DNA of 64,000 nt from a virus: positions 1 through 64,000 of IMG/VR virus record IMGVR_UViG_3300032676_000779, one strand, 5' to 3'. The notes beneath the pieces were generated by a model. That model did not search any database and had not been told where the DNA came from. It was given only the letters and a program-made list of their open reading frames with translations. The position numbers and the translations under genes are program-made. Shown here in pieces: positions 1 through 64,000 of the stretch (positions are counted from its first letter, which is position 1; the number at the start of each line of letters is the position of its first letter).

Positions 1-133
1 CGTCTGCCTTTTTCATGATCAGATAGGCATCGTGTTTGTCTTCGGCGTATCCAATCAACCGCACAACCTCAGTGTCTACCAGTACTGGTTCGTTGAAATG
101 CTTTTCACACATTTCTCGAATGTGATTACGCAT
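1..133 (-). CDS. Hypothetical phage protein, 3' part outside window
   Basis: An ATG at 133 opens a frame that runs off the left edge with 44 codons visible and no stop. The visible peptide begins MRNHIREMCEKHFNEPV and continues with a VVRLIGYAEDKHDAYLI stretch. A GGA sits about 5 bases before the ATG. The pattern of an HFNxPV stretch followed by a VVxLxGxAED segment resembles small conserved proteins of T4-like phages, but I cannot name a function. The start is plausible, the product unknown. Confidence 0.5.
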   Translation of the reverse strand, partial: MRNHIREMCEKHFNEPVLVDTEVVRLIGYAEDKHDAYLIMKKAD

Positions 134-195
134 TTTGTTCCATTATGGAAACTTGAACGTCAACTTCTAAAATTTTGTTCCTAGAAAGCACTTGC

Positions 196-885
196 TTAGG
201 TGTCATCATTTCGTGTATCATGTTCTTCGATCATAGTATATAATTCGTCAAGAGTCAACTCGCTTTTTGACCCTTTACTTGAGTTTACCCTTGCTTCAAG
301 TATGCGAAGATTGGCAGGGTGATTAACTATATGCTCCGGTAAGTTGTTCTTCCATGCGTCTAATACACTAAACCGATGATCAACATGATAAGTCTGTTTT
401 CCCAAAACATGCCCATTTTCAGTAGCCCATTTTTGGGCCCGAGCCCGGACAAGCCGGGCGTAGTGGCGATAATCTACCGCTCGTTCCGGATCGTATGTTC
501 CAAACTTTTTGCGTCTAGTATTAGACACCTTTTCATAATTTTCATTATTGTGTAAACGTTTTCGTAGTGACCTTGCAGTTTCTTCTTTTCTAGCTACTGC
601 TTCCGGTCTTTGCCAGTGTTCTTTAATTCTTTCGGAATGTTTCTCTAAATAACCCGGACAGTGTTGTGATATTTTAGAGCAGGAATAAGTTCCTTTGGTA
701 TTCCTAAATCTTGCGGTATTCCCACAGCCAAACTGACACCTAGTTCCATCAGGTATCATTTGGTGTGTCTTGTCGTGATAATGCCACATCTGTGGATTAT
801 TAGATACATAATCGCAATGATTGCATTTTCGAGGATAAGCAATACCTGATTGAATCTTGTTCTTTGAACCTTTTGGTCTTCCCAT
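196..885 (-). CDS. HNH homing endonuclease with N-terminal zinc finger
   Basis: The 229-residue protein starts with a basic GRPKGSKNK tail, then a C2H2-type finger (CNHCDYVSNNPQMWHYHDKTH, roughly residues 21-41, longer spacing than usual but with Cys-x2-Cys and His-x4-His) and further Cys residues near 50-80. The C-terminal half carries an HNH-like core: YHVDHRFSV, then NHPANLRILEARVNSSKGS, the usual HNH order of His-Asp-His, Asn, and N-x-x-KG. Such proteins are mobile homing endonucleases that cut cognate phage DNA. The start has a GGAG 7 bases upstream and a late-promoter/hairpin leader. No intron is evident around it, so it is free-standing. Confidence 0.8.
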   Translation of the reverse strand: MGRPKGSKNKIQSGIAYPRKCNHCDYVSNNPQMWHYHDKTHQMIPDGTRCQFGCGNTARFRNTKGTYSCSKISQHCPGYLEKHSERIKEHWQRPEAVARKEETARSLRKRLHNNENYEKVSNTRRKKFGTYDPERAVDYRHYARLVRARAQKWATENGHVLGKQTYHVDHRFSVLDAWKNNLPEHIVNHPANLRILEARVNSSKGSKSELTLDELYTMIEEHDTRNDDT

Positions 886-886
886 A

Positions 887-915
887 TAAATACTCCATTG
901 TATGTAGTATTTATT
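887..915 (-). promoter_or_regulatory. Late promoter overlapped by start-occluding hairpin (HNH gene)
   Basis: On the minus strand AATAAATA lies at 915-908, and an 8-bp perfect stem (TAAATACT/AGTATTTA, plus positions 887-894 and 906-913) joins the promoter itself to the base just before the HNH start codon at 885. Transcripts arriving from upstream would carry both arms; transcripts begun at the late promoter would lose the left arm. Confidence 0.55.
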
Positions 916-1496
916 TAAACTTTCTCACTGTTTTCTTTTAGTAAATTCATGTGTACCACCACTAAGTGACTGTAACTAATCGCGTGGCTACGTTTATAAG
1001 CATAACCAGTCTGATCCTTTTCCCAAACAGTCTCGTTTATTTCTTTCCAGGTCTTATTAAGCAAGTGTCGCTTCGCAGGTCTAATTGCTGCAAGAAACAT
1101 GGCCAGCCTAGGAATAGAGTTTATAGGCTCCGGCATTCGTCTAACTGCTTCAAATTGGCTATTCAAGTGAATCAGTTGCTCAACGATATTTTTATCATTG
1201 AGCATTGACCAATCCGGTTCTTGCATTAACCTAATTAGATGTTCTTCATCTTTGACCATATTATATACGTAAACATTCAGTAAATCAATCTTAAAATAGC
1301 CACGGGCTTCTGCTTCTGCATAATCGATTGCAGCCATGTCATACACGGGATCATAAGGAATATCTGTGGGATATATACCAGACGGGTGCTTTCTGATAGG
1401 ATTGACTTTTCGCATTGCAGCATGGACATGCTTAATCAGTGACAACACTGCGTCACGATTTCCCAAATCAATGTCAATGTCTGAATCTATTCTCAT
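915..1496 (-). CDS. DnaE-like (C-family DNA polymerase) fragment protein
   Basis: This 193-residue protein is far too short for a polymerase but its first half follows the palm and fingers of bacterial DNA polymerase III alpha. RIDSDIDIDLGNRDAVL matches the PDIDIDF..RRDEV palm Asp motif. RKHPSGIYP matches the HAAGVVI segment, and DYAEAEARGYFKIDLLNVYVY matches the (E)..GLVKMDFLGL segment. The remainder is helical and not recognisable. The gene overlaps the exonuclease start by 4 bases (ATGA type), so the two are translationally coupled. It may be a polymerase-derived regulatory or clamp-binding protein. Family assignment is by motif order only. Confidence 0.55.
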   Translation of the reverse strand: MRIDSDIDIDLGNRDAVLSLIKHVHAAMRKVNPIRKHPSGIYPTDIPYDPVYDMAAIDYAEAEARGYFKIDLLNVYVYNMVKDEEHLIRLMQEPDWSMLNDKNIVEQLIHLNSQFEAVRRMPEPINSIPRLAMFLAAIRPAKRHLLNKTWKEINETVWEKDQTGYAYKRSHAISYSHLVVVHMNLLKENSEKV

Positions 1497-2041
1497 TTGA
1501 TATGAGTAAAGCCAGCCTTAATTAACTTTTGGTAAGCACGTTGAACCACGATAGCCTGGCGTTCGGCATCTTCTACTGCTTTGTGAGTAGTGACGTGCCC
1601 GTCATCTTTCAACGACACACCTGCAAGATCGTAGATTGTACGACAGTCACGAATAGTCCAAAAGGGCCAGGGAATACGCATGTCTAATTCACGGAATGCA
1701 TTCTCTGCTACCACCACATCGAACCCTGCGCCGTTGGACCAGATAGCCTGTTGATTCCAACAAAACTTGTACAGCTTTTCCATACATTCTTTGTAAGAGA
1801 TTCTGTCCTGGTCTCCCATAGATTCGTTGATCGCTTCTGCGCTCTGAGTACTCCACCAACGAAGGGTGTCGTCACTGATGCTTCGACCAAAAGTATCTGT
1901 TTGTTCGTCAATGGTTGGACGAAGTTCTAGTTTCTCGATTACGCCTGACCCGCGCGGATCAAACTTAACGAGTCCGATAGTTAGAATGACAGTGGTTGGC
2001 GCTGTGTCCAGCGTCTCCATGTCAAGCATAATATGTGCCAT
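1493..2041 (-). CDS. dexA: DexA-like 3'-5' exonuclease (DEDD family)
   Basis: The 182-residue protein begins with MLDMETLDT, the first DEDD acidic motif (DxE). A WSNGAGFDVVVAENAF segment supplies the second Asp, and HKAVEDAERQA near the end supplies the final His and Asp of a DEDDh active site. The ISDDTLRWWSTQSAEA segment is typical of the T4 DexA/Rv2179c-like group. The expected role is degradation of single strands or primer removal during phage replication. It is upstream of and overlaps the DnaE-like gene, suggesting a joint job. Start has no better alternative nearby. Confidence 0.85.
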   Translation of the reverse strand: MAHIMLDMETLDTAPTTVILTIGLVKFDPRGSGVIEKLELRPTIDEQTDTFGRSISDDTLRWWSTQSAEAINESMGDQDRISYKECMEKLYKFCWNQQAIWSNGAGFDVVVAENAFRELDMRIPWPFWTIRDCRTIYDLAGVSLKDDGHVTTHKAVEDAERQAIVVQRAYQKLIKAGFTHIK

Positions 2042-2104
2042 AGTTAGTACCTTTCAAATTTAAACATACTTTACATTATGGTGTGATTCAAGTAATTCGG
2101 ATAA

Positions 2105-2317
2105 CTATTCACATAGCTTCCAATGGACATAAGTTTTCTCGTCCATGACAATATGTGAATGTGTTTTAAACCATGCACCTAAGTATTCTCGTTTGGTTCG
2201 ATAATACTGGTTGCACCAGTCTTCTAATTCCTTAGTTTGTGGCAACAGAATGAATGTCATATCATGCCATTCACCGTATAACCATATCTTTTTCCGTATT
2301 TTTCGTTGTTCTACCAT
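2105..2317 (-). CDS. Small phage protein of the C-terminal [FW]xLRW family (degenerate tail)
   Basis: A 70-residue protein, first (promoter-distal) of five tandem short genes between 2105 and 3291. It ends with DEKTYVHWKLCE, a degenerate version of the acidic-then-aromatic tail (D-E-K-D-x-x-W-F-x-L-R-W) seen in its neighbours. It overlaps the next gene by 7 bases. No known domain. Its tail and position suggest origin by tandem duplication. Confidence 0.6.
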   Translation of the reverse strand: MVEQRKIRKKIWLYGEWHDMTFILLPQTKELEDWCNQYYRTKREYLGAWFKTHSHIVMDEKTYVHWKLCE

Positions 2318-2613
2318 CGCAACTTAAACCACATATAATCTTTCTCATATCTAAACTTAACTCTAGTAGCATTAGGATTGTTACTAGGATCCACAGCCCA
2401 TCTGCAATGCCGCTCGCACATGTCTATGTTATCATATAACCATTGTACTACTTCGTCGTGCTTTCGATGCTGTGCTTGATAGGTTGTTCCGTTATGTATG
2501 ACTACTGCCTCATACCAACCCGGTTTGGTTTCTTGCCAATTCATTTGTTCTTTAATAGATGAATCATAATCTACTACTCTAACCTGCTGATTATAATGTT
2601 CTCTATAAATCAT
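2311..2613 (-). CDS. Small phage protein, C-terminal FKLRW tail
   Basis: A 100-residue protein ending YEKDYMWFKLRW. The body (MIYREHYNQQVRVVDYDSS, then WYEAVVIHNGTTYQAQH) is predicted mixed alpha/beta and has no recognised domain. It overlaps both flanking genes by a few bases, so the whole run is one translationally coupled block. Function unknown. Confidence 0.65.
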   Translation of the reverse strand: MIYREHYNQQVRVVDYDSSIKEQMNWQETKPGWYEAVVIHNGTTYQAQHRKHDEVVQWLYDNIDMCERHCRWAVDPSNNPNATRVKFRYEKDYMWFKLRW

Positions 2614-2831
2614 TGATACTTAAGCATAAACCAAGCTAAAATAGCTTCATCGTGTATTACCAGTCGGACACTCATATTGTAATCTGAGTCAACTGTTATG
2701 ATAACATCATCTAGTTCCGGATAAATTTGCATTATCTCATCTTTTATTTGTTCTATCAAAGCAGGAGTATATTCAGCAAAGGCGTACATATCAAATAGGC
2801 GGCGCTCAAGATCAGCAGTGTTCATAACCAC
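2610..2831 (-). CDS. Small phage protein, C-terminal WFMLKYQ tail
   Basis: A 73-residue acidic protein with the same terminal pattern (HDEAILAWFMLKYQ) as its neighbours. The ATGGTTATGA context gives overlap with both adjacent frames; start could be the first or second Met. Function unknown. Confidence 0.6.
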   Translation of the reverse strand: MVMNTADLERRLFDMYAFAEYTPALIEQIKDEIMQIYPELDDVIITVDSDYNMSVRLVIHDEAILAWFMLKYQ

Positions 2832-3022
2832 CTCAATGAAAACATAACCGCATCTTTGTCGGTTTCAAAATAAAACTCAGTGTAGGTAAAACCATATAAC
2901 CCGCAATCCAGTTCCAATCCTAAAAATGTAGGACAATTGCTAATTGCCCAATTTTCTACTTCTCGCAGATTATCGGTATTTTCGGTATTTAACTTTACAA
3001 CAGTTATCTCCGTCATGACCAT
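2822..3022 (-). CDS. Small phage protein, C-terminal FSLRW tail
   Basis: A 66-residue protein ending FETDKDAVMFSLRWL. It contains a VENWAISNCPTFLGLELD stretch followed by an aromatic segment, then the acidic tail. It overlaps both neighbours by about 10 bases. Function unknown; membership of the local paralogue set rests on the tail and length. Confidence 0.6.
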   Translation of the reverse strand: MVMTEITVVKLNTENTDNLREVENWAISNCPTFLGLELDCGLYGFTYTEFYFETDKDAVMFSLRWL

Positions 3023-3291
3023 CTCATGTTAAACCATAACAGGTCTTTTTCATCTCTTAGGTAGAACGCATTGGGTATCTTGTACCGAGCACCAGTGCCA
3101 CTTACTAATTCTGGATCATACCATCTAGCTGAAATGGTTTGATCATTACCTGATTCTCCAAACATTCGCGTACACCATTCTTTACATTCTGCAATATTAA
3201 ATGTATATACTATGTAATATGTCTTACCGTATATATACGCAAAACTTGGTGGTTCACTGAACGGATTTATATCCTGTTGATAGTACATCAT
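3013..3291 (-). CDS. Small phage protein, C-terminal FNMRW tail
   Basis: A 92-residue protein ending LRDEKDLLWFNMRWS, the clearest copy of the shared tail together with the 2311 gene. The body includes KEWCTRMFGESGNDQTISARWY. Directly abuts the zinc-finger protein upstream (stop/start overlap of one base). Function unknown. Confidence 0.65.
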   Translation of the reverse strand: MMYYQQDINPFSEPPSFAYIYGKTYYIVYTFNIAECKEWCTRMFGESGNDQTISARWYDPELVSGTGARYKIPNAFYLRDEKDLLWFNMRWS

Positions 3292-4022
3292 TAAAATCCG
3301 GCCGAAGTTAACAGAGATTTTACTTGAGGTACTCTATCAGCGCTTCGTCTAAATTTAATTGCCCATTGTTCTGGATTAATGTAATCTAGAACCATCTTCT
3401 GTTGTAGTTCGTCAAAACTTTCTAGTAAATCGATGCCACTAGGGCATTGATATAACATCCATGGACTGATTTTACCCGTAGTTATAATGTGACATAGCTT
3501 GTTACGATTGCCGTAGCGAAGATAGTCTTTGCTTTGAATACCTTCTTCGTTGGCCTTAGCAATACAGGTTTCTATGCTGCGAGCAATCGCGTCTAGGGGG
3601 TCTTCGGTTTTTAGATAATCAATGATGAATTTAGTATAATTCGTATCGCTGCACCAACTGTCAATCTTAACATCGTTCTTTAGCAACCAATCCGCATAAG
3701 CGTTGACATTAAGTACGTTAACGTTCACGCAATAGTGACCGAACTTAACGAAAGCAAGGTAATATGCACTTTTTGTAAAGTCCAAATATGTTTTTGTCTT
3801 TTTGGAAGCCGTGTTCTTTTTGTAGAAGCGTAACCAAGAATGAAAGCCAATTCTGTTTCCAGCTAAGTCCTTATCTTGCCATCTGCGTTTATTTTCGCAT
3901 AGGTGATTCATCATGGTCGTTTCTTTCTGAAACCCACGATTGCAAAACTCACAACTAAATTCTGGTTTAGTTTCCCCAGGCTTTTTCGTAGTGTTCAATG
4001 TCGTCGTCTGTAATAAGGTCAC
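3291..4022 (-). CDS. Zinc-finger protein next to clamp loader, unknown function
   Basis: The 243-residue protein has one N-terminal finger: FSCEFCNRGFQKETTMMNHLCENKRRW, with Cys24, Cys27, His40 and Cys42 as likely ligands. The rest is a helical domain without a known signature. The start lies 56 bases inside the gp62 gene, so the pair is strongly coupled; a later start would delete the finger. In T4 the gene after 62 is the translational repressor regA, but this protein does not look like RegA. A role tied to replication is an inference from place only. Confidence 0.65.
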   Translation of the reverse strand: MTLLQTTTLNTTKKPGETKPEFSCEFCNRGFQKETTMMNHLCENKRRWQDKDLAGNRIGFHSWLRFYKKNTASKKTKTYLDFTKSAYYLAFVKFGHYCVNVNVLNVNAYADWLLKNDVKIDSWCSDTNYTKFIIDYLKTEDPLDAIARSIETCIAKANEEGIQSKDYLRYGNRNKLCHIITTGKISPWMLYQCPSGIDLLESFDELQQKMVLDYINPEQWAIKFRRSADRVPQVKSLLTSAGF

Positions 4023-4554
4023 TTAACAACTCAATCTCGTCGTACTTTAATGTAGGGAACTTATCAGCAAGATACATCTTTTTCTTGTGATTTTCAATGT
4101 AAACCTCAGTGATTAGGGCAACGTCTGCATCACTTGATTTAGGATAAATCTTCTTGAAATATTCCTTAATTTCTTTAGGCTTTGCGTTTTCGCGTAATTT
4201 AACTACACGTTCTTTGATTTGGGGTACCCACTGATGGAATTGTTTGCCTATACCCGGACTAGATGCACACAGCATCATCCAAAGCAATTTAGGATGCTCT
4301 TGTACATTCTCGTTAAAGAAATGTTTATTGGCATGATAGTCGGTACTTTGAACGTAATAGCGCTGGATATCTCTGTTAGCTTTTACTGCACTGACCCAAT
4401 GCATTAAAACAAATGGAACAATTTTCTTTTGTTGTGCGGCTGTTAATCTATCATAGTACCCATAGTCTTTTCTGTCTATAGCAGCCAAAACGTCAAATAG
4501 AACTAGGTCCTGATCGGGCAACGTTTCGTCTACGGGAACCTGCTCCTTTGCCAT
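3967..4554 (-). CDS. 62: Clamp-loader small subunit, gp62-like
   Basis: The 195-residue length is close to T4 gp62 (187). The order of features also fits: LFDVLAAIDRKD near the N-terminus, a helical middle with HANKHFFNENV, then a basic Trp-containing GIGKQFHQWVPQIKERV, and a C-terminal ITDDDIEHYEKAWGN. In T4 gp62 forms the 4:1 loader with gp44 and places the gp45 clamp. No gp44 or gp45 lies in this window. Identification is by pattern, as gp62 is poorly conserved. Confidence 0.65.
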   Translation of the reverse strand: MAKEQVPVDETLPDQDLVLFDVLAAIDRKDYGYYDRLTAAQQKKIVPFVLMHWVSAVKANRDIQRYYVQSTDYHANKHFFNENVQEHPKLLWMMLCASSPGIGKQFHQWVPQIKERVVKLRENAKPKEIKEYFKKIYPKSSDADVALITEVYIENHKKKMYLADKFPTLKYDEIELLSDLITDDDIEHYEKAWGN

Positions 4555-4871
4555 TAGTTCTTTAGCGCTTCCAGAGTTATGATATGTGCAACAGTCTGAC
4601 CCAAATCTGTTCCATGCGGGACTATAGTTAGTTTGGGCATATGATTTGCAGACGTGACATTAGCGTATGATGCGTCTGACATGTATTGTACAATGAATCC
4701 TCCGTCAGCCTTAAAGACAGTGAAATTGATGCAATTTCCTTCCGGAGTACGTCCCGGAGTACGTCTACTGTTAGAAACTAACCGTGCTTTGGGAGAAGAT
4801 ATAAATTCATCTTGTGGCTCGTCCCAGACCCGGCGACACATTTTAGCAAACCATCGATCAAACCACTTCAT
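4554..4871 (-). CDS. Conserved small phage protein (MKWFDRWF family)
   Basis: About 105 residues. I chose the ATG at 4871 (MKWFDRWFAKMC) over the one at 4880 because AAGGA lies 8 bases before it. The N-terminal amphipathic helix is followed by a linker and a beta-rich FTVFKADGGFIVQYM region, then a helix ending AHIITLEALKN. Related short proteins occur beside uvsW in other T4-like phages in my recollection. Overlaps the gp62 start by one base and the upstream 48-codon gene by 14. Function unknown. Confidence 0.65.
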   Translation of the reverse strand: MKWFDRWFAKMCRRVWDEPQDEFISSPKARLVSNSRRTPGRTPEGNCINFTVFKADGGFIVQYMSDASYANVTSANHMPKLTIVPHGTDLGQTVAHIITLEALKN

Positions 4872-5004
4872 ACGTATCATCCTTTGCAGTTAAGTCTAGC
4901 AAGACCTTTATTTCTATCTTCGGATAAAGTGTTCTAATAACACCTACGATATCGAAATCCTTGTTGTTGTCCTGAAACTTTTCAAGTTCGTCTGTCTTAA
5001 TCAT
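4858..5004 (-). CDS. Small hypothetical protein, 48 residues
   Basis: A short frame with an excellent AAGGAGA ribosome-binding site 5-6 bases before its ATG at 5004. The peptide begins MIKTDELEKFQDNNKDFDIV and ends with an LLDLTAKDDTYEVV tail. It fills the gap between the 5014 gene and the MKWF gene, and its end overlaps the latter's start. Function unknown. The strong binding site is the main support. Confidence 0.6.
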   Translation of the reverse strand: MIKTDELEKFQDNNKDFDIVGVIRTLYPKIEIKVLLDLTAKDDTYEVV

Positions 5005-5013
5005 TTTCTCTCC

Positions 5014-5517
5014 TTAAAATGCTTGGCTATAGTCTACAGTCTCACAGTTCCTGCTGATTTCCTTGACAAAGTAAACACACCTTGGTTTAGGTCCATCATC
5101 GATTGGTACTGCTAAAAATTGTCCATTACGTAATCTCGGTGCATACCATGTCACGTCTGTATAGATATCAACAATTTCAATTGGTAAAAATGTCGGGGAA
5201 TGAGAAGTCAACGGATTAAATTGAAATGCATGAAATCCACGATCATTCAAGCTTGATAAGGGTAGAGTCTCTAGGTCACCGTGTTCTTGTTCACCTATCA
5301 AGACTTGCCAGTCGACCGGCATCTTGATTGTTCTCTCACCAATTTTTAAAACCAGTGCCGGTGAATTAAATGATTCTAGAAAAATAAGAGGAATAAAATG
5401 ATAGTCTACGTTTGTGGGAGTAGAGTTGTCTAATATTGCAAATCGCAAATCATCAATTTCTTCCGGTAGATGTTCTAGATTATATGCCTCGTTGGTGTCC
5501 AGTGATAAAATTCTCAT
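5014..5517 (-). CDS. Conserved phage protein of unknown function
   Basis: A 167-residue protein with a strongly patterned core: YHFIPLIFLESFNSPALVL, then IKMPVDWQVLIG, LPLSSLNDRGFHAFQFNP, WYAPRLRNGQFLAVPI and CVYFVKEISRN. Proteins with this set accompany uvsW in T4-like phages as far as I recall; no activity is known. A good sigma70-type promoter ends only 6 bases before the ATG, which would give an almost leaderless message unless the true start is further in. Confidence 0.7.
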   Translation of the reverse strand: MRILSLDTNEAYNLEHLPEEIDDLRFAILDNSTPTNVDYHFIPLIFLESFNSPALVLKIGERTIKMPVDWQVLIGEQEHGDLETLPLSSLNDRGFHAFQFNPLTSHSPTFLPIEIVDIYTDVTWYAPRLRNGQFLAVPIDDGPKPRCVYFVKEISRNCETVDYSQAF

Positions 5518-5523
5518 AGTGTT

Positions 5524-5552
5524 ATTCTAGCAACAATGTGTGTAAAAGTCAA
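5524..5552 (-). promoter_or_regulatory. Sigma70-type promoter
   Basis: TTGACT at 5552-5547 and TAGAAT at 5529-5524 on the minus strand, spaced exactly 17 bases. It lies in the short gap between uvsW-C and the 5014 gene, close to the start codon at 5517. Confidence 0.5.
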
Positions 5553-5556
5553 CATT

Positions 5557-6393
5557 TTAGTAATCCAGTTTCTCTATAGTAAAGGGATATTTAGCCTCTT
5601 TATAAAAAGCCTTACGCTGGGTTAAATGCCTCTTTGCAAACTTACACGTACTAGTAACGTCCCAAATCTGCACGTGGTCTTTGTCTTCTGCTTTTCTTAT
5701 GCCACGACCAATGCTCTGTATAACTCGTACAAATGATTTGCCTGGTTCGATGAGAACCAAATTAAAGATTCGAGGAATGTTGATGCCCACAGCCGCAACA
5801 CCATATGTAGCTACAATTATCTTATCATCACTGATCGCAACCTCATCGTATTCTTCTTTGCGTTCTGTTAGTTTTGTTCCACCATTAACAAACACTGAAT
5901 TTTGTAGTCTGCTGACTAGTTCTTTACCTGCATTTACTCTATCAACCAAAACCAATGTGTTGCCTGTTTTATTGACGGCTCGTACAAGATCAGCGATTTT
6001 GTCTAAACGATGGCCGTCCTCTAGTAGAAACTTTAACTCGCTTTGATAGTTTGTAAACTCCGAAGTATCTTTAAGCTGCACTATGTTAACGTGACAACTT
6101 GCAAGAACACCTCGATCTTGTAGCTCACTTGCTGCTAACTTCCCGATGACTGGCCCAAGAGATACTAGAATCGAAGCGCGATCCATTTCGGCTTTAGGTA
6201 TGGTACCGGTTAATCCCCAGCGAATAGGAACATCAGCGAATACCCCAGTAAGCATTTGCTTGAGAACATCAGCTTTTGCCATGTGACAGTTGGATACTAC
6301 TGCACCGTCAACTATGTAATTATGATCATTTTCAATGTGGAGATTGAACACTTCGTCAGGTTTATCAATTTCGGTTTTTCTTATTAGCTTCAT
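5557..6393 (-). CDS. uvsW: UvsW helicase C-terminal part with N-terminal split-intein fragment (IntC)
   Basis: Residues 1-35 (MKLIRKTEIDKPDEVFNLHI... to VSN) are an intein C-terminal fragment: a block F-like ENDHNYIVDGAVVSN ending in Asn, followed by Cys+1. The penultimate residue is Ser, not the usual His. From residue 36 the protein is the second half of a UvsW-type SF2 helicase: CHMAKADVL completes the DECH box, WGLTGTIP is motif III, and VVATYGVAAVGINIPRIFN with QSIGRGIRK are motifs V and VI. Trans-splicing with the 7313 product would give about 487 residues, close to T4 UvsW (503). UvsW unwinds branched DNA and R-loops and helps switch from origin- to recombination-dependent replication. 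Confidence 0.9.
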   Translation of the reverse strand: MKLIRKTEIDKPDEVFNLHIENDHNYIVDGAVVSNCHMAKADVLKQMLTGVFADVPIRWGLTGTIPKAEMDRASILVSLGPVIGKLAASELQDRGVLASCHVNIVQLKDTSEFTNYQSELKFLLEDGHRLDKIADLVRAVNKTGNTLVLVDRVNAGKELVSRLQNSVFVNGGTKLTERKEEYDEVAISDDKIIVATYGVAAVGINIPRIFNLVLIEPGKSFVRVIQSIGRGIRKAEDKDHVQIWDVTSTCKFAKRHLTQRKAFYKEAKYPFTIEKLDY

Positions 6394-7285
6394 ATAACTT
6401 CCTTATCTTTGTTGCGGTTTTTTCATCAAATCCAGAGAGGTCGGAAGGGCAGCTATTATTCAATAGCCATTCCCGTGTTGCGACAATGACACTAAACCCA
6501 TTTTGATCTGCCCACTCTTTAAGGGCAACCATTTTTGCGTCAAATATCTTACCTCGGCATAACTCCGTCGGCTTCACTTCTACTACCTGTTTGGTTTTAT
6601 AATCAACAAAATCAACTATGTATATTTTTCGATTACCGTTGATAATGTATTCTAATCTCAATGTTTCATACGCTGCATCCTGATACATATACTGAAACAA
6701 CGCTTCCCAACTCGATCTATATTTCTTTCTGTTAAACGTTGCTTCCCAGTGCGTGTTTCTATTGTTGGAATTTGGGGTAAAGTCTCCATATAAAATTTTA
6801 TCCTTCATTATATCCGATCGGAATTTTTTATCCTGGTCAGACATTTTTACACCATACATACCGTTTGCTTCCCCGCTATTTACTCTAGCAGCAACCCGAC
6901 TGTCGGTTTGTTTAGTCAAACCCTTCGCCCAAGAAGTTTGTAGTCCTGTTTTCCCTTTATTCCACGGCACACCTGTATTTAAATTGCGACTACTAAGTTC
7001 AGGATGTAATTTATGAACGGCTTCGCCACCAATTGCAGCAAGCTTAGCCTTGACTTCCCGATCAGATATTAATCCGGATAGAAGCAAATCCATATTCTTC
7101 ACCCAAAGATCAGTCTTGGAATTCATTACCCTCTTTTTAAAATTATTAAACTCGGGCTGTATTAATATCTCGCCGGTTGATAATTCTAGTGTTGATTTTC
7201 CAAAAGTAACGACCCTTACCTGTTGGTTATGTTCTGCTAGTCGCTTGTTTAACCGATCTTTCCATTGTTCATATGTAATTTTCAT
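6365..7285 (-). CDS. Vsr-like homing endonuclease between split intein halves
   Basis: About 306 residues from the ATG at 7285, chosen because AGGAG lies 7 bases before it; an upstream Met at 7306 has no such site. The middle has NUMOD3-like DNA-binding motifs (GVPWNKGKTG and GEANGMYGVK). The C-terminal domain shows YRSSWEALF, YIVDFVDY and VVEVKPTEL, the Glu, Asp and ExK arrangement of the PD-(D/E)xK Vsr-like endonucleases linked to fractured intein genes. The gene overlaps the IntC start by 29 bases. It presumably cuts intein-free uvsW alleles. Confidence 0.85.
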   Translation of the reverse strand: MKITYEQWKDRLNKRLAEHNQQVRVVTFGKSTLELSTGEILIQPEFNNFKKRVMNSKTDLWVKNMDLLLSGLISDREVKAKLAAIGGEAVHKLHPELSSRNLNTGVPWNKGKTGLQTSWAKGLTKQTDSRVAARVNSGEANGMYGVKMSDQDKKFRSDIMKDKILYGDFTPNSNNRNTHWEATFNRKKYRSSWEALFQYMYQDAAYETLRLEYIINGNRKIYIVDFVDYKTKQVVEVKPTELCRGKIFDAKMVALKEWADQNGFSVIVATREWLLNNSCPSDLSGFDEKTATKIRKLYEANKKNRN

Positions 7286-7317
7286 GAATACTCCTGCCTT
7301 AGCCATATGTATTTATG
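7284..7317 (-). promoter_or_regulatory. Late promoter and start-occluding hairpin for the endonuclease
   Basis: CATAAATA at 7317-7310 (minus) overlaps the stop region of uvsW-N. ATAAATAC can pair with GTATTCAT (7 of 8 pairs) that covers the first bases of the endonuclease start codon, so the endonuclease would be translated mainly from late transcripts. Confidence 0.5.
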
Positions 7318-8338
7318 TTTTATTTACTATTTCGTGATTTTCAGTAAGTTCGTCAGCCCGGCACCAGCCTAGATTTGTTAGAAATTGATGATTTCCAGTA
7401 ACCCTAATTACACGTCCGTTATCAAATTCCATCTCATACATTTTTTCAGTGGACGACACAGTAAGATTGTGCTGTTGTTTTACCACTGTATCTTCCTTGA
7501 AGGTTCCGGACTGTTCACAATAATTGATTACTTTATCTCCGGCTTTAATGTCCTTGATGGGTACATATCCAACCGGGGTTAGCACCACTGATTCTCCGTG
7601 AAAACATTCATCAACCATGACACAAACAACATCATCAAAGAAAAAGTCTTCCATATCAGGATCCTTGTTAGGATCTTGTTCAGCTTTAACCTTGAGCAAA
7701 TTGTTCAGTGATTGCCATGTACAGATGGTATGTGTTTTACCGTAATCCTTTCGATCACCAAAGTACACGCCTACCTCAAGTTGAAGATTTTTGTAATCTG
7801 CTTCGGTTTGTACTACCAACGACTTGTTGGGAACAACTACGATAGATCGACCATATGGCTCAATACTTTTAGACAATGCGGCTGTCATTAATGTCTTGCC
7901 AGCGCCTGTTGCTATTTCTTGAAGTGACTGTGGATTGGCTAAAAAGTTATTGACGATTTCCACTTGATAATCACGCAGAATTATAGGTTGACCTTCACGT
8001 TCATGTCCGGCGGGCCAGCATATGTTAGCAAAAGTATTCTCGTTTATCAGGTCAAACTTTAGGTCTAAGTGATTTTTTCTCTTGTCGTCTAGTACTATGT
8101 CATAGCCGTAATCGATTAGTATCGGAATGATTTCATCCAGTAGATTTAGATAGGTACTCCCTGCTAAAGAAAAATAGCTGATCTTACCATTCCATCTACC
8201 CAATCGAACTGCTGGTTGATATCTGGCACCGGGCTTCTCGTACTCAAATTTTTTCATGAGAGCGCGCCTTACATCTAACTCAAGTCCTAAAATTTTAACG
8301 TTTACTTCGTCCTTAATTTCTATTGTTGCTGTTTTCAA
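7313..8338 (-). CDS. uvsW: UvsW helicase N-terminal part with C-terminal split-intein fragment (IntN)
   Basis: Residues 1-244 are helicase: an N-terminal UvsW-type domain, the Q-like LRDYQVEIVNNFL, Walker A EIATGAGKT (near residue 141), motif Ia SIVVVPNKSL, and the start of Walker B, VVCVMVDE. At residue 245 the intein begins with CFHGES and runs 97 residues to VNKT. The helicase motif II is therefore incomplete in this product; only protein trans-splicing with the 5557 product restores DECH. T4 UvsW is one chain, so the break is the oddity. Confidence 0.9.
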   Translation of the reverse strand: MKTATIEIKDEVNVKILGLELDVRRALMKKFEYEKPGARYQPAVRLGRWNGKISYFSLAGSTYLNLLDEIIPILIDYGYDIVLDDKRKNHLDLKFDLINENTFANICWPAGHEREGQPIILRDYQVEIVNNFLANPQSLQEIATGAGKTLMTAALSKSIEPYGRSIVVVPNKSLVVQTEADYKNLQLEVGVYFGDRKDYGKTHTICTWQSLNNLLKVKAEQDPNKDPDMEDFFFDDVVCVMVDECFHGESVVLTPVGYVPIKDIKAGDKVINYCEQSGTFKEDTVVKQQHNLTVSSTEKMYEMEFDNGRVIRVTGNHQFLTNLGWCRADELTENHEIVNKT

Positions 8339-8391
8339 TGTTTATTCCTTGGGTCTTTCCTTCTCCATAGCCTGTTGATAATGAGATTTCG

Positions 8392-9384
8392 TTATTTAAC
8401 TACTACTGGATTTGAATTTGATAGGGTTACTATTTTACCTAAATCTCTAAAGCCGCGATCTATCGTTAATGTTGAGGTTGGTTGAATTAGCACGTCTGCT
8501 TTGGTTAAGGTTGCACCTTGCAAGGACCTATAGTAGATGTTTGCCTCATTTAACTTGAGTGTCAACTCATTATATACCTGCTTATTTAATGTGATTCCTC
8601 TACCCAAAATTACATTTTTACAATCTAACTCTTGTAACCAAGATATGAGCGACGTAAGATCACATAAGTCCACTTGCGTAGAATATTCATGTGCAAACTT
8701 CAATTTTGGTTCTGTAAGCAAGGCAGGATCAACCTTAACACCCGCATTAGATAGCGTATACAGAGTTTTAGGTTCAGTATTTAATTCCACATCAGAGAGT
8801 ACATCAGCTATGATCGGATTGCACGCTGCAATAAAATATGAATTCCCCACTTTTACCAAAGTCGGGTCCCAAACTGTGGCGGCCTCATACTGCTTAAGTT
8901 GATCTAGTATGGCTTGTAAGGTATCACAAAACCTAACTACAGAAAAATATTTCTGTAACTTAGTAGCAGCAACATGCAATGCAGTCGTGCTGAATGGTGC
9001 AGTGTACACTTTTCGATCTTTGTTCCATTCGAATGTGTTGTACTTTATATCTCTGAATTCTGAAATGAACGTTTTGTTGAAGGGTAGCTTAATAGTTAAT
9101 TCATTGCCTACCAAACTGACTTTGGCGCTGGTATACTCTTCGGTGCTTTGTACAACTGAAGTTTTCCATGGCAACGACTTCAGTGTATCTACATTAAATT
9201 CGGTCTTAATCAACTGTTTACGATATTTACTGACCAGTTTATCGAACAGTTCAACCTGATTAGTCGTAATCCTATGGTTCGCGTGAATCATCTGTTGAAG
9301 ATTCGACATGAACTTATAGTCGTATTGACTTAAGCTTATTTTACCTTGAAGGAAAAAATGCAGGAGGTGTTCTTTATAGTTCAT
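8392..9384 (-). CDS. Conserved phage protein upstream of uvsW, unknown function
   Basis: A 330-residue protein with an N-terminal helical region, then a beta-rich unit around residues 85-145: LTIKLPFNKTFISEF..., FEWNKDRKVYTAPFSTTAL. This wrapping pattern (Phe-x-Trp-Asn-x-x-x-Lys-x-Tyr-x-Ala-Pro) resembles the short nucleic-acid-binding modules found before SNF2-type helicases, but the match is loose. It sits just upstream of uvsW in the same transcript, so an accessory role in branch processing is conceivable. No catalytic motif seen. Confidence 0.65.
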   Translation of the reverse strand: MNYKEHLLHFFLQGKISLSQYDYKFMSNLQQMIHANHRITTNQVELFDKLVSKYRKQLIKTEFNVDTLKSLPWKTSVVQSTEEYTSAKVSLVGNELTIKLPFNKTFISEFRDIKYNTFEWNKDRKVYTAPFSTTALHVAATKLQKYFSVVRFCDTLQAILDQLKQYEAATVWDPTLVKVGNSYFIAACNPIIADVLSDVELNTEPKTLYTLSNAGVKVDPALLTEPKLKFAHEYSTQVDLCDLTSLISWLQELDCKNVILGRGITLNKQVYNELTLKLNEANIYYRSLQGATLTKADVLIQPTSTLTIDRGFRDLGKIVTLSNSNPVVVK

Positions 9385-9390
9385 CTTAGC

Positions 9391-9418
9391 ATTATGACAT
9401 ACTTGCGATAAAAAGCAA
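9391..9418 (-). promoter_or_regulatory. Possible sigma70-type promoter
   Basis: TTGCTT (9418-9413) and CATAAT (9396-9391) on the minus strand with 16-base spacing, directly upstream of the 8392 gene. Weaker than the TTGACA set. Confidence 0.3.
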
Positions 9419-9471
9419 TAGTTAAGGTTACCTATTATGTTTGATAATAGACAATTTCGCCAGTAGTCGGA

Positions 9472-9768
9472 TCATAGTATAGCTGGAACATTCCCGTTGC
9501 GTACAATTGTCGGGTTACCTGAAGTTATCGTATTAATAGTGACATTGCTGGCCGTTAGGTTACCGAAGGATCCGCCACCTCCGCCGCCGGTTACTAAATT
9601 TAGAACACCGTTTGAATTACCTATGTACAAAGAATAATCACTAGTATCGACTACTAGTTGGCCTGGACGCGCATTTCCGTCGTAGTTTGCTTTAGTGTCA
9701 TCAACGTGCTTATCAATCTGTACATATAAGCCATTAATACCGCTGTATGGCGGAGGAGGTATAGCCAT
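9472..9768 (-). CDS. Small virion-type protein with frame-displaced C-terminal tail
   Basis: The 98-residue frame reads MAIPPPPYSGINGLY, then GQLVVDTSDYSLYIGNSNG, a pattern common in T4-like virion and tail-fibre proteins, then a Gly-rich hinge and NLTASNVTINTITSGNPTIV. It stops at TGA (9472). In the +1 frame the same stretch continues as LYYDPTTGEIVYYQT and stops at 9435, which looks like the natural C-terminus. Loss of a CT dinucleotide would explain it; a recoding event is the alternative. The hairpin upstream overlaps its AAAGGGA binding site. Confidence 0.6.
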   Translation of the reverse strand: MAIPPPPYSGINGLYVQIDKHVDDTKANYDGNARPGQLVVDTSDYSLYIGNSNGVLNLVTGGGGGGSFGNLTASNVTINTITSGNPTIVRNGNVPAIL

Positions 9769-9772
9769 TTAA

Positions 9773-9817
9773 AAAATCCCTTTGTCATGCATAAATAATG
9801 TAAGGCAAAGGGATTTT
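9773..9817 (-). terminator. Rho-independent terminator/leader hairpin
   Basis: A 12-bp inverted repeat (AAAATCCCTTTG/CAAAGGGATTTT) with a 21-base loop, followed on the minus strand by two more T. It would end the AAA ATPase transcript and also buries the AAAGGGA ribosome-binding site of the 9472 gene. Confidence 0.65.
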
Positions 9818-9840
9818 AATTCACTAAAATTCAGTTTTTG

Positions 9841-10851
9841 TTAATTACGCTTAGTACAAGTGCTCAGCGCAAGAGATTTCCAGTTGTTGGGAGAAATCTT
9901 AACTAGATCAGCGATTTTGAGCGCCATTCGAATGGACAGTTCTCTTAGCTTCAACTCGTTATCTTCCATAAACTTGAAAATCTCGGCGCCTTGATCATCA
10001 GCAAAGTTGTAGCTACCAAACAGACCATTTTCAACATCACGATCCACTTGCCGAATGCGCAACATTTTGTCACGCTGAGAATCGATAGTCAGATCCAAGA
10101 AGTGACAACGAGATTCCAGCGCTTCAAGGTGATCTTGCATACGCTTAGACTTCACGCTGTCAAACTTAAGGTTAGTGATAAAGATAGCAGACCCGTTGAA
10201 GTTAAAGGAATTCGGAATGCCTTCATCACGAAGCAGACGAGAATCCGAATTCCAACAAATCTTTCGATGACGTCCAGAATCCAGCGCCGCCTTCAGAATG
10301 TTCAGTGACAATTCATCACCGAACACGCTGTCGCAGTCATCAAATACTAGCACATTTTTCTTGTCACTGTACTTGTATAGCTGGGCGTAAAGACCCAGCG
10401 CAGTCATAGCACCCTTAACCACAGTATGCTTAATGCGATTTCCAGCGATCTTGTCGAACATAGAAGCCCGCTCAAGTTGCATTTCAACACCGTGTGACTT
10501 GCCTACGCCAGGTGGACCAGACACGATCATCGCACGAATGTCACCGTTAATACACGCAGCAGACATTTCGTCAAGGATCTTAAATCGAGCAGCAATGCGA
10601 TCCATCGCCTGTTCGTCGGTCTCGATTTCCGCCGGAGCGGCTTCTACTGGTTCACCATCAACAAACTCAATGTCAGAGATATAATTTACCTTAATTTTGA
10701 TGGTGTCGATAGCAACAGAGAAGTGCCCGTCATTCTTTACGGTGACGTAGCTGCCCTTTTTTCCGATTTGAAAACCCTTCACCAAAGTGAAATGAGTGTT
10801 GACGACCGGCTGGTTACGGTATTCACCTCTCTTGATCAAAATTCGAGACAT
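9841..10851 (-). CDS. AAA+ ATPase with N-terminal KOW-like segment
   Basis: 336 residues. An N-terminal basic beta region (FQIGKKGSYVTVKNDGHF) precedes an AAA+ core with Walker A VSGPPGVGKS (near 110-120), Walker B VLVFDDCDSVF and a sensor-1 Asn in AIFITNLKF. An RCHFLDL segment follows, then a helical lid. It is not gp44 (no SRC box, different spacing). It is the last gene before a terminator, in the early region next to the RNA-repair genes. Substrate unknown; a protein- or DNA-remodelling role is likely from the fold. Confidence 0.8.
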   Translation of the reverse strand: MSRILIKRGEYRNQPVVNTHFTLVKGFQIGKKGSYVTVKNDGHFSVAIDTIKIKVNYISDIEFVDGEPVEAAPAEIETDEQAMDRIAARFKILDEMSAACINGDIRAMIVSGPPGVGKSHGVEMQLERASMFDKIAGNRIKHTVVKGAMTALGLYAQLYKYSDKKNVLVFDDCDSVFGDELSLNILKAALDSGRHRKICWNSDSRLLRDEGIPNSFNFNGSAIFITNLKFDSVKSKRMQDHLEALESRCHFLDLTIDSQRDKMLRIRQVDRDVENGLFGSYNFADDQGAEIFKFMEDNELKLRELSIRMALKIADLVKISPNNWKSLALSTCTKRN

Positions 10852-10882
10852 GCGTTATCCTTTGTCGATTGTTTTATATTTC

Positions 10883-10911
10883 AATATAACAGAACATTTT
10901 GCTGCTGTCAA
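10883..10911 (-). promoter_or_regulatory. Sigma70-type promoter
   Basis: TTGACA (10911-10906) and TATATT (10888-10883) on the minus strand, 17-base spacer. It overlaps the 3' end of the kinase gene and leaves a leader of about 25 bases before the ATPase start. Confidence 0.75.
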
Positions 10912-11375
10912 CTCGCAGCGTACACTCGAATCTCAGAAAATCCTTCGGCCTCAGTGGGCATGACAAAATTCTGTTCCATAAGAGTCAGAACGTGTTTCGG
11001 AATAGTCTTACCGATACGAGAATTCAGGCGGCGATTCCATTCAGCGTCGTCGGGCTTCTCAAACACGATAGCGTCGATAGTGTAGCCATAGGGCTTGAGA
11101 ATGTCAATGATGCGCTTACGGCTCTTGACCGACATGTTAGTACGATCAACATCAAAGTCCTCACCGGCTTCGCAGTACGCTTTGATTTGCTTCCAAAACT
11201 GGGCATCAGCGATGCTCATAGCGTCAGCAAAGACCTCGTTGTACGTGGAACCTCGTTCCTTAGCAATTTGGTCGATGATATTGTCCGAAGACGCGACATT
11301 ACGAGCCTGCACCTTTTCCAAAAAGGTGCTCTTGCCACTAGCGGGAAGACCGACGAGAATGTTACACTTAGGCAT
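10908..11375 (-). CDS. Polynucleotide-kinase-like P-loop kinase
   Basis: About 155 residues from the ATG at 11375 (MPKCNILVGLPASGKST), preferred over upstream Met codons because Walker A must lie near the N-terminus and AAGGAT precedes it. Walker A is GLPASGKS; a later FDVDRTNMSVKSRKR supplies the Asp and Arg used by T4 Pnk for 5'-OH binding, and NRRLNSRIGKTIP is the lid-type Arg region. The phosphatase domain of T4 Pnkp is absent. With the nearby RNA ligase it forms a repair pair that restores host-cut tRNA. Confidence 0.8.
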   Translation of the reverse strand: MPKCNILVGLPASGKSTFLEKVQARNVASSDNIIDQIAKERGSTYNEVFADAMSIADAQFWKQIKAYCEAGEDFDVDRTNMSVKSRKRIIDILKPYGYTIDAIVFEKPDDAEWNRRLNSRIGKTIPKHVLTLMEQNFVMPTEAEGFSEIRVYAAS

Positions 11376-11400
11376 GTATTTATCCTTCATTACAAAGTGC

Positions 11401-11429
11401 ATTATGCACTGAATGACGCAAGGTATCAA
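11401..11429 (-). promoter_or_regulatory. Sigma70-type promoter (kinase)
   Basis: TTGATA (11429-11424) and CATAAT (11406-11401) on the minus strand, spaced 17 bases, just upstream of the kinase start. Confidence 0.5.
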
Positions 11430-11435
11430 CCAAAA

Positions 11436-11633
11436 TTATTCCGGTTCCTTGTCCGGTAGAGGCGGAGTCAGAATACGAGGCTTAAATGCCTTATACCGGT
11501 TACTGGCTTCTTCGTCTAGTGCTGCTTGTTCGATACAATTTTCTAGCCTTTGTTTGGCTTCATCATACGGAAAGGAATCGCGGCCACAATACAGATAAAG
11601 AACAAGCGTCACCATATACATTCTTCCAGACAA
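11436..11633 (-). CDS. Small hypothetical protein; likely C-terminal half of a frame-broken gene
   Basis: The 65-codon frame gives DEAKQRLENCIEQAALDEEA and ends AFKPRILTPPLPDKEPE, clearly protein-like, but its first 20 residues (MSGRMYMVTLVLYLYC) have no ribosome-binding site. It is in the +1 frame relative to the 11563 gene, which ends with a TGA inside it. Together they look like one protein of about 90 residues. Function unknown. Confidence 0.45.
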   Translation of the reverse strand: MSGRMYMVTLVLYLYCGRDSFPYDEAKQRLENCIEQAALDEEASNRYKAFKPRILTPPLPDKEPE

Positions 11634-11718
11634 AAAGCTTCTTTTCTTCTACAACAAAGTATGTAGGTCCAGTGGTATTGTAATTGAATATTTCTCTTAG
11701 TCGATATTGCTTAGTCAT
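11563..11718 (-). CDS. Small hypothetical protein; likely N-terminal half of a frame-broken gene
   Basis: The ATG at 11718 overlaps the RNA ligase stop (ATGACTAA), a typical coupled start. The peptide runs MTKQYRLREIFNYNTTGPTY, then FVVEEKKLFVWKNVYGD, and stops at TGA (11565-11563) after 51 residues. The natural continuation seems to be the +1 frame (11436 gene). Too short to be caught by usual length cut-offs. Confidence 0.5.
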   Translation of the reverse strand: MTKQYRLREIFNYNTTGPTYFVVEEKKLFVWKNVYGDACSLSVLWPRFLSV

Positions 11719-12916
11719 TATGTTTAATTCCTTTAAACCAAACGTCCTTAATCAGGTCATAGCTCTTGTTGCTCGACAGTTTGATAGCCACAGTTTTAGT
11801 AATATGTTCCTGGGCAGACTCAATAGTACAACAGTCAAACAGCGAGAAGATCGCTGCTTTCATGAGCGAATCAAAATTTTGAGATTCGTTCAGCGCAAAG
11901 TTCTTACGATCAACGTTTCGGGCACGAATATGAGCCACATTGTCATGCAGTTCACGAGCCAGATACTTGATGCGAGTGACAACCTTATCCTCAAATTCTT
12001 CCAGGCGAACTCGATCTTCAGTAAGAAGATGAGCCTTAACATCATCGAGGGTGTTGCTCAGGATCATTTCCACGATATTACGATCTTGCAGAATGGCTTC
12101 CTTAGCCTTATGAATTTGAACGTACCAGTCACACTTAGCCTTAACCATGTGACCGTCATCGAAACGAATCACAAAGCCTTCCATATCTTTCAGACCAGCA
12201 ACATAAGCCATAAATTCATTCATATCCGTAGCAGGCTCGAAAGCCTTTACGACTGGGAGATTCCAGTTCTTAGCAATAAAGGTCATTTTATCATACTTAA
12301 CATACTCACCTGTGTCATTAAAACGGAGAGCGATAAGGACTAAGTGATCTTTGCTCCCGTAATCGATGACGATGCGTTGCTTACGCGAACACCATTCAAA
12401 GATAGGGGTGATGAAAGATTGAGTTAGATAAACGCGAGCGAATTCCTCGTACTTAGGATTATTTTTAACGAATTCCTCAACAGGAGCAGCAACGTCAGTC
12501 AGACCCATCTTAGTACCCCAACGAACTTCGTCGTTGAGCATGAAAGGAACTAGCATAGAGCCGTCAAGCTTTTCAAGAATAACGTGCGGACGAGACAGAT
12601 CCAAAACATGGTCTTGGGTTTCTTCTCTTTCGTTGACATTGAAAAATTTATGCAGGGGACGCCGCAGAAGGTCTCCGGTCTTCGAACAGAAGATGATACC
12701 GCGACACTCACGCCGCAGCATATTGTGCAAAGAGCGTTCTGCACGCATCTTAGCAGAACCGCCAGCGACGTTAATGGTGGGAAAGGTATCTGACATCATT
12801 ACGTTGTAGTTGATGACGGTATAGCCGTCACGCTCAGCCACAACGAACTCAGGAGCATCCTTAATCGCAGGAAGCACCTCTGAGATATTCTTAATTACAG
12901 GGAATTCGTAATTCAC
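11711..12916 (-). CDS. rnlA: RNA ligase, T4 Rnl1-like
   Basis: 401 residues (T4 Rnl1 has 374). The nucleotidyltransferase motif I is EKLDGSM with Lys116 as the AMP-accepting residue. An upstream RECRGIIF segment and downstream motifs EGFVIRFDDGHMVKAK (motifs IV and V) follow in the right order. A C-terminal helical domain of the Rnl1 type ends the protein. It seals 3'-OH/5'-phosphate RNA ends, in T4 countering anticodon nuclease. It precedes the kinase in the same direction, fitting an RNA-repair operon. Confidence 0.9.
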   Translation of the reverse strand: MNYEFPVIKNISEVLPAIKDAPEFVVAERDGYTVINYNVMMSDTFPTINVAGGSAKMRAERSLHNMLRRECRGIIFCSKTGDLLRRPLHKFFNVNEREETQDHVLDLSRPHVILEKLDGSMLVPFMLNDEVRWGTKMGLTDVAAPVEEFVKNNPKYEEFARVYLTQSFITPIFEWCSRKQRIVIDYGSKDHLVLIALRFNDTGEYVKYDKMTFIAKNWNLPVVKAFEPATDMNEFMAYVAGLKDMEGFVIRFDDGHMVKAKCDWYVQIHKAKEAILQDRNIVEMILSNTLDDVKAHLLTEDRVRLEEFEDKVVTRIKYLARELHDNVAHIRARNVDRKNFALNESQNFDSLMKAAIFSLFDCCTIESAQEHITKTVAIKLSSNKSYDLIKDVWFKGIKHND

Positions 12917-12951
12917 TTTAAATCAACCCTTTCATGCACCATTGATCGTGC

Positions 12952-13107
12952 TCAATTATTTATTCGGCCTTGATCATAACCAAAATCATATGCGGCTTCC
13001 CATGCAGATCGTGCTGCCGATTGCGCAGCATCTAATTCTTCATCGGTAATGTTTGAATACGCATAACTCGGCAGGTGTACCTGTTGCCACCATTCTTCGA
13101 ACGTCAT
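12952..13107 (-). CDS. Small hypothetical protein, 51 residues
   Basis: I start it at the ATG at 13107 (MTFEEWWQQVHLPSYAYSNI); the longer frame upstream overlaps the 13109 gene and reads as non-protein-like. It ends with an Ala-rich helix (AAQSAARSAWEAAYDFGYDQG). It directly follows the 13109 gene. Function unknown. Confidence 0.6.
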   Translation of the reverse strand: MTFEEWWQQVHLPSYAYSNITDEELDAAQSAARSAWEAAYDFGYDQGRINN

Positions 13108-13108
13108 T

Positions 13109-13315
13109 TTATTTTCCACGAATAATGTCAAAGACAGAATTTTGTAGCGAGGACGATTCCTCATATGACAGATAAAAATCAGTCGTCGGATCCCAATAAG
13201 CACCTTCCTTAGGATCGTAGTAGATCACCCGACCATTAGGATACACGAACGGACCTTCAAGGCCCTTACGCGGTTGCCATTTAGCATCACGTTCAGGAAG
13301 ATTCTTGTAGCCCAT
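13109..13315 (-). CDS. Small conserved phage protein, 68 residues
   Basis: The protein is rich in aromatic residues and Pro, with FVYPNGRVIYYDPKEGAYWD near its middle. It is the first gene after a strong sigma70-type promoter and an AAGGAGC ribosome-binding site, so it should be made early. No domain known. Confidence 0.65.
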   Translation of the reverse strand: MGYKNLPERDAKWQPRKGLEGPFVYPNGRVIYYDPKEGAYWDPTTDFYLSYEESSSLQNSVFDIIRGK

Positions 13316-13340
13316 GTCGTAGCTCCTTTGCTATCTTTAA

Positions 13341-13369
13341 ATCATAGCAACAGAGTTATGCGGTGTCAA
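13341..13369 (-). promoter_or_regulatory. Sigma70-type promoter
   Basis: TTGACA (13369-13364) and TATGAT (13346-13341) on the minus strand, 17-base spacer, upstream of the 13109 gene. Confidence 0.75.
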
Positions 13370-13375
13370 CCAAAA

Positions 13376-14131
13376 TTAATCGACCGAAACGAATTTCCAA
13401 GAGTTAGCTTGATAAAAATTGAGGGTGTCCTTATGACGAGGATCATAATTTGCCTCAATCTTGACCTTATGATTAAGAACAGTTTCGAACAATGGAGTGA
13501 GTGGATTCTTCTTGTCAATCGTTAGCAATATTCGGTTACCGTGTTCGTCCGAAAACCAAAAATCTTCAACCGCAAGCAGTCTACGATGAGGATCCAATCG
13601 CTTGATAAATGTCAGAGTTTTGTTGCCACTTAATCGATTACCAGGTCCACGAAGATTGTAATAGTCGCCGCCAAATACTTCATACAAACCCTGATCATAT
13701 TCATGAAAGTAAGGAAGCTTGTATATCAATCCGGCAAAGTTAATAGGATACATGTATCCGTCAGCGATAGAATAAGCTGTATTTAAAAATTTAGATAGAT
13801 CAGTTCTGTACTTAGATAGAGATTCACCTCGTATTCTAGCCAATACTAACTTACTATTAAAATAAGAACGAACGTGGTCTGCTAGTATTCTATCGTCTTG
13901 TGTAATTTTGTCTGTGGGTACAGAAAGTAGACCAAATGCGTTCCAATAATTTTTGTCTTCTTCAGTGGTAGCGGTTGTTTTTAATCTATACAATACACAA
14001 CTAAGAACCAAAACGTCTTCTTTTGTAGTAAACATTTCCGCAGATTGCTTTGCTTGTGTAGTTGCGGTTAACGAAGCGAAGAAGTCATCATCTTCGTTAG
14101 TATCATCTAGAGAAGTGAATGCTGGGTGCAT
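13376..14131 (-). CDS. Hypothetical phage protein, 251 residues
   Basis: An acidic N-terminus (SLDDTNEDDDFFASL) is followed by helices and a C-terminal beta-rich part (VFGGDYYNLRGPGNRL, AVEDFWFSDEHGNRILL, IEANYDPRHKDTLNFY). No family recognised. It lies downstream of the UvsY-like gene and has its own weak promoter. Function unknown. Confidence 0.6.
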   Translation of the reverse strand: MHPAFTSLDDTNEDDDFFASLTATTQAKQSAEMFTTKEDVLVLSCVLYRLKTTATTEEDKNYWNAFGLLSVPTDKITQDDRILADHVRSYFNSKLVLARIRGESLSKYRTDLSKFLNTAYSIADGYMYPINFAGLIYKLPYFHEYDQGLYEVFGGDYYNLRGPGNRLSGNKTLTFIKRLDPHRRLLAVEDFWFSDEHGNRILLTIDKKNPLTPLFETVLNHKVKIEANYDPRHKDTLNFYQANSWKFVSVD

Positions 14132-14155
14132 CTTTTTGATTTCCTTATTATTCTT

Positions 14156-14184
14156 ATAATAGAATACTTGTTACATTAATACAA
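14156..14184 (-). promoter_or_regulatory. Possible sigma70-type promoter
   Basis: TTGTAT (14184-14179) and TATTAT (14161-14156) on the minus strand, 17-base spacer, upstream of the 13376 gene. Confidence 0.4.
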
Positions 14185-14192
14185 TAAACTTG

Positions 14193-14651
14193 TTACCCAA
14201 TGCTAATGTCTTCCATGCCTGCGGTACGTAGACGCACCACATGACCCAGCATGAAGTTTTTAGATTCGATTGCTTTAAGCACGCCCAACCATTTGTTGCG
14301 AAGTAGTGCAACTTCATTTATGAGAACTTCAAAATCGATGACTTCTTGTTCACCGTCAACATACTTCTCTGCGTCCCGTGACGTTAACGCACGAGCATAA
14401 CCTTCAAGATATTTTTGAAAGTGTTTTCTACGAATCTTGCGAAGCTGGATGTTTAGAAAATTGAGTACCGCTTCGATTTCTTGGAGTTGGTTGAAACGGT
14501 ACTCAGTTATTCCAGGAAGTGCGGCAATGTTTTTCTCTACATTGCCATACACCTTAACATCTTGTTTGGCAGAGACTAGCTCATTCTCGTAATGAGAGAT
14601 GAAGTCAGGGAGAACGGATAGATCGCCGGTAATTCGGCTATACCAGGACAT
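14193..14651 (-). CDS. uvsY: UvsY-like recombination mediator
   Basis: 152 residues, mainly helical and basic in the middle (NIQLRKIRRKHFQKYLEGY). ALTSRDAEKYVDGEQEVIDF followed by a long helix is the pattern of UvsY proteins, which load UvsX onto gp32-coated DNA. It is in one block with uvsX, separated only by a short acidic gene, and downstream of gp32. The call leans on context because UvsY diverges fast. Confidence 0.6.
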   Translation of the reverse strand: MSWYSRITGDLSVLPDFISHYENELVSAKQDVKVYGNVEKNIAALPGITEYRFNQLQEIEAVLNFLNIQLRKIRRKHFQKYLEGYARALTSRDAEKYVDGEQEVIDFEVLINEVALLRNKWLGVLKAIESKNFMLGHVVRLRTAGMEDISIG

Positions 14652-14932
14652 CAGTAGTCCTCGTCATACCCATCTTCATCGTCATAGTACTCATCGTAAA
14701 ATAATTCTTCTTTAACTTGATGATATAAGCCATCTTCTGGGGTTTCTAGATAGAAAGACAGTGCATCCTTAATGTCCGAGTCTCCTCGAAATGCTTGCTT
14801 AATTTCATTAGGAGAGTAGTCTTCATCAACTAGATAATTGACCAACACTTCTGCGGCAGTACTAATGTCACCTGCTTCAATATTAGGTCTAAGTACCTTC
14901 CAAATTTCATTAACCAAACTTAAGTTGCTCAT
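14651..14932 (-). CDS. Small acidic protein next to uvsX
   Basis: 93 residues. LVNEIWKVLRPNIEAGD begins a helical domain; EIKQAFRGDSDIKDALSFYL is the most patterned part; the last 15 residues are almost all Asp, Glu and Tyr (DEYYDDEDGYDEDY). Overlaps uvsX stop (ATGA) and the UvsY-like start. Similar small acidic neighbours of uvsX occur in cyanophages. The tail may mimic DNA or bind UvsX, but that is guesswork. Confidence 0.65.
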   Translation of the reverse strand: MSNLSLVNEIWKVLRPNIEAGDISTAAEVLVNYLVDEDYSPNEIKQAFRGDSDIKDALSFYLETPEDGLYHQVKEELFYDEYYDDEDGYDEDY

Positions 14933-16002
14933 TCTGCTACTTCCTCTTCCTCGCTAGCGACAGTACTTAGTGCAGTATCTGCCCTTTTGTGGAATTCTTC
15001 CATAACAGTATCTAGGCAACCGTCATCATTTCGTTCCCATCCCTTTCGGAACTTCTTAATGATAGACCCGTCAAGCTTAGTGTAGACGAGAGAGTTTCCT
15101 TCTTTCTTGAAAATCTCCATACCTTCAAACATCTCAGTTAATCCCGAATACGGACTCATTCCTGTGTCATACGGAATCTTAACTTGTACGTTTTCAAAAG
15201 GCTTTGCATAACGAGTTTTCATGACCTTACAAGCTGCACGAATGCCACGCACTTGTGAAATCTTGTTTCCGTCCTCGTCCTCTTTAAGCTTTAGCTTCTT
15301 CATCGCAACTACGATAGAAGACGCATAGATAAAGCCTTGTCCACCTGAAATCTTGTCATCAGGATCAAACATATCTTGTGATGCATATGTGTGATTTGTG
15401 GCCACTAATCCTACATTACATGAACCGAACATGTTAACACAATTACGTACCAAAGATGTAAGAGCCTTAGGCTTACGACCCATATCACCCTTCATATCGC
15501 CTGCCTCAAACTGATTTACATCAGTAGGAGTAAGCAACATACCAAGTGAGTCGATAACGAAAAGAACCTTAGGGCGATCCGTTTCGCTCATTCCCTTATA
15601 GCCCTTCATGAACTCGCTGATCGTCTTTGCAACATCATCAATCATTGCCATATTAAGCTTTAGTAGCTTTTCTGCACTAGTGTCTACACCAAGTGCCTGT
15701 AGCCATGATTCGTCTAGTGCGTTTTCGCTATCAATTAGAACTACGTAAATGCCCTGTTCTTGGGCATGTCGTACAATATTTCCGGAACAAATATATGATT
15801 TGCCGGCTCCTGATTCACCAGCAAATACGGTTACTTTTCCAAGAGGAATTCCCTTGTCAAATTCGCTGCTGATGCGGTAGTTAAGTGCATAGTTTCCTGT
15901 GCTGATCCAATCAGTGGGATCATTAAATCCAATGCTGAGACCATCGATGGCCTTAGTAATGTCTTTACGGAACTTGCTGAGGTCGAAAGGTTTAGTTGTC
16001 AA
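14929..16002 (-). CDS. uvsX: UvsX RecA-like recombinase
   Basis: 357 residues. Walker A is GESGAGKSY (near residues 62-70), a Glu-containing IDSENALDE follows, Walker B is VLFVIDSLGML, and the L2-adjacent VATNHTYASQDMFDPDDKIS with GGQGFIYASS matches phage UvsX. The C-terminus is acidic (VASEEEEVAE). It forms filaments with UvsY and gp32 for strand exchange and recombination-dependent replication. High confidence. Confidence 0.95.
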   Translation of the reverse strand: MTTKPFDLSKFRKDITKAIDGLSIGFNDPTDWISTGNYALNYRISSEFDKGIPLGKVTVFAGESGAGKSYICSGNIVRHAQEQGIYVVLIDSENALDESWLQALGVDTSAEKLLKLNMAMIDDVAKTISEFMKGYKGMSETDRPKVLFVIDSLGMLLTPTDVNQFEAGDMKGDMGRKPKALTSLVRNCVNMFGSCNVGLVATNHTYASQDMFDPDDKISGGQGFIYASSIVVAMKKLKLKEDEDGNKISQVRGIRAACKVMKTRYAKPFENVQVKIPYDTGMSPYSGLTEMFEGMEIFKKEGNSLVYTKLDGSIIKKFRKGWERNDDGCLDTVMEEFHKRADTALSTVASEEEEVAE

Positions 16003-16011
16003 GTATATATC

Positions 16012-16242
16012 CTATCTTACAATCTGTTTCATCTTATCATTAACTGATAATTTTTCGAGTAATTCGGGACTATTCACTGCGATTTGGTCTAATTCATAGT
16101 CATTCGGAAAATGTCTTAGTACGCTCCGCGCCCGGTCTCTTACTATACTCGGAACTCTTGGAGTTTTGCCTGGATCACACAGTTCCTCCAACAGTTTTTT
16201 ACCTTGCTTTATTGCACGGTATCTATCATCTGAATTGGTCAT
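16012..16242 (-). CDS. Small BPSL0761-like protein
   Basis: 76 residues: DDRYRAIKQGKKLLEELCDP, then TPRVPSIVRDRARSVLRHFP followed by DYELDQIAVNSPELLEKL. This DERxRAI...LLxEL...PxxIRxxAxxxLRHFP pattern is that of the BPSL0761 family, small helical proteins known from proteobacterial chromosomes, function unknown. It sits between gp32 and uvsX with an AAGGAG binding site, so it is expressed with them. Presence in a phage recombination block is unusual; transfer from a host is possible. Confidence 0.6.
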   Translation of the reverse strand: MTNSDDRYRAIKQGKKLLEELCDPGKTPRVPSIVRDRARSVLRHFPNDYELDQIAVNSPELLEKLSVNDKMKQIVR

Positions 16243-16263
16243 GGTATTCTCCTTAGCCAGAAT

Positions 16264-16289
16264 TTTGGGGAGGATTTCTCCTCCCCAAA
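16264..16289 (-). promoter_or_regulatory. Stable GAAA-tetraloop hairpin after gene 32
   Basis: An 11-bp perfect stem (TTTGGGGAGGA/TCCTCCCCAAA) closed on the minus strand by the tetraloop GAAA. It begins 6 bases after the gp32 stop. No T-run follows, so it may protect or punctuate the gp32 message rather than terminate it. Confidence 0.6.
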
Positions 16290-16294
16290 CCTAA

Positions 16295-17275
16295 TTAGGC
16301 CTTATTCTGTCTTTCGCGGATCATCTTTAGAATGTCCTGTGCCTTATCGCTCGTTGGTGCAGTAGGAACAACGATTGGTTGATCTACTTCGAAAGGAGGC
16401 TCATCGATTGGCGCAGATGCTACCGTAGTCGGTGCACTAGGTGCAGCAGAAGCAGTTTGTGCTTGTGCGGTGCTGGACGGAGCTTCAATGCCATACGGAC
16501 GATAATATGCGCCCCACTTATCAGTGTCATACGGGCGTCCATCAACTGATGCTTCAAACATCTCCTTAATGACCCGAAGTTCGGCTTCGCTTGGCTTCTT
16601 TGGCAAGAAGTCAGCGAGATTGTACAACCCAAACGAATCAATCGCTGCTTGCTCGGCTTCCGTAAGCGGTGACTCCTTACGAGACCAAGTGGAAGTTGAA
16701 TAGTCTGCATAACCGCCCTTAGAAGTCTTCTTGATGTTGAAGTCAAGACCGTGAACGTAGTCGGTTGGCAATTCATCAAGTTCCGGATCCATCAAAGATG
16801 CCTTGATAATAGTCTGAATTTGCGGGGAGATGATGAAGCGACGAATTGGGTTCGCTGGAGTTTGATCATCACCTAGTGGATTTTGGCGAACAAAGCCTTG
16901 ATAAAGATATGAACGCTTCTTCCAATACTTGTTAGCAAGGTCCTTAAGAGTGTCGTCTTTGTACCACGGACGAACTTCTGCGAGAACCGGGCAATTATCG
17001 CCATACATCTCGACGCAAGGAACTTGTACAGTAACTTGCTTCATGTTGGAATCACCCTTAACGCCATTGAACGGAAGCTTGATAACTTGACGTTCTACCC
17101 AAAAGAATTCGTTAGTAGGATTGCCGTCTGGCAACAGACGAATAGAAGCAGTTGCTCCTTCGTCAATATTCCAGAAAGGATAGATTGCGTTATCTGATTG
17201 AGTGCCAGAAGCCTTGGTCTGACTGCGATTTTCTTGTGCCGTTAACCGCGCACGGATTTCTGCTAGACTAGCCAT
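16295..17275 (-). CDS. 32: gp32-like single-stranded DNA-binding protein
   Basis: 326 residues (T4 gp32 301). A short basic N-terminus is followed by the OB-fold core beginning YPFWNIDEGATASIRLLPDG and FFWVERQVIKLPF, typical of T4-type gp32. CVEMYGDNCPV retains two Cys where T4 has its zinc site, but the full Cys/His set is not evident. The C-terminal region is Pro/Ala-rich then acidic (PPFEVDQPIVV) and ends with a basic helix. It coats ssDNA and organises the replisome. It has its own strong promoter with a long leader, consistent with autoregulated translation as in T4. Confidence 0.9.
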   Translation of the reverse strand: MASLAEIRARLTAQENRSQTKASGTQSDNAIYPFWNIDEGATASIRLLPDGNPTNEFFWVERQVIKLPFNGVKGDSNMKQVTVQVPCVEMYGDNCPVLAEVRPWYKDDTLKDLANKYWKKRSYLYQGFVRQNPLGDDQTPANPIRRFIISPQIQTIIKASLMDPELDELPTDYVHGLDFNIKKTSKGGYADYSTSTWSRKESPLTEAEQAAIDSFGLYNLADFLPKKPSEAELRVIKEMFEASVDGRPYDTDKWGAYYRPYGIEAPSSTAQAQTASAAPSAPTTVASAPIDEPPFEVDQPIVVPTAPTSDKAQDILKMIRERQNKA

Positions 17276-17359
17276 TTTTATTTTCTCCTTTTAAATGTGC
17301 CTAAGTTGAGCCTGAGTATGTTTTAATGTCGTTGTTTGGAGACAACTAACATATGATGA

Positions 17360-17388
17360 AATATAACGTATACTTCATCAGATGTCAA
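17360..17388 (-). promoter_or_regulatory. Sigma70-type promoter of gene 32
   Basis: TTGACA (17388-17383) and TATATT (17365-17360) on the minus strand, 17-base spacer. The predicted start near 17353 leaves a leader of about 80 bases before the gp32 ATG, which has an AAGGAG binding site. A small hairpin (TTACCC/GGGTAA) lies just upstream. Confidence 0.75.
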
Positions 17389-17433
17389 TGTATTTACCCC
17401 AGTAATGGGTAAGTAATATAATAGTTTATTGCG

Positions 17434-19293
17434 TTATAGTCTAAAACGGGCAATGTCCATAATACGCTGTAATTCTTCTGGGAATTCAGTCGATTCATTT
17501 GCGCCTACTAGTTTGCCAATATTATTATTCTTGACCTTTTCTGTAGGTCCAAGTTGTCCGGCGCGCTTTTGATTTGCATCTAAGTCTTCTTCAACCGTTT
17601 CATCTACTTTGGACACGTAGTGGATTTCGTAGTTGCCCTCGTTATCTGGATGATCAAAAAACTTGTCTTGTGCCGCTTGATTTTTAAACTTCTTGTTAAA
17701 GGACTTAGACTTTGCACCATAAACTCCAGAAACCTTTCTAGGTTCGTGATCTGCTAGATCCTTTTCGTAAGCAGTTTCTTTTACTTCTTCTGGATTGTCC
17801 TTAACTCTACGAAGTTTTGGTCCGCCCAATTCTGCGTCCTTCTTTGCATCGTCATACTTCTTCTTACGAAGGTAAGCAGGCGTATCAAGGTCCTTACCCA
17901 TCCAAGGTTCTAAAGCTTCTTCTACTTCTTCATTACTGAATGGCTTTTTACCTTTAGCGATTTTGTCAAATCTTTGTGCCGCACGGGCCGCAGACTTACC
18001 TAAATTAATGTCCTTAGGATCAGTCGCAGAATCACCTTCTATTTCTCCGTGTAACATTAAATTAGCAAGAGTTTTATTGTCTTTAGACTTTTCACCAGCT
18101 TGATATCTCTTGAATCCTGGTATCTTTCTTAACATCTTTTCAGTACCAGTAGCTTCTTCAATATCATCCAAATCCTCTACATTTTTGAGATCCGGATTGG
18201 TTGATTTTAATCCTTGACGCTGTTGGGTCTTGAAATCTTTCATTTCGTCTTTCTTGTACGGATCAGAAACTTCTTCCAGATGCTCGTTAGCGATTCCATC
18301 AGCCCACTCTGCTAGTTCGTTGACTTCGCTCATTTCATTTACCTTCTTCTGAAGGCGAGCAAGGATAGGCATTACTGATTCGATGCGAGGGTCAGTAGTT
18401 TCTTGTACGAAAAGTTCATTTATAGAAGACGAATCGTTTTCGTTTTCCATAAGAGTAGGAGTCCATGATTCGAAATATGCAGTGTATCCGCGATGACCAG
18501 TCATTTTGTTTAGGTTTTCGCGCAACTTATTATAATGATTTAAGCCCTCATTAACTAAAGCTTGTGCTGATTCGTTAAATTGCTTATTACGGGTAGCTCT
18601 CACAAAGCCTGCCATCTTGTTGTATTCTTCGCATAGTCCCTTGATGTGGTTCCAGCGCTCATCATTAGGCAGACCACCTTCAGCAATATGACGTGCATAC
18701 ACTCGTGCGACACCTGGCTTGTTTGTAGGTGCTAAGAATCTTTCGCCATCGACGTTTTCTAGATAGATGCGAGCGACGTTGCGATAGCGCTGTTCACCTT
18801 CTTCGATATTGCGATTGTGCTGTAGGATGATCTTTACGTTTGGTACTGCGTCATTGTAGCTGGCCTTCTTACCCATCGGGTAGTAGCCTTCTGAAACTTT
18901 TTCTTTCATCTTGTAATATTCCCGTTGTCTCATGTCGTCGCCCAAGCGATCTTTGTTTGATAATTCGAAGCTAAGCTGTCTACGTTGTGCCCATGTCTTA
19001 AGGTTCTTTAAGAACCCTGTCCAGGTATCATCGTATTCGACTCCCGGTGTTATATTATTGGGACTATCTTGTTGTTCACTATCATAATACACAATGACAT
19101 TTTGTACATCATCGATACTTACCCAAGCTTTACCATACTCTTTGTCATCCTTGACAAACGTAAATTCCATAACATCTGCACTTTGCGATGCAGGAACACG
19201 TTGGTTTTTTGAATCGAGCGGTACAGGTTTATACCCTCTCACTTTAAGTAAGTCGTACAAATCGCGGTTAAAGGATTCTGAATCTGTGGCCAT
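17434..19293 (-). CDS. Large conserved phage protein between terminase and gene 32
   Basis: 619 residues, strongly charged and helical. The N-terminal 150 residues form a compact-looking domain; the middle has NVARIYLENVDGERFLAPT and a HYNKLRENLNKMTGHRGY helix. The C-terminal half is low complexity with repeated Lys/Asp/Glu segments and ends ESTEFPEELQRIMDIARFRL. Proteins of this build accompany terminase in T4-like marine phages and are often virion-associated; no enzymatic motif is visible. Function unknown. Confidence 0.7.
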   Translation of the reverse strand: MATDSESFNRDLYDLLKVRGYKPVPLDSKNQRVPASQSADVMEFTFVKDDKEYGKAWVSIDDVQNVIVYYDSEQQDSPNNITPGVEYDDTWTGFLKNLKTWAQRRQLSFELSNKDRLGDDMRQREYYKMKEKVSEGYYPMGKKASYNDAVPNVKIILQHNRNIEEGEQRYRNVARIYLENVDGERFLAPTNKPGVARVYARHIAEGGLPNDERWNHIKGLCEEYNKMAGFVRATRNKQFNESAQALVNEGLNHYNKLRENLNKMTGHRGYTAYFESWTPTLMENENDSSSINELFVQETTDPRIESVMPILARLQKKVNEMSEVNELAEWADGIANEHLEEVSDPYKKDEMKDFKTQQRQGLKSTNPDLKNVEDLDDIEEATGTEKMLRKIPGFKRYQAGEKSKDNKTLANLMLHGEIEGDSATDPKDINLGKSAARAAQRFDKIAKGKKPFSNEEVEEALEPWMGKDLDTPAYLRKKKYDDAKKDAELGGPKLRRVKDNPEEVKETAYEKDLADHEPRKVSGVYGAKSKSFNKKFKNQAAQDKFFDHPDNEGNYEIHYVSKVDETVEEDLDANQKRAGQLGPTEKVKNNNIGKLVGANESTEFPEELQRIMDIARFRL

Positions 19294-19311
19294 AATGATA
19301 TTTATGCCAAC

Positions 19312-20859
19312 TTAGCCAAAGATTGCAAAGAATGGAAGCGGAGCAACAAACTCGTCATGGTCACGAATTTGAGATTCCAGATCACCATGAAAATCCGCTA
19401 GTTGTTGCATCATTCTAACTGCTAACAGGGATGACATAACTAAATCATCGGTATCGCCGATCTTAGCAGCATAACTGCCCCCGTTTGCGACAAAAGCCTT
19501 AAGTTCGCTGATCAGCGATCGGCTATATATTGTCATCTTTTTTGATTCTAACAGTGTCTTGAATTTTGCACACGCTGCTAATTTGGGCTTTTGGCTAGTG
19601 TTGAATCCTTTACGTTTCTTACCTGGTTCACTGATAAACGTACCCTGAATGTTGGCTTCTCCGTATTCTGCCAGTGAGATCAATGACGCTTCACCAATAG
19701 AGTTATTTTCCACAGAATAATAAATGTTGTTGGGCTCACCAGTGCATTCAGCTATGTATTTGGTGATCTGTGCCATTAGCTTAATCTGACTGGGAATATC
19801 AGTTTTGTTATGCTTCCACTCACCTATTTGAGTAGTCGTACTGGCTTCAAATATTTGCATAGCAGCCGGATCTCCACCAGTACCCAATGAGGGGTCCAAT
19901 GCAACTACATACAACTTTCCCTTTTCTGGTGTCTTATACCAGCGAACTTGTCCCATTCTAGTTATAGGTTCTATGCCATCTAACATCAACAGTGTATTTG
20001 GATTTATTAAGGTTTCATCCGCAATGATGAAGTTACAATCTATTTCTCGACCAAAACGATCATCACCTAACTGGGCGCGGATCTCGTTTGCCCATTTCTC
20101 ATCTCTTCCTGGCTGCTCTTTCCAATAAGCTCGATATGCTCTGAATCCGTTTACACCTAACTCAGTCGTATTACCGAACTCATCTTCCGTTTTATTTGCA
20201 CCCTTCCAAATCAACGCGAATTGGTCTTCGTCTGAGTTTGGCGTTGACGTGATGATTGCCTTACCACCAGTTGCTAGCGTAGGAGTAATGGATGTCCAAA
20301 ATTCTTTAGCAATGCTAGGTCTAACGAACGCAAATTCGTCAAGATATAGCAGCGTGATAGACATACCACGACCGGTGTTTTCAGTAGTAGTGGCGGATAC
20401 AATACGAGAACCGTTTTCAAAATCTAAAGAGCCCTTATTGTATGTAGTGACTCCTGCCTTTATGTGATCTGGACAGTTTTCATACGCATACCTTATTCTC
20501 TGCATGATTTCTTGTGCACCAGTATATTTGTGTGCTGCAATAAGAATCGTAGAGTCAGGAACGAACATTGCATACCAAAGTAGGTAACCAGCAGCGGATG
20601 TTGACTTACCTGACTGTCTAGGCATTAGCGATATAGAGAATCTATACTTGTGGTATGTTTCTATCAATCTTTCTTGATAAGGCCACGGGTGATATAACAT
20701 ACTACCTTTAGTAGGATGTTGAATGTAGAAAAAGTTATCCATAAAGTATAGATATCCGGTTTCAGGATCACAACACTTCATGAAGTCCTCAAGTTCTTTT
20801 TTATTCTTGAAGACCGTCTTCTTATATGGATCTTTTATTAGTGTTGGTTGATTGCTCAT
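19312..20859 (-). CDS. terL: Terminase large subunit (gp17-like)
   Basis: 515 residues (T4 gp17 610). The ATPase domain has Walker A LMPRQSGKST (about residues 78-87), Walker B LLYLDEFAF and a coupling motif in IITSTPNS. The C-terminal RNase H-like nuclease shows VVALDPSLGTGGD, YYSVENNSIGE and a final DDLVMSSLLA, the three acidic positions. It packages concatemeric DNA into proheads. Downstream is the 17434 gene; upstream are small virion-type genes. Confidence 0.95.
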   Translation of the reverse strand: MSNQPTLIKDPYKKTVFKNKKELEDFMKCCDPETGYLYFMDNFFYIQHPTKGSMLYHPWPYQERLIETYHKYRFSISLMPRQSGKSTSAAGYLLWYAMFVPDSTILIAAHKYTGAQEIMQRIRYAYENCPDHIKAGVTTYNKGSLDFENGSRIVSATTTENTGRGMSITLLYLDEFAFVRPSIAKEFWTSITPTLATGGKAIITSTPNSDEDQFALIWKGANKTEDEFGNTTELGVNGFRAYRAYWKEQPGRDEKWANEIRAQLGDDRFGREIDCNFIIADETLINPNTLLMLDGIEPITRMGQVRWYKTPEKGKLYVVALDPSLGTGGDPAAMQIFEASTTTQIGEWKHNKTDIPSQIKLMAQITKYIAECTGEPNNIYYSVENNSIGEASLISLAEYGEANIQGTFISEPGKKRKGFNTSQKPKLAACAKFKTLLESKKMTIYSRSLISELKAFVANGGSYAAKIGDTDDLVMSSLLAVRMMQQLADFHGDLESQIRDHDEFVAPLPFFAIFG

Positions 20860-20880
20860 GATATTATTTAGTATAATATA

Positions 20881-21159
20881 CTACTTTTTTGAGAAGGGAT
20901 CCTCACCAGTAAGATGTGGTTTAGCAAACATTACTTTAAACCATTCCGGAGCTCCGGGCCTAATATTGTTGTCCCGGATATATTGATGCTTTTTGGTGTT
21001 TAGGGCAGGGTCTACTGGTTCTACTTCACCATTTACCCTGCCGTTTCCACTGAGACGTTTTAGTTCTTCAATCGTCGTTTCTTTTTCCGGCGGCAATTGA
21101 TAGTTGCGCATAGTCTGATATGCATTTTGTAGTTTTGCTTGTTTAAATGCATCAAACAT
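20881..21159 (-). CDS. Small conserved phage protein upstream of terminase
   Basis: 92 residues. A helical N-terminus (FKQAKLQNAYQTMRNY), an EELKRLSGNGR segment, and a C-terminal block HQYIRDNNIRPGAPEWFKVM then FAKPHLTGEDPF. The last block recurs before terminase genes of related phages in my recollection. It could be the small terminase subunit by position, but it lacks the length and coiled coil of T4 gp16, so I leave it unnamed. Confidence 0.65.
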   Translation of the reverse strand: MFDAFKQAKLQNAYQTMRNYQLPPEKETTIEELKRLSGNGRVNGEVEPVDPALNTKKHQYIRDNNIRPGAPEWFKVMFAKPHLTGEDPFSKK

Positions 21160-21160
21160 G

Positions 21161-21446
21161 TTAACTTACCTTTATAACAGCAAAATTGATTACCAATGTA
21201 TCTGCGGCATTAGAGCCCGAGCCTGTACCATCACAGTTATCAATTACTATTACAAAACTACCTGCGGCATTTACAGAATTGACACTGACTGAATAATTTA
21301 CAGATGCACCGCTAGCGATGTTTACAATGACCATATCTTTTGCACTAGTAATATATGAATTATTAACAGTAAAAGCTGCTGTCGTGCCCTTGTTTATAGT
21401 AGTGTTTGCGGTTGTAATTTGGCCGGTGCGTCCATTATTCAGATCC
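21161..21446 (-). CDS. Virion-type module without a standard start codon
   Basis: After the stop of the 21435 gene the +1 frame stays open for about 90 codons: NNGRTGQITTANTTINKGT, then AFTVNNSYITSAKDMVIVNI and a DTLVINFAVIKVS end. This is a well-formed beta-sandwich repeat typical of T4-like fibre or head-decoration proteins. The only start-like codon is CTG at 21443-21441, two bases after AGGA. It is either a separate gene with a CTG start or mutated ATG, or the C-terminal half of the 21435 protein. Confidence 0.5.
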
Positions 21447-21722
21447 TGTGTTTACATGAGGGGCTCCCAATTCCGTTATCGAGAACGGTGCAGCGGTGCC
21501 ATTAACATTAATATAGGCAATATAATTGCCTTGTCCTACCAGGAAGCTGCGCTCTACTGTATTTGCAGGAATTACTTCACATGCAGTAACATTTGCGGTG
21601 ACACTAGAATTACCTACGTTCACCGCAATTGCCGATGAAGTAGTAGCAATTCTCACTTTGTCTGTTAATATGGGACCAACTCTTGCGGTTGAACCCGACG
21701 GTGTTTGAATATATGATGCCAT
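21435..21722 (-). CDS. Small virion-type protein
   Basis: 95 residues: MASYIQTPSGSTARVGPILT, then a beta-rich section with SSAIAVNVGNSSVTANV and ERSFLVGQGNYIAYINV, ending ITELGAPHVNTGSE. Such short all-beta proteins are structural in T4-like phages. It has a late promoter and an AAAGGG binding site. Its end leads in the +1 frame straight into the 21161 module. Confidence 0.65.
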   Translation of the reverse strand: MASYIQTPSGSTARVGPILTDKVRIATTSSAIAVNVGNSSVTANVTACEVIPANTVERSFLVGQGNYIAYINVNGTAAPFSITELGAPHVNTGSE

Positions 21723-21755
21723 TGATATCTAACCCTTTAATGTATTTATCATGGC
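21718..21755 (-). promoter_or_regulatory. Late promoter with start-codon hairpin
   Basis: GATAAATA (21750-21743, minus). GCCATGATA at the promoter can pair, with one bulge, with TATCAATGGC that contains the start codon of the 21435 gene. Late transcripts would lack the upstream arm. Confidence 0.55.
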
Positions 21756-21778
21756 TTGTAGAAAATTCATTTCCTACA

Positions 21779-22483
21779 TTACTTGATATCCAGAGGTCTA
21801 GCTTTAGTAGCTACTATGCAGAAGTACTTTTCTTTAACAGTTTTAGTTTTAGTAGGATCTTCCGCATCTGGTACATTCAAGTCAAACTCTAGATTATTAA
21901 ACTGATCAATGTTGAATCCACATCTAATCAGAAGGGCACCCAATTGGTTAGAACCTAAAATGCTATAGTGATTGAGATTAAACTCATGCTGACGCTCGCA
22001 GTCAGGTGCAGGAACTTCGATATAAATCTTTGATCCTTGCTTCAAAACTCTATTGTACTCCATAAGAGAGAAAATAGGATAGGGTGAATGTTCCAATGCA
22101 TGGCGCAAGAAAATAAAGTCTACTGATTCATCATAGTAACCGTCAGTTTGAGGCAGAAATGATAAATCATACTTCTTGATCGTATGACCCTTATTTTCAC
22201 AAACTTGGATATCTCCAGGACTTAGTGTCACTCCGACCAGATTAGTATAGTTGCGTTCCTTCATTTCATCTAGAAAATATCCGGTGCCGCATCCCAAATC
22301 TAAGATGTGTGCATCCTTAGGCAGGTTAAGCGGATCGATGTACGTTTCCACAACTTGTTTAGTAAGTTGAGCGTGAAATTGGCTTTCACCTTCATCATAG
22401 ATATGAGCATGGTATAGCCAATCGTTATAAAAACGTAGCTTAACTAGGTCTAGAGTTTGATTGATGTCTGCTGATGTTGTCAT
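21779..22483 (-). CDS. SAM-dependent methyltransferase
   Basis: 234 residues of class I methyltransferase fold. Motif I is HILDLGCGTGYFLDEM, motif II includes GVTLSPGDIQVC, and VDFIFLRHALEHSPYP with YNRVLKQGSKIYIEVP complete the usual order. The HALEH and late ILGSNQLGALLIRCGF segments resemble methyltransferases acting on sugars or small molecules. It lies between virion genes; target unknown. Confidence 0.85.
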   Translation of the reverse strand: MTTSADINQTLDLVKLRFYNDWLYHAHIYDEGESQFHAQLTKQVVETYIDPLNLPKDAHILDLGCGTGYFLDEMKERNYTNLVGVTLSPGDIQVCENKGHTIKKYDLSFLPQTDGYYDESVDFIFLRHALEHSPYPIFSLMEYNRVLKQGSKIYIEVPAPDCERQHEFNLNHYSILGSNQLGALLIRCGFNIDQFNNLEFDLNVPDAEDPTKTKTVKEKYFCIVATKARPLDIK

Positions 22484-22512
22484 GAAATTACTTATTCATG
22501 AAAACAACTCAG

Positions 22513-22896
22513 TTATTTTTTCTTATAGCCCTTAAATGCTTTAATTGGGCTATTCTTTTGAGTGTTAGATAGCTCTGTACTACGATTATCACTCAGTTTC
22601 TTTACTCTGCCCGCACCAACTGTTTTAGCAGCAACATTGATTATTTCTAGTTCAACATCAGTGTAGGTAGAAAGTAGAGGGTCGCCTGCCATCGGACCAA
22701 CCGGCGGAGTTGGATAATCCGGAGCTCCGGCCATCGCAATACCAAAACGCCAAGCCAGATAAGGATTACCGTTTGACTTATTGATGCTTATATCCGGCAT
22801 GCTGATCGCGCCCTTGATAGCATCCATTTGACCATCAGCAAATGCCTTAGGGTTTGCAGGTGTGTCAGATTCAGTAATAAATTCGTGCGCTCTCAT
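22513..22896 (-). CDS. Probable internal head protein with capsid-targeting N-terminus
   Basis: 127 residues. It begins MRAHEFITES, which resembles the MKTYQEFIAEA targeting sequence of T4 internal proteins, including the I-x-E cleavage consensus of the gp21 prohead protease. The middle has NPYLAWRFGIAMAGAPDYP and the end is KNSPIKAFKGYKKK. It is a paralogue of the next gene, sharing start, RFGxAxAGA core and basic end. Likely packaged in the head; the role after injection is unknown. Confidence 0.65.
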   Translation of the reverse strand: MRAHEFITESDTPANPKAFADGQMDAIKGAISMPDISINKSNGNPYLAWRFGIAMAGAPDYPTPPVGPMAGDPLLSTYTDVELEIINVAAKTVGAGRVKKLSDNRSTELSNTQKNSPIKAFKGYKKK

Positions 22897-23318
22897 CTCT
22901 TGTATCCTTTAAATGCCTTCAATGGACTGCTTTTATCAACATCCTTAGTTTCAATACTAGTAGGGCTGCTAATCATCTTTTTGCCTCGCAGTCCCATTTG
23001 TTTTAGTGCGTCATCAATGTATGGTCCAGCATCATGACCATAACTAACTACTATCTCACCCTCGCCGAAAGGACTTTCACGAGTCATGCTGCTTACTCCG
23101 TCATCCCTGCGGGCAGAAGCACCTTTGGCTCCAGCAATAGCTACACCAAATCTATACTGTAGATAGGGATCCTGATTAGGTAATCCTGGTATAGTATACG
23201 TTGCAGGTAAAGCATCAAATTGGTCTGGTAAAAGTTTAGTTTCCGGTGGTGTAGGAGAGCCTGGTTGTTCCGGAAGTAACGGCTGTGCGCTTTCTACTAT
23301 AAACTCCCAAGCTCTCAT
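22893..23318 (-). CDS. Probable internal head protein, paralogue of 22513
   Basis: 141 residues. It starts MRAWEFIVES (I-V-E cleavage pattern), has a Pro-rich linker, the core DPYLQYRFGVAIAGAKG and the end KSSPLKAFKGYKR. It overlaps the 22513 start by 4 bases and the 23318 start by one base. Same family and role as its neighbour; the linker lengths differ. Confidence 0.65.
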   Translation of the reverse strand: MRAWEFIVESAQPLLPEQPGSPTPPETKLLPDQFDALPATYTIPGLPNQDPYLQYRFGVAIAGAKGASARRDDGVSSMTRESPFGEGEIVVSYGHDAGPYIDDALKQMGLRGKKMISSPTSIETKDVDKSSPLKAFKGYKR

Positions 23319-23875
23319 TACGGTTGCTCTGTGGTGATGTCTACTACTGTTTCAGTAGCCAGAGACGAATTTAAGGAGTTTTCTGTGGAGATATATGCAC
23401 CCGGAACATTTGGACCAACCCACATAATTTGAGAAGAAATGAAGTGTGTTAAGTCCGCTGACAGTAGAGGATTGGACAGTATTTGTACATTTCCGCTACC
23501 CGAATCAACAATCATGTCATAGAGTGATACGCTGTTTCCAAAAAAGGTCGATCCATATCCAGTAAATTTTACTGCATTACCGCCATCGTTAACTTGTGCA
23601 TATAGCTGAATTGTCTGGCTGTCTGGTGTTCCGTCATTGTATGACTTGATGTAGAATTGTCCCTCAGTAAACGTAGAGACCGGTGTCTCAAATATTACTT
23701 GTCCTGGAACATTACCGGATGTATATGATATAGTTGAATTTACAAAGGTCTGAAACAGAGTTGAGAAATTATTGTTGATCTTACTGAATGCAACACGTAA
23801 CGGATCACCTTGTTGGTCATTAGGTGCTGCGCCAATATTAATAATTTCTTGACTGTATTGAGGTGTCGTACTCAT
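23318..23875 (-). CDS. Virion structural protein
   Basis: 185 residues. INIGAAPNDQQGDPLRVAFS followed by KINNNFSTLFQTF is a recurrent N-terminal unit of fibre and baseplate-type proteins in T4-like phages. The remainder is beta-rich. A late promoter and a binding-site hairpin precede it. The exact place in the virion is unknown. Confidence 0.75.
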   Translation of the reverse strand: MSTTPQYSQEIINIGAAPNDQQGDPLRVAFSKINNNFSTLFQTFVNSTISYTSGNVPGQVIFETPVSTFTEGQFYIKSYNDGTPDSQTIQLYAQVNDGGNAVKFTGYGSTFFGNSVSLYDMIVDSGSGNVQILSNPLLSADLTHFISSQIMWVGPNVPGAYISTENSLNSSLATETVVDITTEQP

Positions 23876-23881
23876 AGAGAC

Positions 23882-23915
23882 CTTCCGTTGTTATTAAGTA
23901 TTTATCTAACGGAAG
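23882..23915 (-). promoter_or_regulatory. Late promoter inside a ribosome-binding-site hairpin
   Basis: Minus strand: CTTCCGTT (23915-23908), then GATAAATA (23906-23899), then AACGGAAG (23889-23882), which contains the GGAAGG binding site 5 bases before the 23318 gene's ATG. The 8-bp stem masks the site in read-through RNA; RNA started at the late promoter lacks the left arm. Confidence 0.7.
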
Positions 23916-23927
23916 TTACAATTCTAC

Positions 23928-24194
23928 TTACTTGATAGCAGATTGATATATCTTTTTTTGTTCGTCATACCAGCTATTCCAAGCCTTGTTTTGGTTTTTA
24001 CAGATATGATACTTGACATAATTTTCAGTTACCACTTTTAAAAGATCACTAAGTTTAGCGTTTTCCGCTAACAATGATAGTTCTTCGCAATCTTTAGAAA
24101 GCGCAGGTGGCCTATCTGGAAATTTAGGTGCAGCAACTACGGTTGCACATCCAGTTAACATTACTGCGAGCAATGTTATTATTAGTGGTTTCAT
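23928..24194 (-). CDS. Outer-membrane spanin lipoprotein (Rz1-like)
   Basis: 88 residues. A lipoprotein signal MKPLIITLLAVMLTGC with lipobox LTGC gives a mature N-terminal Cys16, followed by a Pro-containing stretch (APKFPDRPPAL) and a short charged helix. It overlaps the 24191 membrane protein by 4 bases (ATGA). This pair matches two-gene spanin systems that fuse inner and outer membranes at the last step of lysis. No endolysin or holin was recognised nearby. Confidence 0.75.
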   Translation of the reverse strand: MKPLIITLLAVMLTGCATVVAAPKFPDRPPALSKDCEELSLLAENAKLSDLLKVVTENYVKYHICKNQNKAWNSWYDEQKKIYQSAIK

Positions 24195-24658
24195 TGCGGT
24201 GCTCCAGAAGATGGTGCTTCGGTCGCCTCAGCATTGATAGTTGCTGCTATATTGTGTGCTTTAATTACCTCTTGCGGAATTACACATGCATTATCATACT
24301 TCACAACTTCTCTGTCGATATATTTAATGATATCATCACCCTTTTCGTGAATGATCTTTTCGGCGGCGTCCACTTTATTTTGAATTTGAGTGTTTGTGCT
24401 GGCGCTTTTTTCAGCAGCCACTGCAATCTTAGTTTCTACTTTTGCTGTACGTAAATCTAAGTCTTTTTTGTATGACAGTCCACCTTCGTAGTACAAACCA
24501 AAACACACTAGAACGTATCCTAAAACACGAATTGGAATAGTATATTGCTTTACAAAAGGTATAGGTCCGAGAAAATAGGAAACCAAAAGGGCAAGGCCTC
24601 CTGCTAACAAGAGCAGGTGAATCAAAAGACCCGGAAAAAAAGAAAGCAACCAAAGCAT
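24191..24658 (-). CDS. Inner-membrane spanin (Rz-like)
   Basis: 155 residues. Two hydrophobic segments lie near residues 2-30 and 44-58. A charged helical periplasmic part follows (KVETKIAVAAEKSASTNTQI, then IIHEKGDDIIKYIDREVVKY) with a DNACVIPQEVIKAHNIAATI segment seen in i-spanins of myoviruses. A late promoter lies immediately upstream, fitting lysis timing. It has no clear Shine-Dalgarno site. Confidence 0.7.
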   Translation of the reverse strand: MLWLLSFFPGLLIHLLLLAGGLALLVSYFLGPIPFVKQYTIPIRVLGYVLVCFGLYYEGGLSYKKDLDLRTAKVETKIAVAAEKSASTNTQIQNKVDAAEKIIHEKGDDIIKYIDREVVKYDNACVIPQEVIKAHNIAATINAEATEAPSSGAPQ

Positions 24659-24682
24659 AACAACTTTATTTATACTTTGTTG
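24647..24682 (-). promoter_or_regulatory. Late promoter with start-codon hairpin (spanin operon)
   Basis: A perfect T4-type TATAAATA at 24674-24667 (minus). CAACAAAG before it can pair, with one bulge, with CTTTGGTTG just after the spanin ATG. Confidence 0.65.
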
Positions 24683-24688
24683 AATAAA

Positions 24689-25765
24689 TTACATACTGTA
24701 AAAAGTAATTACCGTATTAGCAATATATTCAATTTCATTGTCCGTAAGCTCGGGATATATAGGTAAACTTAATACACCTCTAGTAAGCATCACGCCGGTA
24801 CTAATGAAATCTGGCTTGACTAAGTTCTTTGCAATAGGAAGTTCACTTAGAGCATAAGGATAATGAACTTTCGTTTCTATACCATTTGTATTAAGGTAAG
24901 CTGCTAATTCATTCCGACGGTCGGTTTCAATAACAAATTTTTGATCCATATGAAACATGAAGTCTCTACTTAGACAGCGCAGGGGCAAATCCTTAAATGC
25001 ATTCAAGTAATATTGTCTAATTTTCTTTCGACGGATTTGCCATCCGTCTATATATTTGGATCTGACTAATAGGTGCGAGCAATCTATTTCGCTCATCTTA
25101 CTATTAGTACCTGCGCATTCATGTCTCTTTCCGCCATTAGACACATAATCTTTAGCAAACTTATAAATTTCTATGTCATTAGTGACGATGGCACCACCAT
25201 TACCAGAGGCATTTAGATTTTTAGTAGGATCAAAACTAATTGCCATAGCGATACCTATGTTACTAGGATCTGCTAACCAATGCTGGGCGCCATCTACTAT
25301 TATATGAGTATCTGCAACTTGCTCAAATTTAGCTAAGCTTCTACTGCCGGCGGCGCCGTATAATCCTACGTAACAAGTATGTATGTTGTGCGGGAATTCT
25401 GTTATCAATCCGTTTTTATCAACATCGACTAATTCCACATTCCATCCTGCAGTCAAAAAAGCGTTGAGAGTTGCAGGATATGTCAGATTAGGAATGCGAA
25501 TAGTATCTGATACTGGATAGTGATATTCTTTTTCTACATTCAATTCGGCTCGGGCAATAATCTCTAGTGCTTGTGTTCCGGAATGAGTTACCAACGCGAA
25601 TTCGGCACAGCATCGGTCCCGCAACCAAGCTTCAAACATTTCAGTTTGCGGCCCGGAAACAAGGATTCCTTCCTTAAGGGCATCGTGAGTTGCTGATGCT
25701 AACTCATCCTTAAGATTGTTGTACTGTCTTGCTAGACCAGTAAAGGGAACTTGTAAGATACTCAT
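24689..25765 (-). CDS. DegT/DnrJ/EryC1-family PLP sugar aminotransferase
   Basis: 358 residues. Starts with VPFTGLARQYNNLKDEL, then GILVSGPQTEMFE and THSGTQALEI (cofactor phosphate contact). The PLP lysine is in SFDPTKNLNASGNGGAIVTN, and an Arg/His-rich C-terminal region closes the fold. These enzymes aminate keto-sugars bound to nucleotides. It overlaps the epimerase upstream by 56 bases, so both act on one pathway. The 40-56 kb cluster may use the product. Confidence 0.85.
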   Translation of the reverse strand: MSILQVPFTGLARQYNNLKDELASATHDALKEGILVSGPQTEMFEAWLRDRCCAEFALVTHSGTQALEIIARAELNVEKEYHYPVSDTIRIPNLTYPATLNAFLTAGWNVELVDVDKNGLITEFPHNIHTCYVGLYGAAGSRSLAKFEQVADTHIIVDGAQHWLADPSNIGIAMAISFDPTKNLNASGNGGAIVTNDIEIYKFAKDYVSNGGKRHECAGTNSKMSEIDCSHLLVRSKYIDGWQIRRKKIRQYYLNAFKDLPLRCLSRDFMFHMDQKFVIETDRRNELAAYLNTNGIETKVHYPYALSELPIAKNLVKPDFISTGVMLTRGVLSLPIYPELTDNEIEYIANTVITFYSM

Positions 25766-26684
25766 AGTATCGTTGGAATCCTTCTTCGATATCTATTTTT
25801 GGATTAAAACCAAAATCTCTTTGCGCCGCAAAGGTGTTGAGAGACCCTCTACTAGGATAATTTTGATTTTTGGGATTGATGACAATATTGCCTTTACCTG
25901 CAATTTTTATAGCTAACTCAGCAGCTTCCAGTAGACTACGGCTTTGGCTTCGTGTTATATTGTAAGTTTTATTAGCAGTGTTTTCACTTAATGCTGCTCC
26001 CACTATGCCGGCGGCAGCATCTTCTACATAAGTAAAATCCAAATGTTCTTTTGAGCCGTTAACATTTAAAGTCTCACCCCTGATGGCAGCTAACATGAAC
26101 TTAGCAACCACTCTATCTTCAACGTCACGAGGGCCATATACTGCACTAGGGCGAACAATCGTGTGATCAAAGTACCCGTGTGCAGTGCAATCTTGTACTA
26201 TTTTTTCCCCTGCGTGTTTTAGAATACCGTATTGACCTTGCGGGTTACATAGCGCTGTTTCTGGTACATTTTCAACAAAATCTCCATATACCATACTGCT
26301 GCTGACGTTTACGAATCGGGTTACTTTATGCTCTCGACTAAGTTCGCACAGATTCACTAATCCTTCTATCATCGTTCTTGCACCCATAATAGGATCAGCG
26401 CTTACCGTCTTTTGTCTAGGAAAGCTGGCTAAGTGAATTACTATGGTGGGACAATGTGTTTGAAAAACCTTATTAAGTACTTTAGATTCTATATCTAAAC
26501 GATAGTTTGCATTAGTTTTTATAAACTGACTGCGTTCTTTCTGAAGTGAGAACAGTTCTTTCCATGGAATGCTATCATAATTTGTACAGTTATCAACTAT
26601 GACAACTGAATGACCCAGATGTTCTAACTGTTGAACAACGTTATGGCCTATAAAACCATATCCGCCAGTTACTAAGACTTTCAA
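25710..26684 (-). CDS. NAD-dependent sugar epimerase/dehydratase (extended SDR)
   Basis: 324 residues. Rossmann motif VTGGYGFIGHNVV at the N-terminus, the Asp of VVIVDNCTN, HLASFPRQ, SSSMVYG and the catalytic YGILKHAGEK (Tyr-x3-Lys). Substrate-binding region TIVRPSAVYGPRD. This is the UDP-glucose 4-epimerase/dTDP-glucose dehydratase superfamily; the exact sugar cannot be read from the sequence. It overlaps the aminotransferase start. Confidence 0.85.
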   Translation of the reverse strand: MKVLVTGGYGFIGHNVVQQLEHLGHSVVIVDNCTNYDSIPWKELFSLQKERSQFIKTNANYRLDIESKVLNKVFQTHCPTIVIHLASFPRQKTVSADPIMGARTMIEGLVNLCELSREHKVTRFVNVSSSMVYGDFVENVPETALCNPQGQYGILKHAGEKIVQDCTAHGYFDHTIVRPSAVYGPRDVEDRVVAKFMLAAIRGETLNVNGSKEHLDFTYVEDAAAGIVGAALSENTANKTYNITRSQSRSLLEAAELAIKIAGKGNIVINPKNQNYPSRGSLNTFAAQRDFGFNPKIDIEEGFQRYYEYLTSSLYWSSKTVQQS

Positions 26685-26861
26685 CTATTCTTCCTCAACC
26701 TTATCCCAATGAAGCGGGCCAATTGCGCTACCGACGTAAACTTCATCAGTTTCCATGTCTATTAGCAACCACTTCTCTGGACACTTTGTCTTTACGTGCA
26801 AAGTGACTGGCTTGTCCAATTCTGGCACTTCACTGCCGTCTTTAAGTTTTCTCGTCTTCAT
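26685..26861 (-). CDS. Small conserved phage protein
   Basis: 58 residues from the ATG at 26861 (MKTRKLKDGSEVPELDKPVT), preferred over 26882 because conserved short proteins of this kind start with MKTRK. A KTKCPEKWLLIDMETDEVYV core forms a small beta unit. It overlaps the 26842 gene and touches the epimerase start. Function unknown. Confidence 0.6.
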   Translation of the reverse strand: MKTRKLKDGSEVPELDKPVTLHVKTKCPEKWLLIDMETDEVYVGSAIGPLHWDKVEEE

Positions 26862-27168
26862 TATCTTCGACTCCGCAGGCATCTAATTCTTCCCCGTAAT
26901 TGTACCAACGTTGTTCATCGTAATTCCAATGCCGATTATCGTAGATTTGGAAGGCAATACGGTGGCCCACAAGTCCCAATTCTAAAGTAATACCAGCATG
27001 ATCTTCTCTAGATGTGATTCTAAAATCAACCGCTAGGATACTATCGTCTCTCATACCTTGAATCTCCCAACATTTATGTTCGGAGATTTTGCCGTGCTTC
27101 TCGTAGACAGAAGCAAAGTAGTCTGAATTCCAAAATGGATTAGTGATGCTAAATGTCAAGTTAATCAT
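26842..27168 (-). CDS. Conserved phage protein, unknown function
   Basis: 108 residues. Patterned segments: ISEHKCWEIQGMRDDSIL, ITSREDHAGITLELGLVG and FQIYDNRHWNYDEQRWY. The DHAG and YDxRHWN elements recur in uncharacterised phage proteins. The tail is acidic. Overlaps its neighbours by 4 and 20 bases in a compact block ahead of the epimerase. Function unknown. Confidence 0.65.
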   Translation of the reverse strand: MINLTFSITNPFWNSDYFASVYEKHGKISEHKCWEIQGMRDDSILAVDFRITSREDHAGITLELGLVGHRIAFQIYDNRHWNYDEQRWYNYGEELDACGVEDNEDEKT

Positions 27169-27395
27169 TCGAATTTAAGCTTCCAAAAAGTTAAAAGTTC
27201 AGGGGTAAAAATTCCATATATTCTATGTATTGTTAGGTCTCGCTGCGCGTCCCGTAATTGCTCATGATTTATCGCAATTCTATTACGGTCTAAGAAATCT
27301 GATTTATCTTGCGGCAAACACCACTGCAACGACGCCGGAAGTTCATAGGCAGTAGAATAATACTCATATATGAGATACTTATAATTCGTTTTCAT
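27165..27395 (-). CDS. Small phage protein, C-terminal FWKLKFE tail
   Basis: 76 residues ending FTPELLTFWKLKFE, the same tail type as the 2-3 kb paralogues, here lying immediately after thymidylate synthase with a 4-base overlap. N-terminal part YKYLIYEYYSTAYELPA then LQWCLPQDKSDFLDRN. Function unknown. Confidence 0.6.
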   Translation of the reverse strand: MKTNYKYLIYEYYSTAYELPASLQWCLPQDKSDFLDRNRIAINHEQLRDAQRDLTIHRIYGIFTPELLTFWKLKFE

Positions 27396-28285
27396 ACAGC
27401 CATAACGGCCTTTATGGTACTGTGGCTGATGTAGTCATCTAACACTATATCATCCATTGTAAATTTGTCAATATCTTTTACATCTGGATTCAGATAAAGA
27501 ATGGGAGAAGCATACGGTTCTCTTAACAACTGCTCCTTAACTTGTTCCACATGATTTTGATAGATATGAGTATCACCAGTAGAGATTATCAACTCTCCTA
27601 CTTCCAGATCACATACATGCGCAATCATGCTAGTTAGTAGAGCGTAACTTGCGATGTTAAAGGGAAGGCCTAAAAAGACATCCACACTCCTTTGGTACAT
27701 ATGACAGCTTAGCTTTCTGCCCGTACTGACATAGTACTGGCTCATAACGTGACACGGAGGAAGTGCCATTTGATCTAATTCACCTACGTTCCACGCCGAT
27801 AGGATGTGGCGACGACCATTGGGGTCTTTCTTGATGCCTTCGATTAGATTCTTTATTTGGTCAACTTCTGCAATTGGACCACTTGAGACATGCAAGTCTC
27901 CGTGTTCGTAGATGTAATCCGGCGGTGTTCTCCAGTGCCGCCACTGGACTCCGTATACTCGTCCAAGGTCTCCGACGTGTCTCTTTTTATCTGCCCAGTA
28001 AGTTGCTTGAGCATTTCCTGTCCAGATCGTGTTATACCCTGACTCTCTGGTATCGTGTAGAATCTCACATAACCTTCGTTCATCATTACTTCCTTCTAAA
28101 AACCAAAGTAATTCAGACTTACATGCGTTCCACGCAAGTTTCTTTGTCGTTACTGCCGGAAATCCTTTTGACAAGTCAAAGCGAAGTTGGCGCCCGAAAA
28201 CACTGATCGTGCCTACACCAGTGCGGTCATTTCGTAATTCACCATTATCTAAAATGTCCTGTAATAGGTTTAAGTATTCTTTCAT
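27392..28285 (-). CDS. td: Thymidylate synthase
   Basis: 297 residues (T4 Td 286). NDRTGVGTISVFGRQLRFDL at the folate/phosphate site, ELLWFLEGSND, catalytic Cys in MALPPCHVMSQYYV, and LPFNIASYALL. Converts dUMP to dTMP with methylene-tetrahydrofolate. Overlaps frd by 4 bases, the same pairing as in T4. No intron interrupts it, unlike T4 td. Confidence 0.95.
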   Translation of the reverse strand: MKEYLNLLQDILDNGELRNDRTGVGTISVFGRQLRFDLSKGFPAVTTKKLAWNACKSELLWFLEGSNDERRLCEILHDTRESGYNTIWTGNAQATYWADKKRHVGDLGRVYGVQWRHWRTPPDYIYEHGDLHVSSGPIAEVDQIKNLIEGIKKDPNGRRHILSAWNVGELDQMALPPCHVMSQYYVSTGRKLSCHMYQRSVDVFLGLPFNIASYALLTSMIAHVCDLEVGELIISTGDTHIYQNHVEQVKEQLLREPYASPILYLNPDVKDIDKFTMDDIVLDDYISHSTIKAVMAV

Positions 28286-28746
28286 TTACGCTTCCAAATT
28301 TGATACTCATGGTCAGGAAATACATCGCTGTCTAATATATAATAATGATCTGTTAAGTATAACAAATCAATGAATTTATCACAATCGTATTGGGCAAAGG
28401 TCTTAGACAAATAAACTTCGGTTACGTAATCCCAACATGCATTTACAAGCTGAGCACCTCCGATGAGCCATGCGTCATCAAATGATGACATGTTTTTTAT
28501 TAGGGCAGCGTATGTAATGCATTCCGATTTTTCAGGCATGGTAAACGTTTGACTTGAAACTACTATATTGTGCCTATTGTACAACGGTTTTATAGGAAGA
28601 CTATCCCAGGTGTTTCTTCCCATAATTACGGTTTGGTTATCGGTTAAATACTTAAATCTTGGCAAATCGCCCTGAAGTTTAATCCAGGGCAATCTGTTTT
28701 TATATCCTATTCCACCGTTGGGGTCCGCTGCAATACTGAGTTTCAT
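28282..28746 (-). CDS. frd: Dihydrofolate reductase
   Basis: 154 residues. LSIAADPNGGIGYKNRLPWI is the N-terminal substrate loop, VIMGRNTWDSLPIKPL the NADPH/substrate helix, and AWLIGGAQLVNACWDYVTEV the GG-containing cofactor loop. Regenerates tetrahydrofolate consumed by the adjacent thymidylate synthase. Overlaps both neighbours by 4 bases. Confidence 0.93.
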   Translation of the reverse strand: MKLSIAADPNGGIGYKNRLPWIKLQGDLPRFKYLTDNQTVIMGRNTWDSLPIKPLYNRHNIVVSSQTFTMPEKSECITYAALIKNMSSFDDAWLIGGAQLVNACWDYVTEVYLSKTFAQYDCDKFIDLLYLTDHYYILDSDVFPDHEYQIWKRK

Positions 28747-29039
28747 AATCCATTCAATAGTTTATCTGTTTCAGGCTGAACAGTTTCTGCTATGCTTTGT
28801 ATATCTAACATAAACTCAATACTAAGCACATCATCGCCAAGTTCGATAAGTTTTCTGCTTATCACTTCTTCGATTTCCTCAGGAGCAACTCCTTGACCCA
28901 ATAGCTTAGCAATATTAATTGTCTGTTGCTTTTTACCGCGTAAACGTAATATTAGCTTCTTGACAAACTGTAACGGAAAGGTCTGCTTGTCAACACCTTC
29001 AATTAACCGCTCCCATTTTTGAATAAATTCAGGGGACAT
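28743..29039 (-). CDS. Conserved phage protein, unknown function
   Basis: 98 residues, all-helical: MSPEFIQKWERLIEGVDKQT, then KQQTINIAKLLGQGVAPEEI and the end IAETVQPETDKLLNGL. The TINIxxLLxQGxxPEEI...QPETDxLL pattern is shared by small proteins of cyanophage-like T4 relatives. Operonic with frd. Function unknown. Confidence 0.7.
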   Translation of the reverse strand: MSPEFIQKWERLIEGVDKQTFPLQFVKKLILRLRGKKQQTINIAKLLGQGVAPEEIEEVISRKLIELGDDVLSIEFMLDIQSIAETVQPETDKLLNGL

Positions 29040-29053
29040 TTATTTACTAGCCT

Positions 29054-29758
29054 TTATGCGGTAATGGTGACCTTCTTTGGTCTACCTCGTGTCTTCTTAT
29101 CTTCGGATGTTTTTACCGAAACCGTAGTTGCTTGTGGCACTACAGTTGGATCTAACGACCGGGCTTCATTGAGTAACCGATCTGCTTCGGTTAGTAGCCC
29201 CTTAGCTTCTGCACTCATGCGTTCTGCTTGTTGACGAAGATTGTTAGCTAATACCGAATCACCTAAAGCATCACCGCTTGCTTGAAGCCCCACTGGTGCT
29301 GTGGGCTTTGGTTCACTATCGCCGCGCATTCTCTTAGCGACTTGCATTGGGTCTTGCATACCCATCTGCTTGTCCATTTCAGCTAGCTTCTTTACTGCTT
29401 GCTCACCTTGCTTCATTTCGTCTAGAATCTTATTAAGCTCATTGAGCTTGATTCTTGTGTTTGGTGCAGGTGTCATAACGATATGTTCAGTCTGAACCTT
29501 CTTCAACATACCTTCAGCATGTAACTTCTGTAGAATAAGTTGTCCATCTTTGGTGTAAGACCGGTTAAGTGCGTTAGCTAGGTCTTCACTGCTTTGACCA
29601 ATATCGCTTTCGATGCATTGAATCATCGGATCGTGAATATTCTGATTGAGTAGTTCCGTATACACTACTAGACACATATGGGGTTCACCGGGCACTTCCC
29701 GAAATACAATTGCTACCTTACGGTCTCCGTGCTTCCCTACATGGCGGATAAATGACAT
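29054..29758 (-). CDS. Conserved phage protein with C-terminal AT-hook-like tail
   Basis: 234 residues. The N-terminus MSFIRHVGKHGDRKVAIVFR and EVPGEPHMCLVVYTELL is well conserved among T4-like marine phages in my recollection. A helical coiled-coil-like middle and an Ala-rich helix (LRQQAERMSAEAKGLLTEAD) follow; the last residues KKTRGRPKKVTITA contain a GRP core flanked by Lys/Arg like an AT hook. DNA binding is an inference. It has a clear AAAGGAG binding site. Confidence 0.7.
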   Translation of the reverse strand: MSFIRHVGKHGDRKVAIVFREVPGEPHMCLVVYTELLNQNIHDPMIQCIESDIGQSSEDLANALNRSYTKDGQLILQKLHAEGMLKKVQTEHIVMTPAPNTRIKLNELNKILDEMKQGEQAVKKLAEMDKQMGMQDPMQVAKRMRGDSEPKPTAPVGLQASGDALGDSVLANNLRQQAERMSAEAKGLLTEADRLLNEARSLDPTVVPQATTVSVKTSEDKKTRGRPKKVTITA

Positions 29759-29814
29759 TATTAATTCTCCTTTGCTAAAAGTATTTAGTGAGTAGGGTGT
29801 GTTGGTATAAAAAA

Positions 29815-29856
29815 GATAAATAAGTGTGAGTCGCAGTATTACTAGTACCCACTCAC
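29815..29856 (+). promoter_or_regulatory. Late promoter and leader hairpin of plus-strand HNH gene
   Basis: GATAAATA at 29815-29822, then a GTGAGT...ACTCAC hairpin (29826-29831 with 29851-29856). The same promoter-hairpin-leader order precedes the HNH gene at 39980. Confidence 0.6.
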
Positions 29857-29883
29857 TCTAACAGCTTATAAGTAGCAATCAGC

Positions 29884-30528
29884 ATGTGTATTTATTGTGG
29901 TACAAACAAGTACCGTAATATCTATGAACATCACTACGGTCCAATTCCTAAGGAAGAGTCGGGTCGGTCATATGAAATACATCATATAGACGGAAATCAT
30001 TCCAATAATAATCCTGCTAACTTGAAATGTGTATCTATACAAGAACATTACAACATTCATTATTCACAGGGTGATTGGGCAGCTTGTGTAAAAATGTCAA
30101 GTAGGATCAACTTACTTCCCGATGAGCTAGTAGCCCTCGCAACAAAAAATGCTAACAAGCTAGTTAAAACGGGCAAGCATCCTTGGGTTGGGCCCAACAA
30201 GCACCAAGCGCAACTAAACAGAGACCGCATTCTTAATGGAACACATAATTGGTTGGACAGGGAAGCTGCCAGTAAACGACAATTAAACAGACTTGCTGCC
30301 GGGACTCATCATTTTGTTAATGACCCCAAGAAAAAAGAAAAACATCCGCAGTATGACCATACTGTTAGAACTTGGAAAAATCGTATGACCGGGGAGGTAG
30401 TATCAATGACGAATTATCAATTAAGGACATGTTATAATCTCAAGTCCGGTGCAATTAGTCGTATTGTAAATAACAAAGGACTTAACGCTACTGGAGGGTG
30501 GGAACTAGTAAGACCTAGCCCCACTTGA
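29884..30528 (+). CDS. HNH homing endonuclease (plus strand)
   Basis: 214 residues. IYEHHYGPIPKEESGRSYEI then HHIDGNHSNNNPANLKCVS is the HNH core (His-His, Asn, Asn). Downstream are NUMOD-type DNA-binding repeats (NGTHNWLDREAASKRQ, AGTHHFVND) and a C-terminal helix-turn-helix-like unit (MTNYQLRTCYNLKSGAISRI). It is the only clear plus-strand gene in the window and its end overlaps the 30515 gene's stop. No good Shine-Dalgarno site precedes the ATG. Free-standing mobile gene. Confidence 0.88.
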   Translation: MCIYCGTNKYRNIYEHHYGPIPKEESGRSYEIHHIDGNHSNNNPANLKCVSIQEHYNIHYSQGDWAACVKMSSRINLLPDELVALATKNANKLVKTGKHPWVGPNKHQAQLNRDRILNGTHNWLDREAASKRQLNRLAAGTHHFVNDPKKKEKHPQYDHTVRTWKNRMTGEVVSMTNYQLRTCYNLKSGAISRIVNNKGLNATGGWELVRPSPT

Positions 30529-30766
30529 GTTCGTAAAACACTGCTTCTTGTGGATCTTCAAACGATGGACAAAGTGCTATTCTATTCATAATATAGGTCG
30601 ATGTGTTGGGGTAATGTGTAGAAAATCTGCCTTGAAGGCTTTCCAAAATCCACATGCGCGACTCGATAGTAAAAGGAGTGCTTGATCTTATAAAATGTTC
30701 AGGGGTATGACTTAATTCTCGGTCCATGAACCACTGATTTATGTTAATGTCGTCAATTGTTTTCAC
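30515..30766 (-). CDS. Small phage protein, C-terminal YELKWG tail
   Basis: I start it at GTG 30766 (MKTIDDININQWFMDRELSH), inside the end of the 36-residue gene, because homologous short proteins begin this way and the upstream extension is the other gene's sequence in another frame. It has an ESRMWILESLQGRFS helix and ends FEDPQEAVFYELKWG, a member of the [FW]xLRW tail set. 83 residues. Function unknown. Confidence 0.6.
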   Translation of the reverse strand: MKTIDDININQWFMDRELSHTPEHFIRSSTPFTIESRMWILESLQGRFSTHYPNTSTYIMNRIALCPSFEDPQEAVFYELKWG

Positions 30767-30863
30767 GGTTTTCTGCCTTAACAAGTGCGTATAACATTTC
30801 CAGCTTTTCAAGTTGGTCGTTTAGTGCAACGTTGTTTTCTGCTAGCCTTACTATGTCATACAT
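30753..30863 (-). CDS. Very small helical protein, 36 residues
   Basis: ATG at 30863 overlaps the stop of the 30851 gene (ATGTATGACATAG). The peptide MYDIVRLAENNVALNDQLEK then LEMLYALVKAENRENN is one amphipathic helix with a Leu heptad pattern. Its end overlaps the 30515 start. Coupling and coding-like composition support it. Function unknown. Confidence 0.5.
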   Translation of the reverse strand: MYDIVRLAENNVALNDQLEKLEMLYALVKAENRENN

Positions 30864-31057
30864 GATATCGCAACGTTTTTTACGCGCTCTATAATCGGAT
30901 TCTGCTGTCCTAATTCAGATTTTAAATCTTGTACTAGAATGCGATCAGACGACCCACGCTTTCTGGCGTAGATCGTCTTTCCGCTATCTGGGGATTCATA
31001 GATTACTTCCCCGATGCTTAGTATGCCCTTGAAGTTAGGACTTGCGATGGTCATCAT
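30851..31057 (-). CDS. Small conserved phage protein
   Basis: About 68 residues from the ATG at 31057 (MMTIASPNFKGILSIGEVIY); a longer frame reaches 31123 but lies inside the VWA gene. ESPDSGKTIYARKRGSSDRI is the most patterned part. Overlaps the VWA stop by about 23 bases and the 36-residue gene. Function unknown. Confidence 0.6.
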   Translation of the reverse strand: MMTIASPNFKGILSIGEVIYESPDSGKTIYARKRGSSDRILVQDLKSELGQQNPIIERVKNVAISCMT

Positions 31058-32324
31058 AAATGGCCCATTGACCGAAGGGCGGGTGAGGATCGGGGTCACC
31101 GTGAATGATCCAAGTCGTATCACAGTAATTTTGATCGCCCCAGCTGCCGCAAGGATACCCGTCCGTGAAGACGATCAGACGAGCCGGAACTCGTCCTGCT
31201 TCCTTAAGGTCATCGAATACGCAGTCAAAGTCAGTGCCACCGCCACCGAACAGTTGATACTCCTCAATGTTTTCCATGTTTTCAGAAGAAAATTCTTGAG
31301 TGTTATAGACCTTAGTGTCGAATGTCGAGACCCGAAGGCTGTAGCCATCGAACGCATCCATCATGCCGGCAACTTCCGAAAGAAACTGCATACCTTGCTT
31401 CTGCGAGATAGAACCTGACATGTCGATATAAATGTCAACGTCAATTTCTTCGCCAGGATTCATGCCGGGCATGACAGCGTCCATGTGCCAGCTGCGACGA
31501 GAAGGACGCATCCAAGTATAATCAGACTTGATAGCAGAGGTCAGATTAGTTTGGATCAATTCGCGCCAGGGCATGATCGGGCTAGTCAGTTGCTTGATCA
31601 TGCGTTCAACGCCCTTCGGAACAGTGCCAGCCTCAGCCGTAGAAGCAGCGTTGATTACCGCTTGACGGACCTCTTGACGAATGCGGTCCTTTTCTTCCTG
31701 AGAAAGCTTGGGGCGGCCCTTGCCAGGTTTGTCGCCGCCTGCGCGGCCGTCGCCGTCGTCGTCACCGTCAACGTGATCGTCCAACATCTTGTCGAGGAGA
31801 TCCTCAATATTGATGTACTTGACATTCTTCATGAGGTCATCGTAGATGGCTTCTGCGGCCCAGTTTTCGTACTTAGACTCATACAAGCAAGGCACAGTAG
31901 TAATAAATTCGCCCACGCGGTGACGCTTCAAGTCTGCGTTGACTGCATAGTCATCAGCGATGTTCCAGATTTCCGGATCACGATTGTCACGACGACCCAT
32001 GTGATCGTAGACCACGTGCAGAACTTCGTGACCAACGAGGAATTCAACTTCCTTCGTCTTGAGCATCATGATGAAGCGAGAGTTATAGTAAAATCTCAGA
32101 CCGTCGGTCGCAGCAGTCGGACACCATTCGTCCGCATTAGTAAGAGCAAGACGAGTAGCAAGGTTGCCGAAAAACGCATGACGCAGAAGGAGACCGATGC
32201 GTGCCGTAACAAGACGTTCGCGGGCTTGAGCATCAATCTTAGGATCCATAGGACCGATAAGATTTTCGTACTTCTTGCTGCGAGTACGCTTGCTCTTTTT
32301 AGTAGGGGTAATTACGGCGCTCAT
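31035..32324 (-). CDS. VWA/metallopeptidase-like protein (DUF2201 type)
   Basis: 429 residues. The N-terminal half has a zinc-peptidase-like helix VGHEVLHVVYDHMGRR (HExxH) with DPEIWNIADDYAVN. An acidic Gly/Asp linker follows near residues 190-205, then a VWA domain with a MIDAS: IYIDMSGSIS (DxSxS), FGGGGTDF (Thr) and VFTDGYPC (Asp). Such proteins pair with MoxR ATPases, as here. The ATPase would remodel a target bound by the VWA partner. Target in phage biology unknown. It has its own promoter after a terminator. Confidence 0.85.
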   Translation of the reverse strand: MSAVITPTKKSKRTRSKKYENLIGPMDPKIDAQARERLVTARIGLLLRHAFFGNLATRLALTNADEWCPTAATDGLRFYYNSRFIMMLKTKEVEFLVGHEVLHVVYDHMGRRDNRDPEIWNIADDYAVNADLKRHRVGEFITTVPCLYESKYENWAAEAIYDDLMKNVKYINIEDLLDKMLDDHVDGDDDGDGRAGGDKPGKGRPKLSQEEKDRIRQEVRQAVINAASTAEAGTVPKGVERMIKQLTSPIMPWRELIQTNLTSAIKSDYTWMRPSRRSWHMDAVMPGMNPGEEIDVDIYIDMSGSISQKQGMQFLSEVAGMMDAFDGYSLRVSTFDTKVYNTQEFSSENMENIEEYQLFGGGGTDFDCVFDDLKEAGRVPARLIVFTDGYPCGSWGDQNYCDTTWIIHGDPDPHPPFGQWAIYDDHRKS

Positions 32325-32353
32325 GAATGTGTCCTTTGATTAAGTTATAAGAC

Positions 32354-32382
32354 AATATAACAGAATGCGGCATGATATGCAA
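32354..32382 (-). promoter_or_regulatory. Sigma70-type promoter of the VWA gene
   Basis: TTGCAT (32382-32377) and TATATT (32359-32354) on the minus strand, 17-base spacer, right after a terminator. Confidence 0.65.
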
Positions 32383-32392
32383 TAGATAATAG

Positions 32393-32426
32393 AAAAAAGG
32401 GGAGGGACTGTCTCTAATCCCTCCCC
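32393..32426 (-). terminator. Rho-independent terminator after the MoxR gene
   Basis: Minus strand GGGGAGGGA, 10-base loop, TCCCTCCCC, then TTTTTT. A textbook terminator separating the MoxR and VWA transcripts. Confidence 0.88.
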
Positions 32427-32439
32427 AGGAGCCGCTGAC

Positions 32440-33540
32440 TTAGTTGCCAGCTTCTACAATGTACTTGCCGTACTTCTTGTAGAATTCATCAAAGTTACGC
32501 AGTTGCGAGGGCTCAAGCGGCAGCTTGTAAGTCTTGAGGGCGATCTTAGCGCCCATGACCACCAGTTCCGTCTCGAAATTATTCATGATGTATTCGATGA
32601 AGTTGCTGCCCATTTCATGGAACTTCTTGTTGTCCACACGCTTGTTTTCGAGAGCGTCCTTCAGTTCATAGCACATGGAGATCGTCAACGAGTACATAGC
32701 CGAGATTTCCTTGACCTTAAGATCCTTGACCCTACCTTCAAGAATGTCAGCCGGGTCAGGCATCTGACCAGCAACTCGACGGTGAGCCATGAACTTCGTT
32801 GCGAGACCATCACCGATCGCGCCGGCAACGAGATTGAACAGAGTATCGTTATCCACGTTTTGTTCGTCAACGAGCAGATCGCTCACGAAAGTCCAAGAAC
32901 GAGGAGTAGCGAAGGCTCGACTGGAGCTCTTAGCGTCGAAGTCATAACCGTCTTGCTTAGAGAAAGACAGATAGCCGACAACGTCCTTGTGAATGTTCTT
33001 GTTGACCGCCCAAATCTGCCAAGAAGCGAAATCATACTTCATTTCGAGGTGAACGAAGCGATTAGCAAGGGGCATGGGCATACGATACGTGACACCCTTG
33101 TCACTGTCACGGTTGCCAGCAGCAACGATGACGACGTTATCGGGGAGGACGTACTTACCGACTCGACGGTTCAGAACCAGCTGATAGCCAGCAGCTTGCA
33201 CCGAAGGGGGAGCAGAGTTCATTTCATCGAGGAACAGAACGACGATCGGATATTGATCGGCGACTTCTTGACTGGGCAGATCGACGGGCTCAGCCCAATC
33301 CATCTTGCCGATGTACTTATTGTAGAAGGGAATACCGCGAATGTCAGTAGGTTCCATCTGCGCCATACGCAGATCAAACATGATACCACCGAGTTCGTCA
33401 GTGATTTCCTGAACGACTTCCGACTTGCCGATGCCCGGAGGACCCCAGAGGAAGACAGGACGCTTTGCCTTGAAAGCAGTGAGGATGGCCTTTCGGGCCT
33501 GAGTAGAAGTAATCGTGTGAGTGTCAATATCACGAGACAT
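32440..33540 (-). CDS. MoxR-family AAA+ ATPase
   Basis: 366 residues. Walker A FLWGPPGIGKSEV (near residue 35), the MoxR-type RMAQMEPTDIRGIPF, Walker B VVLFLDEMNSAPP, sensor-1 VIVAAGNRDSD and an Arg finger region MPMPLANRFVHLEM. A C-terminal lid follows. It has a promoter, a leader of about 60 bases and a terminator of its own, so it is separately controlled from its VWA partner downstream. Confidence 0.9.
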   Translation of the reverse strand: MSRDIDTHTITSTQARKAILTAFKAKRPVFLWGPPGIGKSEVVQEITDELGGIMFDLRMAQMEPTDIRGIPFYNKYIGKMDWAEPVDLPSQEVADQYPIVVLFLDEMNSAPPSVQAAGYQLVLNRRVGKYVLPDNVVIVAAGNRDSDKGVTYRMPMPLANRFVHLEMKYDFASWQIWAVNKNIHKDVVGYLSFSKQDGYDFDAKSSSRAFATPRSWTFVSDLLVDEQNVDNDTLFNLVAGAIGDGLATKFMAHRRVAGQMPDPADILEGRVKDLKVKEISAMYSLTISMCYELKDALENKRVDNKKFHEMGSNFIEYIMNNFETELVVMGAKIALKTYKLPLEPSQLRNFDEFYKKYGKYIVEAGN

Positions 33541-33611
33541 GTTTATATAGCTCCTTAAGTTTGTTAAAAAACGAGATTGAGATTTGTTTCCTGTTGGTCA
33601 ATCTATGATTA

Positions 33612-33640
33612 AAAATAACGCAGCTAGAAAGCTAAGTCAA
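33612..33640 (-). promoter_or_regulatory. Sigma70-type promoter of the MoxR gene
   Basis: TTGACT (33640-33635) and TATTTT (33617-33612) on the minus strand, 17-base spacer, with a leader of about 65 bases to the start at 33540. Confidence 0.6.
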
Positions 33641-33663
33641 CCGCTTTTTTGTTTCTGAATGTT

Positions 33664-33933
33664 TCAAGCCATCAACTGCGCAATGAGTAGCAATTGAGCT
33701 AAGTAGGACATGGCAGTTTGGATCTCCGCCTTCTTCTTATTACGTGCGATAGTCCAACGAGAGCGGGGGCCGGTTCTCCTTGCATACACCTCAAGTTTGC
33801 TTAGTTCTGAAATCAGACCATACAGATTAATATGTAACCTGTGCAAGTCGGAATTATAAGGAAGTCGGTTGAGTTGTTTAGTTAGATCGACTAGGACAGT
33901 CTGCGCTTCGATGGAGTCTAGAAATGTAATCAT
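33664..33933 (-). CDS. Small helical protein, unknown function
   Basis: 89 residues, all-helical: VLVDLTKQLNRLPYNSDLHR, then SELSKLEVYARRTGPRSRW and a hydrophobic C-terminal helix (AMSYLAQLLLIAQLMA). The last helix could be membrane-associated. First gene after a TTGACA-type promoter. Function unknown. Confidence 0.6.
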   Translation of the reverse strand: MITFLDSIEAQTVLVDLTKQLNRLPYNSDLHRLHINLYGLISELSKLEVYARRTGPRSRWTIARNKKKAEIQTAMSYLAQLLLIAQLMA

Positions 33934-33939
33934 GTCCGC

Positions 33940-33968
33940 ACATTAATAAGCATTTGGGTAAATGTCAA
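33940..33968 (-). promoter_or_regulatory. Sigma70-type promoter
   Basis: TTGACA (33968-33963) and TAATGT (33945-33940) on the minus strand, 17-base spacer, overlapping the 3' end of the 33965 gene. Confidence 0.6.
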
Positions 33969-34543
33969 CCCCAGCCCAAACTCGCATTGTTTTTTTGTGC
34001 GAATTGAATAATCTGAATGAGTCTGTCCACGTACTTATTAATCTGATCTTGACTGAGGCCATAGTCGTGCATCGTTGGGCCGCGACCTATATGTGTGATT
34101 CCATGGTCATCTGTCCATTGATGTGTCGGGCCACGTTCTTGTTTAGGCTCTCTGGTGTACTGCTGAGCACCTTTGTTTTTAAGCAGTATCAATCGACGCA
34201 TTATGTTAGATAAGTCTTTATTATGAATGACACCTGAATAATCCGGATCCAAACCTAACATTTCTTGAATAATTTTACCATTGGCGTTACTGACCGAAAG
34301 CTCCGGCGCATCTGAAAAAGTTTCCTCTTCGTACCCTTTGCCGCCGCAGAATACGCAAGGAAATTCGCCGTTTGAATATGTTCCCTTGCCTGTACCTTTG
34401 CAGTCAGGACATTCGTGTTTCTCTTTGCGTTCCCAATCAGAACCAGTCCAATACGTTTCGCCGGCATGTTCCCCTTTAGTAAAAGATTTTTCTACTACAG
34501 GATTAAACGTCATTCCTTCGTTCAGTACATCTTTGATTTTCAT
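33965..34543 (-). CDS. DnaJ-type zinc-ribbon protein, possible head-packaged
   Basis: 192 residues. The N-terminus MKIKDVLNEGMTF resembles a capsid-targeting peptide with an L-x-E cleavage point. A CxxCxGxG pair follows: CPDCKGTGKGTYSNGEFPC and VFCGGKG, the zinc ribbon of DnaJ. The C-terminal region has IGRGPTMHDYGLSQDQINKY and ends NNASLGWG. Directly precedes (3' of) the 34545 gene with a one-base gap. Function unknown; a virion chaperone-like role is speculative. Confidence 0.65.
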   Translation of the reverse strand: MKIKDVLNEGMTFNPVVEKSFTKGEHAGETYWTGSDWERKEKHECPDCKGTGKGTYSNGEFPCVFCGGKGYEEETFSDAPELSVSNANGKIIQEMLGLDPDYSGVIHNKDLSNIMRRLILLKNKGAQQYTREPKQERGPTHQWTDDHGITHIGRGPTMHDYGLSQDQINKYVDRLIQIIQFAQKNNASLGWG

Positions 34544-34544
34544 G

Positions 34545-36578
34545 TTAAATCTTTCCGTTAGGATTGGCTTGTGGAGGTATACCTGCCCGTGATGTTAGCC
34601 ATCCGAATGCCTTAGCATTTTTCTTTATTGCGTTCGGTTTCACGTCTACCGTAAGCGCGGTTTTAAAACGAGGATCGTTCTTTTGGGAATTGCTTGGAAT
34701 GTACCCTGAGGCTTCGGTTAGCGCTTGATAGAAAGTAGACGCAGGCTTGTTCCAGTTTGTTTCACTACGAATTACTCGCTGTACGCTCGGATCAAACGGA
34801 TCAGCATCAGTAAACCATCCCGGGTTGTCATCACCGTACTGGTCTTTGGCGATATCTAACAGCGTGTTAGGTGTCACGACCCCTGTGCCATCATAATATT
34901 TGCCGTTATATTCAACTACAACATGATACAAGTCAGCTTCGTTGGCTACAATATCAGAAGGGGTTCCTAAATTATTAGCATCATTAAACAGCAAACCCAG
35001 CGTGACCGGGATTCCATCCTCTTTCAATTTTTTTGCTAAAGCCAACGAGAACATTCCACAGTTTCCACCGTATAATGCATCTTCGCCCATTCTTTCTCTT
35101 GCTTTATCGACAAGAGATAATACAGGATCATTCTTTTGGGCACTGTTTGGAATGTATCCTGAGTCTTTGTTTACGTTACCTGATTGTTGTTTTTTTTTGG
35201 TCAATCTGAATCCCACAGAATTACCGTATGTAGGATCTCTATACGAATATGGTCCACCAACTTCATATGGAAACTCTTTTGACAGACGTTTTGCCATACT
35301 AGTGTACAGCTTAACCTTTGTGGGTTCGTCTGCATAACATCCAAATGAGATTGAAGACGGTGAATTTTCTTTTATGTATGAACGAAGAATTGTAGCGATA
35401 GTAGACATTACCTTAATAGAGTCGCCGGTTTTAGTGATGCGAAATCTATCATCATTGCTAGACTGTCCCGCAGCATGAAATCGCAAACTAACTCCACCGT
35501 ACATAACTTTAAGTTCAACTATATATTTTATATTATTTGCTGCTGTAAATTGGTACTCTAGCATGTGAGGTCCGCTAGAAGTTAGAGTATACGGATAAGG
35601 AGCATCTGCTAGTTCAGTTAAAGTCTGTTCCTCCAAAGAAGCCTTAGCTAACTTGTCATAATACTTCGGATCCTCGCTGATATGATCCAATGCAATCTCT
35701 CGCGCAATGTCTTTATGACTAGTATGTTCTAGTTCGACCTTTATACCTTTGTCCAGTTGCTTTGCTATGGACATTCGGTCTACACCGTGTTTTCTAGCCA
35801 GTTCATCTACGGTGAGGGTTGGTTTATCTAGTAGCTGGTCATCTTCTTCGATGCTTAGCTTTTTACTGTGTAGAGAATCACGCACTGCATATAGGTCATC
35901 GATTCCGCCTTGCGCACGAATTGCTTTATATGCAAGATTTTCTGGACTAAATTCGCCACCTGTGTCAAGACCTGCCTGGCGATATCTCTTAATTAGCTTA
36001 ATAGCTTTGTTGACACGATCTTCATCTTTAGTCTTTACTGCTAGACTGATTAGGTCGGTTAATTGATCGTACTTTGCTTTGGTAGCATTTTGATCTAGAT
36101 TGGCTGTTTTTCTTTTAGGAATCTTGATCCACTTGTCATGAAGCAGGCTGTATTCACCTAATGATACGACCGGCTCTGCGGCATTCTGCGCATATAGTTC
36201 GACTGGAATGCCATGCACTGTGATATCGTGCGAATCGTTATATAGAGTTTTCTTTGCTCTGAACAATTCCTGATAGACTTCATCGTCGTGTAGCTTGCTC
36301 ATATTCACAACAACGTGAAGGTCTAAGTCAGAATGAGGAGTATATGAGAAAGCTGCGTTAGATCCAGATATAGTTACGTCAACCACATCAAGATCACCTA
36401 CGCCCAATTGGCTCACAAAATCTTTTGCTATGACTAATAATTGGTCTCTGACCAATGGATCAAGCTGGTCATTCTTCCAAAGCTTTGGGTTTAGTTTGGT
36501 GTGGAATTTGACCGCATCTGATAATTTAAAAGAATGAAGTTCGTTGATGTCCATACTGTATTTAGTAATGAACATCAA
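34545..36578 (-). CDS. Large protein with nucleotidyltransferase-like domain
   Basis: 677 residues. Near residues 65-90 the segment TISGSNAAFSYTPHSDLDLH carries the GS...DxD signature of pol-beta nucleotidyltransferases, with VELYAQNAAEPV behind it. The middle includes a HTH-like DELARKHGVDRMSIAKQLDK. A region with GGNCGMFSLALAKKL and DLYHVVVEYNGKYYDGTG resembles a papain-like Cys/His pair. Twice it carries GYIP...QKNDP (near 485 and 630), a tag found in several T4-like virion proteins. Likely multidomain and possibly injected; the roles are inferred. Confidence 0.65.
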   Translation of the reverse strand: MMFITKYSMDINELHSFKLSDAVKFHTKLNPKLWKNDQLDPLVRDQLLVIAKDFVSQLGVGDLDVVDVTISGSNAAFSYTPHSDLDLHVVVNMSKLHDDEVYQELFRAKKTLYNDSHDITVHGIPVELYAQNAAEPVVSLGEYSLLHDKWIKIPKRKTANLDQNATKAKYDQLTDLISLAVKTKDEDRVNKAIKLIKRYRQAGLDTGGEFSPENLAYKAIRAQGGIDDLYAVRDSLHSKKLSIEEDDQLLDKPTLTVDELARKHGVDRMSIAKQLDKGIKVELEHTSHKDIAREIALDHISEDPKYYDKLAKASLEEQTLTELADAPYPYTLTSSGPHMLEYQFTAANNIKYIVELKVMYGGVSLRFHAAGQSSNDDRFRITKTGDSIKVMSTIATILRSYIKENSPSSISFGCYADEPTKVKLYTSMAKRLSKEFPYEVGGPYSYRDPTYGNSVGFRLTKKKQQSGNVNKDSGYIPNSAQKNDPVLSLVDKARERMGEDALYGGNCGMFSLALAKKLKEDGIPVTLGLLFNDANNLGTPSDIVANEADLYHVVVEYNGKYYDGTGVVTPNTLLDIAKDQYGDDNPGWFTDADPFDPSVQRVIRSETNWNKPASTFYQALTEASGYIPSNSQKNDPRFKTALTVDVKPNAIKKNAKAFGWLTSRAGIPPQANPNGKI

Positions 36579-36600
36579 CTAACTTCACTTATATAAAGAA

Positions 36601-36972
36601 TTAACGACTGCCGATTGGTTGTCCATTAACCGCAACAGATACGAGCGAGCCACCGTTCGTGCCATCCTTAAGAGGATGTACAACTACGACAGCCTTATCG
36701 CCGGACTTCAATGAAGTGCGCTTCCAACCGGAACGTGATAGACCATTTGGGCTACCGCCTTCGATTGACCATTCAACTGGCTTACCAGAGGAATCAGTCA
36801 CAATTAGTTGAATCCAAGAATGCGGATTAGTCCATTGAAATTCTTTTACTGTTCCTTCCAATGTCACCGACTTTTGGTTGTCGAACATTGCGAACGAGTG
36901 GTGTGCGGATGCAGGTGCAGCCAAACTTAGTGCTACCAATGCAGCGATTGCAATAATTGACTTGTTTTTCAT
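36601..36972 (-). CDS. DUF6152-type exported protein, host-like
   Basis: 123 residues from the ATG at 36972 (AGGAG 8 bases upstream). A signal peptide MKNKSIIAIAALVALSLAAP with cleavage after ASA precedes HHSFAMFDNQKSVTLEGTVK and EFQWTNPHSWIQLIV, EWSIEGGSPNGLSRSGW, HPLKDGTNGGSLVSV. This is the DUF6152 pattern, periplasmic proteins common in proteobacteria and, as far as I know, not a usual phage gene. It has a late promoter and lies next to the tmRNA. Function unknown. Confidence 0.8.
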   Translation of the reverse strand: MKNKSIIAIAALVALSLAAPASAHHSFAMFDNQKSVTLEGTVKEFQWTNPHSWIQLIVTDSSGKPVEWSIEGGSPNGLSRSGWKRTSLKSGDKAVVVVHPLKDGTNGGSLVSVAVNGQPIGSR

Positions 36973-36981
36973 GATTTGTTC

Positions 36982-37016
36982 TCCTAACATGTCAAAATTA
37001 TTTATGACCTATAGGA
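36982..37016 (-). promoter_or_regulatory. Late promoter with ribosome-binding-site hairpin
   Basis: CATAAATA at 37006-36999 (minus). TCCTA...GTCA upstream pairs with TGAC...TAGGA downstream (5 + 4 bp with an interior loop); the right arm contains the AGGAG site of the DUF6152 gene. Confidence 0.55.
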
Positions 37017-37045
37017 CGATATATCATATTTAAAGGTTTTATAGG

Positions 37046-37375
37046 TGCTAGTTGATTCTGTTTCGAGGCTCAACTAGCAAAGCCCAAAAGACTTATGCGG
37101 CTAACGCAAGGCCTTCATATGCATCATTTTCGTTTGCATTTAGTAATTTGAACTGATTGACGGTCGTTTCTTACCGTGTTCTCCACTTTCCTACTAGCCG
37201 TGAATCGATACTATACGCCCCCATAAGAAAACACACGATGCTCTCCCCGTCTTCTCGGCAGCTACCCCGATATCCCGCTTCACAGAGCCAGCGTCCTGTT
37301 ATCGTGTGTTTACTGGTGGAGGCGAGGGGAATCGCACCCCTGTCTTCCCCGGTTTTAAGTCCGTATCAACGAACA
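37046..37375 (-). ncRNA. ssrA: Circularly permuted (two-piece) tmRNA
   Basis: Reading the minus strand: an acceptor piece comes first, with a T-arm AGGGG-TGCGATT-CCCCT and CGCCTCC-A-CCA ending at 37314. An intervening segment (37313-37223) has an 11-bp stem (37301-37311 with 37229-37239) that continues the acceptor stem. The coding piece then starts GGGGGCG at 37222, pairing with CGCCTCC and giving G3-U70, the alanine identity pair. The tag ORF is at 37137-37093 and a post-tag hairpin (CTAGTTGA/TCAACTAG, 37048-37077) follows. This order, 3' part before 5' part, defines permuted tmRNA as in alpha- and betaproteobacteria and some cyanobacteria. Ends are approximate. SmpB is not in the window; the host would supply it. 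Confidence 0.93.
37093..37137 (-). other. tmRNA proteolysis-tag reading frame ANENDAYEGLALAA
   Basis: Resume codon GCA at 37137-37135, then AAC GAA AAT ... GCG TTA GCC GCA TAA. The encoded tag ANENDAYEGLALAA ends in ALAA, the degron read by ClpXP-type proteases. A small hairpin (ACGGT/ACCGT) lies upstream where the first pseudoknot is expected. Confidence 0.92.
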
Positions 37376-37381
37376 AATACT

Positions 37382-37410
37382 ATTTAATCATATATGACAT
37401 TGCATGTCAA
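37382..37410 (-). promoter_or_regulatory. Sigma70-type promoter of the tmRNA
   Basis: TTGACA (37410-37405) overlaps the stop codon of the 37407 gene; TTAAAT (37387-37382) follows after 17 bases. The predicted start near 37375 would precede the acceptor piece by about 20 bases. Confidence 0.65.
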
Positions 37411-39947
37411 CCGTATTTTTGCACGAAGCGTGATTTTAACCATTCCCACTCGTAGCTCAATCGCAGTGCATCAAAATCGCCATCAACTTCATCGTAATAG
37501 GCTTCTGCGTCTTTTGCACCCTTGATGCTATATTCTGCAAAATCACCTTCAGCTTTAGTAAGCCAAGCTTCTAATCGCTCTCGGGCAATGTCGGTATCTT
37601 CGGCCTTCAATTTGACCACTTCACGGAATGCGGTACGCCAAGTAGAGAACGGATCAGTGTTATAGTTTGCAGTACCGGACATGAGTGGAACAACTTCGTG
37701 CAGGTCATCCAACGTAAAGTCTAGTCCATAACCGTCATTCTCTAGCACTAATTGCTTATTATACGCGATCATCGCTTGGTGACCGTAGATCAATCCATTG
37801 ACCGGATTCTTCGCATGAAAGATATAATGCTTAGGTGCTTGCATTCGATCTGGTTGCCATGACCAATCAAAATTAGAATTGATGTGTAACTTAGCGAATA
37901 CCGTAAATAACCATGGTGTCTCGCTGGCTTCGGCAGCAGCATGATATGCAGCAACTCGACCATTAACTCCATCCACTCTGACTACCCTATTTGGTATGTT
38001 TTTAGTAATTTGAAGTAGATGCTCCCAGTTTTTTTCGGCCCCGGCTTCACCGTTACTGAGATACACTATGTCCATCGGTTTAGATTTGGTTAGTTTTTTT
38101 GCTCGCTTTATATACGGGTAATCATACAGTTCACTTTTGACATAGTTTTTAGCCTCGCGAGGAATCGTAACTCTAGTTGCACCTGTACTAGAAATAATGA
38201 TTGCTTTCTGTTCGGGTGACCAAAGACACATAGGTTCGGGATCAATTTCAGGATCCATATCCCAGTTTTCTTCAGTTACTAGAGTTACATAAGGAAAATC
38301 CCATTCATAATTTCTAGCATAATCCATATGTGTTTCATTTGGAAAATATGCACCTTCGATAGTTGTGGGTGTCATCAATCTTGAGACAACTTGATGTTGA
38401 TTATAATTAATCTTTTCATAGTCTTCTAGACGATGCATATCTGCTATCAATTTGCGCAGCTTGTTGACGTTTACTAGAAACGTGTCTCCTAATTTTTGAT
38501 TACCGCTCGGGAAGACGTGGAGTTGTTCTTTGGTGTACGGATCGCAGATATAGCTAAAATCAAATCTGCTATAATCACACACGCTACTACAAATCCATAC
38601 ATAATGTTCACGATTGACATCTAATTTACTGAGTACCTCCTTGAATGTTTTTAGATAATTGGTATCATATTTCACAGCAATGATGTTTCTTTCGCTCAGA
38701 TTTTTACTGAGTAGATCATCTTTTACTGTATCAACACCGTTACCATGGTCGATGATTACTATAGCATAAAGACAATCAACTGCCTTAGCAGGTGATCGTT
38801 TTACAAAATTTATATTAGGCAAATGCTCAATGACTTTTATATATTTGGTATCATCAGCAAATGTATTTTTGTTAACCATAAAGGTTGTTCCCCAGTGTGA
38901 CCACTGAGTTCCAAACACATGAACTAAGTTCATCTGCCATGGGCTAGGATAGAAATCAAACTCAAATGACGAATAGTCTAATTCACTATTGAGAATCCAA
39001 CATAGATTGGTAGTTGATTTAGTCACACAACGATTGATCGTGTCAACCCAGCTGTTCAGATATCTAGTTTTAGTTACGTTGCCCATACGCTCAGATAATT
39101 GCTGAAAGCGTTCTTGTGCCTGAGGATTTCCTTTATCGACAAAGAAAATATCGATCTTGGTTCGTACATCTAGTACCTTATCCTCAATGTAGTTAATGTC
39201 CCGATAACCACGTGCCCACATCTTACCATTAACAAAGTAAGTCTGGGAGTTTATATTGTCTTTCGTACCAAATGCATTTATGTGATATACGTTCTTACTG
39301 TCAGGGACCCATTTAAAGTCAAACCCAGAATAATCAATTTCAGGATTCAATGCCCAAAAGATTTCATTAGTGTGGTCGTTGATTAAATCTTCCAATGTAG
39401 TAGTGATGTAGTACTTCGAAAACTCTAGGTCTTCTAGTATGACCTCCTTGCGTTCTAGATGTACTATGGTTCCGTCATTATAGGGAGTGACGTATCTGGG
39501 TCCGTCGTTTTCATCGAGCAGAGTACCGAATTGATATATGTATGGAGGAGACGTAGGATCTGGGTGCCAAGAAAAGTCAAACCTAGATTTATCCAGGGCC
39601 GGATCTATAATCCAAAAATCATTGATTTCATTCTTGCGTTGAATTGGGGGAACATCGGTTCGATAGATAGTATAATCACCGGCTACCTTAGGACACAGCC
39701 ATGTACCACTATCTTTTTGATGTTGGCTAGGCCATACATTGTCGTGTGCCTCTGCCCAAATATCTTCGTCAGGTAATAGCTCGAAATCAAAGTCCCAATC
39801 AAATTTACGGTAGTCACAAAACTCGTTGATAATCCAAAAATGCTCAGTCGTACACTGATTCCTAGCATCTTCTAGTGATTCAGCAAATTTTTCTCTTGGA
39901 TGGACATTGGGTTTGGAACCGGAGTAGAATACTTCTCTAATTGCCAT
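37407..39947 (-). CDS. Repeat protein with glycosyltransferase-like C-terminus
   Basis: 846 residues. At least five imperfect repeats of about 80-100 residues each contain a hydrophobic-Trp strand followed by DYSxFDFxWxPD and HVFGT: for example FWIINEFCDYRKFDWDFDF, FWALNPEIDYSGFDFKWVPD, CWILNSELDYSSFEFDFYP. After residue about 600 it changes to MDIVYLSNGEAGAEKNWEHL, RVVRVDGVNGRVAAYHAAAE, a domain shared with the 52860 gene and like GT-A transferases. Likely a surface- or glycan-acting enzyme. Exact activity unknown. Confidence 0.65.
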   Translation of the reverse strand: MAIREVFYSGSKPNVHPREKFAESLEDARNQCTTEHFWIINEFCDYRKFDWDFDFELLPDEDIWAEAHDNVWPSQHQKDSGTWLCPKVAGDYTIYRTDVPPIQRKNEINDFWIIDPALDKSRFDFSWHPDPTSPPYIYQFGTLLDENDGPRYVTPYNDGTIVHLERKEVILEDLEFSKYYITTTLEDLINDHTNEIFWALNPEIDYSGFDFKWVPDSKNVYHINAFGTKDNINSQTYFVNGKMWARGYRDINYIEDKVLDVRTKIDIFFVDKGNPQAQERFQQLSERMGNVTKTRYLNSWVDTINRCVTKSTTNLCWILNSELDYSSFEFDFYPSPWQMNLVHVFGTQWSHWGTTFMVNKNTFADDTKYIKVIEHLPNINFVKRSPAKAVDCLYAIVIIDHGNGVDTVKDDLLSKNLSERNIIAVKYDTNYLKTFKEVLSKLDVNREHYVWICSSVCDYSRFDFSYICDPYTKEQLHVFPSGNQKLGDTFLVNVNKLRKLIADMHRLEDYEKINYNQHQVVSRLMTPTTIEGAYFPNETHMDYARNYEWDFPYVTLVTEENWDMDPEIDPEPMCLWSPEQKAIIISSTGATRVTIPREAKNYVKSELYDYPYIKRAKKLTKSKPMDIVYLSNGEAGAEKNWEHLLQITKNIPNRVVRVDGVNGRVAAYHAAAEASETPWLFTVFAKLHINSNFDWSWQPDRMQAPKHYIFHAKNPVNGLIYGHQAMIAYNKQLVLENDGYGLDFTLDDLHEVVPLMSGTANYNTDPFSTWRTAFREVVKLKAEDTDIARERLEAWLTKAEGDFAEYSIKGAKDAEAYYDEVDGDFDALRLSYEWEWLKSRFVQKYG

Positions 39948-39979
39948 AACAATATTTACACTAATTACAGTATGTCATA

Positions 39980-40642
39980 TTATTTTAAGACCCTACACTT
40001 ATCGAAATGGTATCGATGCATGTTAGTTTTTCCGCCAGTTTTGTTGCAATGCGGACAAGTTACCTGAATTTTATTTGGATGATTCGTAAGAAAGTGGTGA
40101 GTTCCATTCTCTAACAATGTTTTCTGAACATTTCGTTGAAATTCTCCGTTCCCCATTAAATGATGAGTCCCGTTCTCCACCAACCTTTGTTGAGTTCTTC
40201 TTTGTATATCACCACTAAGAAAATGGTGAGTTCCTTCCCTCACTCGCTTAGCGTTAGATTTTCTTTGAACTTCTCCTCCAGAGAAAGCATTCGTCCCGTT
40301 TTCAGTTTGTCTGAGTACACTGTCTTTTCCTAACGATGACCCATCTGGCCTTTTTAAAAAGTGATGTGTGCCGTTTGCGATGCGGTTGGCGCCGGTTAAT
40401 TTGGCGAGGTCTGATAGTTCCTCTGGCGTCAACCGTAGCTTTCTTGAAATGAGCCAACATGCACCATAATCTCCTTGCTGATAATGAATATCGTAATGAT
40501 CTTGTATAGACAATGCGATTAAATTTTCCGGTACATTATTATTGCGGTTACCATCTATATGATGAACATCGCAACTTCTTCCGTCACCGTCTTTGGGTAT
40601 GGGACCAAAATTCTGTTCGTAAATTTTACGATAAATAGACAT
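39980..40642 (-). CDS. HNH homing endonuclease with NGTHHF repeats
   Basis: 220 residues from the ATG at 40642 (MSIYRKIYEQNFGPIPKDGD), with AAGGAG upstream. HNH core VHHIDGNRNNNVPENLIALS. The C-terminal half is four or five NUMOD-like repeats (ANGTHHFLKR, REGTHHFLSG, ENGTHHLMGN, ENGTHHFLTN) and a terminal CPHCNKTGG...HRYHFDKC zinc-binding unit. Related to the plus-strand HNH at 29884 in core, repeats and leader. Free-standing. Confidence 0.88.
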   Translation of the reverse strand: MSIYRKIYEQNFGPIPKDGDGRSCDVHHIDGNRNNNVPENLIALSIQDHYDIHYQQGDYGACWLISRKLRLTPEELSDLAKLTGANRIANGTHHFLKRPDGSSLGKDSVLRQTENGTNAFSGGEVQRKSNAKRVREGTHHFLSGDIQRRTQQRLVENGTHHLMGNGEFQRNVQKTLLENGTHHFLTNHPNKIQVTCPHCNKTGGKTNMHRYHFDKCRVLK

Positions 40643-40667
40643 GCTGATAGCTCCTTCTAGCATTAGA

Positions 40668-40707
40668 GTGAGTGGGGATTGCAGTCCCGCGACTCACATC
40701 TATTTAT
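40668..40707 (-). promoter_or_regulatory. Late promoter and leader hairpin of HNH gene
   Basis: CATAAATA (40707-40700, minus), then GTGAGT...ACTCAC (40696-40691 with 40673-40668), enclosing a second small GGGA/TCCC stem. Nearly the same as the leader at 29815. Confidence 0.6.
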
Positions 40708-40710
40708 GCT

Positions 40711-42192
40711 TTAAGAGCAGACTTTTACCCCATATAGTAGCTGGAACCGATCAGCATCTGCCCGGTCATTTACCATAGGCTCACCTCTAATATTTAGGGA
40801 TGTATTAAGTAGCATTGGACAGCGTGTCTCATTATACCAACGTTCTAAGAGTCTTCTGATTCCCGAACCGTCTTTCGGTACTGTCTGTACACGAGAAGTC
40901 CCGTCAGCGTGAACGATAGCAGGAAATAAGTCAGGAGCCCTACAAGGAGCGATGACTTGCATATACCTACTGTTGTTCCAACCGCAAGGCATATTAAAAT
41001 AATCGCCACATAGTTCCTCCAGAATGACCGGCGCAAAGGGTCTGAACTGCTGTCTTCGCTTGATTTCATTTACTGTATCCTTTATATCAGGGCCGCGTGG
41101 ATCTGCTAATAGTGAACGATTGCCTAATGCTCTAGGACCGAATTCGGCTCGTCCGCTAGCAACACCAACCATCTTCTTAGTATACAATTGGTTAATTACA
41201 TTGTTAATAGGATATTTGCCTTTTATATTATATCCTAAAAAGGCATCGACCCAATTTACTCGTTTTCCATAACCTAATGCAGCAGCACCCAATGAGTTTC
41301 CTGCATCACCCGGATTAGGCATGATCCAGATGTTATCGAAGTATCCGCCTAGATTACGATTTGCTGCACAGTTGAGTGCGACTCCTCCACCAAAAACAAG
41401 ATTATGACTTTTACCGATATTAATAGCTTTTGCTATGACATGGTGTATCAAACTTTCAGTAAGTTCTTGAGTAGATGAAGCTATATCCATATTATCAGCA
41501 TCTTTGAGGAAATCATCTCTCACCCCGGTATGTAGATTTTCTTTGAAAGATAATGTACCACTATTATGAATCAACGCTTTTTGAATCGTATTAACATGAA
41601 TAGGTTTACCGTAAGCAGCCATTCCCATAAGAATATATTCTTCATCTAATGGCTTCAGTCCTACTTTCGCAGTCATAGCAGAATAGAATAAACCGATAGA
41701 ATCTGGATATTGCTTTCCCCAAAGCCTCTTATATACGGCTCTACCGTTATCATCATAATACGCATCCCAGATAGTAATCGTATCTAACTCGCCGATAGCA
41801 TCAATAATGACTACAGTAGCATGGTCAAATGGACTAGTTTGAAAACCAGCAGCAGCATGAGATAAGTGATGATTGTGTGTTTTCACTTCTCCGTCATGGC
41901 TAAAACGAACCATCATGTTTTTACCGATGACATCCTTTGCAGAGAAAGGTCCTAACTTCTGTCCAGCTCTGAGCTGGCGGATTACCTTTAACCAAGGCTT
42001 CTCATAATAATGAAGCTCATAATGCCCATCTATATATTTGTGGGCATCTTTTAATAAGCCTAAACAAAGATCAGCGTCATGCTTCTTCTTACTGTATCGT
42101 TCACTGTGGCCGGCGTATAGGATATTGCCAGCATCATCAATGACACTCAATCCAGCGTCGTGAAACCCGCAACTGACACCTACATAATTCAT
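40711..42192 (-). CDS. Carbamoyltransferase (NodU/CmcH/TobZ family)
   Basis: 493 residues. N-terminal GVSCGFHDAGLSVIDDAG, the metal-binding NHHLSHAAAGF, GELDTITIWDA and MGMAAYGKP, GGGVALNCAANRNL, then the C-terminal YrdC-like SGRAEFGPRALGNRSLLADP. These enzymes carbamoylate hydroxyls of sugars or antibiotics using carbamoyl phosphate and ATP. In T4-like phages the gene may modify a surface glycan or DNA base; target unknown. First large gene of the carbohydrate block after the small basic ORF. Confidence 0.9.
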   Translation of the reverse strand: MNYVGVSCGFHDAGLSVIDDAGNILYAGHSERYSKKKHDADLCLGLLKDAHKYIDGHYELHYYEKPWLKVIRQLRAGQKLGPFSAKDVIGKNMMVRFSHDGEVKTHNHHLSHAAAGFQTSPFDHATVVIIDAIGELDTITIWDAYYDDNGRAVYKRLWGKQYPDSIGLFYSAMTAKVGLKPLDEEYILMGMAAYGKPIHVNTIQKALIHNSGTLSFKENLHTGVRDDFLKDADNMDIASSTQELTESLIHHVIAKAINIGKSHNLVFGGGVALNCAANRNLGGYFDNIWIMPNPGDAGNSLGAAALGYGKRVNWVDAFLGYNIKGKYPINNVINQLYTKKMVGVASGRAEFGPRALGNRSLLADPRGPDIKDTVNEIKRRQQFRPFAPVILEELCGDYFNMPCGWNNSRYMQVIAPCRAPDLFPAIVHADGTSRVQTVPKDGSGIRRLLERWYNETRCPMLLNTSLNIRGEPMVNDRADADRFQLLYGVKVCS

Positions 42193-42196
42193 GCTA

Positions 42197-42298
42197 TTAT
42201 TTGTATATAAAGGGATCTCTTTTTCTTAGTTCTTTAATCCTTTTTCTATATAGAATCTCACGTTTAATCTTATTGATTAATGTTCTTATAAAATGCAT
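42197..42298 (-). CDS. Very small basic protein upstream of carbamoyltransferase
   Basis: 33 residues: MHFIRTLINKIKREILYRKR then IKELRKRDPFIYK. The end RKRDPFIYK is, as I recall, a signature of short proteins next to carbamoyltransferase genes in cyanophage-like viruses. It is strongly basic and helical. It ends 4 bases before the carbamoyltransferase start. Function unknown. Confidence 0.65.
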   Translation of the reverse strand: MHFIRTLINKIKREILYRKRIKELRKRDPFIYK

Positions 42299-42323
42299 TG
42301 TTATTCCCTTATCATTAAATCTA

Positions 42324-43328
42324 TTAATGGTATCCTAATCTATATTCATCTAAAATAGAAAACAATCGGTCTTGTAATAGTGCTTTATATTCTCGCATAT
42401 CTATTACTTGTTTTAATTCTTTACAACATGGATGTTCGAATAGATAGTGTGCTGAACTGATAAAGCGGTCTTTGTCATTATCTACATCAACCGTACACCA
42501 TTTTTTATAATATCCTGATTCTATCACAACATCAATGAACTTAGTTAATTCTTTTGTACCCAAACCCAATGTATATAACACACTACTAGCTACAGTACCG
42601 AGTTGCGGAGCAATATTTAATGCATCCACTCCTGTATTTTTACGTAACTTTACTTGGTCAACTGTAAGGTAGTCAGCGTTGTGTTCTTTGAACATGTAAC
42701 CATTCTGATGTATTACATTTATCAGTTTTTGTGTTTGTTCTACATTGAACGTACCTACTTGAGTTTGTTTAGTCAAGCTTCCAGTCTGGGAAACAATATA
42801 ACATATATTATTTTGCCAAGGCTTGACATACTCTAGTTGCATATTCAACATGTTCAAGGTTTCTGTCGTATTACCAGTGTTGTCTTCGGTACCGAATTCA
42901 AACATAATTTTCGGATTCAATGCCATAGCATAAGAAAACAACTTTTCTGCAACAGCACGTTGTTTGTCAGTCTCGACTCTGCTCACGTCAATATGAATTA
43001 GGTAGAATTTTGCATCGACATCAGCTTTGATCGTATTCATGCATCGTTCTATTACCGTTTCGAGGTCTAGATTTTTGTCTGCATCACTAAAGTAAGGTCC
43101 GCAGTGGTCTCTACACAGCAATATTCTATCTCGGTCATAATACTCACTATTGAATACTAGGTCAGATAGTTCTTTAGTGTTCATAGCATAGCCACTATCA
43201 TAGTCTACTTGATTGCGACTAGCAATAATCATTAGTGGATAGTCGTTCTGATGACTATAGCTGAGACATAGCTCAACTATTTCTTTGCTCATCGGACCTA
43301 TACCTAAATTAAATCGTTTCAAGTCCAT
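42324..43328 (-). CDS. Tagatose-bisphosphate-aldolase-like (GatZ/KbaZ-type) protein
   Basis: 334 residues of TIM-barrel pattern. PLMIIASRNQVDYDSGYAMN at the start, ILLCRDHCGPYFSD (the DHxGP loop), FYLIHIDVSRVE, FEFGTEDNTG and MFKEHNADYL follow the order of the GatZ/KbaZ family, which chaperones or forms class II aldolases. No catalytic GatY subunit lies near, so it may be an independent aldolase on an unusual sugar phosphate. Confidence 0.7.
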   Translation of the reverse strand: MDLKRFNLGIGPMSKEIVELCLSYSHQNDYPLMIIASRNQVDYDSGYAMNTKELSDLVFNSEYYDRDRILLCRDHCGPYFSDADKNLDLETVIERCMNTIKADVDAKFYLIHIDVSRVETDKQRAVAEKLFSYAMALNPKIMFEFGTEDNTGNTTETLNMLNMQLEYVKPWQNNICYIVSQTGSLTKQTQVGTFNVEQTQKLINVIHQNGYMFKEHNADYLTVDQVKLRKNTGVDALNIAPQLGTVASSVLYTLGLGTKELTKFIDVVIESGYYKKWCTVDVDNDKDRFISSAHYLFEHPCCKELKQVIDMREYKALLQDRLFSILDEYRLGYH

Positions 43329-43348
43329 CGATCATTCTTTCATATAGA

Positions 43349-43840
43349 TTATAGTTGGCGCCACCACCAACCTTTGATCATCTTTTCAATATATAAACAT
43401 GCATCAAGAACTGCGCCGCTAGCAGCATCACTCGGTGTCACATACTTAGCACTAGTTCTCGCTTCAATTCTAGCACTCTTAGGTGCGATGCCTAGAGCTA
43501 CTTTTTTTAATATAACAGCATCATGATATCCATCTGCGATATATGCGGTTGTGTTGAAATTACAATTTTCTATAAACCATTCTAGTCTAGATTCTTCCGG
43601 AACTAAGACTAACTGATCATCCCGATACTTCCAATCAGTGACAATTCTTGCGTAAGTGATGTCAAATCCAGTCTTATCCGCAGTAATAAAAGTGATATCA
43701 TTTATATACTTACTGATCAGCTTGAGACCATCTCTGTCATGCGGTCCGAAAACTTTAAAAGTTTTGCCTAAATTGTTGTACAGCATGTGTCCGGATGTTA
43801 ATACACCATCAACATCGATAATGAGTTTATCTATAATCAT
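43349..43840 (-). CDS. HAD-superfamily phosphatase, KdsC/YrbI-like
   Basis: About 163 residues from ATG 43840 (MIIDKLIIDVDGVLTSG), which puts the catalytic DVDG at the N-terminus; the upstream extension lies inside the AroE-like gene. FKVFGPHDRDGLKLISKY, ITFITADKT and YIADGYHDAVILKKV are motifs matching KdsC, which dephosphorylates Kdo-8-phosphate or other nonulosonate phosphates. It probably removes a phosphate in the sugar pathway. Confidence 0.8.
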   Translation of the reverse strand: MIIDKLIIDVDGVLTSGHMLYNNLGKTFKVFGPHDRDGLKLISKYINDITFITADKTGFDITYARIVTDWKYRDDQLVLVPEESRLEWFIENCNFNTTAYIADGYHDAVILKKVALGIAPKSARIEARTSAKYVTPSDAASGAVLDACLYIEKMIKGWWWRQL

Positions 43841-44585
43841 TTCCTGTAGCCTCGTTAAATTGATCAATCGTGATATGCATACCAGTATATATCTCAAACT
43901 GCTTTAGAAATTGATGGGCATAAAAACTCAGACCACTTATATACTTTACTTGACTCTGCAAACTTTGTTCATATAAAATAGTTTTACGTAGTGCTAGATC
44001 AATTACGCATCTTGTTTTATCAGGAACTGATAGCAATGGTGATGCCTCTTCACTCGTCCCTAAACTAGTACAATTGATTATAATGTCAGCCGGTTCATGT
44101 CTGTCATGCCAGTTGTTGTTTTTTCTGCTATACATATTGACATTCATATAATCGTTTTCGATGAGATAATGATAGAACATCTGTCCTATCGATCCGTCAC
44201 CTAGTATCAAAATCTTATCATCGATTGAAATCTCAGATATGATACCCATCAATCCGTATATGTCACAATTGTAGCCAACGGTATGTCCATTATTCACAGC
44301 TATGGTATTGCAAATACCATACTTATGTGCTAGACTATCTAGATTATCACACAGATAAGTTACAGTGTTCTTATATGGCATACTCACGCTAATACCATAT
44401 GTAGTATGATCGCTTGTTAAGTGCTTGAAAGTATCTTCGAACTCGTTTGGATTACAAGCTAAAGCCGTATAGGTTGCGTCAATGCCAAACTTATCAAAAA
44501 ACAAATTGTAGTAATAAGTTCCGGTTTTGCCAGGATATTGACTTAGACTATAAAACTGCTTCATTGCTAGAGTATTTAGTTTCAT
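43827..44585 (-). CDS. Shikimate-dehydrogenase-like protein (AroE fold)
   Basis: 252 residues. SLSQYPG at the start, GISVSMPYKNTV with the catalytic Lys, ICNTIAVNNGHTVGYNCDIY with the catalytic Asp, NAD(P) loop ILGDGSIGQMF, INCTSLG and the end SGLSFYAHQFLKQFEIYTG. All the AroE landmarks are present but the rest is divergent, so the substrate may be a related hydroxy acid or sugar acid rather than shikimate. It overlaps both neighbours. A second Met at 44564 is a possible start. Confidence 0.75.
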   Translation of the reverse strand: MKLNTLAMKQFYSLSQYPGKTGTYYYNLFFDKFGIDATYTALACNPNEFEDTFKHLTSDHTTYGISVSMPYKNTVTYLCDNLDSLAHKYGICNTIAVNNGHTVGYNCDIYGLMGIISEISIDDKILILGDGSIGQMFYHYLIENDYMNVNMYSRKNNNWHDRHEPADIIINCTSLGTSEEASPLLSVPDKTRCVIDLALRKTILYEQSLQSQVKYISGLSFYAHQFLKQFEIYTGMHITIDQFNEATGNDYR

Positions 44586-46107
44586 ACTCTTGGAACAATT
44601 TTATACCTAAGTACCAGAGAAATTTGTCGAAGGGACTAGTATGTAATGGAGACATATTCCAAAATATAATAGGAATCAATAATTCCACTTTCTTCCACTC
44701 TAACTGTTTTTCATTCACAAACTTTTTTAATAGGGTGAAATACTGTTCGTGGTTATCTATATAAGGAATCTCTAAAGTAACATGATTGTTTTTAATATCA
44801 ACCTTGAAGTTGTTCTCTTTGATCTTACTATAATTTATGATGAATCCGCCGGCGAGTTTTGCTAAGTCATAATATATGTCGCCGGTGTTGGTATTACCTG
44901 CAAAATCAGGGCGCCAATCGATGAGCTTGAAGTCTTTACCTATTACGATATTATCAAACTGCAAATCACCGTGTATATAAGATGCTTGCACTGTCTCAGT
45001 AAGATAAGAATAGTCGATGTTGTTTAGGTAATATGCATAGTCCTTTACGTCAACACCGTTAATACTGCTAACCTTTTCTTGTGTGTTATACTTGGTCAAG
45101 TATTTTTCGATCCTACCTAATGTCTTATTTTTATAAAATTCTATGCATTCATCTTTGATGTCAACATCAGCCCGGTGCCAGACATTATTGTCTAACCAAT
45201 TCAATAGACTATTGAAATGCTCAACATCATTGTGTTGGTATAATGTTTTTCCTGAATACCAATCGTATGCTAGATAGTTGCCAACAATCTTGCAATTGTC
45301 GGGATATATTCCATCATGATCTAGCGTTCGTTTATATTTGTTCTCAGTGATAGTTTTATTCGCCCACCATTTGATAACTTTAGAATCGGTTATGTAGGTG
45401 ATCTCATCTTCTTTACTAAAGTCAAATTTTTGGCTGCTATTAACTGCATTCGCATAACTCTCTATATTGCCAAAATCGATCCAACTGTCTAGGTTAACAA
45501 TAGACTCACCTTTTTCTATAACAAAGATAAACTCATTATTGTTTAGTTCGGTTAACCGGGTGATGAAATCTACATGATCACCTAGATACATCACGCCAGT
45601 AAAAGCAACATAATCAGCAGGGCAGTGTTCTTTAAACACCATATCAGTGATCGTCAAGTTGTCTAATTTGAACATAGTGTATAGGTCAGATAAATCTTCA
45701 CTTACCTGTTTAGTGAAATAGTAGTTTTTACTTGTATCTTTGATCTCTGATATCAAGTCTGTATCGAAATAAGTGTCACACGGTATGTACCAGAATGGTT
45801 TATCTAATAGGTTAGTACATTTTTTCAGTGTGTAGGCAGTACCACTCCGACTAGAGGTATAGTCATCGATATCAACAAATGTGATATTTACATCATCATG
45901 TGCTACTGTGCAATAGTCTTTAACCTGCTGGCTCAGATAACCAACAGGAATGATGAAGTGCGTGTCTTTGGGAAACTGATCTATTATGTGTGATAGAAAC
46001 GGTTTATTCTTGTAGGGCAACAGTGCTTTGTTTAGATTCTTAGTCAGATTGCCCATCCTAGAGCCTATACCGGCTGTAGGTATAACTACTGTGTTAACGG
46101 TGCTCAT
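44548..46107 (-). CDS. Nucleotidyltransferase-kinase fusion protein
   Basis: About 519 residues from ATG 46107 (MSTVNTVVIPTAGIGSRMG). The N-terminal half is a sugar-1-phosphate nucleotidyltransferase: TAGIGSRMGNLTKNLNKALL, FWYIPCDTYFDTDL and SWIDFGNIESY. The C-terminal half is an aminoglycoside/choline-kinase-like fold: YIHGDLQFDNIVIGKDFKLI with IDWRPDF. Fusion of kinase and nucleotidyltransferase recalls LicA/LicC-type or sugar kinase/NDP-sugar synthases. It would make an activated donor for the cluster. Confidence 0.8.
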   Translation of the reverse strand: MSTVNTVVIPTAGIGSRMGNLTKNLNKALLPYKNKPFLSHIIDQFPKDTHFIIPVGYLSQQVKDYCTVAHDDVNITFVDIDDYTSSRSGTAYTLKKCTNLLDKPFWYIPCDTYFDTDLISEIKDTSKNYYFTKQVSEDLSDLYTMFKLDNLTITDMVFKEHCPADYVAFTGVMYLGDHVDFITRLTELNNNEFIFVIEKGESIVNLDSWIDFGNIESYANAVNSSQKFDFSKEDEITYITDSKVIKWWANKTITENKYKRTLDHDGIYPDNCKIVGNYLAYDWYSGKTLYQHNDVEHFNSLLNWLDNNVWHRADVDIKDECIEFYKNKTLGRIEKYLTKYNTQEKVSSINGVDVKDYAYYLNNIDYSYLTETVQASYIHGDLQFDNIVIGKDFKLIDWRPDFAGNTNTGDIYYDLAKLAGGFIINYSKIKENNFKVDIKNNHVTLEIPYIDNHEQYFTLLKKFVNEKQLEWKKVELLIPIIFWNMSPLHTSPFDKFLWYLGIKLFQEYETKYSSNEAVL

Positions 46108-46543
46108 GCTGTATTCTACCGTGCGTTCTATTTTGATCATCCTGAAGCCTTATCACATCATCAAGTTCTGTTGTACTTGCTTCAAAGAATTCAAGGTCTG
46201 TAATAGCAACGACACGGTGAACATAGCCCGGATGAACGTCGAATGATACTCCAGGTTCAAGTCGAATGATATCAAACGTTGATTCGTATTCAGAAACTTC
46301 TTCTGCGGTCATCGGGTTAGATAGAAAATGTTCTACATCAAATTTTTCTTTGCTTATGTACAATGTTCCTGTACCGGAAAAAACATAGTTGGTTTCGAAT
46401 TTTTGTTGATGTACTTGCAAGCTTGTTCTATTGCCAGCCTTGAAGAATATACGCTTTAGTGCATATGGTGTCCTGACACCATCTGCTATCCAGACTTCAT
46501 GACCCCAGTGCTTGACTACAGTTTTGATTTCATTTATACTCAT
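46094..46543 (-). CDS. Cupin, mannose-6-phosphate isomerase type II-like
   Basis: 149 residues. HWGHEVWIADGV, KRIFFKAGNRTSLQVHQQKF, NYVFSGTGTLYI and VHPGYVHRVVAI are the metal-binding cupin motifs (three His and one Glu). Similar to the isomerase domain of AlgA-type proteins or sugar isomerases. Overlaps the nucleotidyltransferase-kinase start by 14 bases. Confidence 0.8.
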   Translation of the reverse strand: MSINEIKTVVKHWGHEVWIADGVRTPYALKRIFFKAGNRTSLQVHQQKFETNYVFSGTGTLYISKEKFDVEHFLSNPMTAEEVSEYESTFDIIRLEPGVSFDVHPGYVHRVVAITDLEFFEASTTELDDVIRLQDDQNRTHGRIQHEHR

Positions 46544-46544
46544 G

Positions 46545-47426
46545 TCAAATATTTAGTAACTCATGATCTTGTATGTATTTTAATAATTCATCAGCCCAAA
46601 CAGTATGACCTAGTTCATTTGGATGCCAGCCAGTATATCCAGCTTCTCCGCAGTTTTCATCTACATATGTCTTGAATGAATTATTAGTGATGTCTTTGTT
46701 ATAGTACCTAATACTATCTATCGTTTTCCATATAGTGTTATAGTTTATTTTATGAATGATACGGACATCATCATCTGATATACTGATATTACCTAAACCT
46801 AAAGAGTTTATCTGTTCTTCAACATTGATGTCTTGCCACTGATCGATATTAATCTGATTCAATCTATAAAAAGCATTGAAGTTTAAGAATCTGATTTTAT
46901 TCGTTAGGCAAAAATTCTGGAAGTTCAATATTGTAGTAATATACCTAGTAATGTATTCTTCAGGATTCCAAAAATTCAATACATATGTTTTAGTAAGATT
47001 GGCTAATGGTTTTTGTTTATGATCAGTCATGTGCGGATTGAGCCTAAACTTGTAGCTTTCTTTGTCATCATCACTCTTGTACCAAAAATCTCTGCGTTCC
47101 GGCGTAGTCCAACCTACTATGATAAACAGACGATCCGGGTTTATACCTTGGTTTAGTAGGTGCAAAACATATTCTTGCGTCCTAGCTAAGATACTAGCAT
47201 TATCATCTCCGGGTTCAGCTAGGTTTATCACACGACATCTCAATAGTTCTGCTAGCTTAGTTGGCCATATCCGCGGTAATCTATAACTATCATTCTTAGG
47301 AAGATAGTCGATAGTAGTCAGATGATTACCTGGATGTTTTTGTACTAAAGCAGGATCTACTATCTCACACCCGAACGTCCAGCTATCACCGTTCGTTATC
47401 AAAATCAATTCATCAGGTGTAGCCAT
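46545..47426 (-). CDS. SGNH-hydrolase-like protein (first of three)
   Basis: 293 residues. Block I NGDSWTFGCE, block II-like NLAEPGDDNASIL (Gly, Asn), WTTPERRDFW and the C-terminal HPNELGHTVWADELL (His). This is the SGNH esterase/acetyltransferase-like layout. Many phage genomes with glycan clusters carry such proteins. Overlaps the next SGNH gene by 14 bases. Possible O-acyl transfer or removal on glycans. Confidence 0.75.
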   Translation of the reverse strand: MATPDELILITNGDSWTFGCEIVDPALVQKHPGNHLTTIDYLPKNDSYRLPRIWPTKLAELLRCRVINLAEPGDDNASILARTQEYVLHLLNQGINPDRLFIIVGWTTPERRDFWYKSDDDKESYKFRLNPHMTDHKQKPLANLTKTYVLNFWNPEEYITRYITTILNFQNFCLTNKIRFLNFNAFYRLNQINIDQWQDINVEEQINSLGLGNISISDDDVRIIHKINYNTIWKTIDSIRYYNKDITNNSFKTYVDENCGEAGYTGWHPNELGHTVWADELLKYIQDHELLNI

Positions 47427-48216
47427 TCTCTAATAACCTTTCAATTATCAACTGTGCAGTATATTCATGTGCTGGATAATCTGCATGCTGACTTCCTATA
47501 GTATCAGGATATTGTAGAGTCAGCTCTCCCCAATTATGATGTATCAAATCTTTTTTAGGTATCAGATCATCGAACTTATCGTCACTTGCAAGCACTAAGC
47601 AATGTATATCACTGTTTGTTATTCTAGTGTATGCAGACAGTATCAACCCTCTATCATAATCAGATTTGATATTATTGTTAGACCAAACAGTTAGATAATG
47701 TTCTAATAACATTTTTAGTTTTTCAGGTGATTGTGAATGTAGACGTTGGTAATAATCGCTAGGCATTTTCTTTTGTTTTTCTAATGTCTGTAGATAATCA
47801 GGTATCGCCCCGACCTGCTCAGTGAGCAACTTTGGATTATAGCTTGCATCATCTTTTAGATAAAAATCTAACGGTCGATCATGATGCGGTTGTGCATGAT
47901 GATGCGGCGGATACTGATGGTAGTTCAAATGTGATAGGTCTAATGTTATATGCTTTTGAAATTCGTCTTCTAACCATTCGATCCTATCATAACTAGTTAC
48001 ACATAAAATAACGCACTTTGGTTTGGACAGCATCTTACTAGCATATACACCTTGGAGGAATACTGCATAATTAGACGCACTGCCCCTAGCTAATACGACC
48101 AAATCATATTCTAACTTATCTGCGACAAGTTGACCATACCGTTGTTTTTCCATATCAACTAGTCCAATGCCGACATTGAAACTATCACCGCACACCACGA
48201 TCTTTTCTTTATTCAT
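47413..48216 (-). CDS. SGNH-hydrolase-like protein (second of three)
   Basis: 267 residues. VVCGDSFNVGIGLVD at the N-terminus, ARGSASNYAVFLQ, and the end GSQHADYPAHEYTAQLIIE (Asp/His). A His-rich insert YHQYPPHHHAQPHHDRP near residues 100-116 could bind metal. Overlaps both SGNH neighbours. Confidence 0.72.
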   Translation of the reverse strand: MNKEKIVVCGDSFNVGIGLVDMEKQRYGQLVADKLEYDLVVLARGSASNYAVFLQGVYASKMLSKPKCVILCVTSYDRIEWLEDEFQKHITLDLSHLNYHQYPPHHHAQPHHDRPLDFYLKDDASYNPKLLTEQVGAIPDYLQTLEKQKKMPSDYYQRLHSQSPEKLKMLLEHYLTVWSNNNIKSDYDRGLILSAYTRITNSDIHCLVLASDDKFDDLIPKKDLIHHNWGELTLQYPDTIGSQHADYPAHEYTAQLIIERLLENGYT

Positions 48217-49003
48217 AGATGTTATTAAACTCCTGATATAAATGCTCTGCCCATCTTCTGTGACCTTCTATCATAGTATGATGATCAGCAGCCATTGGAA
48301 TTTGATTAGCTACGCAAAAAAGACTCATCACATTTAATGATTCATCACATGAACGTGTATTCAGAATGCATGGTTTCTGCAATACTGAAATTTCTTGTTC
48401 AAATTGTTTTGATATATTAATTTTTTTATATTCCGGTAACCATACTGTTCGCCACGGCAGACTACTAAAAAACAAGTACTTTACACCTAAGTTTTCTAAT
48501 AGATTTTTCATAATATACATTTCTTGAAAAAATCTGATGTAATTGGCACGAAGTGAATATACATTCAAAATATAGTCTTTCTGCCAGTCATCAATAAGTT
48601 TTAAATAATCATTACTAAAGTCAGGTCTAAAGAGTACATCATGCGAACTTACCGGCTGCGTAGCATTAAACATACACCACCCCTCTTTCTGTCCTTCGTG
48701 TAAATAGACTTCACTCCTATCTACAGTTGTCCAGCCTAACATAACTACTAATGAACTATATTTTTCTTTAGGATACTTTCGTAGAAAGTCACATGTAGTT
48801 CTAACCATACGTGCATTGCTTCCTGCACCAAGAGCTTCATTTATATGATCAACTCCAAACTTTTCTGCGACTACCGACGGCCAGGCACATTTCAAAAAAT
48901 AGTTCCATCTTTCTATTAATGGTATGTTTGATAAGCTCGGATCATCATCGATACCGTTTCCTGCTGTCCAGCTACATCCGTTAGCATATAAAAAATCAAT
49001 CAT
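48209..49003 (-). CDS. SGNH-hydrolase-like protein (third of three)
   Basis: 264 residues. NGCSWTAGNGIDDD keeps the Ser but has Cys where GDS has Asp; NEALGAGSNARMVR and LGWTTVDRSEVY correspond to blocks of the 46545 protein; AADHHTMIEGHRRWAEHLY supplies His. The three proteins are divergent tandem copies, so duplication and specialisation is likely. Confidence 0.72.
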   Translation of the reverse strand: MIDFLYANGCSWTAGNGIDDDPSLSNIPLIERWNYFLKCAWPSVVAEKFGVDHINEALGAGSNARMVRTTCDFLRKYPKEKYSSLVVMLGWTTVDRSEVYLHEGQKEGWCMFNATQPVSSHDVLFRPDFSNDYLKLIDDWQKDYILNVYSLRANYIRFFQEMYIMKNLLENLGVKYLFFSSLPWRTVWLPEYKKINISKQFEQEISVLQKPCILNTRSCDESLNVMSLFCVANQIPMAADHHTMIEGHRRWAEHLYQEFNNIYE

Positions 49004-49824
49004 CTTATTGTTCCGTATAATTTATTCTCATTGTTATCCCGAAAAACCTTATATATTTCTTCTTCTGATATAGAACTATAATGTATTAAATCATTCATAA
49101 AACACTCACGAAAATTTGTCATAGGATCAAACATATAAGACTCATAACGATATATCGTGTAACAAACTAAATTAGTTTTGCTCAATGGTTGATTTATAAT
49201 TCCCCTATTTTGTAAAAATCTGTTTAATGCAGCAGATGAATCATGCACTGAGTGTCCAGGCTCTTTGACCAGATCAATCATAATATCAGCAACATTGCTG
49301 TTTGTAACCCAAAAAACATCAGCTAATATATTATCACAGTGCGGGTCACTATAAATCGTCGATTTGGATAAGTCTATGTTAGATAGCTCACTTCCAAAGT
49401 TTTTAGCTGTAGGAAATATAACATCAGGACGGATCTTTATGACTACATCATATTTAAAATTGTTCTCTATCTCGTACTGCCTTTAAAGCTCAAAGCTTCT
49501 ACAAAGAGTATGCCATACTATAGGAAATTGGTTATTAGTCATATGACTATTCATGAACTCTGAATAACTATCTACTTTGTATCTTATCGGATTATATAAT
49601 TCGATAAATTTCTGTAATTTTTCTTGAGATAAGGCTTCATCCGGGCGTTGAATAAATCGAATATTATTCCAATGTGTTCTAGCAAACGGTTTATTAGTTT
49701 CATAATCCCAGGTGTGCAGGAAAAAATCACAATCCGGCAGCATATCTCCTAAGTAACGGGTGATGTTAACATAACAGTTTATCCCTGTTCTGATCAATCC
49801 ACTGAAACACACAGCAATCTTCAT
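49000..49824 (-). pseudogene. Glycosyltransferase-like gene with one in-frame TAA
   Basis: The ATG at 49824 starts MKIAVCFSGLIRTGINCYVN and the frame stops at TAA (49485-49483) after 113 codons at CRSFEL. The same frame continues uninterrupted: RQYEIENNFKYDVVIKIRPD, then SDPHCDNILADVFWV, down to the stop at 49000. The paralogue at 50674 has ANLKRQYEIEHNFEYDVV, so TAA replaces a Lys codon (AAA). Without it the product would be 274 residues. A single nonsense change, suppression or an assembly error could explain this. A shorter product could restart at 49281. Confidence 0.75.
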
Positions 49825-50687
49825 CTGAATAGATTTCTTTCTACTTGTAGTATTGCATCTGCGTCTTGCGGTAAACTATACAATTCTGCTGCCTTTTTCC
49901 TAAATATATAAGTGTTAAATATTAGGTTTGTTTCTTGTACTCTTATATTCTTTAGCATAAGCCATTTATATAAGCAGACATTATATCCGCATATTTTTAT
50001 ATAAGGATCATTCCAGTTAGCATCTAATAATTCCCAGAATTTACCTGTACTATAGTATCTATAAAAATCACAAACAGTATTCATCACCCTACTTGAACCG
50101 AAGAATAACACATCAGTAAAATGATTCTGCCAATATTCCATCGGGAATGTATTTGTCGAACCATATATTGCAGTTGGTTCTATTCTACCTGGTAAGTAAT
50201 CCTCAAACTTTGTACCCGGTGTATAATAACTATCATGCCTTGCTCTGACAACTAGATCAAAACGCATGTCATTTTCTATTTCATACATAGTTTTGAGCCA
50301 GTTAGCCTGCATGATACTGTAGCTCATGTGAACGTATACTGTAGGTTTAGCTAGGTTAGCTGCTACTTTCATACCAAAAGTACATTCATCAAAACTTAAT
50401 ACGCTTGGTATCGGAGTGACATCGATTACAGTTTTATCTTCGATCAATAATTTTTCGTAGTTTATAGCTGATATCATATTCTGGTATAGCTCGTCCTTAG
50501 GATAAGATTCACATTTCTCTATACCATAAAATCTATGTTCTTTCGTGTATTCACTGTCTGTCCACGTGTGTCCAAAAAACTTTATGTCATGGATATCACT
50601 CTTGAAAAATTCAAGTATATTCTCGCTACAATGGTTCCATGTGCGAGGCTCTCCGCTCAGACACACTGCTATTTTATATGACTTCAT
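49821..50687 (-). CDS. Glycosyltransferase-like protein (SGxPRTW family)
   Basis: 288 residues. IAVCLSGEPRTWNHCSENIL at the start, FFGHTWTDSEY, then MYEIENDMRFDLVVRARHDS with the R-x-R-x-D element, and MNTVCDFYRYYSTGKF. Same family as the two flanking genes. The N-terminal Rossmann-like strand and the acidic RxRxD motif suggest a GT-A-type transferase, not proven. 4-base overlap with the interrupted gene. Confidence 0.7.
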   Translation of the reverse strand: MKSYKIAVCLSGEPRTWNHCSENILEFFKSDIHDIKFFGHTWTDSEYTKEHRFYGIEKCESYPKDELYQNMISAINYEKLLIEDKTVIDVTPIPSVLSFDECTFGMKVAANLAKPTVYVHMSYSIMQANWLKTMYEIENDMRFDLVVRARHDSYYTPGTKFEDYLPGRIEPTAIYGSTNTFPMEYWQNHFTDVLFFGSSRVMNTVCDFYRYYSTGKFWELLDANWNDPYIKICGYNVCLYKWLMLKNIRVQETNLIFNTYIFRKKAAELYSLPQDADAILQVERNLFR

Positions 50688-51459
50688 ATGATGCTAACTC
50701 TTTCTTGATATCAAGATATTCTTGGCTTCTCAATATCTTTATACTCTGAGGACAACTGACGTTTTTTATTCCACTAGCACATAAAAAAGGATATAGTGCA
50801 ACTTCCGGCGCCGGCGGGGGACATTGTATGTGCGGGGGCACCACATGATTACTATCGATAAACTGCAATGAATGAATAAATTCTGCTGCTTGGTCATACG
50901 TATAGCTATCAGCAAAATGAAACGTGTCACCGATCATAAATGATTCTACATTATCCACGTATCCGTTGCTCTTAGAATATAAACAGTTGGGACGAACTTC
51001 ACGGGGCATGTTTAGATTTTCCATGAAGTATAGATCAGTCCGCATCCTAAACACAACATCATATTCGAAGTTGTGTTCGATCTCATATTGTCGTTTTAGA
51101 TTAGCAGCATAATATATACTATAATACTGGCTTCTACACCACCATCCTATCGGATTATTCACATACTCAGTTAGTATACTAGGATCTTTGTCGAACAGTG
51201 TTGGATTGACATTTCTATTATCAAACTTGTATTTCTTTGGCTGATATGTATCTATGATATCTTGTTTTTCTTCTTCAGTGATATGTACGTCTTTGAGGGA
51301 ACGGACACCAGACTGTAATACTATCGTAGGTAAAGTATTATAATCCCATAGATGAAAGAAAATATCTTTCTCTACATTAGGTAACAAATGTTCTATCCAA
51401 TTTGAATATGTCTTTTTCCATGTCCTCGGCTGACCACTTATGCATAGTGCTACACGCAT
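50674..51459 (-). CDS. Glycosyltransferase-like protein (SGxPRTW family)
   Basis: 261 residues from ATG 51459, which overlaps the radical SAM stop as TGATG. MRVALCISGQPRTWKKTYSN, DIFFHLWDYNTLP, KRQYEIEHNFEYDVVFRMRT with DLYF, and SYTYDQAAEFIHSLQF. A complete copy of the family, useful as reference for the interrupted gene at 49000. Probably transfers a sugar in the glycan pathway. Confidence 0.7.
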   Translation of the reverse strand: MRVALCISGQPRTWKKTYSNWIEHLLPNVEKDIFFHLWDYNTLPTIVLQSGVRSLKDVHITEEEKQDIIDTYQPKKYKFDNRNVNPTLFDKDPSILTEYVNNPIGWWCRSQYYSIYYAANLKRQYEIEHNFEYDVVFRMRTDLYFMENLNMPREVRPNCLYSKSNGYVDNVESFMIGDTFHFADSYTYDQAAEFIHSLQFIDSNHVVPPHIQCPPPAPEVALYPFLCASGIKNVSCPQSIKILRSQEYLDIKKELASYEVI

Positions 51460-52856
51460 CACATATTCTTCCACTTATAATAAACATTCTCATATTCAGG
51501 GAATGTTTCTAAGAAATTCGTACCACGGCGCGTGTCATGCTCATCAACGAAAGTGATGAAGTTCTTGCGATTCGTGTTTGTCCATTCATTAACCACATCA
51601 TCTTTAGTGAGGTTATAGATTCGTTTTAACTTGTCAGCCTCATGTTCAAAAAAGCCGCGATTTGCAGTACCGTACCAGTTTTTGTTTTCTATGTTTTGAT
51701 AAATGAATGTCACCTGATCGTAGATCATCTGAAGTTGTTCAGGCTCTATGATGAATACTGCCTGATGAGTTGGAAATCTAAGATAAGGAATATCTAATAG
51801 CATAGGAGTTCTTACATCATCCCAACGATGATATTCTTTCTTGATATCTAAGATATCCTTGAGGAATGGAATATATGAAGTTATACTTAGAAAGTTATAG
51901 GTACTCATGATAGTAAACTGTATACCCGGAACTTCTCTATAAGTCTTATGAATATTAGTTAGCCAACGCTCATAGTTCATGCCAAACCTGATATACTCAC
52001 TCTGTTTACCGTGTGCTTCAGCACTTGTGAATATCTTGATGTTTTTCAGTTTTTTTTCTTCAGATATTATCTTGATCTTTTCTAAGAACCTATTGAAAAT
52101 ATCATCAGGAACATTCATGTTCGTATTGATGGCAACTTCTAGATTTGGATTAGGGTTATCGATGATATAATCCAGCACCTTGAAGGTGTTCTTGTTTAGT
52201 AGCGGCTCGCCTCCGGTAATTCTGAAGTGCTGTAGACTATTATACATCTTTGGCCACCACTTCCAGAAAGCCTCTACATATGGATTTTCTTCTCTATTGA
52301 GAATAGGCATCATATTTTGGCTTTTCAACCAATCTAGATTATTGAACCTATCTGTGGTAGGATAAGGTCCGAACCGTTCGATCTCTTCCATCCATTGACT
52401 ACTGATATGAGGTGCACAATAACTGCATTTGAAATTGCATACATTACCAAAGCTTACTTCTACATAGCTTGGATCAACATCATCATCCCATGGCTTATTG
52501 GCGATATCCTGTATAAAAGGATTAGCCCATTTATCTGCACTCTTGTATATTCTGTCACTATGGCTATCACCTTGATCCTCTACTCGCCAGCAATAATCAC
52601 ATTCTGCTGGACGCTCACCTTCAAGCATCATCTTCCTTTGTAATTTTTTATAATTACTATTGTGCAGTGCAGTAGGATTTATTTGAATTTCTTGTACAGG
52701 AACATGATGCGTTTTAGGATGGTGGCAACTATGCGTGTGTCCATTTTGTAGATGCATAGTTACTTGTTTCCACTTAGCAGCACAGAATGTTTTGCTAACA
52801 GAATCTAGTTCATTTTTAACATTTTCTAAATGTTGTTGATAACCATTATTTGACAT
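51459..52856 (-). CDS. Radical SAM protein (twitch-type)
   Basis: 465 residues. The N-terminal Cys/His-rich part has SCHHPKTHHV and AECDYCWRVEDQGDSHSDR, an auxiliary cluster or twitch domain. The radical SAM CxxxCxxC motif is SFGNVCNFKCSYCAPH, then FRITGGEPLLNKNTF (GGEP). These enzymes in phage and bacterial glycan islands are of unknown chemistry; oxidation, epimerisation or peptide/sugar modification are possible. Coupled to the SGxPRTW genes downstream. Confidence 0.85.
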   Translation of the reverse strand: MSNNGYQQHLENVKNELDSVSKTFCAAKWKQVTMHLQNGHTHSCHHPKTHHVPVQEIQINPTALHNSNYKKLQRKMMLEGERPAECDYCWRVEDQGDSHSDRIYKSADKWANPFIQDIANKPWDDDVDPSYVEVSFGNVCNFKCSYCAPHISSQWMEEIERFGPYPTTDRFNNLDWLKSQNMMPILNREENPYVEAFWKWWPKMYNSLQHFRITGGEPLLNKNTFKVLDYIIDNPNPNLEVAINTNMNVPDDIFNRFLEKIKIISEEKKLKNIKIFTSAEAHGKQSEYIRFGMNYERWLTNIHKTYREVPGIQFTIMSTYNFLSITSYIPFLKDILDIKKEYHRWDDVRTPMLLDIPYLRFPTHQAVFIIEPEQLQMIYDQVTFIYQNIENKNWYGTANRGFFEHEADKLKRIYNLTKDDVVNEWTNTNRKNFITFVDEHDTRRGTNFLETFPEYENVYYKWKNM

Positions 52857-52859
52857 ATT

Positions 52860-53801
52860 TTACCATCCTTCAATTTTACGAATCACGTCCATCTCTTTAA
52901 CTAAAGGACCTAAATTATACTTATCTGCATTATAATGTCTCTTGAAGAACTTACTTTGGTCTGCACTTAGCGTACAGATTGGCAAATCCAACTTGTCTTG
53001 AAGTTCTTCTCCGATAACTTCTGCGTAATGATGCGGATTATTCTTGTGCTTGTCCCATAACTCAGGAAAGTTGTCGAACCACATGACATTGGTGTGATCC
53101 CAGTCAGTCAGCATCGTCATCTGCGTTCCGAGCCGAGCACCGTATATTGCCCAATAACCATTCTCTACGTCCGCACCTACGTTGTGCCAGATTGTCAGAT
53201 TGTTTAGATTGCGACTTGACACTCTAGCTTTAAAATCATCAATGCTGGGCTTTGCACCCTTATCGAGAACCATCTTTACGCCCTCCCTAAATCCGGCTCT
53301 CCAGGCTTGGAAAGGGGTATAGTTTGGGTAAGTTACTGAATAACAGTCGTGCATTGCCCAATACAGATTGTTACTGGAATCCATGCAGAAATCTACCGTA
53401 GTGGTTGGATCACCGTCTGAACTTTCATGTGTGTGCATGTTCGCTACATATGTCTTAGTCCAGCTAGAGATACCACCGTTACCGTAACGAAGACCGTTAA
53501 TAGCATTAATAGCTCGCCAACGATATTGTGCTAACTTGTAGCTAGGATCCTTATCTGTAAAATCTAACTGAATGTTGAAGAAGTCTTCGTTAGGAAGATT
53601 GTCACCGTCAATTAGAATGAAGCGTTCAGTGTCGGAAGCTTCTGCTGCTGCCTTGTGTGCCGCATCGCTGCCCTTTACTCCATCGACTCTCTTGGCCCAC
53701 GGAACCATGTTCTTAATCTTGAGCCAGAATTCCTCTTTCTGGGGTTCATCGTAACTTAAGTAGATTACGTCTAAGTCGGCAATGTCTACTATGTCACTCA
53801 T
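52860..53801 (-). CDS. Glycosyltransferase-like protein related to the 37407 C-terminus
   Basis: 313 residues. DLDVIYLSYDEPQKEEFWLK, AKRVDGVKGSDAAHKAAAEA, then FILIDGDNLPNEDFF (DGD metal site). PFQAWRAGFREGVKMVLDKG matches STWRTAFREVVKLKAED in the 37407 protein. Likely a GT-A fold transferase. It lies between the radical SAM gene and a set of small genes. Confidence 0.72.
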   Translation of the reverse strand: MSDIVDIADLDVIYLSYDEPQKEEFWLKIKNMVPWAKRVDGVKGSDAAHKAAAEASDTERFILIDGDNLPNEDFFNIQLDFTDKDPSYKLAQYRWRAINAINGLRYGNGGISSWTKTYVANMHTHESSDGDPTTTVDFCMDSSNNLYWAMHDCYSVTYPNYTPFQAWRAGFREGVKMVLDKGAKPSIDDFKARVSSRNLNNLTIWHNVGADVENGYWAIYGARLGTQMTMLTDWDHTNVMWFDNFPELWDKHKNNPHHYAEVIGEELQDKLDLPICTLSADQSKFFKRHYNADKYNLGPLVKEMDVIRKIEGW

Positions 53802-53998
53802 ACAATCTTTATACCGTTTCTAGAAACAACTGTAATATGATCAATTTCCTCAAGCTTGAGTTGTACTGCGGTAGATTCCTTTTCTTTGTTATACCAGGAT
53901 GCTTCTACTACAGTATAGTGTATATCTTTATTATTCCACCATGGTCCATCAAATTTAATCTTCATTCCAGGTTTGATGTCTAATTCTTTAGAGTTCAT
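53798..53998 (-). CDS. Small beta-barrel-like hypothetical protein
   Basis: 66 residues. IKPGMKIKFDGPWWNNKDIH then VEASWYNKEKESTAVQL suggests a small SH3-like or OB barrel. Overlaps both neighbours (4 and 11 bases). Function unknown. Confidence 0.6.
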   Translation of the reverse strand: MNSKELDIKPGMKIKFDGPWWNNKDIHYTVVEASWYNKEKESTAVQLKLEEIDHITVVSRNGIKIV

Positions 53999-54311
53999 AT
54001 GTTTCTAATTCCCAATATTGTCCGTCATTGTCAGTCGTAATAATACTCATATCTTCTTGCTCGCACAGCGTTCCTTTGTCACTCTTGCGCAATCGTGAAA
54101 CTGTAGTAGCACCTTGTCTAACTAACTTACCATCGATTACTCTTAAATCATGTCGGCATTCTGCATACGTTTGAGCATCGATTTCTATGAAGTTACCTTC
54201 AGGCTTTTCACATGTATAGAACAGTACCTTTCCCCTATCATCATAGTATAATCTAAACGTAGGAGGAACTATTACCGGCGGCTCCCAGATGATTATATGT
54301 TCTTCGTTCAT
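53988..54311 (-). CDS. Conserved phage protein, unknown function
   Basis: 107 residues. PTFRLYYDDRGKVLFYTCEK, then EGNFIEIDAQTYAECRHDLR and VIDGKLVRQ form a patterned core that recurs in T4-like phages next to glycosyltransferases. 4-base overlap with the 54308 gene. Function unknown. Confidence 0.68.
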   Translation of the reverse strand: MNEEHIIIWEPPVIVPPTFRLYYDDRGKVLFYTCEKPEGNFIEIDAQTYAECRHDLRVIDGKLVRQGATTVSRLRKSDKGTLCEQEDMSIITTDNDGQYWELETYEL

Positions 54312-55063
54312 TTTATATTCTCTAATATAGTATTAGCGAATTCTTTATTATAATAGTGAACTGGATACATCTGTGCGATAGTGTTGATTCTAAATGTATG
54401 TGGTAGAATCTCATATATTAGAGTATCTGTCCAGTTGTCTGTAAATAGTCCGTTGATGAACTGCTTCATGTGCACCATCCCATAAGGCTTGAACTGAGGC
54501 AAAGTAGTTTTCTCCGCGCCTATCACATGACATGCAATCGCATATACCCAGTCTGTGGTAGCAGGTTCATCAACGTTGCACTTTAAAGTGCCACGAATTT
54601 CGTCCCAATTTTCAAAGACTTTTCGTACTATATCAAAAAACTGTTTAGCCAAATCCGATTTTCTAAAATATGTGATCGCATTGTAACAGTCAGGAAGATT
54701 GTTGTCAACGATAAACTTACGATAGTAAGTAACATCAGATATTTCTTGCTTGAAATTTCTGACATGAGTAGATACTACAACATCACGTTCCTTAAGAACG
54801 TCCCACCAGTAATCAATCGATTGCGGAATGTACATATCAGCTTCCAACTTGATGGTGTACTCATACGGAGAGGCGTCGTATACTTGCCAATCGTTTTGCA
54901 GTTTCCAATTCGTATTTGGTGCCTGATCTCCATATGGCAACATGTCAGTTGTGATTATGGTCACGTTGGTATCGGGCATCGTTAGTTTAATGCTTGCTTC
55001 CAATGCTTTAGCACATGTGACATATTTGTCACCCTGTGCCATAATCACAAATCCTCTATTCAT
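54308..55063 (-). CDS. Glycosyltransferase-like protein, GT-A fold
   Basis: 251 residues. MNRGFVIMAQGDKYVTCAKA and LEASIKLTMPDTNVTIITTD form the first Rossmann strands; YTIKLEADMYIPQSIDYWWD gives an ExD metal motif; CYNAITYFRKSDLAKQFFDI follows. Similar to uncharacterised phage glycosyltransferases. Target glycan unknown. Neighbours form one overlapping block. Confidence 0.75.
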   Translation of the reverse strand: MNRGFVIMAQGDKYVTCAKALEASIKLTMPDTNVTIITTDMLPYGDQAPNTNWKLQNDWQVYDASPYEYTIKLEADMYIPQSIDYWWDVLKERDVVVSTHVRNFKQEISDVTYYRKFIVDNNLPDCYNAITYFRKSDLAKQFFDIVRKVFENWDEIRGTLKCNVDEPATTDWVYAIACHVIGAEKTTLPQFKPYGMVHMKQFINGLFTDNWTDTLIYEILPHTFRINTIAQMYPVHYYNKEFANTILENIK

Positions 55064-55305
55064 TAGAAAGAAATTCCGAATTTTTCAAATACTCTAGTTT
55101 GATCGTCTAGTTCATCTTCTTGATCCTTAATACATTCTTGCACTTTCATGATCAATAATTCATGATATTTTTCTACTAAGGCTCTACGGGTGGCTACTTC
55201 TATCGTTTTATCTCGGGACTGTTCTACTAAATGTAAGTTGGCTACAGCCACACCATACTGTTTGGCCACTTCATATGTGGCAGCGTCAATGATTGGTTTA
55301 CTCAT
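55063..55305 (-). CDS. Small helical protein
   Basis: 80 residues, almost wholly helical: YEVAKQYGVAVANLHLVEQS, ATRRALVEKYHELLIMKVQE then DQEDELDDQTRVFEKFGISF. Between two glycosyltransferase-like genes with overlaps on both sides. Function unknown. Confidence 0.6.
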   Translation of the reverse strand: MSKPIIDAATYEVAKQYGVAVANLHLVEQSRDKTIEVATRRALVEKYHELLIMKVQECIKDQEDELDDQTRVFEKFGISF

Positions 55306-56116
55306 GATCTTTTCCTTTTATCATATCGATGTATATTTCTTTAACAAGAATGTGAAAATCCATATCCTTAATAAGCATGTATTCTTTTTTATTCTTACCG
55401 TTTTTAGTGCTGTCAAACATTACTGTGTATTCAGTGTTTAACGAAGTATCGTTGTTAGCATATATCTGTGTGTTATTTCCAATATGAACTAAGTTCCATG
55501 GAAGATAATCAGTGATTGGATTAGAATGTCCATTAACTATTCTTAATGCCAGCGTTAATGCAAAGTCATTACGATATGTTCCACCGACGAATCGATGGAT
55601 ATTTTCATAGTGTTGGTAGTTATTCTGTATCATTTTAATAGTATTAAAGATTTGATTTGCTCTATCGGTCTTTTTAAAAGCAATAACCGTAGCCCATAGT
55701 ATTGGATAGCTATAATCAGAGAGATAATCTTGCGGTGCAGCTGGCTGCATTAAAAATTTAGTAGTATTGTGACAACAAAAGTCATCGTATACTTCAAAAG
55801 TTTTTAGTAGCTTGTCAGAATTAACCACGTAGTCTACATCAAGTAGTATTGTTTCATCATATGGACTCAACTCATATGCTTGATACCTGCCTTTGTTGAT
55901 CCACTGGCCCCATGTACGAAAATTATCTTTATTTGGAGTTACTGTAATTACCTTATCCCAAACATAGGTTGTTTTAGTTGGCAATGATTCTTCGTCAGTA
56001 ACTAGTGTAACTGGCAATCCTAAAAAATGATTTACTCTTTTAGCTGTGAACTCTGCCATTTCATAGTAGTTGTATTTGATAGAATTGAAGGCAAAGAGTA
56101 TTATACCTCGCGTCAT
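55298..56116 (-). CDS. Glycosyltransferase-like protein, GT-A fold
   Basis: 272 residues. GIILFAFNSIKYNYYEMAEF, FLGLPVTLVTDEESLP, then YDETILLDVDYVVNSDKLLK with the DxD (DVD) motif and a FRTWGQWINKGRYQAYELSP stretch. A well-formed GT-A signature. Overlaps the 56113 gene by 4 bases. Last (upstream) gene of the carbohydrate block. Confidence 0.78.
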   Translation of the reverse strand: MTRGIILFAFNSIKYNYYEMAEFTAKRVNHFLGLPVTLVTDEESLPTKTTYVWDKVITVTPNKDNFRTWGQWINKGRYQAYELSPYDETILLDVDYVVNSDKLLKTFEVYDDFCCHNTTKFLMQPAAPQDYLSDYSYPILWATVIAFKKTDRANQIFNTIKMIQNNYQHYENIHRFVGGTYRNDFALTLALRIVNGHSNPITDYLPWNLVHIGNNTQIYANNDTSLNTEYTVMFDSTKNGKNKKEYMLIKDMDFHILVKEIYIDMIKGKDHE

Positions 56117-56418
56117 CTGTTACTTTCTAGAGCTTTCCATTCAGCATACCATTGCATAGTGGCTTCTATATATGCGAGACGCAATGTTTTCAGCAATTCA
56201 GCACGATTTACTTCTACTGGATTATTAAAGGTATCTATTAAAACCAGGGTTTCGGTATCAAATGAACTCAGAAAACTAATAGTTTCTGCATCTGCCTTCC
56301 AGAGGCCACCTTGCGCAGCTACAATAAGTTTAGCTGTGTACTTTTCTTCTAGATATGCTTTGGCTGAATTGTGGTTAAATCTTGCTTTAGCATCAGCAAG
56401 TAGTGTCTTAGTGTCCAT
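56113..56418 (-). CDS. Conserved phage protein near tail fibres
   Basis: 101 residues. ADAKARFNHNSAKAYLEEKY, LIVAAQGGLWKADAETISFL, LVLIDTFNNPVEVNRAELLK and the end WYAEWKALESNR. This set is, as I recall, conserved beside fibre genes in T4-like phages. Possibly a fibre chaperone or adaptor; no evidence beyond place. Confidence 0.7.
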   Translation of the reverse strand: MDTKTLLADAKARFNHNSAKAYLEEKYTAKLIVAAQGGLWKADAETISFLSSFDTETLVLIDTFNNPVEVNRAELLKTLRLAYIEATMQWYAEWKALESNR

Positions 56419-56464
56419 CTTATACTCCTAAAGTATTTAGATAGACGCCATAGATGCAAAATAA

Positions 56465-57418
56465 TTATGAACCGGTTACGGTGCCCGAAAGAGTAATAGC
56501 GCCCCATGTATTGGCTATATAAGTTGTTTCTGGTGCCACTGCCGTACAACTGACAGCTGAACCAGAAGAAACAGTAAGTCCGGTATTCGCTAATTCGCCC
56601 CATGTTGAATAGATAGTTATAATGTTGCCGACATCACCATTTGATCCTTGCGTACCGTTTGACTTGATATTTACTACTATATCAGTATTTGTATAGTGAG
56701 TAGGTGCACCTGTTGCAACTTGAGTGAACACTGCTGCGTTAGACGTAGTAAGTGCATAATATCCGGTGTTGGCTAGAAGGGTTGGAGAATTGCCTCCACC
56801 ACCTATTTTAGTAATGCCGTTATAACTAACACCTACGATTGTCACAGTGCCGGAAGTGGGGGATGACATTACAATAGTGCCCACATTTGATGCTAGATTG
56901 TGAAATACCGTATCCATAGTAGTTGTGGTAGGAGAATGACTCATTGTCAATTTAATTTGTCCACCGGAGTTAAAGAAGTACCGAGCAGCGTCACCATTAG
57001 CAAATGAAACTGTATGTGCAAAAGTAATGGCATGTGACCAAGATGATCCATACGTTGCAGTATTGGCTGACGTGCTACCTTGCGATGCGGCGTTAAATCT
57101 GTTGCTAAATATTGAAGTTATGTTCGTGGGAATACCAGATAGGTATGTTACTATACCACCAGTAGATGGTGCCGTTACTGCCGAAATTGATGTTCCTTGG
57201 TGACTTGCTGAGTTAGATGTTTTGTTGACTAAGTTTGCCCAATCTGATGCTGCTACAGTTGCACCTACAGCAACATTAGCGAGAGCAGTTTGTCCATACC
57301 CCGCTGAACCTGATCCGGTCGCCCAAACAGCATTTAATGACGAGTTTCCAGTAGGATTGCCCCCTACAAAGGTATTATAGTCAGAAGCCTGTATAGTTCC
57401 ATACTGTGAGTAAGTCAT
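56465..57418 (-). CDS. Virion structural protein, tail-associated
   Basis: 317 residues rich in Ser, Thr, Gly and Asn. Starts MTYSQYGTIQASDYNTFVGG, then AVWATGSGSAGYGQTALANV; KIGGGGNSPTLLANTGYYAL in the middle; NGDVGNIITIYSTWGELANTG near the end. The composition and AxDYNxF opening match fibre or baseplate-associated proteins of T4-like marine phages. Follows the fibre genes in order. Confidence 0.7.
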   Translation of the reverse strand: MTYSQYGTIQASDYNTFVGGNPTGNSSLNAVWATGSGSAGYGQTALANVAVGATVAASDWANLVNKTSNSASHQGTSISAVTAPSTGGIVTYLSGIPTNITSIFSNRFNAASQGSTSANTATYGSSWSHAITFAHTVSFANGDAARYFFNSGGQIKLTMSHSPTTTTMDTVFHNLASNVGTIVMSSPTSGTVTIVGVSYNGITKIGGGGNSPTLLANTGYYALTTSNAAVFTQVATGAPTHYTNTDIVVNIKSNGTQGSNGDVGNIITIYSTWGELANTGLTVSSGSAVSCTAVAPETTYIANTWGAITLSGTVTGS

Positions 57419-57430
57419 CTCTATTCCTTA

Positions 57431-58654
57431 TTATCGAATCATAACGATAGCTTCTACAACACCTTCGCCATCTGTGGTTTTATCTGCTAATGCTCTTCCT
57501 ATAGTATTAAATGCGGTTGCTTCACCGGAGTGAGCAGCACGAGCAATACCGTTACCTGCACTTACTAATCGCTGTCCTTTTAGTACTTTACCAGTAACTT
57601 TAACCTCTACTCTACCGGAAACTGCAACAGGGGGATGAGTAGTATCATTGCCGGCGCCGGCATTCATTAGATATGCAGCAGTATCGGAAATAACACCGAA
57701 TACATCTTCAGAAAGTTCATACTGCACTGCTGTTATTTCTTTGGTTCCGCCTAATTGTACTACTGTACCTGGAGAATATACATCGTCTGCTGCAAATCTT
57801 TCGGCCAAGTCAGCGTAAGTCGCTTGTAGTTGTGAACCCGATGATAGTGTCCAGGTACCTGTAAGCGTTCCGGCGGTTGTGTTTGCTCCAGTAGTTAATG
57901 TAGTAGCTTGCGTAGTTGTAGTTAATATCGCACCGTTATACGTTGGCAAGTATGATGCGACATTAGAATTGCCATATGAGCCGCCGATCGGAATAGATGC
58001 ACCGTTTGCATAATAATAATTATCAGTACGAATACCAATTCCAGATCCGGTAATCACTAGGTTGCCGCCGGTAACCCACATCGATGTTCCCGCAACACCA
58101 TTTGCAGTTCCGGTTCCGTTTGCGGTCCAAACACCAGTTAGTGTTCCATTAGTAGATGCGCTACCTGATGTGATTGCAGTTGTCACCAAAGTACTAATGT
58201 TTGCAGTAGATGATACGTTTAGATTAGCAACGTTTGCGTTTGCGGTGGCTGTTAGATTGAAGAACGTACCGGTCGTGGCAGTAAGATTGTTTGTAACAGC
58301 CATGTTGTTTGCAGCAGCATTGCCAGTTACTGATATACTGCCAAACGTTGTAGTACCGGCTGAACCTGATTGCGCAAGAGACAGCCAAGCAGCAGCATTA
58401 GTAGTTCCGTCGGCCGGACAGACCAAGAGGGTATTTGATACTGTGTTGAACCAGAGTTGGCCTCTGATGGGATTAGACGGAGGTTGGCTGAATGCAAAAT
58501 TTTCTAGCTGATGAACAAAGTTTGTGTCTAATTGTTGACCATATCCTGCATAGTTTCGGCCCGGCAAACCCAGACTAGTACTAGTCGTGTTGATTGTACC
58601 GTCAGCGATAGTAGTGAGAGTCGTACCATCACTTTTTACGATTGTATATGCCAT
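57431..58654 (-). CDS. Tail-fibre protein A (shared N-terminus, YADLAERF tip)
   Basis: 407 residues. Residues 1-95 (MAYTIVKSDGTTLTTIADGT, LPGRNYAGYGQQLDTNFVHQ, GQLWFNTVSNTLLVC) match the 58706 protein and probably anchor the fibre. A Ser/Thr/Asn-rich shaft follows, then WTANGTGTANGVAGTSMWVT. The tip YADLAERFAADDVYSPGTVV, SEDVFGVISDTAAYLMNAG is a chaperone-like or self-cleaving cap seen on phage fibres. Late promoter upstream. Confidence 0.8.
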   Translation of the reverse strand: MAYTIVKSDGTTLTTIADGTINTTSTSLGLPGRNYAGYGQQLDTNFVHQLENFAFSQPPSNPIRGQLWFNTVSNTLLVCPADGTTNAAAWLSLAQSGSAGTTTFGSISVTGNAAANNMAVTNNLTATTGTFFNLTATANANVANLNVSSTANISTLVTTAITSGSASTNGTLTGVWTANGTGTANGVAGTSMWVTGGNLVITGSGIGIRTDNYYYANGASIPIGGSYGNSNVASYLPTYNGAILTTTTQATTLTTGANTTAGTLTGTWTLSSGSQLQATYADLAERFAADDVYSPGTVVQLGGTKEITAVQYELSEDVFGVISDTAAYLMNAGAGNDTTHPPVAVSGRVEVKVTGKVLKGQRLVSAGNGIARAAHSGEATAFNTIGRALADKTTDGEGVVEAIVMIR

Positions 58655-58676
58655 AGTTAAGTTACTCCGTTATCCT

Positions 58677-58684
58677 TATTTATC
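58677..58684 (-). promoter_or_regulatory. Late promoter of fibre gene
   Basis: GATAAATA on the minus strand, about 20 bases upstream of the 57431 start with a GGAG site between. A weak 5-bp stem (TTAAG/CTTAA) spans it. Confidence 0.6.
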
Positions 58685-58705
58685 TTAAAATTCGTGTTGC
58701 GTCGT

Positions 58706-60487
58706 TTAGGTTTTCATTATGAATGCTAATGCGTAGTACGGAGGAATACCGGTTGTAGTAGCTGATGCAGTGTGATTGTGAGCGTAGCCTGATCCTGTAC
58801 TGTTGGTAGTTCCACTATGATAGTGTGAAGGGTCAGACGTGCTGATGGCTGCATAACTAACACCAGTAGCTGTGTCTATTATTTCTAGTTGACCATTGTA
58901 TTGTCCAAAAGCTCTATTGACTGCCCACGGACCATTATTATCAACTATATTATATAGAGGATGTGCGTGTCCAGAATCGCTAACCGAAATCCCAGTATAA
59001 CTGCTATTGGTATCGAAGGTATGCTGGTGACCGGGTATTTCATCTACGGTTAATGTGTGCCCGTTTACCGATACCGAAGTGCTTAGTGTAGTTGAGCCGC
59101 CGGCAGAACCCGGAGAGTAAGAGCCTCCTGCGCCTATCACAAACCTATCTCTAAGATCCGGAGTTCCGTTTTGTCCGTTACAAAGGACCCACCCAGATGG
59201 AATAGAAGCAATAGAACCGGACCACATCGATATGAGACCTGAAGGAACAGATGATCCGGTAACCGAAATAGTTATTCCGCCCGGCGTGTTAGTGATGGTT
59301 ACTCCAGACCCTGCTGTAAGCCCACTAAGCGAGAAGCCAGATCCATTACCTATAAGCAACTGACCATTGCTTGGAGTTGCTGCCAACCCTGTACCACCGT
59401 AATTTGGTGTGACGATATTACCGTTCCAAGACCCGCTAGTGATCGTGCCTAACACAGATAGAGATGATAGTGTACCTACAGAAGTTATATTAGGTTGCGC
59501 AGCAGTAGTAACAGTGCCGGCCGTGATCGCTGACGTAGCAGTTGTCGCTGTACCTGCAGATGTCGCAGACGCTACTGGTCCAACTACGTTTCCACCGGAA
59601 ACGATCACACCATTAATATTTGATCCAGCAGAAAGAGTCCAGTTGCCCGTAATTGTACCTGCAATCAAGTTTGATCCCGAATTTAGAGATACACCATTGA
59701 AAGTCGTTGCTCCGCTAGGTGCGCCAACATTACCAGTATATGTAGGTAAATATGAATTAACATTTGAGTTAGAATAGGTTCCCGCAAAAGAAATGGGTAC
59801 TCCGTTCGCGTAATAATAATTATCAGTACTAATGCCCAGCGAGCCCGGGCCGCTGATTACTAAATTTCCACCAGTAACCCACAGTGCAGTTCCAGATACA
59901 CCGTTAGCAGTTCCTGTTCCATTTGCAGTCCATGTACCGATTATATTACCATTGGTAGATGTTGATCCTGTAGTAATATTATTTGTCCGCAATGTTACTA
60001 TATTTGCAGTACCAGTGAGATTAGAATTTGCTATATTTGCATTTGATATATTTGCATTTGCTATCTGTGCTTGTACATTTACGGTTAAGTAGTTGGTATA
60101 TATTACATTGGAATTAAGATTATTAGTTAATGAGGCGTTGTTTGCATATATGTTGCTAGAAGCGTTCAAATTTCCTGTATTAATATTTCCGCTATTGTTA
60201 GCGGTAAGGAGCGCGATCCAATTGCTTTGATTGGTTTCACCGTCAGTCGGACAAACATACAGCGTGCTATTGGTAGTATTAAACCACAACTGACCTCTCA
60301 GAGCGTTTGCAGGTAAAGTACTATTTGCAAAATTTTCTAGTTGATGTACATAGTTTGTGTCGAATACTTGCCCGTAACCTGCGTAGTTGCGGCCTGGCAG
60401 ACTTAGCGGCGTGCTGGTTATGTTGACGACACCATCTGGAATAGTCGTCAATAAAGTTCCGTCCGATTTGTAAATAGTATACGACAC
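58706..60487 (-). CDS. Tail-fibre protein B with tail-collar tip
   Basis: 593 residues. The N-terminal 100 residues parallel the 57431 protein (MSYTIYKSDGTLLTTIPDGV, SLPGRNYAGYGQVFDTNYVH). Shaft of short Asn/Ser repeats (ANISNANIANSNLTGTANIV). The tip is a phage tail-collar domain: ISMWSGSIASIPSGWVLCNG, GTPDLRDRFVIGAGG, IPGHQHTF and the end GIPPYYALAFIMKT. Host receptor binding is likely. Confidence 0.85.
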   Translation of the reverse strand: MSYTIYKSDGTLLTTIPDGVVNITSTPLSLPGRNYAGYGQVFDTNYVHQLENFANSTLPANALRGQLWFNTTNSTLYVCPTDGETNQSNWIALLTANNSGNINTGNLNASSNIYANNASLTNNLNSNVIYTNYLTVNVQAQIANANISNANIANSNLTGTANIVTLRTNNITTGSTSTNGNIIGTWTANGTGTANGVSGTALWVTGGNLVISGPGSLGISTDNYYYANGVPISFAGTYSNSNVNSYLPTYTGNVGAPSGATTFNGVSLNSGSNLIAGTITGNWTLSAGSNINGVIVSGGNVVGPVASATSAGTATTATSAITAGTVTTAAQPNITSVGTLSSLSVLGTITSGSWNGNIVTPNYGGTGLAATPSNGQLLIGNGSGFSLSGLTAGSGVTITNTPGGITISVTGSSVPSGLISMWSGSIASIPSGWVLCNGQNGTPDLRDRFVIGAGGSYSPGSAGGSTTLSTSVSVNGHTLTVDEIPGHQHTFDTNSSYTGISVSDSGHAHPLYNIVDNNGPWAVNRAFGQYNGQLEIIDTATGVSYAAISTSDPSHYHSGTTNSTGSGYAHNHTASATTTGIPPYYALAFIMKT

Positions 60488-60510
60488 TATTGTCCCCTAA
60501 TTATACTGTT

Positions 60511-61125
60511 TTATATGGTTATCAAATTAGTTAGGCTCTGAATTCTCACAGTGTAGTCGATCTGAATCTGTCTATTCAGCGACTTTTGTATAGGGTGAAA
60601 AATTACGTGAGTTAGTAGTTTAGTTATTACATTACCGCTACTGTCAGTACCGTAGTTAGCTAGTAAACCTAATTCATCAAAAACATAACTGGATGTAGTT
60701 TGAGTGCTGTTGTCAAATGCAGCTTGTCCAGATGGTTCACCGTAGTCAAGTAAGCATTGAACTAAAATATCAGTGTATAGGTTGCCTGTAGTGTGATACA
60801 CCGTCATCTTATTTCTAGTAGGATCAAGGTTGAATACACTAGTATCATCTACTATTTTTGCATAAGTTTGATTGTATAGCGCCGCATTTTGACCGGTAGT
60901 ATTAGGTGGAAGATAGGTAATTACACCAGTCTCATCGACGGACGCTCCCCCGTCACCAAATGCCATTTGGTAGATTTCGCCATAGCCGCGACTGCTTAGC
61001 GTGTCTGCAATAGCTTCTGACATGTTTTCATAATTAATGCTGTTATCTTTGTCAACTAATACAATGTGATTATCCGGTTCTGTGACATCAGTTATTGTAA
61101 TGTGCCCTTTAACCGACACCCTCAT
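60511..61125 (-). CDS. Virion structural protein, baseplate/fibre associated
   Basis: About 204 residues from ATG 61125 (MRVSVKGHITITDVTEP); the Met at 61137 lies inside the GIY-YIG gene. INYENMSEAIADTLSSRGYG, IYQMAFGDGGASVDETGVIT, TYAKIVDDTSVFNLDPTRNK, LLDYGEPSGQAAFDNS and HVIFHPIQKSLNRQIQIDYT form a pattern widely kept in T4-like marine phages. Its normal upstream partner (61796) is separated from it by the endonuclease. Confidence 0.75.
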   Translation of the reverse strand: MRVSVKGHITITDVTEPDNHIVLVDKDNSINYENMSEAIADTLSSRGYGEIYQMAFGDGGASVDETGVITYLPPNTTGQNAALYNQTYAKIVDDTSVFNLDPTRNKMTVYHTTGNLYTDILVQCLLDYGEPSGQAAFDNSTQTTSSYVFDELGLLANYGTDSSGNVITKLLTHVIFHPIQKSLNRQIQIDYTVRIQSLTNLITI

Positions 61126-61126
61126 G

Positions 61127-61795
61127 TTAAATTCCACTGATATGATCCCTTTTCTTTCGGCCGCCTAATCCAACCCCGTGTTTTACTGCGGTCCAACCGT
61201 TTTTATTATGATATATATCTCTGTATTTATAGTTGTTGTCCTTTGCCCACTTAGCAAGTCCCTTAACATTGAAGGTTTCACCGGCGGGGGAGGTTATAGT
61301 CCAACTCAATGCATTCGGGTTGTTTTCACCTGATCGGGCTGCTGACATTAACTGTTTGGTTTGTTTGCTTGCTGTAGTGCCAATTTTTTTCAATGCCATG
61401 CTTGCTTTGGCATCATCGGTATGCCTGTAGCCTCGTCTACTATCTTTCCATGCTTGTGTTCGTTTAAAAACTTTAGTATGCTTCATGCCCAGTCGTGCGC
61501 CGGCCGGCGCATACTTATCTGTGTTGTTGTAGTACGTTTCATCCGCGGGGACATTGTTCGGCTGCAAATATTCAATTGACTCGATTCTGCGAAGCTCTTT
61601 GTTATCAATGTCACCTAAATCGGCTAGTATTATCTTCTTGAAGTTTTCTGCACCTAACGCTGCTATGTCTTTTTTTAGGTCAATACTTGACCCTAAGTAG
61701 TTATCATTGTTGTATTGCTCACTTCCTATATACCGCCATGGCATAATACCGTGCGCTTTGTTGTATAAATTTTCTGTGATGTAGATAATACCCAC
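61127..61795 (-). CDS. GIY-YIG homing endonuclease (Seg-like)
   Basis: 222 residues. Starts with GTG directly after the stop of the 61796 gene. GIIYITENLYNK and WRYIGSEQYNNDNYLGSS are the GIY-YIG catalytic strands. C-terminal NUMOD-type DNA-binding parts: AGARLGMKHTKVFKRTQAWK, ARSGENNPNALSWTITSPAG and GLAKWAKDNNYKYRDIYHNK. Inserted between two virion genes, ending 2 bases after the start of the next. Mobile. Confidence 0.88.
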   Translation of the reverse strand: MGIIYITENLYNKAHGIMPWRYIGSEQYNNDNYLGSSIDLKKDIAALGAENFKKIILADLGDIDNKELRRIESIEYLQPNNVPADETYYNNTDKYAPAGARLGMKHTKVFKRTQAWKDSRRGYRHTDDAKASMALKKIGTTASKQTKQLMSAARSGENNPNALSWTITSPAGETFNVKGLAKWAKDNNYKYRDIYHNKNGWTAVKHGVGLGGRKKRDHISGI

Positions 61796-61945
61796 TTATA
61801 TATCGCCTCTTTTATGTACTATTACTTCCTTCGAATTTGGATCAAAAATCTTTATGCTAGAGGAAAAATAGTAACCACTAACTTCATCAGGCTTGCGTTC
61901 AGGGCGGGCCTGATTCCCTTCACTATTTGACTTATATTCGTTCAT
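61796..61945 (-). CDS. Small conserved virion-type protein, 49 residues
   Basis: MNEYKSNSEGNQARPERKPD then EVSGYYFSSSIKIFDPNSKE and VIVHKRGDI. The SGxYFSSSxKIFDPNxKExxxxxRGD pattern is, as I recall, a conserved short protein in T4-like phages, located just before the 60511-type gene. A late promoter is 6 bases upstream of the start. Function unknown. Confidence 0.7.
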   Translation of the reverse strand: MNEYKSNSEGNQARPERKPDEVSGYYFSSSIKIFDPNSKEVIVHKRGDI

Positions 61946-61950
61946 CTCAT

Positions 61951-61958
61951 TATTTATC
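61951..61958 (-). promoter_or_regulatory. Late promoter
   Basis: GATAAATA on the minus strand between the large structural gene and the 61796 gene; very close to the start codon at 61945. Confidence 0.5.
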
Positions 61959-61960
61959 AT

Positions 61961-64000
61961 TTACGTGATGTCCGTTTGTAAGAATAATGCAGGTGTCGTA
62001 GTGCTGATTTGTAGTGGATCCCCGTCTATTGTATTGAAGGTGTAGGAGTTCCAAGTTTGATTATAGTAAACATCGTCTAGCTTGTTGCTAGTCAATAATC
62101 CAAATACTTCAGTGTACGCTGGTATATAAGATTGTTTAGCAGTACCGTTAACCCCGCGTTGAATACCAAGCAACGAATTACTTGCAATATCAACTGCATT
62201 AAATCTAATAGCTTCTCCGTTAACGTAGATGATATCTCCTTCAAGTACATTAATAGTTAAGGTGTTGCCAGTTGAAATGTAGCTTCCTGGAGTGATCTTT
62301 AGTGTTGGTGCAGTATCTACTAGTACAACCTCATAATCATTGCTGCTGATAGTTTGATTTGGTGTAGTTGAAATATTTACAACAGATACAGCAGTGAGAA
62401 TTCTCTTGTCCGCCGGCAATCCAATATAGTAGTAACCGTCGACGGATACAGTAGGTACCGTTGCAGTAAAGACTACATCCTGGATAACGCTGTTTACATC
62501 ATTAACGTAAATCACCGTAGTCAAGTCTTGAATAGATTCAGTTAACCAAGTTCTAGTTAACGTATTTGATCTATAAACCGATGCTACTCCATTCTTGTCT
62601 ACGAAATTCATATAAGTCATTTCTTCTGGTGTCCAGTGTGCAATCATACTAGTAATAATTACTTTATCAGTTGATTGAATCTCAGCTAGAATACTGACCT
62701 CATTTGCAGGATTTATTCTTAACTTAGATGATGGTACTCTCAATCCATTAACTGTTACCCAGATACGATCAGTGTATTGTTGTGACCATTGTGTTACGTT
62801 GATAGTGGCGGGACCTGATGTCGTTAGCGTCTTAGATGGACCATCATATGTGTCAGACACCACAAATGTGGTGCCGTTAACTATTTCGCTAACATAGTAT
62901 TCTGTTCCTGATACTAGTCCACCGAAACTTAAGTCAGTGCCATTCAATGTGTAGTTTTCGCTAAAGTAAACTGGAGTGTTTACGATCAGATTTGCAGTAG
63001 AGGCAACCGTGATCGTATTGTTTGAGCTTGTTGTTGCAGTAGCAGTCGTAGTTGTGATGTTGAACGAGCCCGTTAACCAAGTATATCCACCAGAAATATA
63101 AGTAGATACGCCGATTACTGGATAATTAGTTGCCCCCAACGTTGGATTATATCCAGTGTATCCCGAAACATCACTCTGATACAAGTCAAATACAGTATCA
63201 GTGATCACTCTAGCATAGTAAATATTGTTGTTAAGCTGAATAGACCCAACTGTACCGTCAATTCTAACTAGAGAGTTTTCAGCGAATCCGTGTGGAATAG
63301 TAGTAGTCACCCTAGTAGTAGAAATTCCACCTACCTCAGCGAGCAACGTACCTGATGCATTCGACAGCGGTACTGCAACTCCGTATTGATCTTTTATAGT
63401 GAACGTATTACTGATGATTGATCCAACCCAATACATTGTACCATCAACTTTAATTCCACCGAGCGGGGCGATGCCAAAGAACTGAATTTGTTGTCCTACA
63501 ACAAAACCAGCGGTACTAGTAGCTGTAATTAGATTTCCAGTAGACGATGTTGCGGTGACAGTAGTAGTTGCTAGTATCGGACTTAGTGTAGTATTAATCG
63601 ATAGGATTGGTGCAACTGTGGTTCCAGTTAATCCGTATTGACTAGTGAGATACTGTTGCTGAGTATCGTTGTATGTCAATACTGAGATAGACGAATTTGA
63701 CACAGGAGCAGACGTGAATGTTATAACGTTGGTGTTAGGATTAATACTGTAATCAGTAGTTACTGTTTTTCTAACACCATTAACTTCAACAACTGCGTTA
63801 TTAGGGTTATTTTCTCCTACATAGTTAGACAAGGTGAACGCGGTTTGTGATCCAGTACCAGTAAAGTATTGAATTTCTGGAACTGCATAACCGTACTGTG
63901 GTGTAGTTTCACCGAACAGCGAGTAGACGATGTAGTCAGTTTCAGTTGTATATGCGTCTGATGCAAATATAATTTTTGCAGCGATGCCATTTGGCTGAGT
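61961..64000 (-). CDS. Large virion structural protein, 5' part outside window
   Basis: The frame is open from 64000 to the stop at 61961 (679 residues visible); a TTG at 63832 is only an internal codon, since IVYSLFGETTPQYGYAVPEI continues upstream in frame. Beta-rich repeats with N-A-V-V-E-V-N-G and Y-Y-A-R-V/Y-Y-V-S-E elements, GDIIYVNGEAIRFNAVDIAS and LLGIQRGVNGTAKQSYIPAY near the end. Such large Thr-rich proteins are baseplate or fibre components in T4-like marine phages. Late region. No enzymatic motif seen. Confidence 0.8.
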   Translation of the reverse strand, partial: TQPNGIAAKIIFASDAYTTETDYIVYSLFGETTPQYGYAVPEIQYFTGTGSQTAFTLSNYVGENNPNNAVVEVNGVRKTVTTDYSINPNTNVITFTSAPVSNSSISVLTYNDTQQQYLTSQYGLTGTTVAPILSINTTLSPILATTTVTATSSTGNLITATSTAGFVVGQQIQFFGIAPLGGIKVDGTMYWVGSIISNTFTIKDQYGVAVPLSNASGTLLAEVGGISTTRVTTTIPHGFAENSLVRIDGTVGSIQLNNNIYYARVITDTVFDLYQSDVSGYTGYNPTLGATNYPVIGVSTYISGGYTWLTGSFNITTTTATATTSSNNTITVASTANLIVNTPVYFSENYTLNGTDLSFGGLVSGTEYYVSEIVNGTTFVVSDTYDGPSKTLTTSGPATINVTQWSQQYTDRIWVTVNGLRVPSSKLRINPANEVSILAEIQSTDKVIITSMIAHWTPEEMTYMNFVDKNGVASVYRSNTLTRTWLTESIQDLTTVIYVNDVNSVIQDVVFTATVPTVSVDGYYYIGLPADKRILTAVSVVNISTTPNQTISSNDYEVVLVDTAPTLKITPGSYISTGNTLTINVLEGDIIYVNGEAIRFNAVDIASNSLLGIQRGVNGTAKQSYIPAYTEVFGLLTSNKLDDVYYNQTWNSYTFNTIDGDPLQISTTTPALFLQTDIT

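Follow-up and report, generated by a model that had tools for sequence, protein, structure and literature searches.

The locus poses two questions: whether a phage gene for a circularly permuted, two-piece tmRNA is a working gene, and what occupies the stretch between its two pieces. The window, the whole 64,000-nucleotide stretch of DNA that was analysed, comes from a virus record of 101,981 bp, and the same locus is found in a record of 258,859 bp. A first-pass annotation had assigned the tmRNA to a T4-like phage, an assignment supported by a T4-type terminase, a UvsX-like recombinase, a member of the phage SSB family and the large related record. The terminase is nearest (~50% identity) to those of Sinorhizobium phage Phosso and of PA5oct-like Pseudomonas phages. 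We favor, at a probability of about 0.85, the reading that the locus is a functional ssrA gene of the phage, permuted and of the alpha type, and that its excised segment is an RNA of ~90 nt belonging to an undescribed structured family that also occurs behind tRNAs.

Permuted tmRNA in a phage is already in print. The accessible text of PMC9004378 (2022) describes a phage-encoded two-piece tmRNA in Methylophilales phage Melnitz and reports 133 unique tmRNA structures in 402 of 18,146 phage genomes, 53 of them two-piece and 50 of these from marine or aquatic samples; the available portion of PMC11915505 lists 79 phage tmRNA sequences and founds the family RF04321. Since phage two-piece tmRNAs are published, the window tmRNA adds a new member to a kind already known. 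The novelty is the RNA element in its intervening segment and the slot in which that element lies.

Anatomy and conservation of the permuted tmRNA gene

A cmscan of the entire window returned two matches above gathering score, both aligned end to end: RF04321 tmRNA_permuted (113.8 bits, cut-off 47, E 2e-21) and RF01849 alpha_tmRNA (78.2 bits, cut-off 50, E 1.6e-19). Together they place a permuted tmRNA at 37414-37047 on the minus strand, and ARAGORN agrees, with a tmRNA* (permuted) call at 37002-37407 carrying the tag ANENDAYEGLALAA; it finds no tRNA within the window. The first-pass annotation had named a covariance-model search as its check, and the alpha model indeed matched, while the beta model RF01850 reached 50.3 bits, under its cut-off of 84. 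The window tmRNA is thus of the alpha type (78.2 vs 50.3 bits), and a beta assignment was rejected; a cyanobacterial two-piece model was not scored separately. Read along the minus strand from 37410 to 37047, the parts are as follows.

37407..39947, minus strand: upstream gene of 846 aa, unknown function; several relatives have a permuted tmRNA downstream
37382..37410, minus strand: promoter-like site from sequence, TTGACA 37410-37405, N17, TTAAAT 37387-37382, overlapping the upstream gene's stop codon TGA 37409-37407
37314..37375, minus strand: acceptor piece, with P2 5′ strand UGUUC 37375-37371, T-arm, CGCCUCC (CGCCTCC in the DNA, 37324-37318) and ACCA 37317-37314; RF04321 alignment and pair types in 123 viral sequences
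37223..37313, minus strand: intervening segment of 91 nt, holding a structured RNA element; absent from mature tmRNA by analogy
37138..37222, minus strand: 5′ part of the coding piece, with GGGGGCG 37222-37216, D-loop analogue, P2 3′ strand GAACA and PK1 stem CGGU/ACCG; RF04321 alignment and pair types
37093..37137, minus strand: tag frame ANENDAYEGLALAA, with resume codon GCA at 37137, 14 codons and stop TAA ending at 37093; ARAGORN and sequence
37047..37078, minus strand: post-tag hairpin from sequence, GCUAGUUGA 37078-37070 paired with UCAACUAGC 37055-37047, loop GCCUCGAAACAGAA

This is the arrangement that the first-pass annotation had proposed, with the acceptor piece ahead of the coding piece, and its details hold: all seven pairs of the acceptor stem form, including G3-U70, the ends it predicted at 37314 (CCA) and 37222 (5′ G) are exact in the sequence, and the 11-bp stem it described inside the intervening segment (AAACACACGAU/AUCGUGUGUUU) joins 37311-37301 with 37239-37229. 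The tag frame, the post-tag hairpin and the promoter-like site are likewise where it had put them. Compared with the RF04321 and RF01849 models, the gene is set apart by a 91-nt intervening segment with its own conserved fold and by an imperfect P2, which bears mismatch marks in the RF04321 alignment and leaves two consensus pairs (G-G and G-A) unformed. Distal P2 and the PK1 stem do pair in the window and occur as several pair types elsewhere; each of the four PK1 pairs has 19 to 33 non-standard rows among the 123 viral sequences. By eye, the post-tag hairpin of two related loci, L012 and L022, has other paired strands and a similar loop motif. The product of the downstream gene (36601-36972, minus strand) is a DUF6152 protein (133.3 bits); it has no PHROG match, and by eye its start looks like a signal peptide.

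Signs of function were sought across viral permuted tmRNAs. The viral set was collected largely by patterns that fix much of the acceptor sequence and was drawn in part from the matches listed; a set of 111 unique sequences carries a tag filter, with rows lacking ACCA or duplicating both segment and tag removed, and a set of 129 genes was chosen by structure alone with the tag filter dropped. Shuffles for both preserve only single-base content. Among the matches listed, G3-U70 is present in 111/111, a result partly built in because the patterns fix much of the acceptor. A tag ending in one of L, I, M, V or F, then A or V, then A is found in 115 of the 129 structure-selected genes against a mean of 0.45 in shuffled coding pieces; in the other 14 the rule recognises no tag. 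Compensatory pair types are seen in the acceptor stem (GGGGGCG/CGCCUCC, GGGCCUG/CAGGUCC, GGGCCAG/CUGGUCC) and, both by eye and in pair counts, in distal P2 (UGUUC/GAACA in the window, UGUUG/CAACA in L014).

The promoter-like site also recurs. TTGACA-N17-TATAAT-like sites with at least 10 of 12 matches precede 29/129 genes (1.3 in shuffles), and the window's site has 10 of 12 by hand count. At the same score other spacers give 9 (N14), 7 (N15), 6 (N16), 12 (N19) and 10 (N20) sites, each exceeding its own shuffles, with N18 (2 sites vs 3.0) the sole exception. With at least 9 matches there are 39 N17 sites, of which 26 begin 97-106 nt ahead of the CCA end; in the window this distance is 97 nt. 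A simple promoter scan did not list the window's site because that scan demands an A at position 2 of the −10 box. The T4 late promoter TATAAATA was set aside as a candidate for the window, where it occurs 3 times against 6.83 expected. One such late promoter lies just upstream of the L012 tmRNA.

L012 is nearly identical to the window in acceptor piece, intervening segment and core, and most of its tag after ANEN differs; on this comparison the tag appears to diverge far more quickly than the RNA does. Such divergence, in a gene near-identical up to the resume region, is what a captured host fragment or decaying, functionless pseudogene might show, a reading we find barely credible given that the window preserves seven of seven acceptor pairs together with the T-arm, the tag frame and the hairpins, and that permuted tmRNAs also stand downstream of relatives of the 846-aa gene in other phages. 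The gene could instead encode a decoy, a tRNA-like RNA binding SmpB and keeping the host tmRNA from rescue, as has been reported for the CDS-less form of phage DS6A. Inhibition of tmRNA in E. coli by the phage form that lacks the CDS is reported in PMC11915505 (in its accessible part), and tagless tRNA-like copies are visible by eye in marine contigs such as L002. However, the window keeps its resume codon, 14-codon frame, stop and usual tag end, as 115/129 related genes keep a tag; with the tag intact, the window does not show the absence of a tag frame that marks the DS6A type, and we regard a decoy as very improbable. In the tagless copies (L002, L009, L011, L017, L027, L032, L034 and L037, by eye) a tRNA-like domain of tmRNA, ~75 nt long, keeps the standard order and lacks a tag frame, which resembles the inhibitory form reported for DS6A.

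The genomic place of the gene has a history of its own. The upstream 846-aa protein has no Pfam match and no PHROG match; its relatives occupy 42 viral loci, and ARAGORN calls a tmRNA* in 13 of these, five belonging to the window's own phage. Several of the tmRNAs directly downstream of these relatives fit the beta model better than the alpha model (G005, 106.1 vs 53.9 bits; G009, 118.7 bits vs no alpha match; G015, 103.5 vs 31.5 bits). Because tmRNAs of two lineages stand behind one phage gene, the data suggest replacement of the tmRNA at one genomic place, perhaps during host shifts, which remains an inference. RF04321 exceeds its cut-off in 16 of 31 whole records, four of them from the window's phage, and in 5 of 10 further records; PA5oct and Atu_ph07 have no RF04321 match above cut-off. 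An SmpB model matched 0/18 phage records, some of which may be fragments.

Several unannotated or unusual genes were seen alongside. In Phosso (PV764938.1, 349553-350242), a cultured relative, there is a permuted tmRNA of the alpha type (108 bits) that lacks annotation; its intervening segment is very long, ~400 nt, and contains two long stems by eye, and its tag, also by eye, is ANDNVSTKVALAA. Caulobacter phage CcrColossus (JX100810.1, 132369-132662) has a permuted tmRNA above the RF04321 cut-off that is unannotated in the stretch shown, and the IMG/VR contig behind L006 has another above that cut-off. A CUA-anticodon tRNA, "Pyl" in ARAGORN and a possible amber suppressor, lies next to or near the phage tmRNA in L044 (13916-13990) and L055 (15608-15684).

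A structured RNA in the intervening segment

The intervening segments of the 111 unique viral permuted tmRNAs range from 12 to 159 nt (median 82). An end stem of at least 8 bp is present in 92 of the 110 segments longer than 30 nt, against 1.9% of shuffled segments, and 103/111 end in AT. The window's 91-nt segment (37313-37223) is, beyond its end stem, a conserved structured RNA, which the first-pass annotation had missed. Its core, AAC-N-GGACGC-N-GG-N-UC...GAAG...GGAGA, is common to the window and three others of the 111-sequence set. A scan for CCACCA followed by this core gave, among the matches listed, 84 unique matches, 31 of which have a pairing acceptor downstream, and many of the other 53 resemble chance matches or contig ends; a second core pattern was found in 116 viral contigs. 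A covariance model, R1, places the parts of the element in the window as follows.

37223..37311, minus strand: element by model R1 (73.2 bits), with P1 37311-37301/37239-37229
37298-37289, minus strand: hairpin H1, CAG-GACG-CUG
37288-37285/37243-37240, minus strand: element helix P2
37270-37267/37258-37255, minus strand: hairpin H3, loop GGUAGCUG, with palindrome AGCU at 37263-37260

The window belongs to the R1 training set, which qualifies its score. Support for the fold comes from covariation. In a 22-sequence alignment, 99.6% of the 240 cells of the three inner helices are paired, and covariation is 0.480 against 0.152 in shuffled alignments, none of 500 of which was as high; it is low at slid registers, and RNAalifold adds a fourth helix to the element. 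The R1 alignment of 68 unique viral copies (65 distinct rows) has 98.9% of its pair cells paired, covariation of 0.555 vs 0.154 shuffled (0/500) and 192 double-changed cells vs 71.4. This larger alignment was made by R1 and is biased to its structure, and the 22 training sequences are in the set or identical to members of it.

Scans against Rfam 15 around the window (E up to 5) and around the copies in L366 and L161 (E up to 10) brought only tmRNA to gathering score. Matches below threshold were weak; one of them, ST7-OT3_4 (12.3 vs 80 bits), touches the L161 copy. GOLLD and ROOL are absent from the Rfam matches around the window, and the library presumably includes models for both. The accessible part of PMC12286853 supports Rfam holding those models and describes RNAs with some likeness to the element, folded phage RNAs located near tRNA islands, which associate with themselves in part through kissing loops. 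They are large, however, GOLLD often exceeding 800 nt by the same partial source, whereas the window's element is ~90 nt and tied to the junction. T4 RNA C and RNA D (species 1 and 2) are comparable as small stable RNAs annotated beside a phage tRNA cluster; they were rejected as forms of the element, with no R1 match at E up to 10 in T4 69500-74500, the tRNA region. A coding role was also rejected, since no complete frame of at least 20 aa with an ATG, GTG or TTG start lies within the window element; for frames running past its end, ATG starts only were examined. The element, of ~90 nt, apparently belongs to an undescribed family of structured phage RNA.

The unpaired GAAG and UGGAGA are conserved and, flanking a hairpin, recall the core of an aptamer; the element might thus be a ligand-binding switch that couples maturation of the tmRNA or tRNA to a metabolite. 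There is a published precedent of a kind. Melnitz is a myophage and, like the window's phage, has a two-piece ssrA, which the Melnitz authors place among the alphaproteobacterial forms; in the accessible text of PMC9004378 a glutamine riboswitch is predicted in the 3′ domain of the gene; the window's element is unrelated and sits in the intervening segment. A glutamine riboswitch, an idea prompted by Melnitz and by a GAAGUAGG...GAAGG resemblance in L366, was rejected for lack of an Rfam match, and no Rfam riboswitch family reached gathering score in the three copies scanned. We consider a metabolite switch unlikely.

Placement of the element and its palindromic loop

Acceptor pairing places 38 of the 68 copies inside permuted tmRNAs, between the CCA end and the pairing 5′ acceptor strand (ARAGORN's own tmRNA calls cover 25). 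The other 30 are for the most part behind tRNAs: 22 begin exactly 19 nt and 2 exactly 17 nt behind the end of a same-strand tRNA, and 18 have a tRNA no more than 80 nt downstream. In all, 62/68 lie at a tRNA or tmRNA end. Contig ends truncate the copies in L473 and L486, which by eye continue into a tmRNA-like 5′ piece, and for the copies in L469, L471, L472 and L485 the 40 nt upstream contain no tRNA end. In several arrays P1 reaches, by eye, from the CCA of one tRNA to the opening G residues of the following one. The clearest copy away from any recognised tRNA or tmRNA is that in L379 (1746-1830, 68.6 bits, with a longer end stem), which stands directly before a ribosome-binding-like site and the start of a gene that is STAS-like by eye.

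Each of 11 records, five from the window's phage, has exactly one copy, and so the element does not look like a spread repeat. Searches outside these viral contigs gave no further copies: none in 240 and 229 bacterial genomes, a result that says little because no known positive was included, none in a further set of four (two shared with those sets), no blastn match for two element variants in named phage records, and no R1 match in CcrColossus, the other named phages not having been covered whole by R1.

Such placement raises the possibility that the element merely helps processing, acting as a rigid spacer that exposes the junction to RNase P and to 3′ nucleases, and does nothing once excised. 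What speaks for this account is that 62/68 copies are at a tRNA or tmRNA end and that P1 starts at or beside CCA. Yet the segments of other phage tmRNAs, 12 to 159 nt long, are unrelated to it, and each of the 11 records has a single copy even though up to 16 tRNAs surround copies of the element. Moreover, GGACGC, GAAG, UGGAGA and the palindrome described below seem unneeded for processing alone. We hold this account possible but doubtful.

The loop of the third hairpin contains a strict Watson-Crick palindromic tetranucleotide in 66/68 copies of the R1 alignment: GAUC in 54, AGCU in 7, the window among them, CAUG in 3, and GGCC and AAUU in one each. The remaining two loops are GGCU, self-complementary only with G-U pairs. 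Random loops would give ~22.6% such palindromes, a rough figure whose letters come from a misplaced loop set, and the palindrome was spotted and counted on the same 68 copies. Since the loop position switches between palindromes, pairing with a second copy is indicated, and the loop points to kissing-loop dimers of the element, the dimers themselves being inferred from sequence. Alternatively, the palindrome could be a DNA-level or trans-pairing site and not a dimer contact.

Alternative cargo and a proposed pathway

The element is one of several occupants of the slot. In L020 (1215-1605) an intact tRNA-Ala(UGC) is nested in the intervening segment of a viral permuted tmRNA, and tRNA-arm remnants are visible by eye in the segments of L014, L259 and L294. 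Among open papers, insofar as their texts are accessible, descriptions of the discarded tmRNA segment are limited to a nested tRNA-Ala and one repetitive element in PMC11915505. That tRNA-Ala lies in the intervening sequence of a permuted tmRNA from a nominally archaeal MAG, which resembles the window in carrying cargo there and differs in that the window's cargo is not a tRNA. The L020 tRNA-Ala may bear on the nested tRNA-Ala of that MAG.

A third kind of cargo is a micro-ORF. Nine of the 111 segments contain a hydrophobic ORF of 22-26 aa with a UGA stop codon immediately ahead of the segment's final base, against 0.01 per set in dinucleotide shuffles that keep the last four bases, and SD-like letters occur in the first 12 nt of 8/9 of these segments and 5/102 of the others. 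A later scan that required just SD letters, an ATG and the segment end gave 47 matches, 33 of them unique; all 33 have an in-frame, hydrophobic ORF, and 29 lie outside the first nine. Differences by codon position number 340, 152 and 633, with 541 synonymous and 339 changed codons over 83 dependent pairs, which as far as sequence comparison can tell is a coding pattern. Single-span membrane micro-ORFs of 21-26 aa with SD-like letters, contained entirely within the segment and with a UGA adjoining the acceptor 5′ end, are seen in L252, L256, L277, L286, L287 and loci among L536-L577. In the L079 region (14330-14848) a 44-aa peptide, zinc-ribbon-like by eye, starts in the intervening segment, and in L222, L238 and L243 a CPSC...HKC peptide starts there and runs beyond its end.

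On balance we lean toward the reading that the excised segment is a free-standing phage RNA of an undescribed family, carried in tRNA and tmRNA precursors, released by host tRNA-processing enzymes and forming dimers through its palindromic kissing loop, and that the permuted tmRNA slot of phages can hold this RNA, a tRNA or a gene for a membrane microprotein. In the proposed pathway a single precursor would start at the TTGACA-N17-TTAAAT promoter, and the acceptor stem and the stem of the intervening segment would hold the CCA next to the 5′ G. Enzymes of tRNA processing would then cut after CCA (37314) and before G (37222), leaving two pieces held paired through the acceptor stem and P2. No RNA-seq or processing data stand behind these steps. 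The element would most likely be freed by the same cuts and pair with a second copy via its palindromic loop, an inference that leaves its function not shown.

The assembled pieces could be charged with alanine by host AlaRS through G3-U70. Together with host SmpB, they would rescue stalled ribosomes and add ANENDAYEGLALAA for recognition by host proteases; a tmRNA role with host SmpB is a fair inference. The phage might gain rescue capacity while mRNAs are being cut, or its own choice of tag.

The part of the tmRNA that is discarded thus carries a conserved, strongly covarying RNA whose loop is self-complementary, a small and tractable RNA of unknown function that is tied to phage translation. 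The slot in which it lies would be a way for phages to get several products from one precursor.
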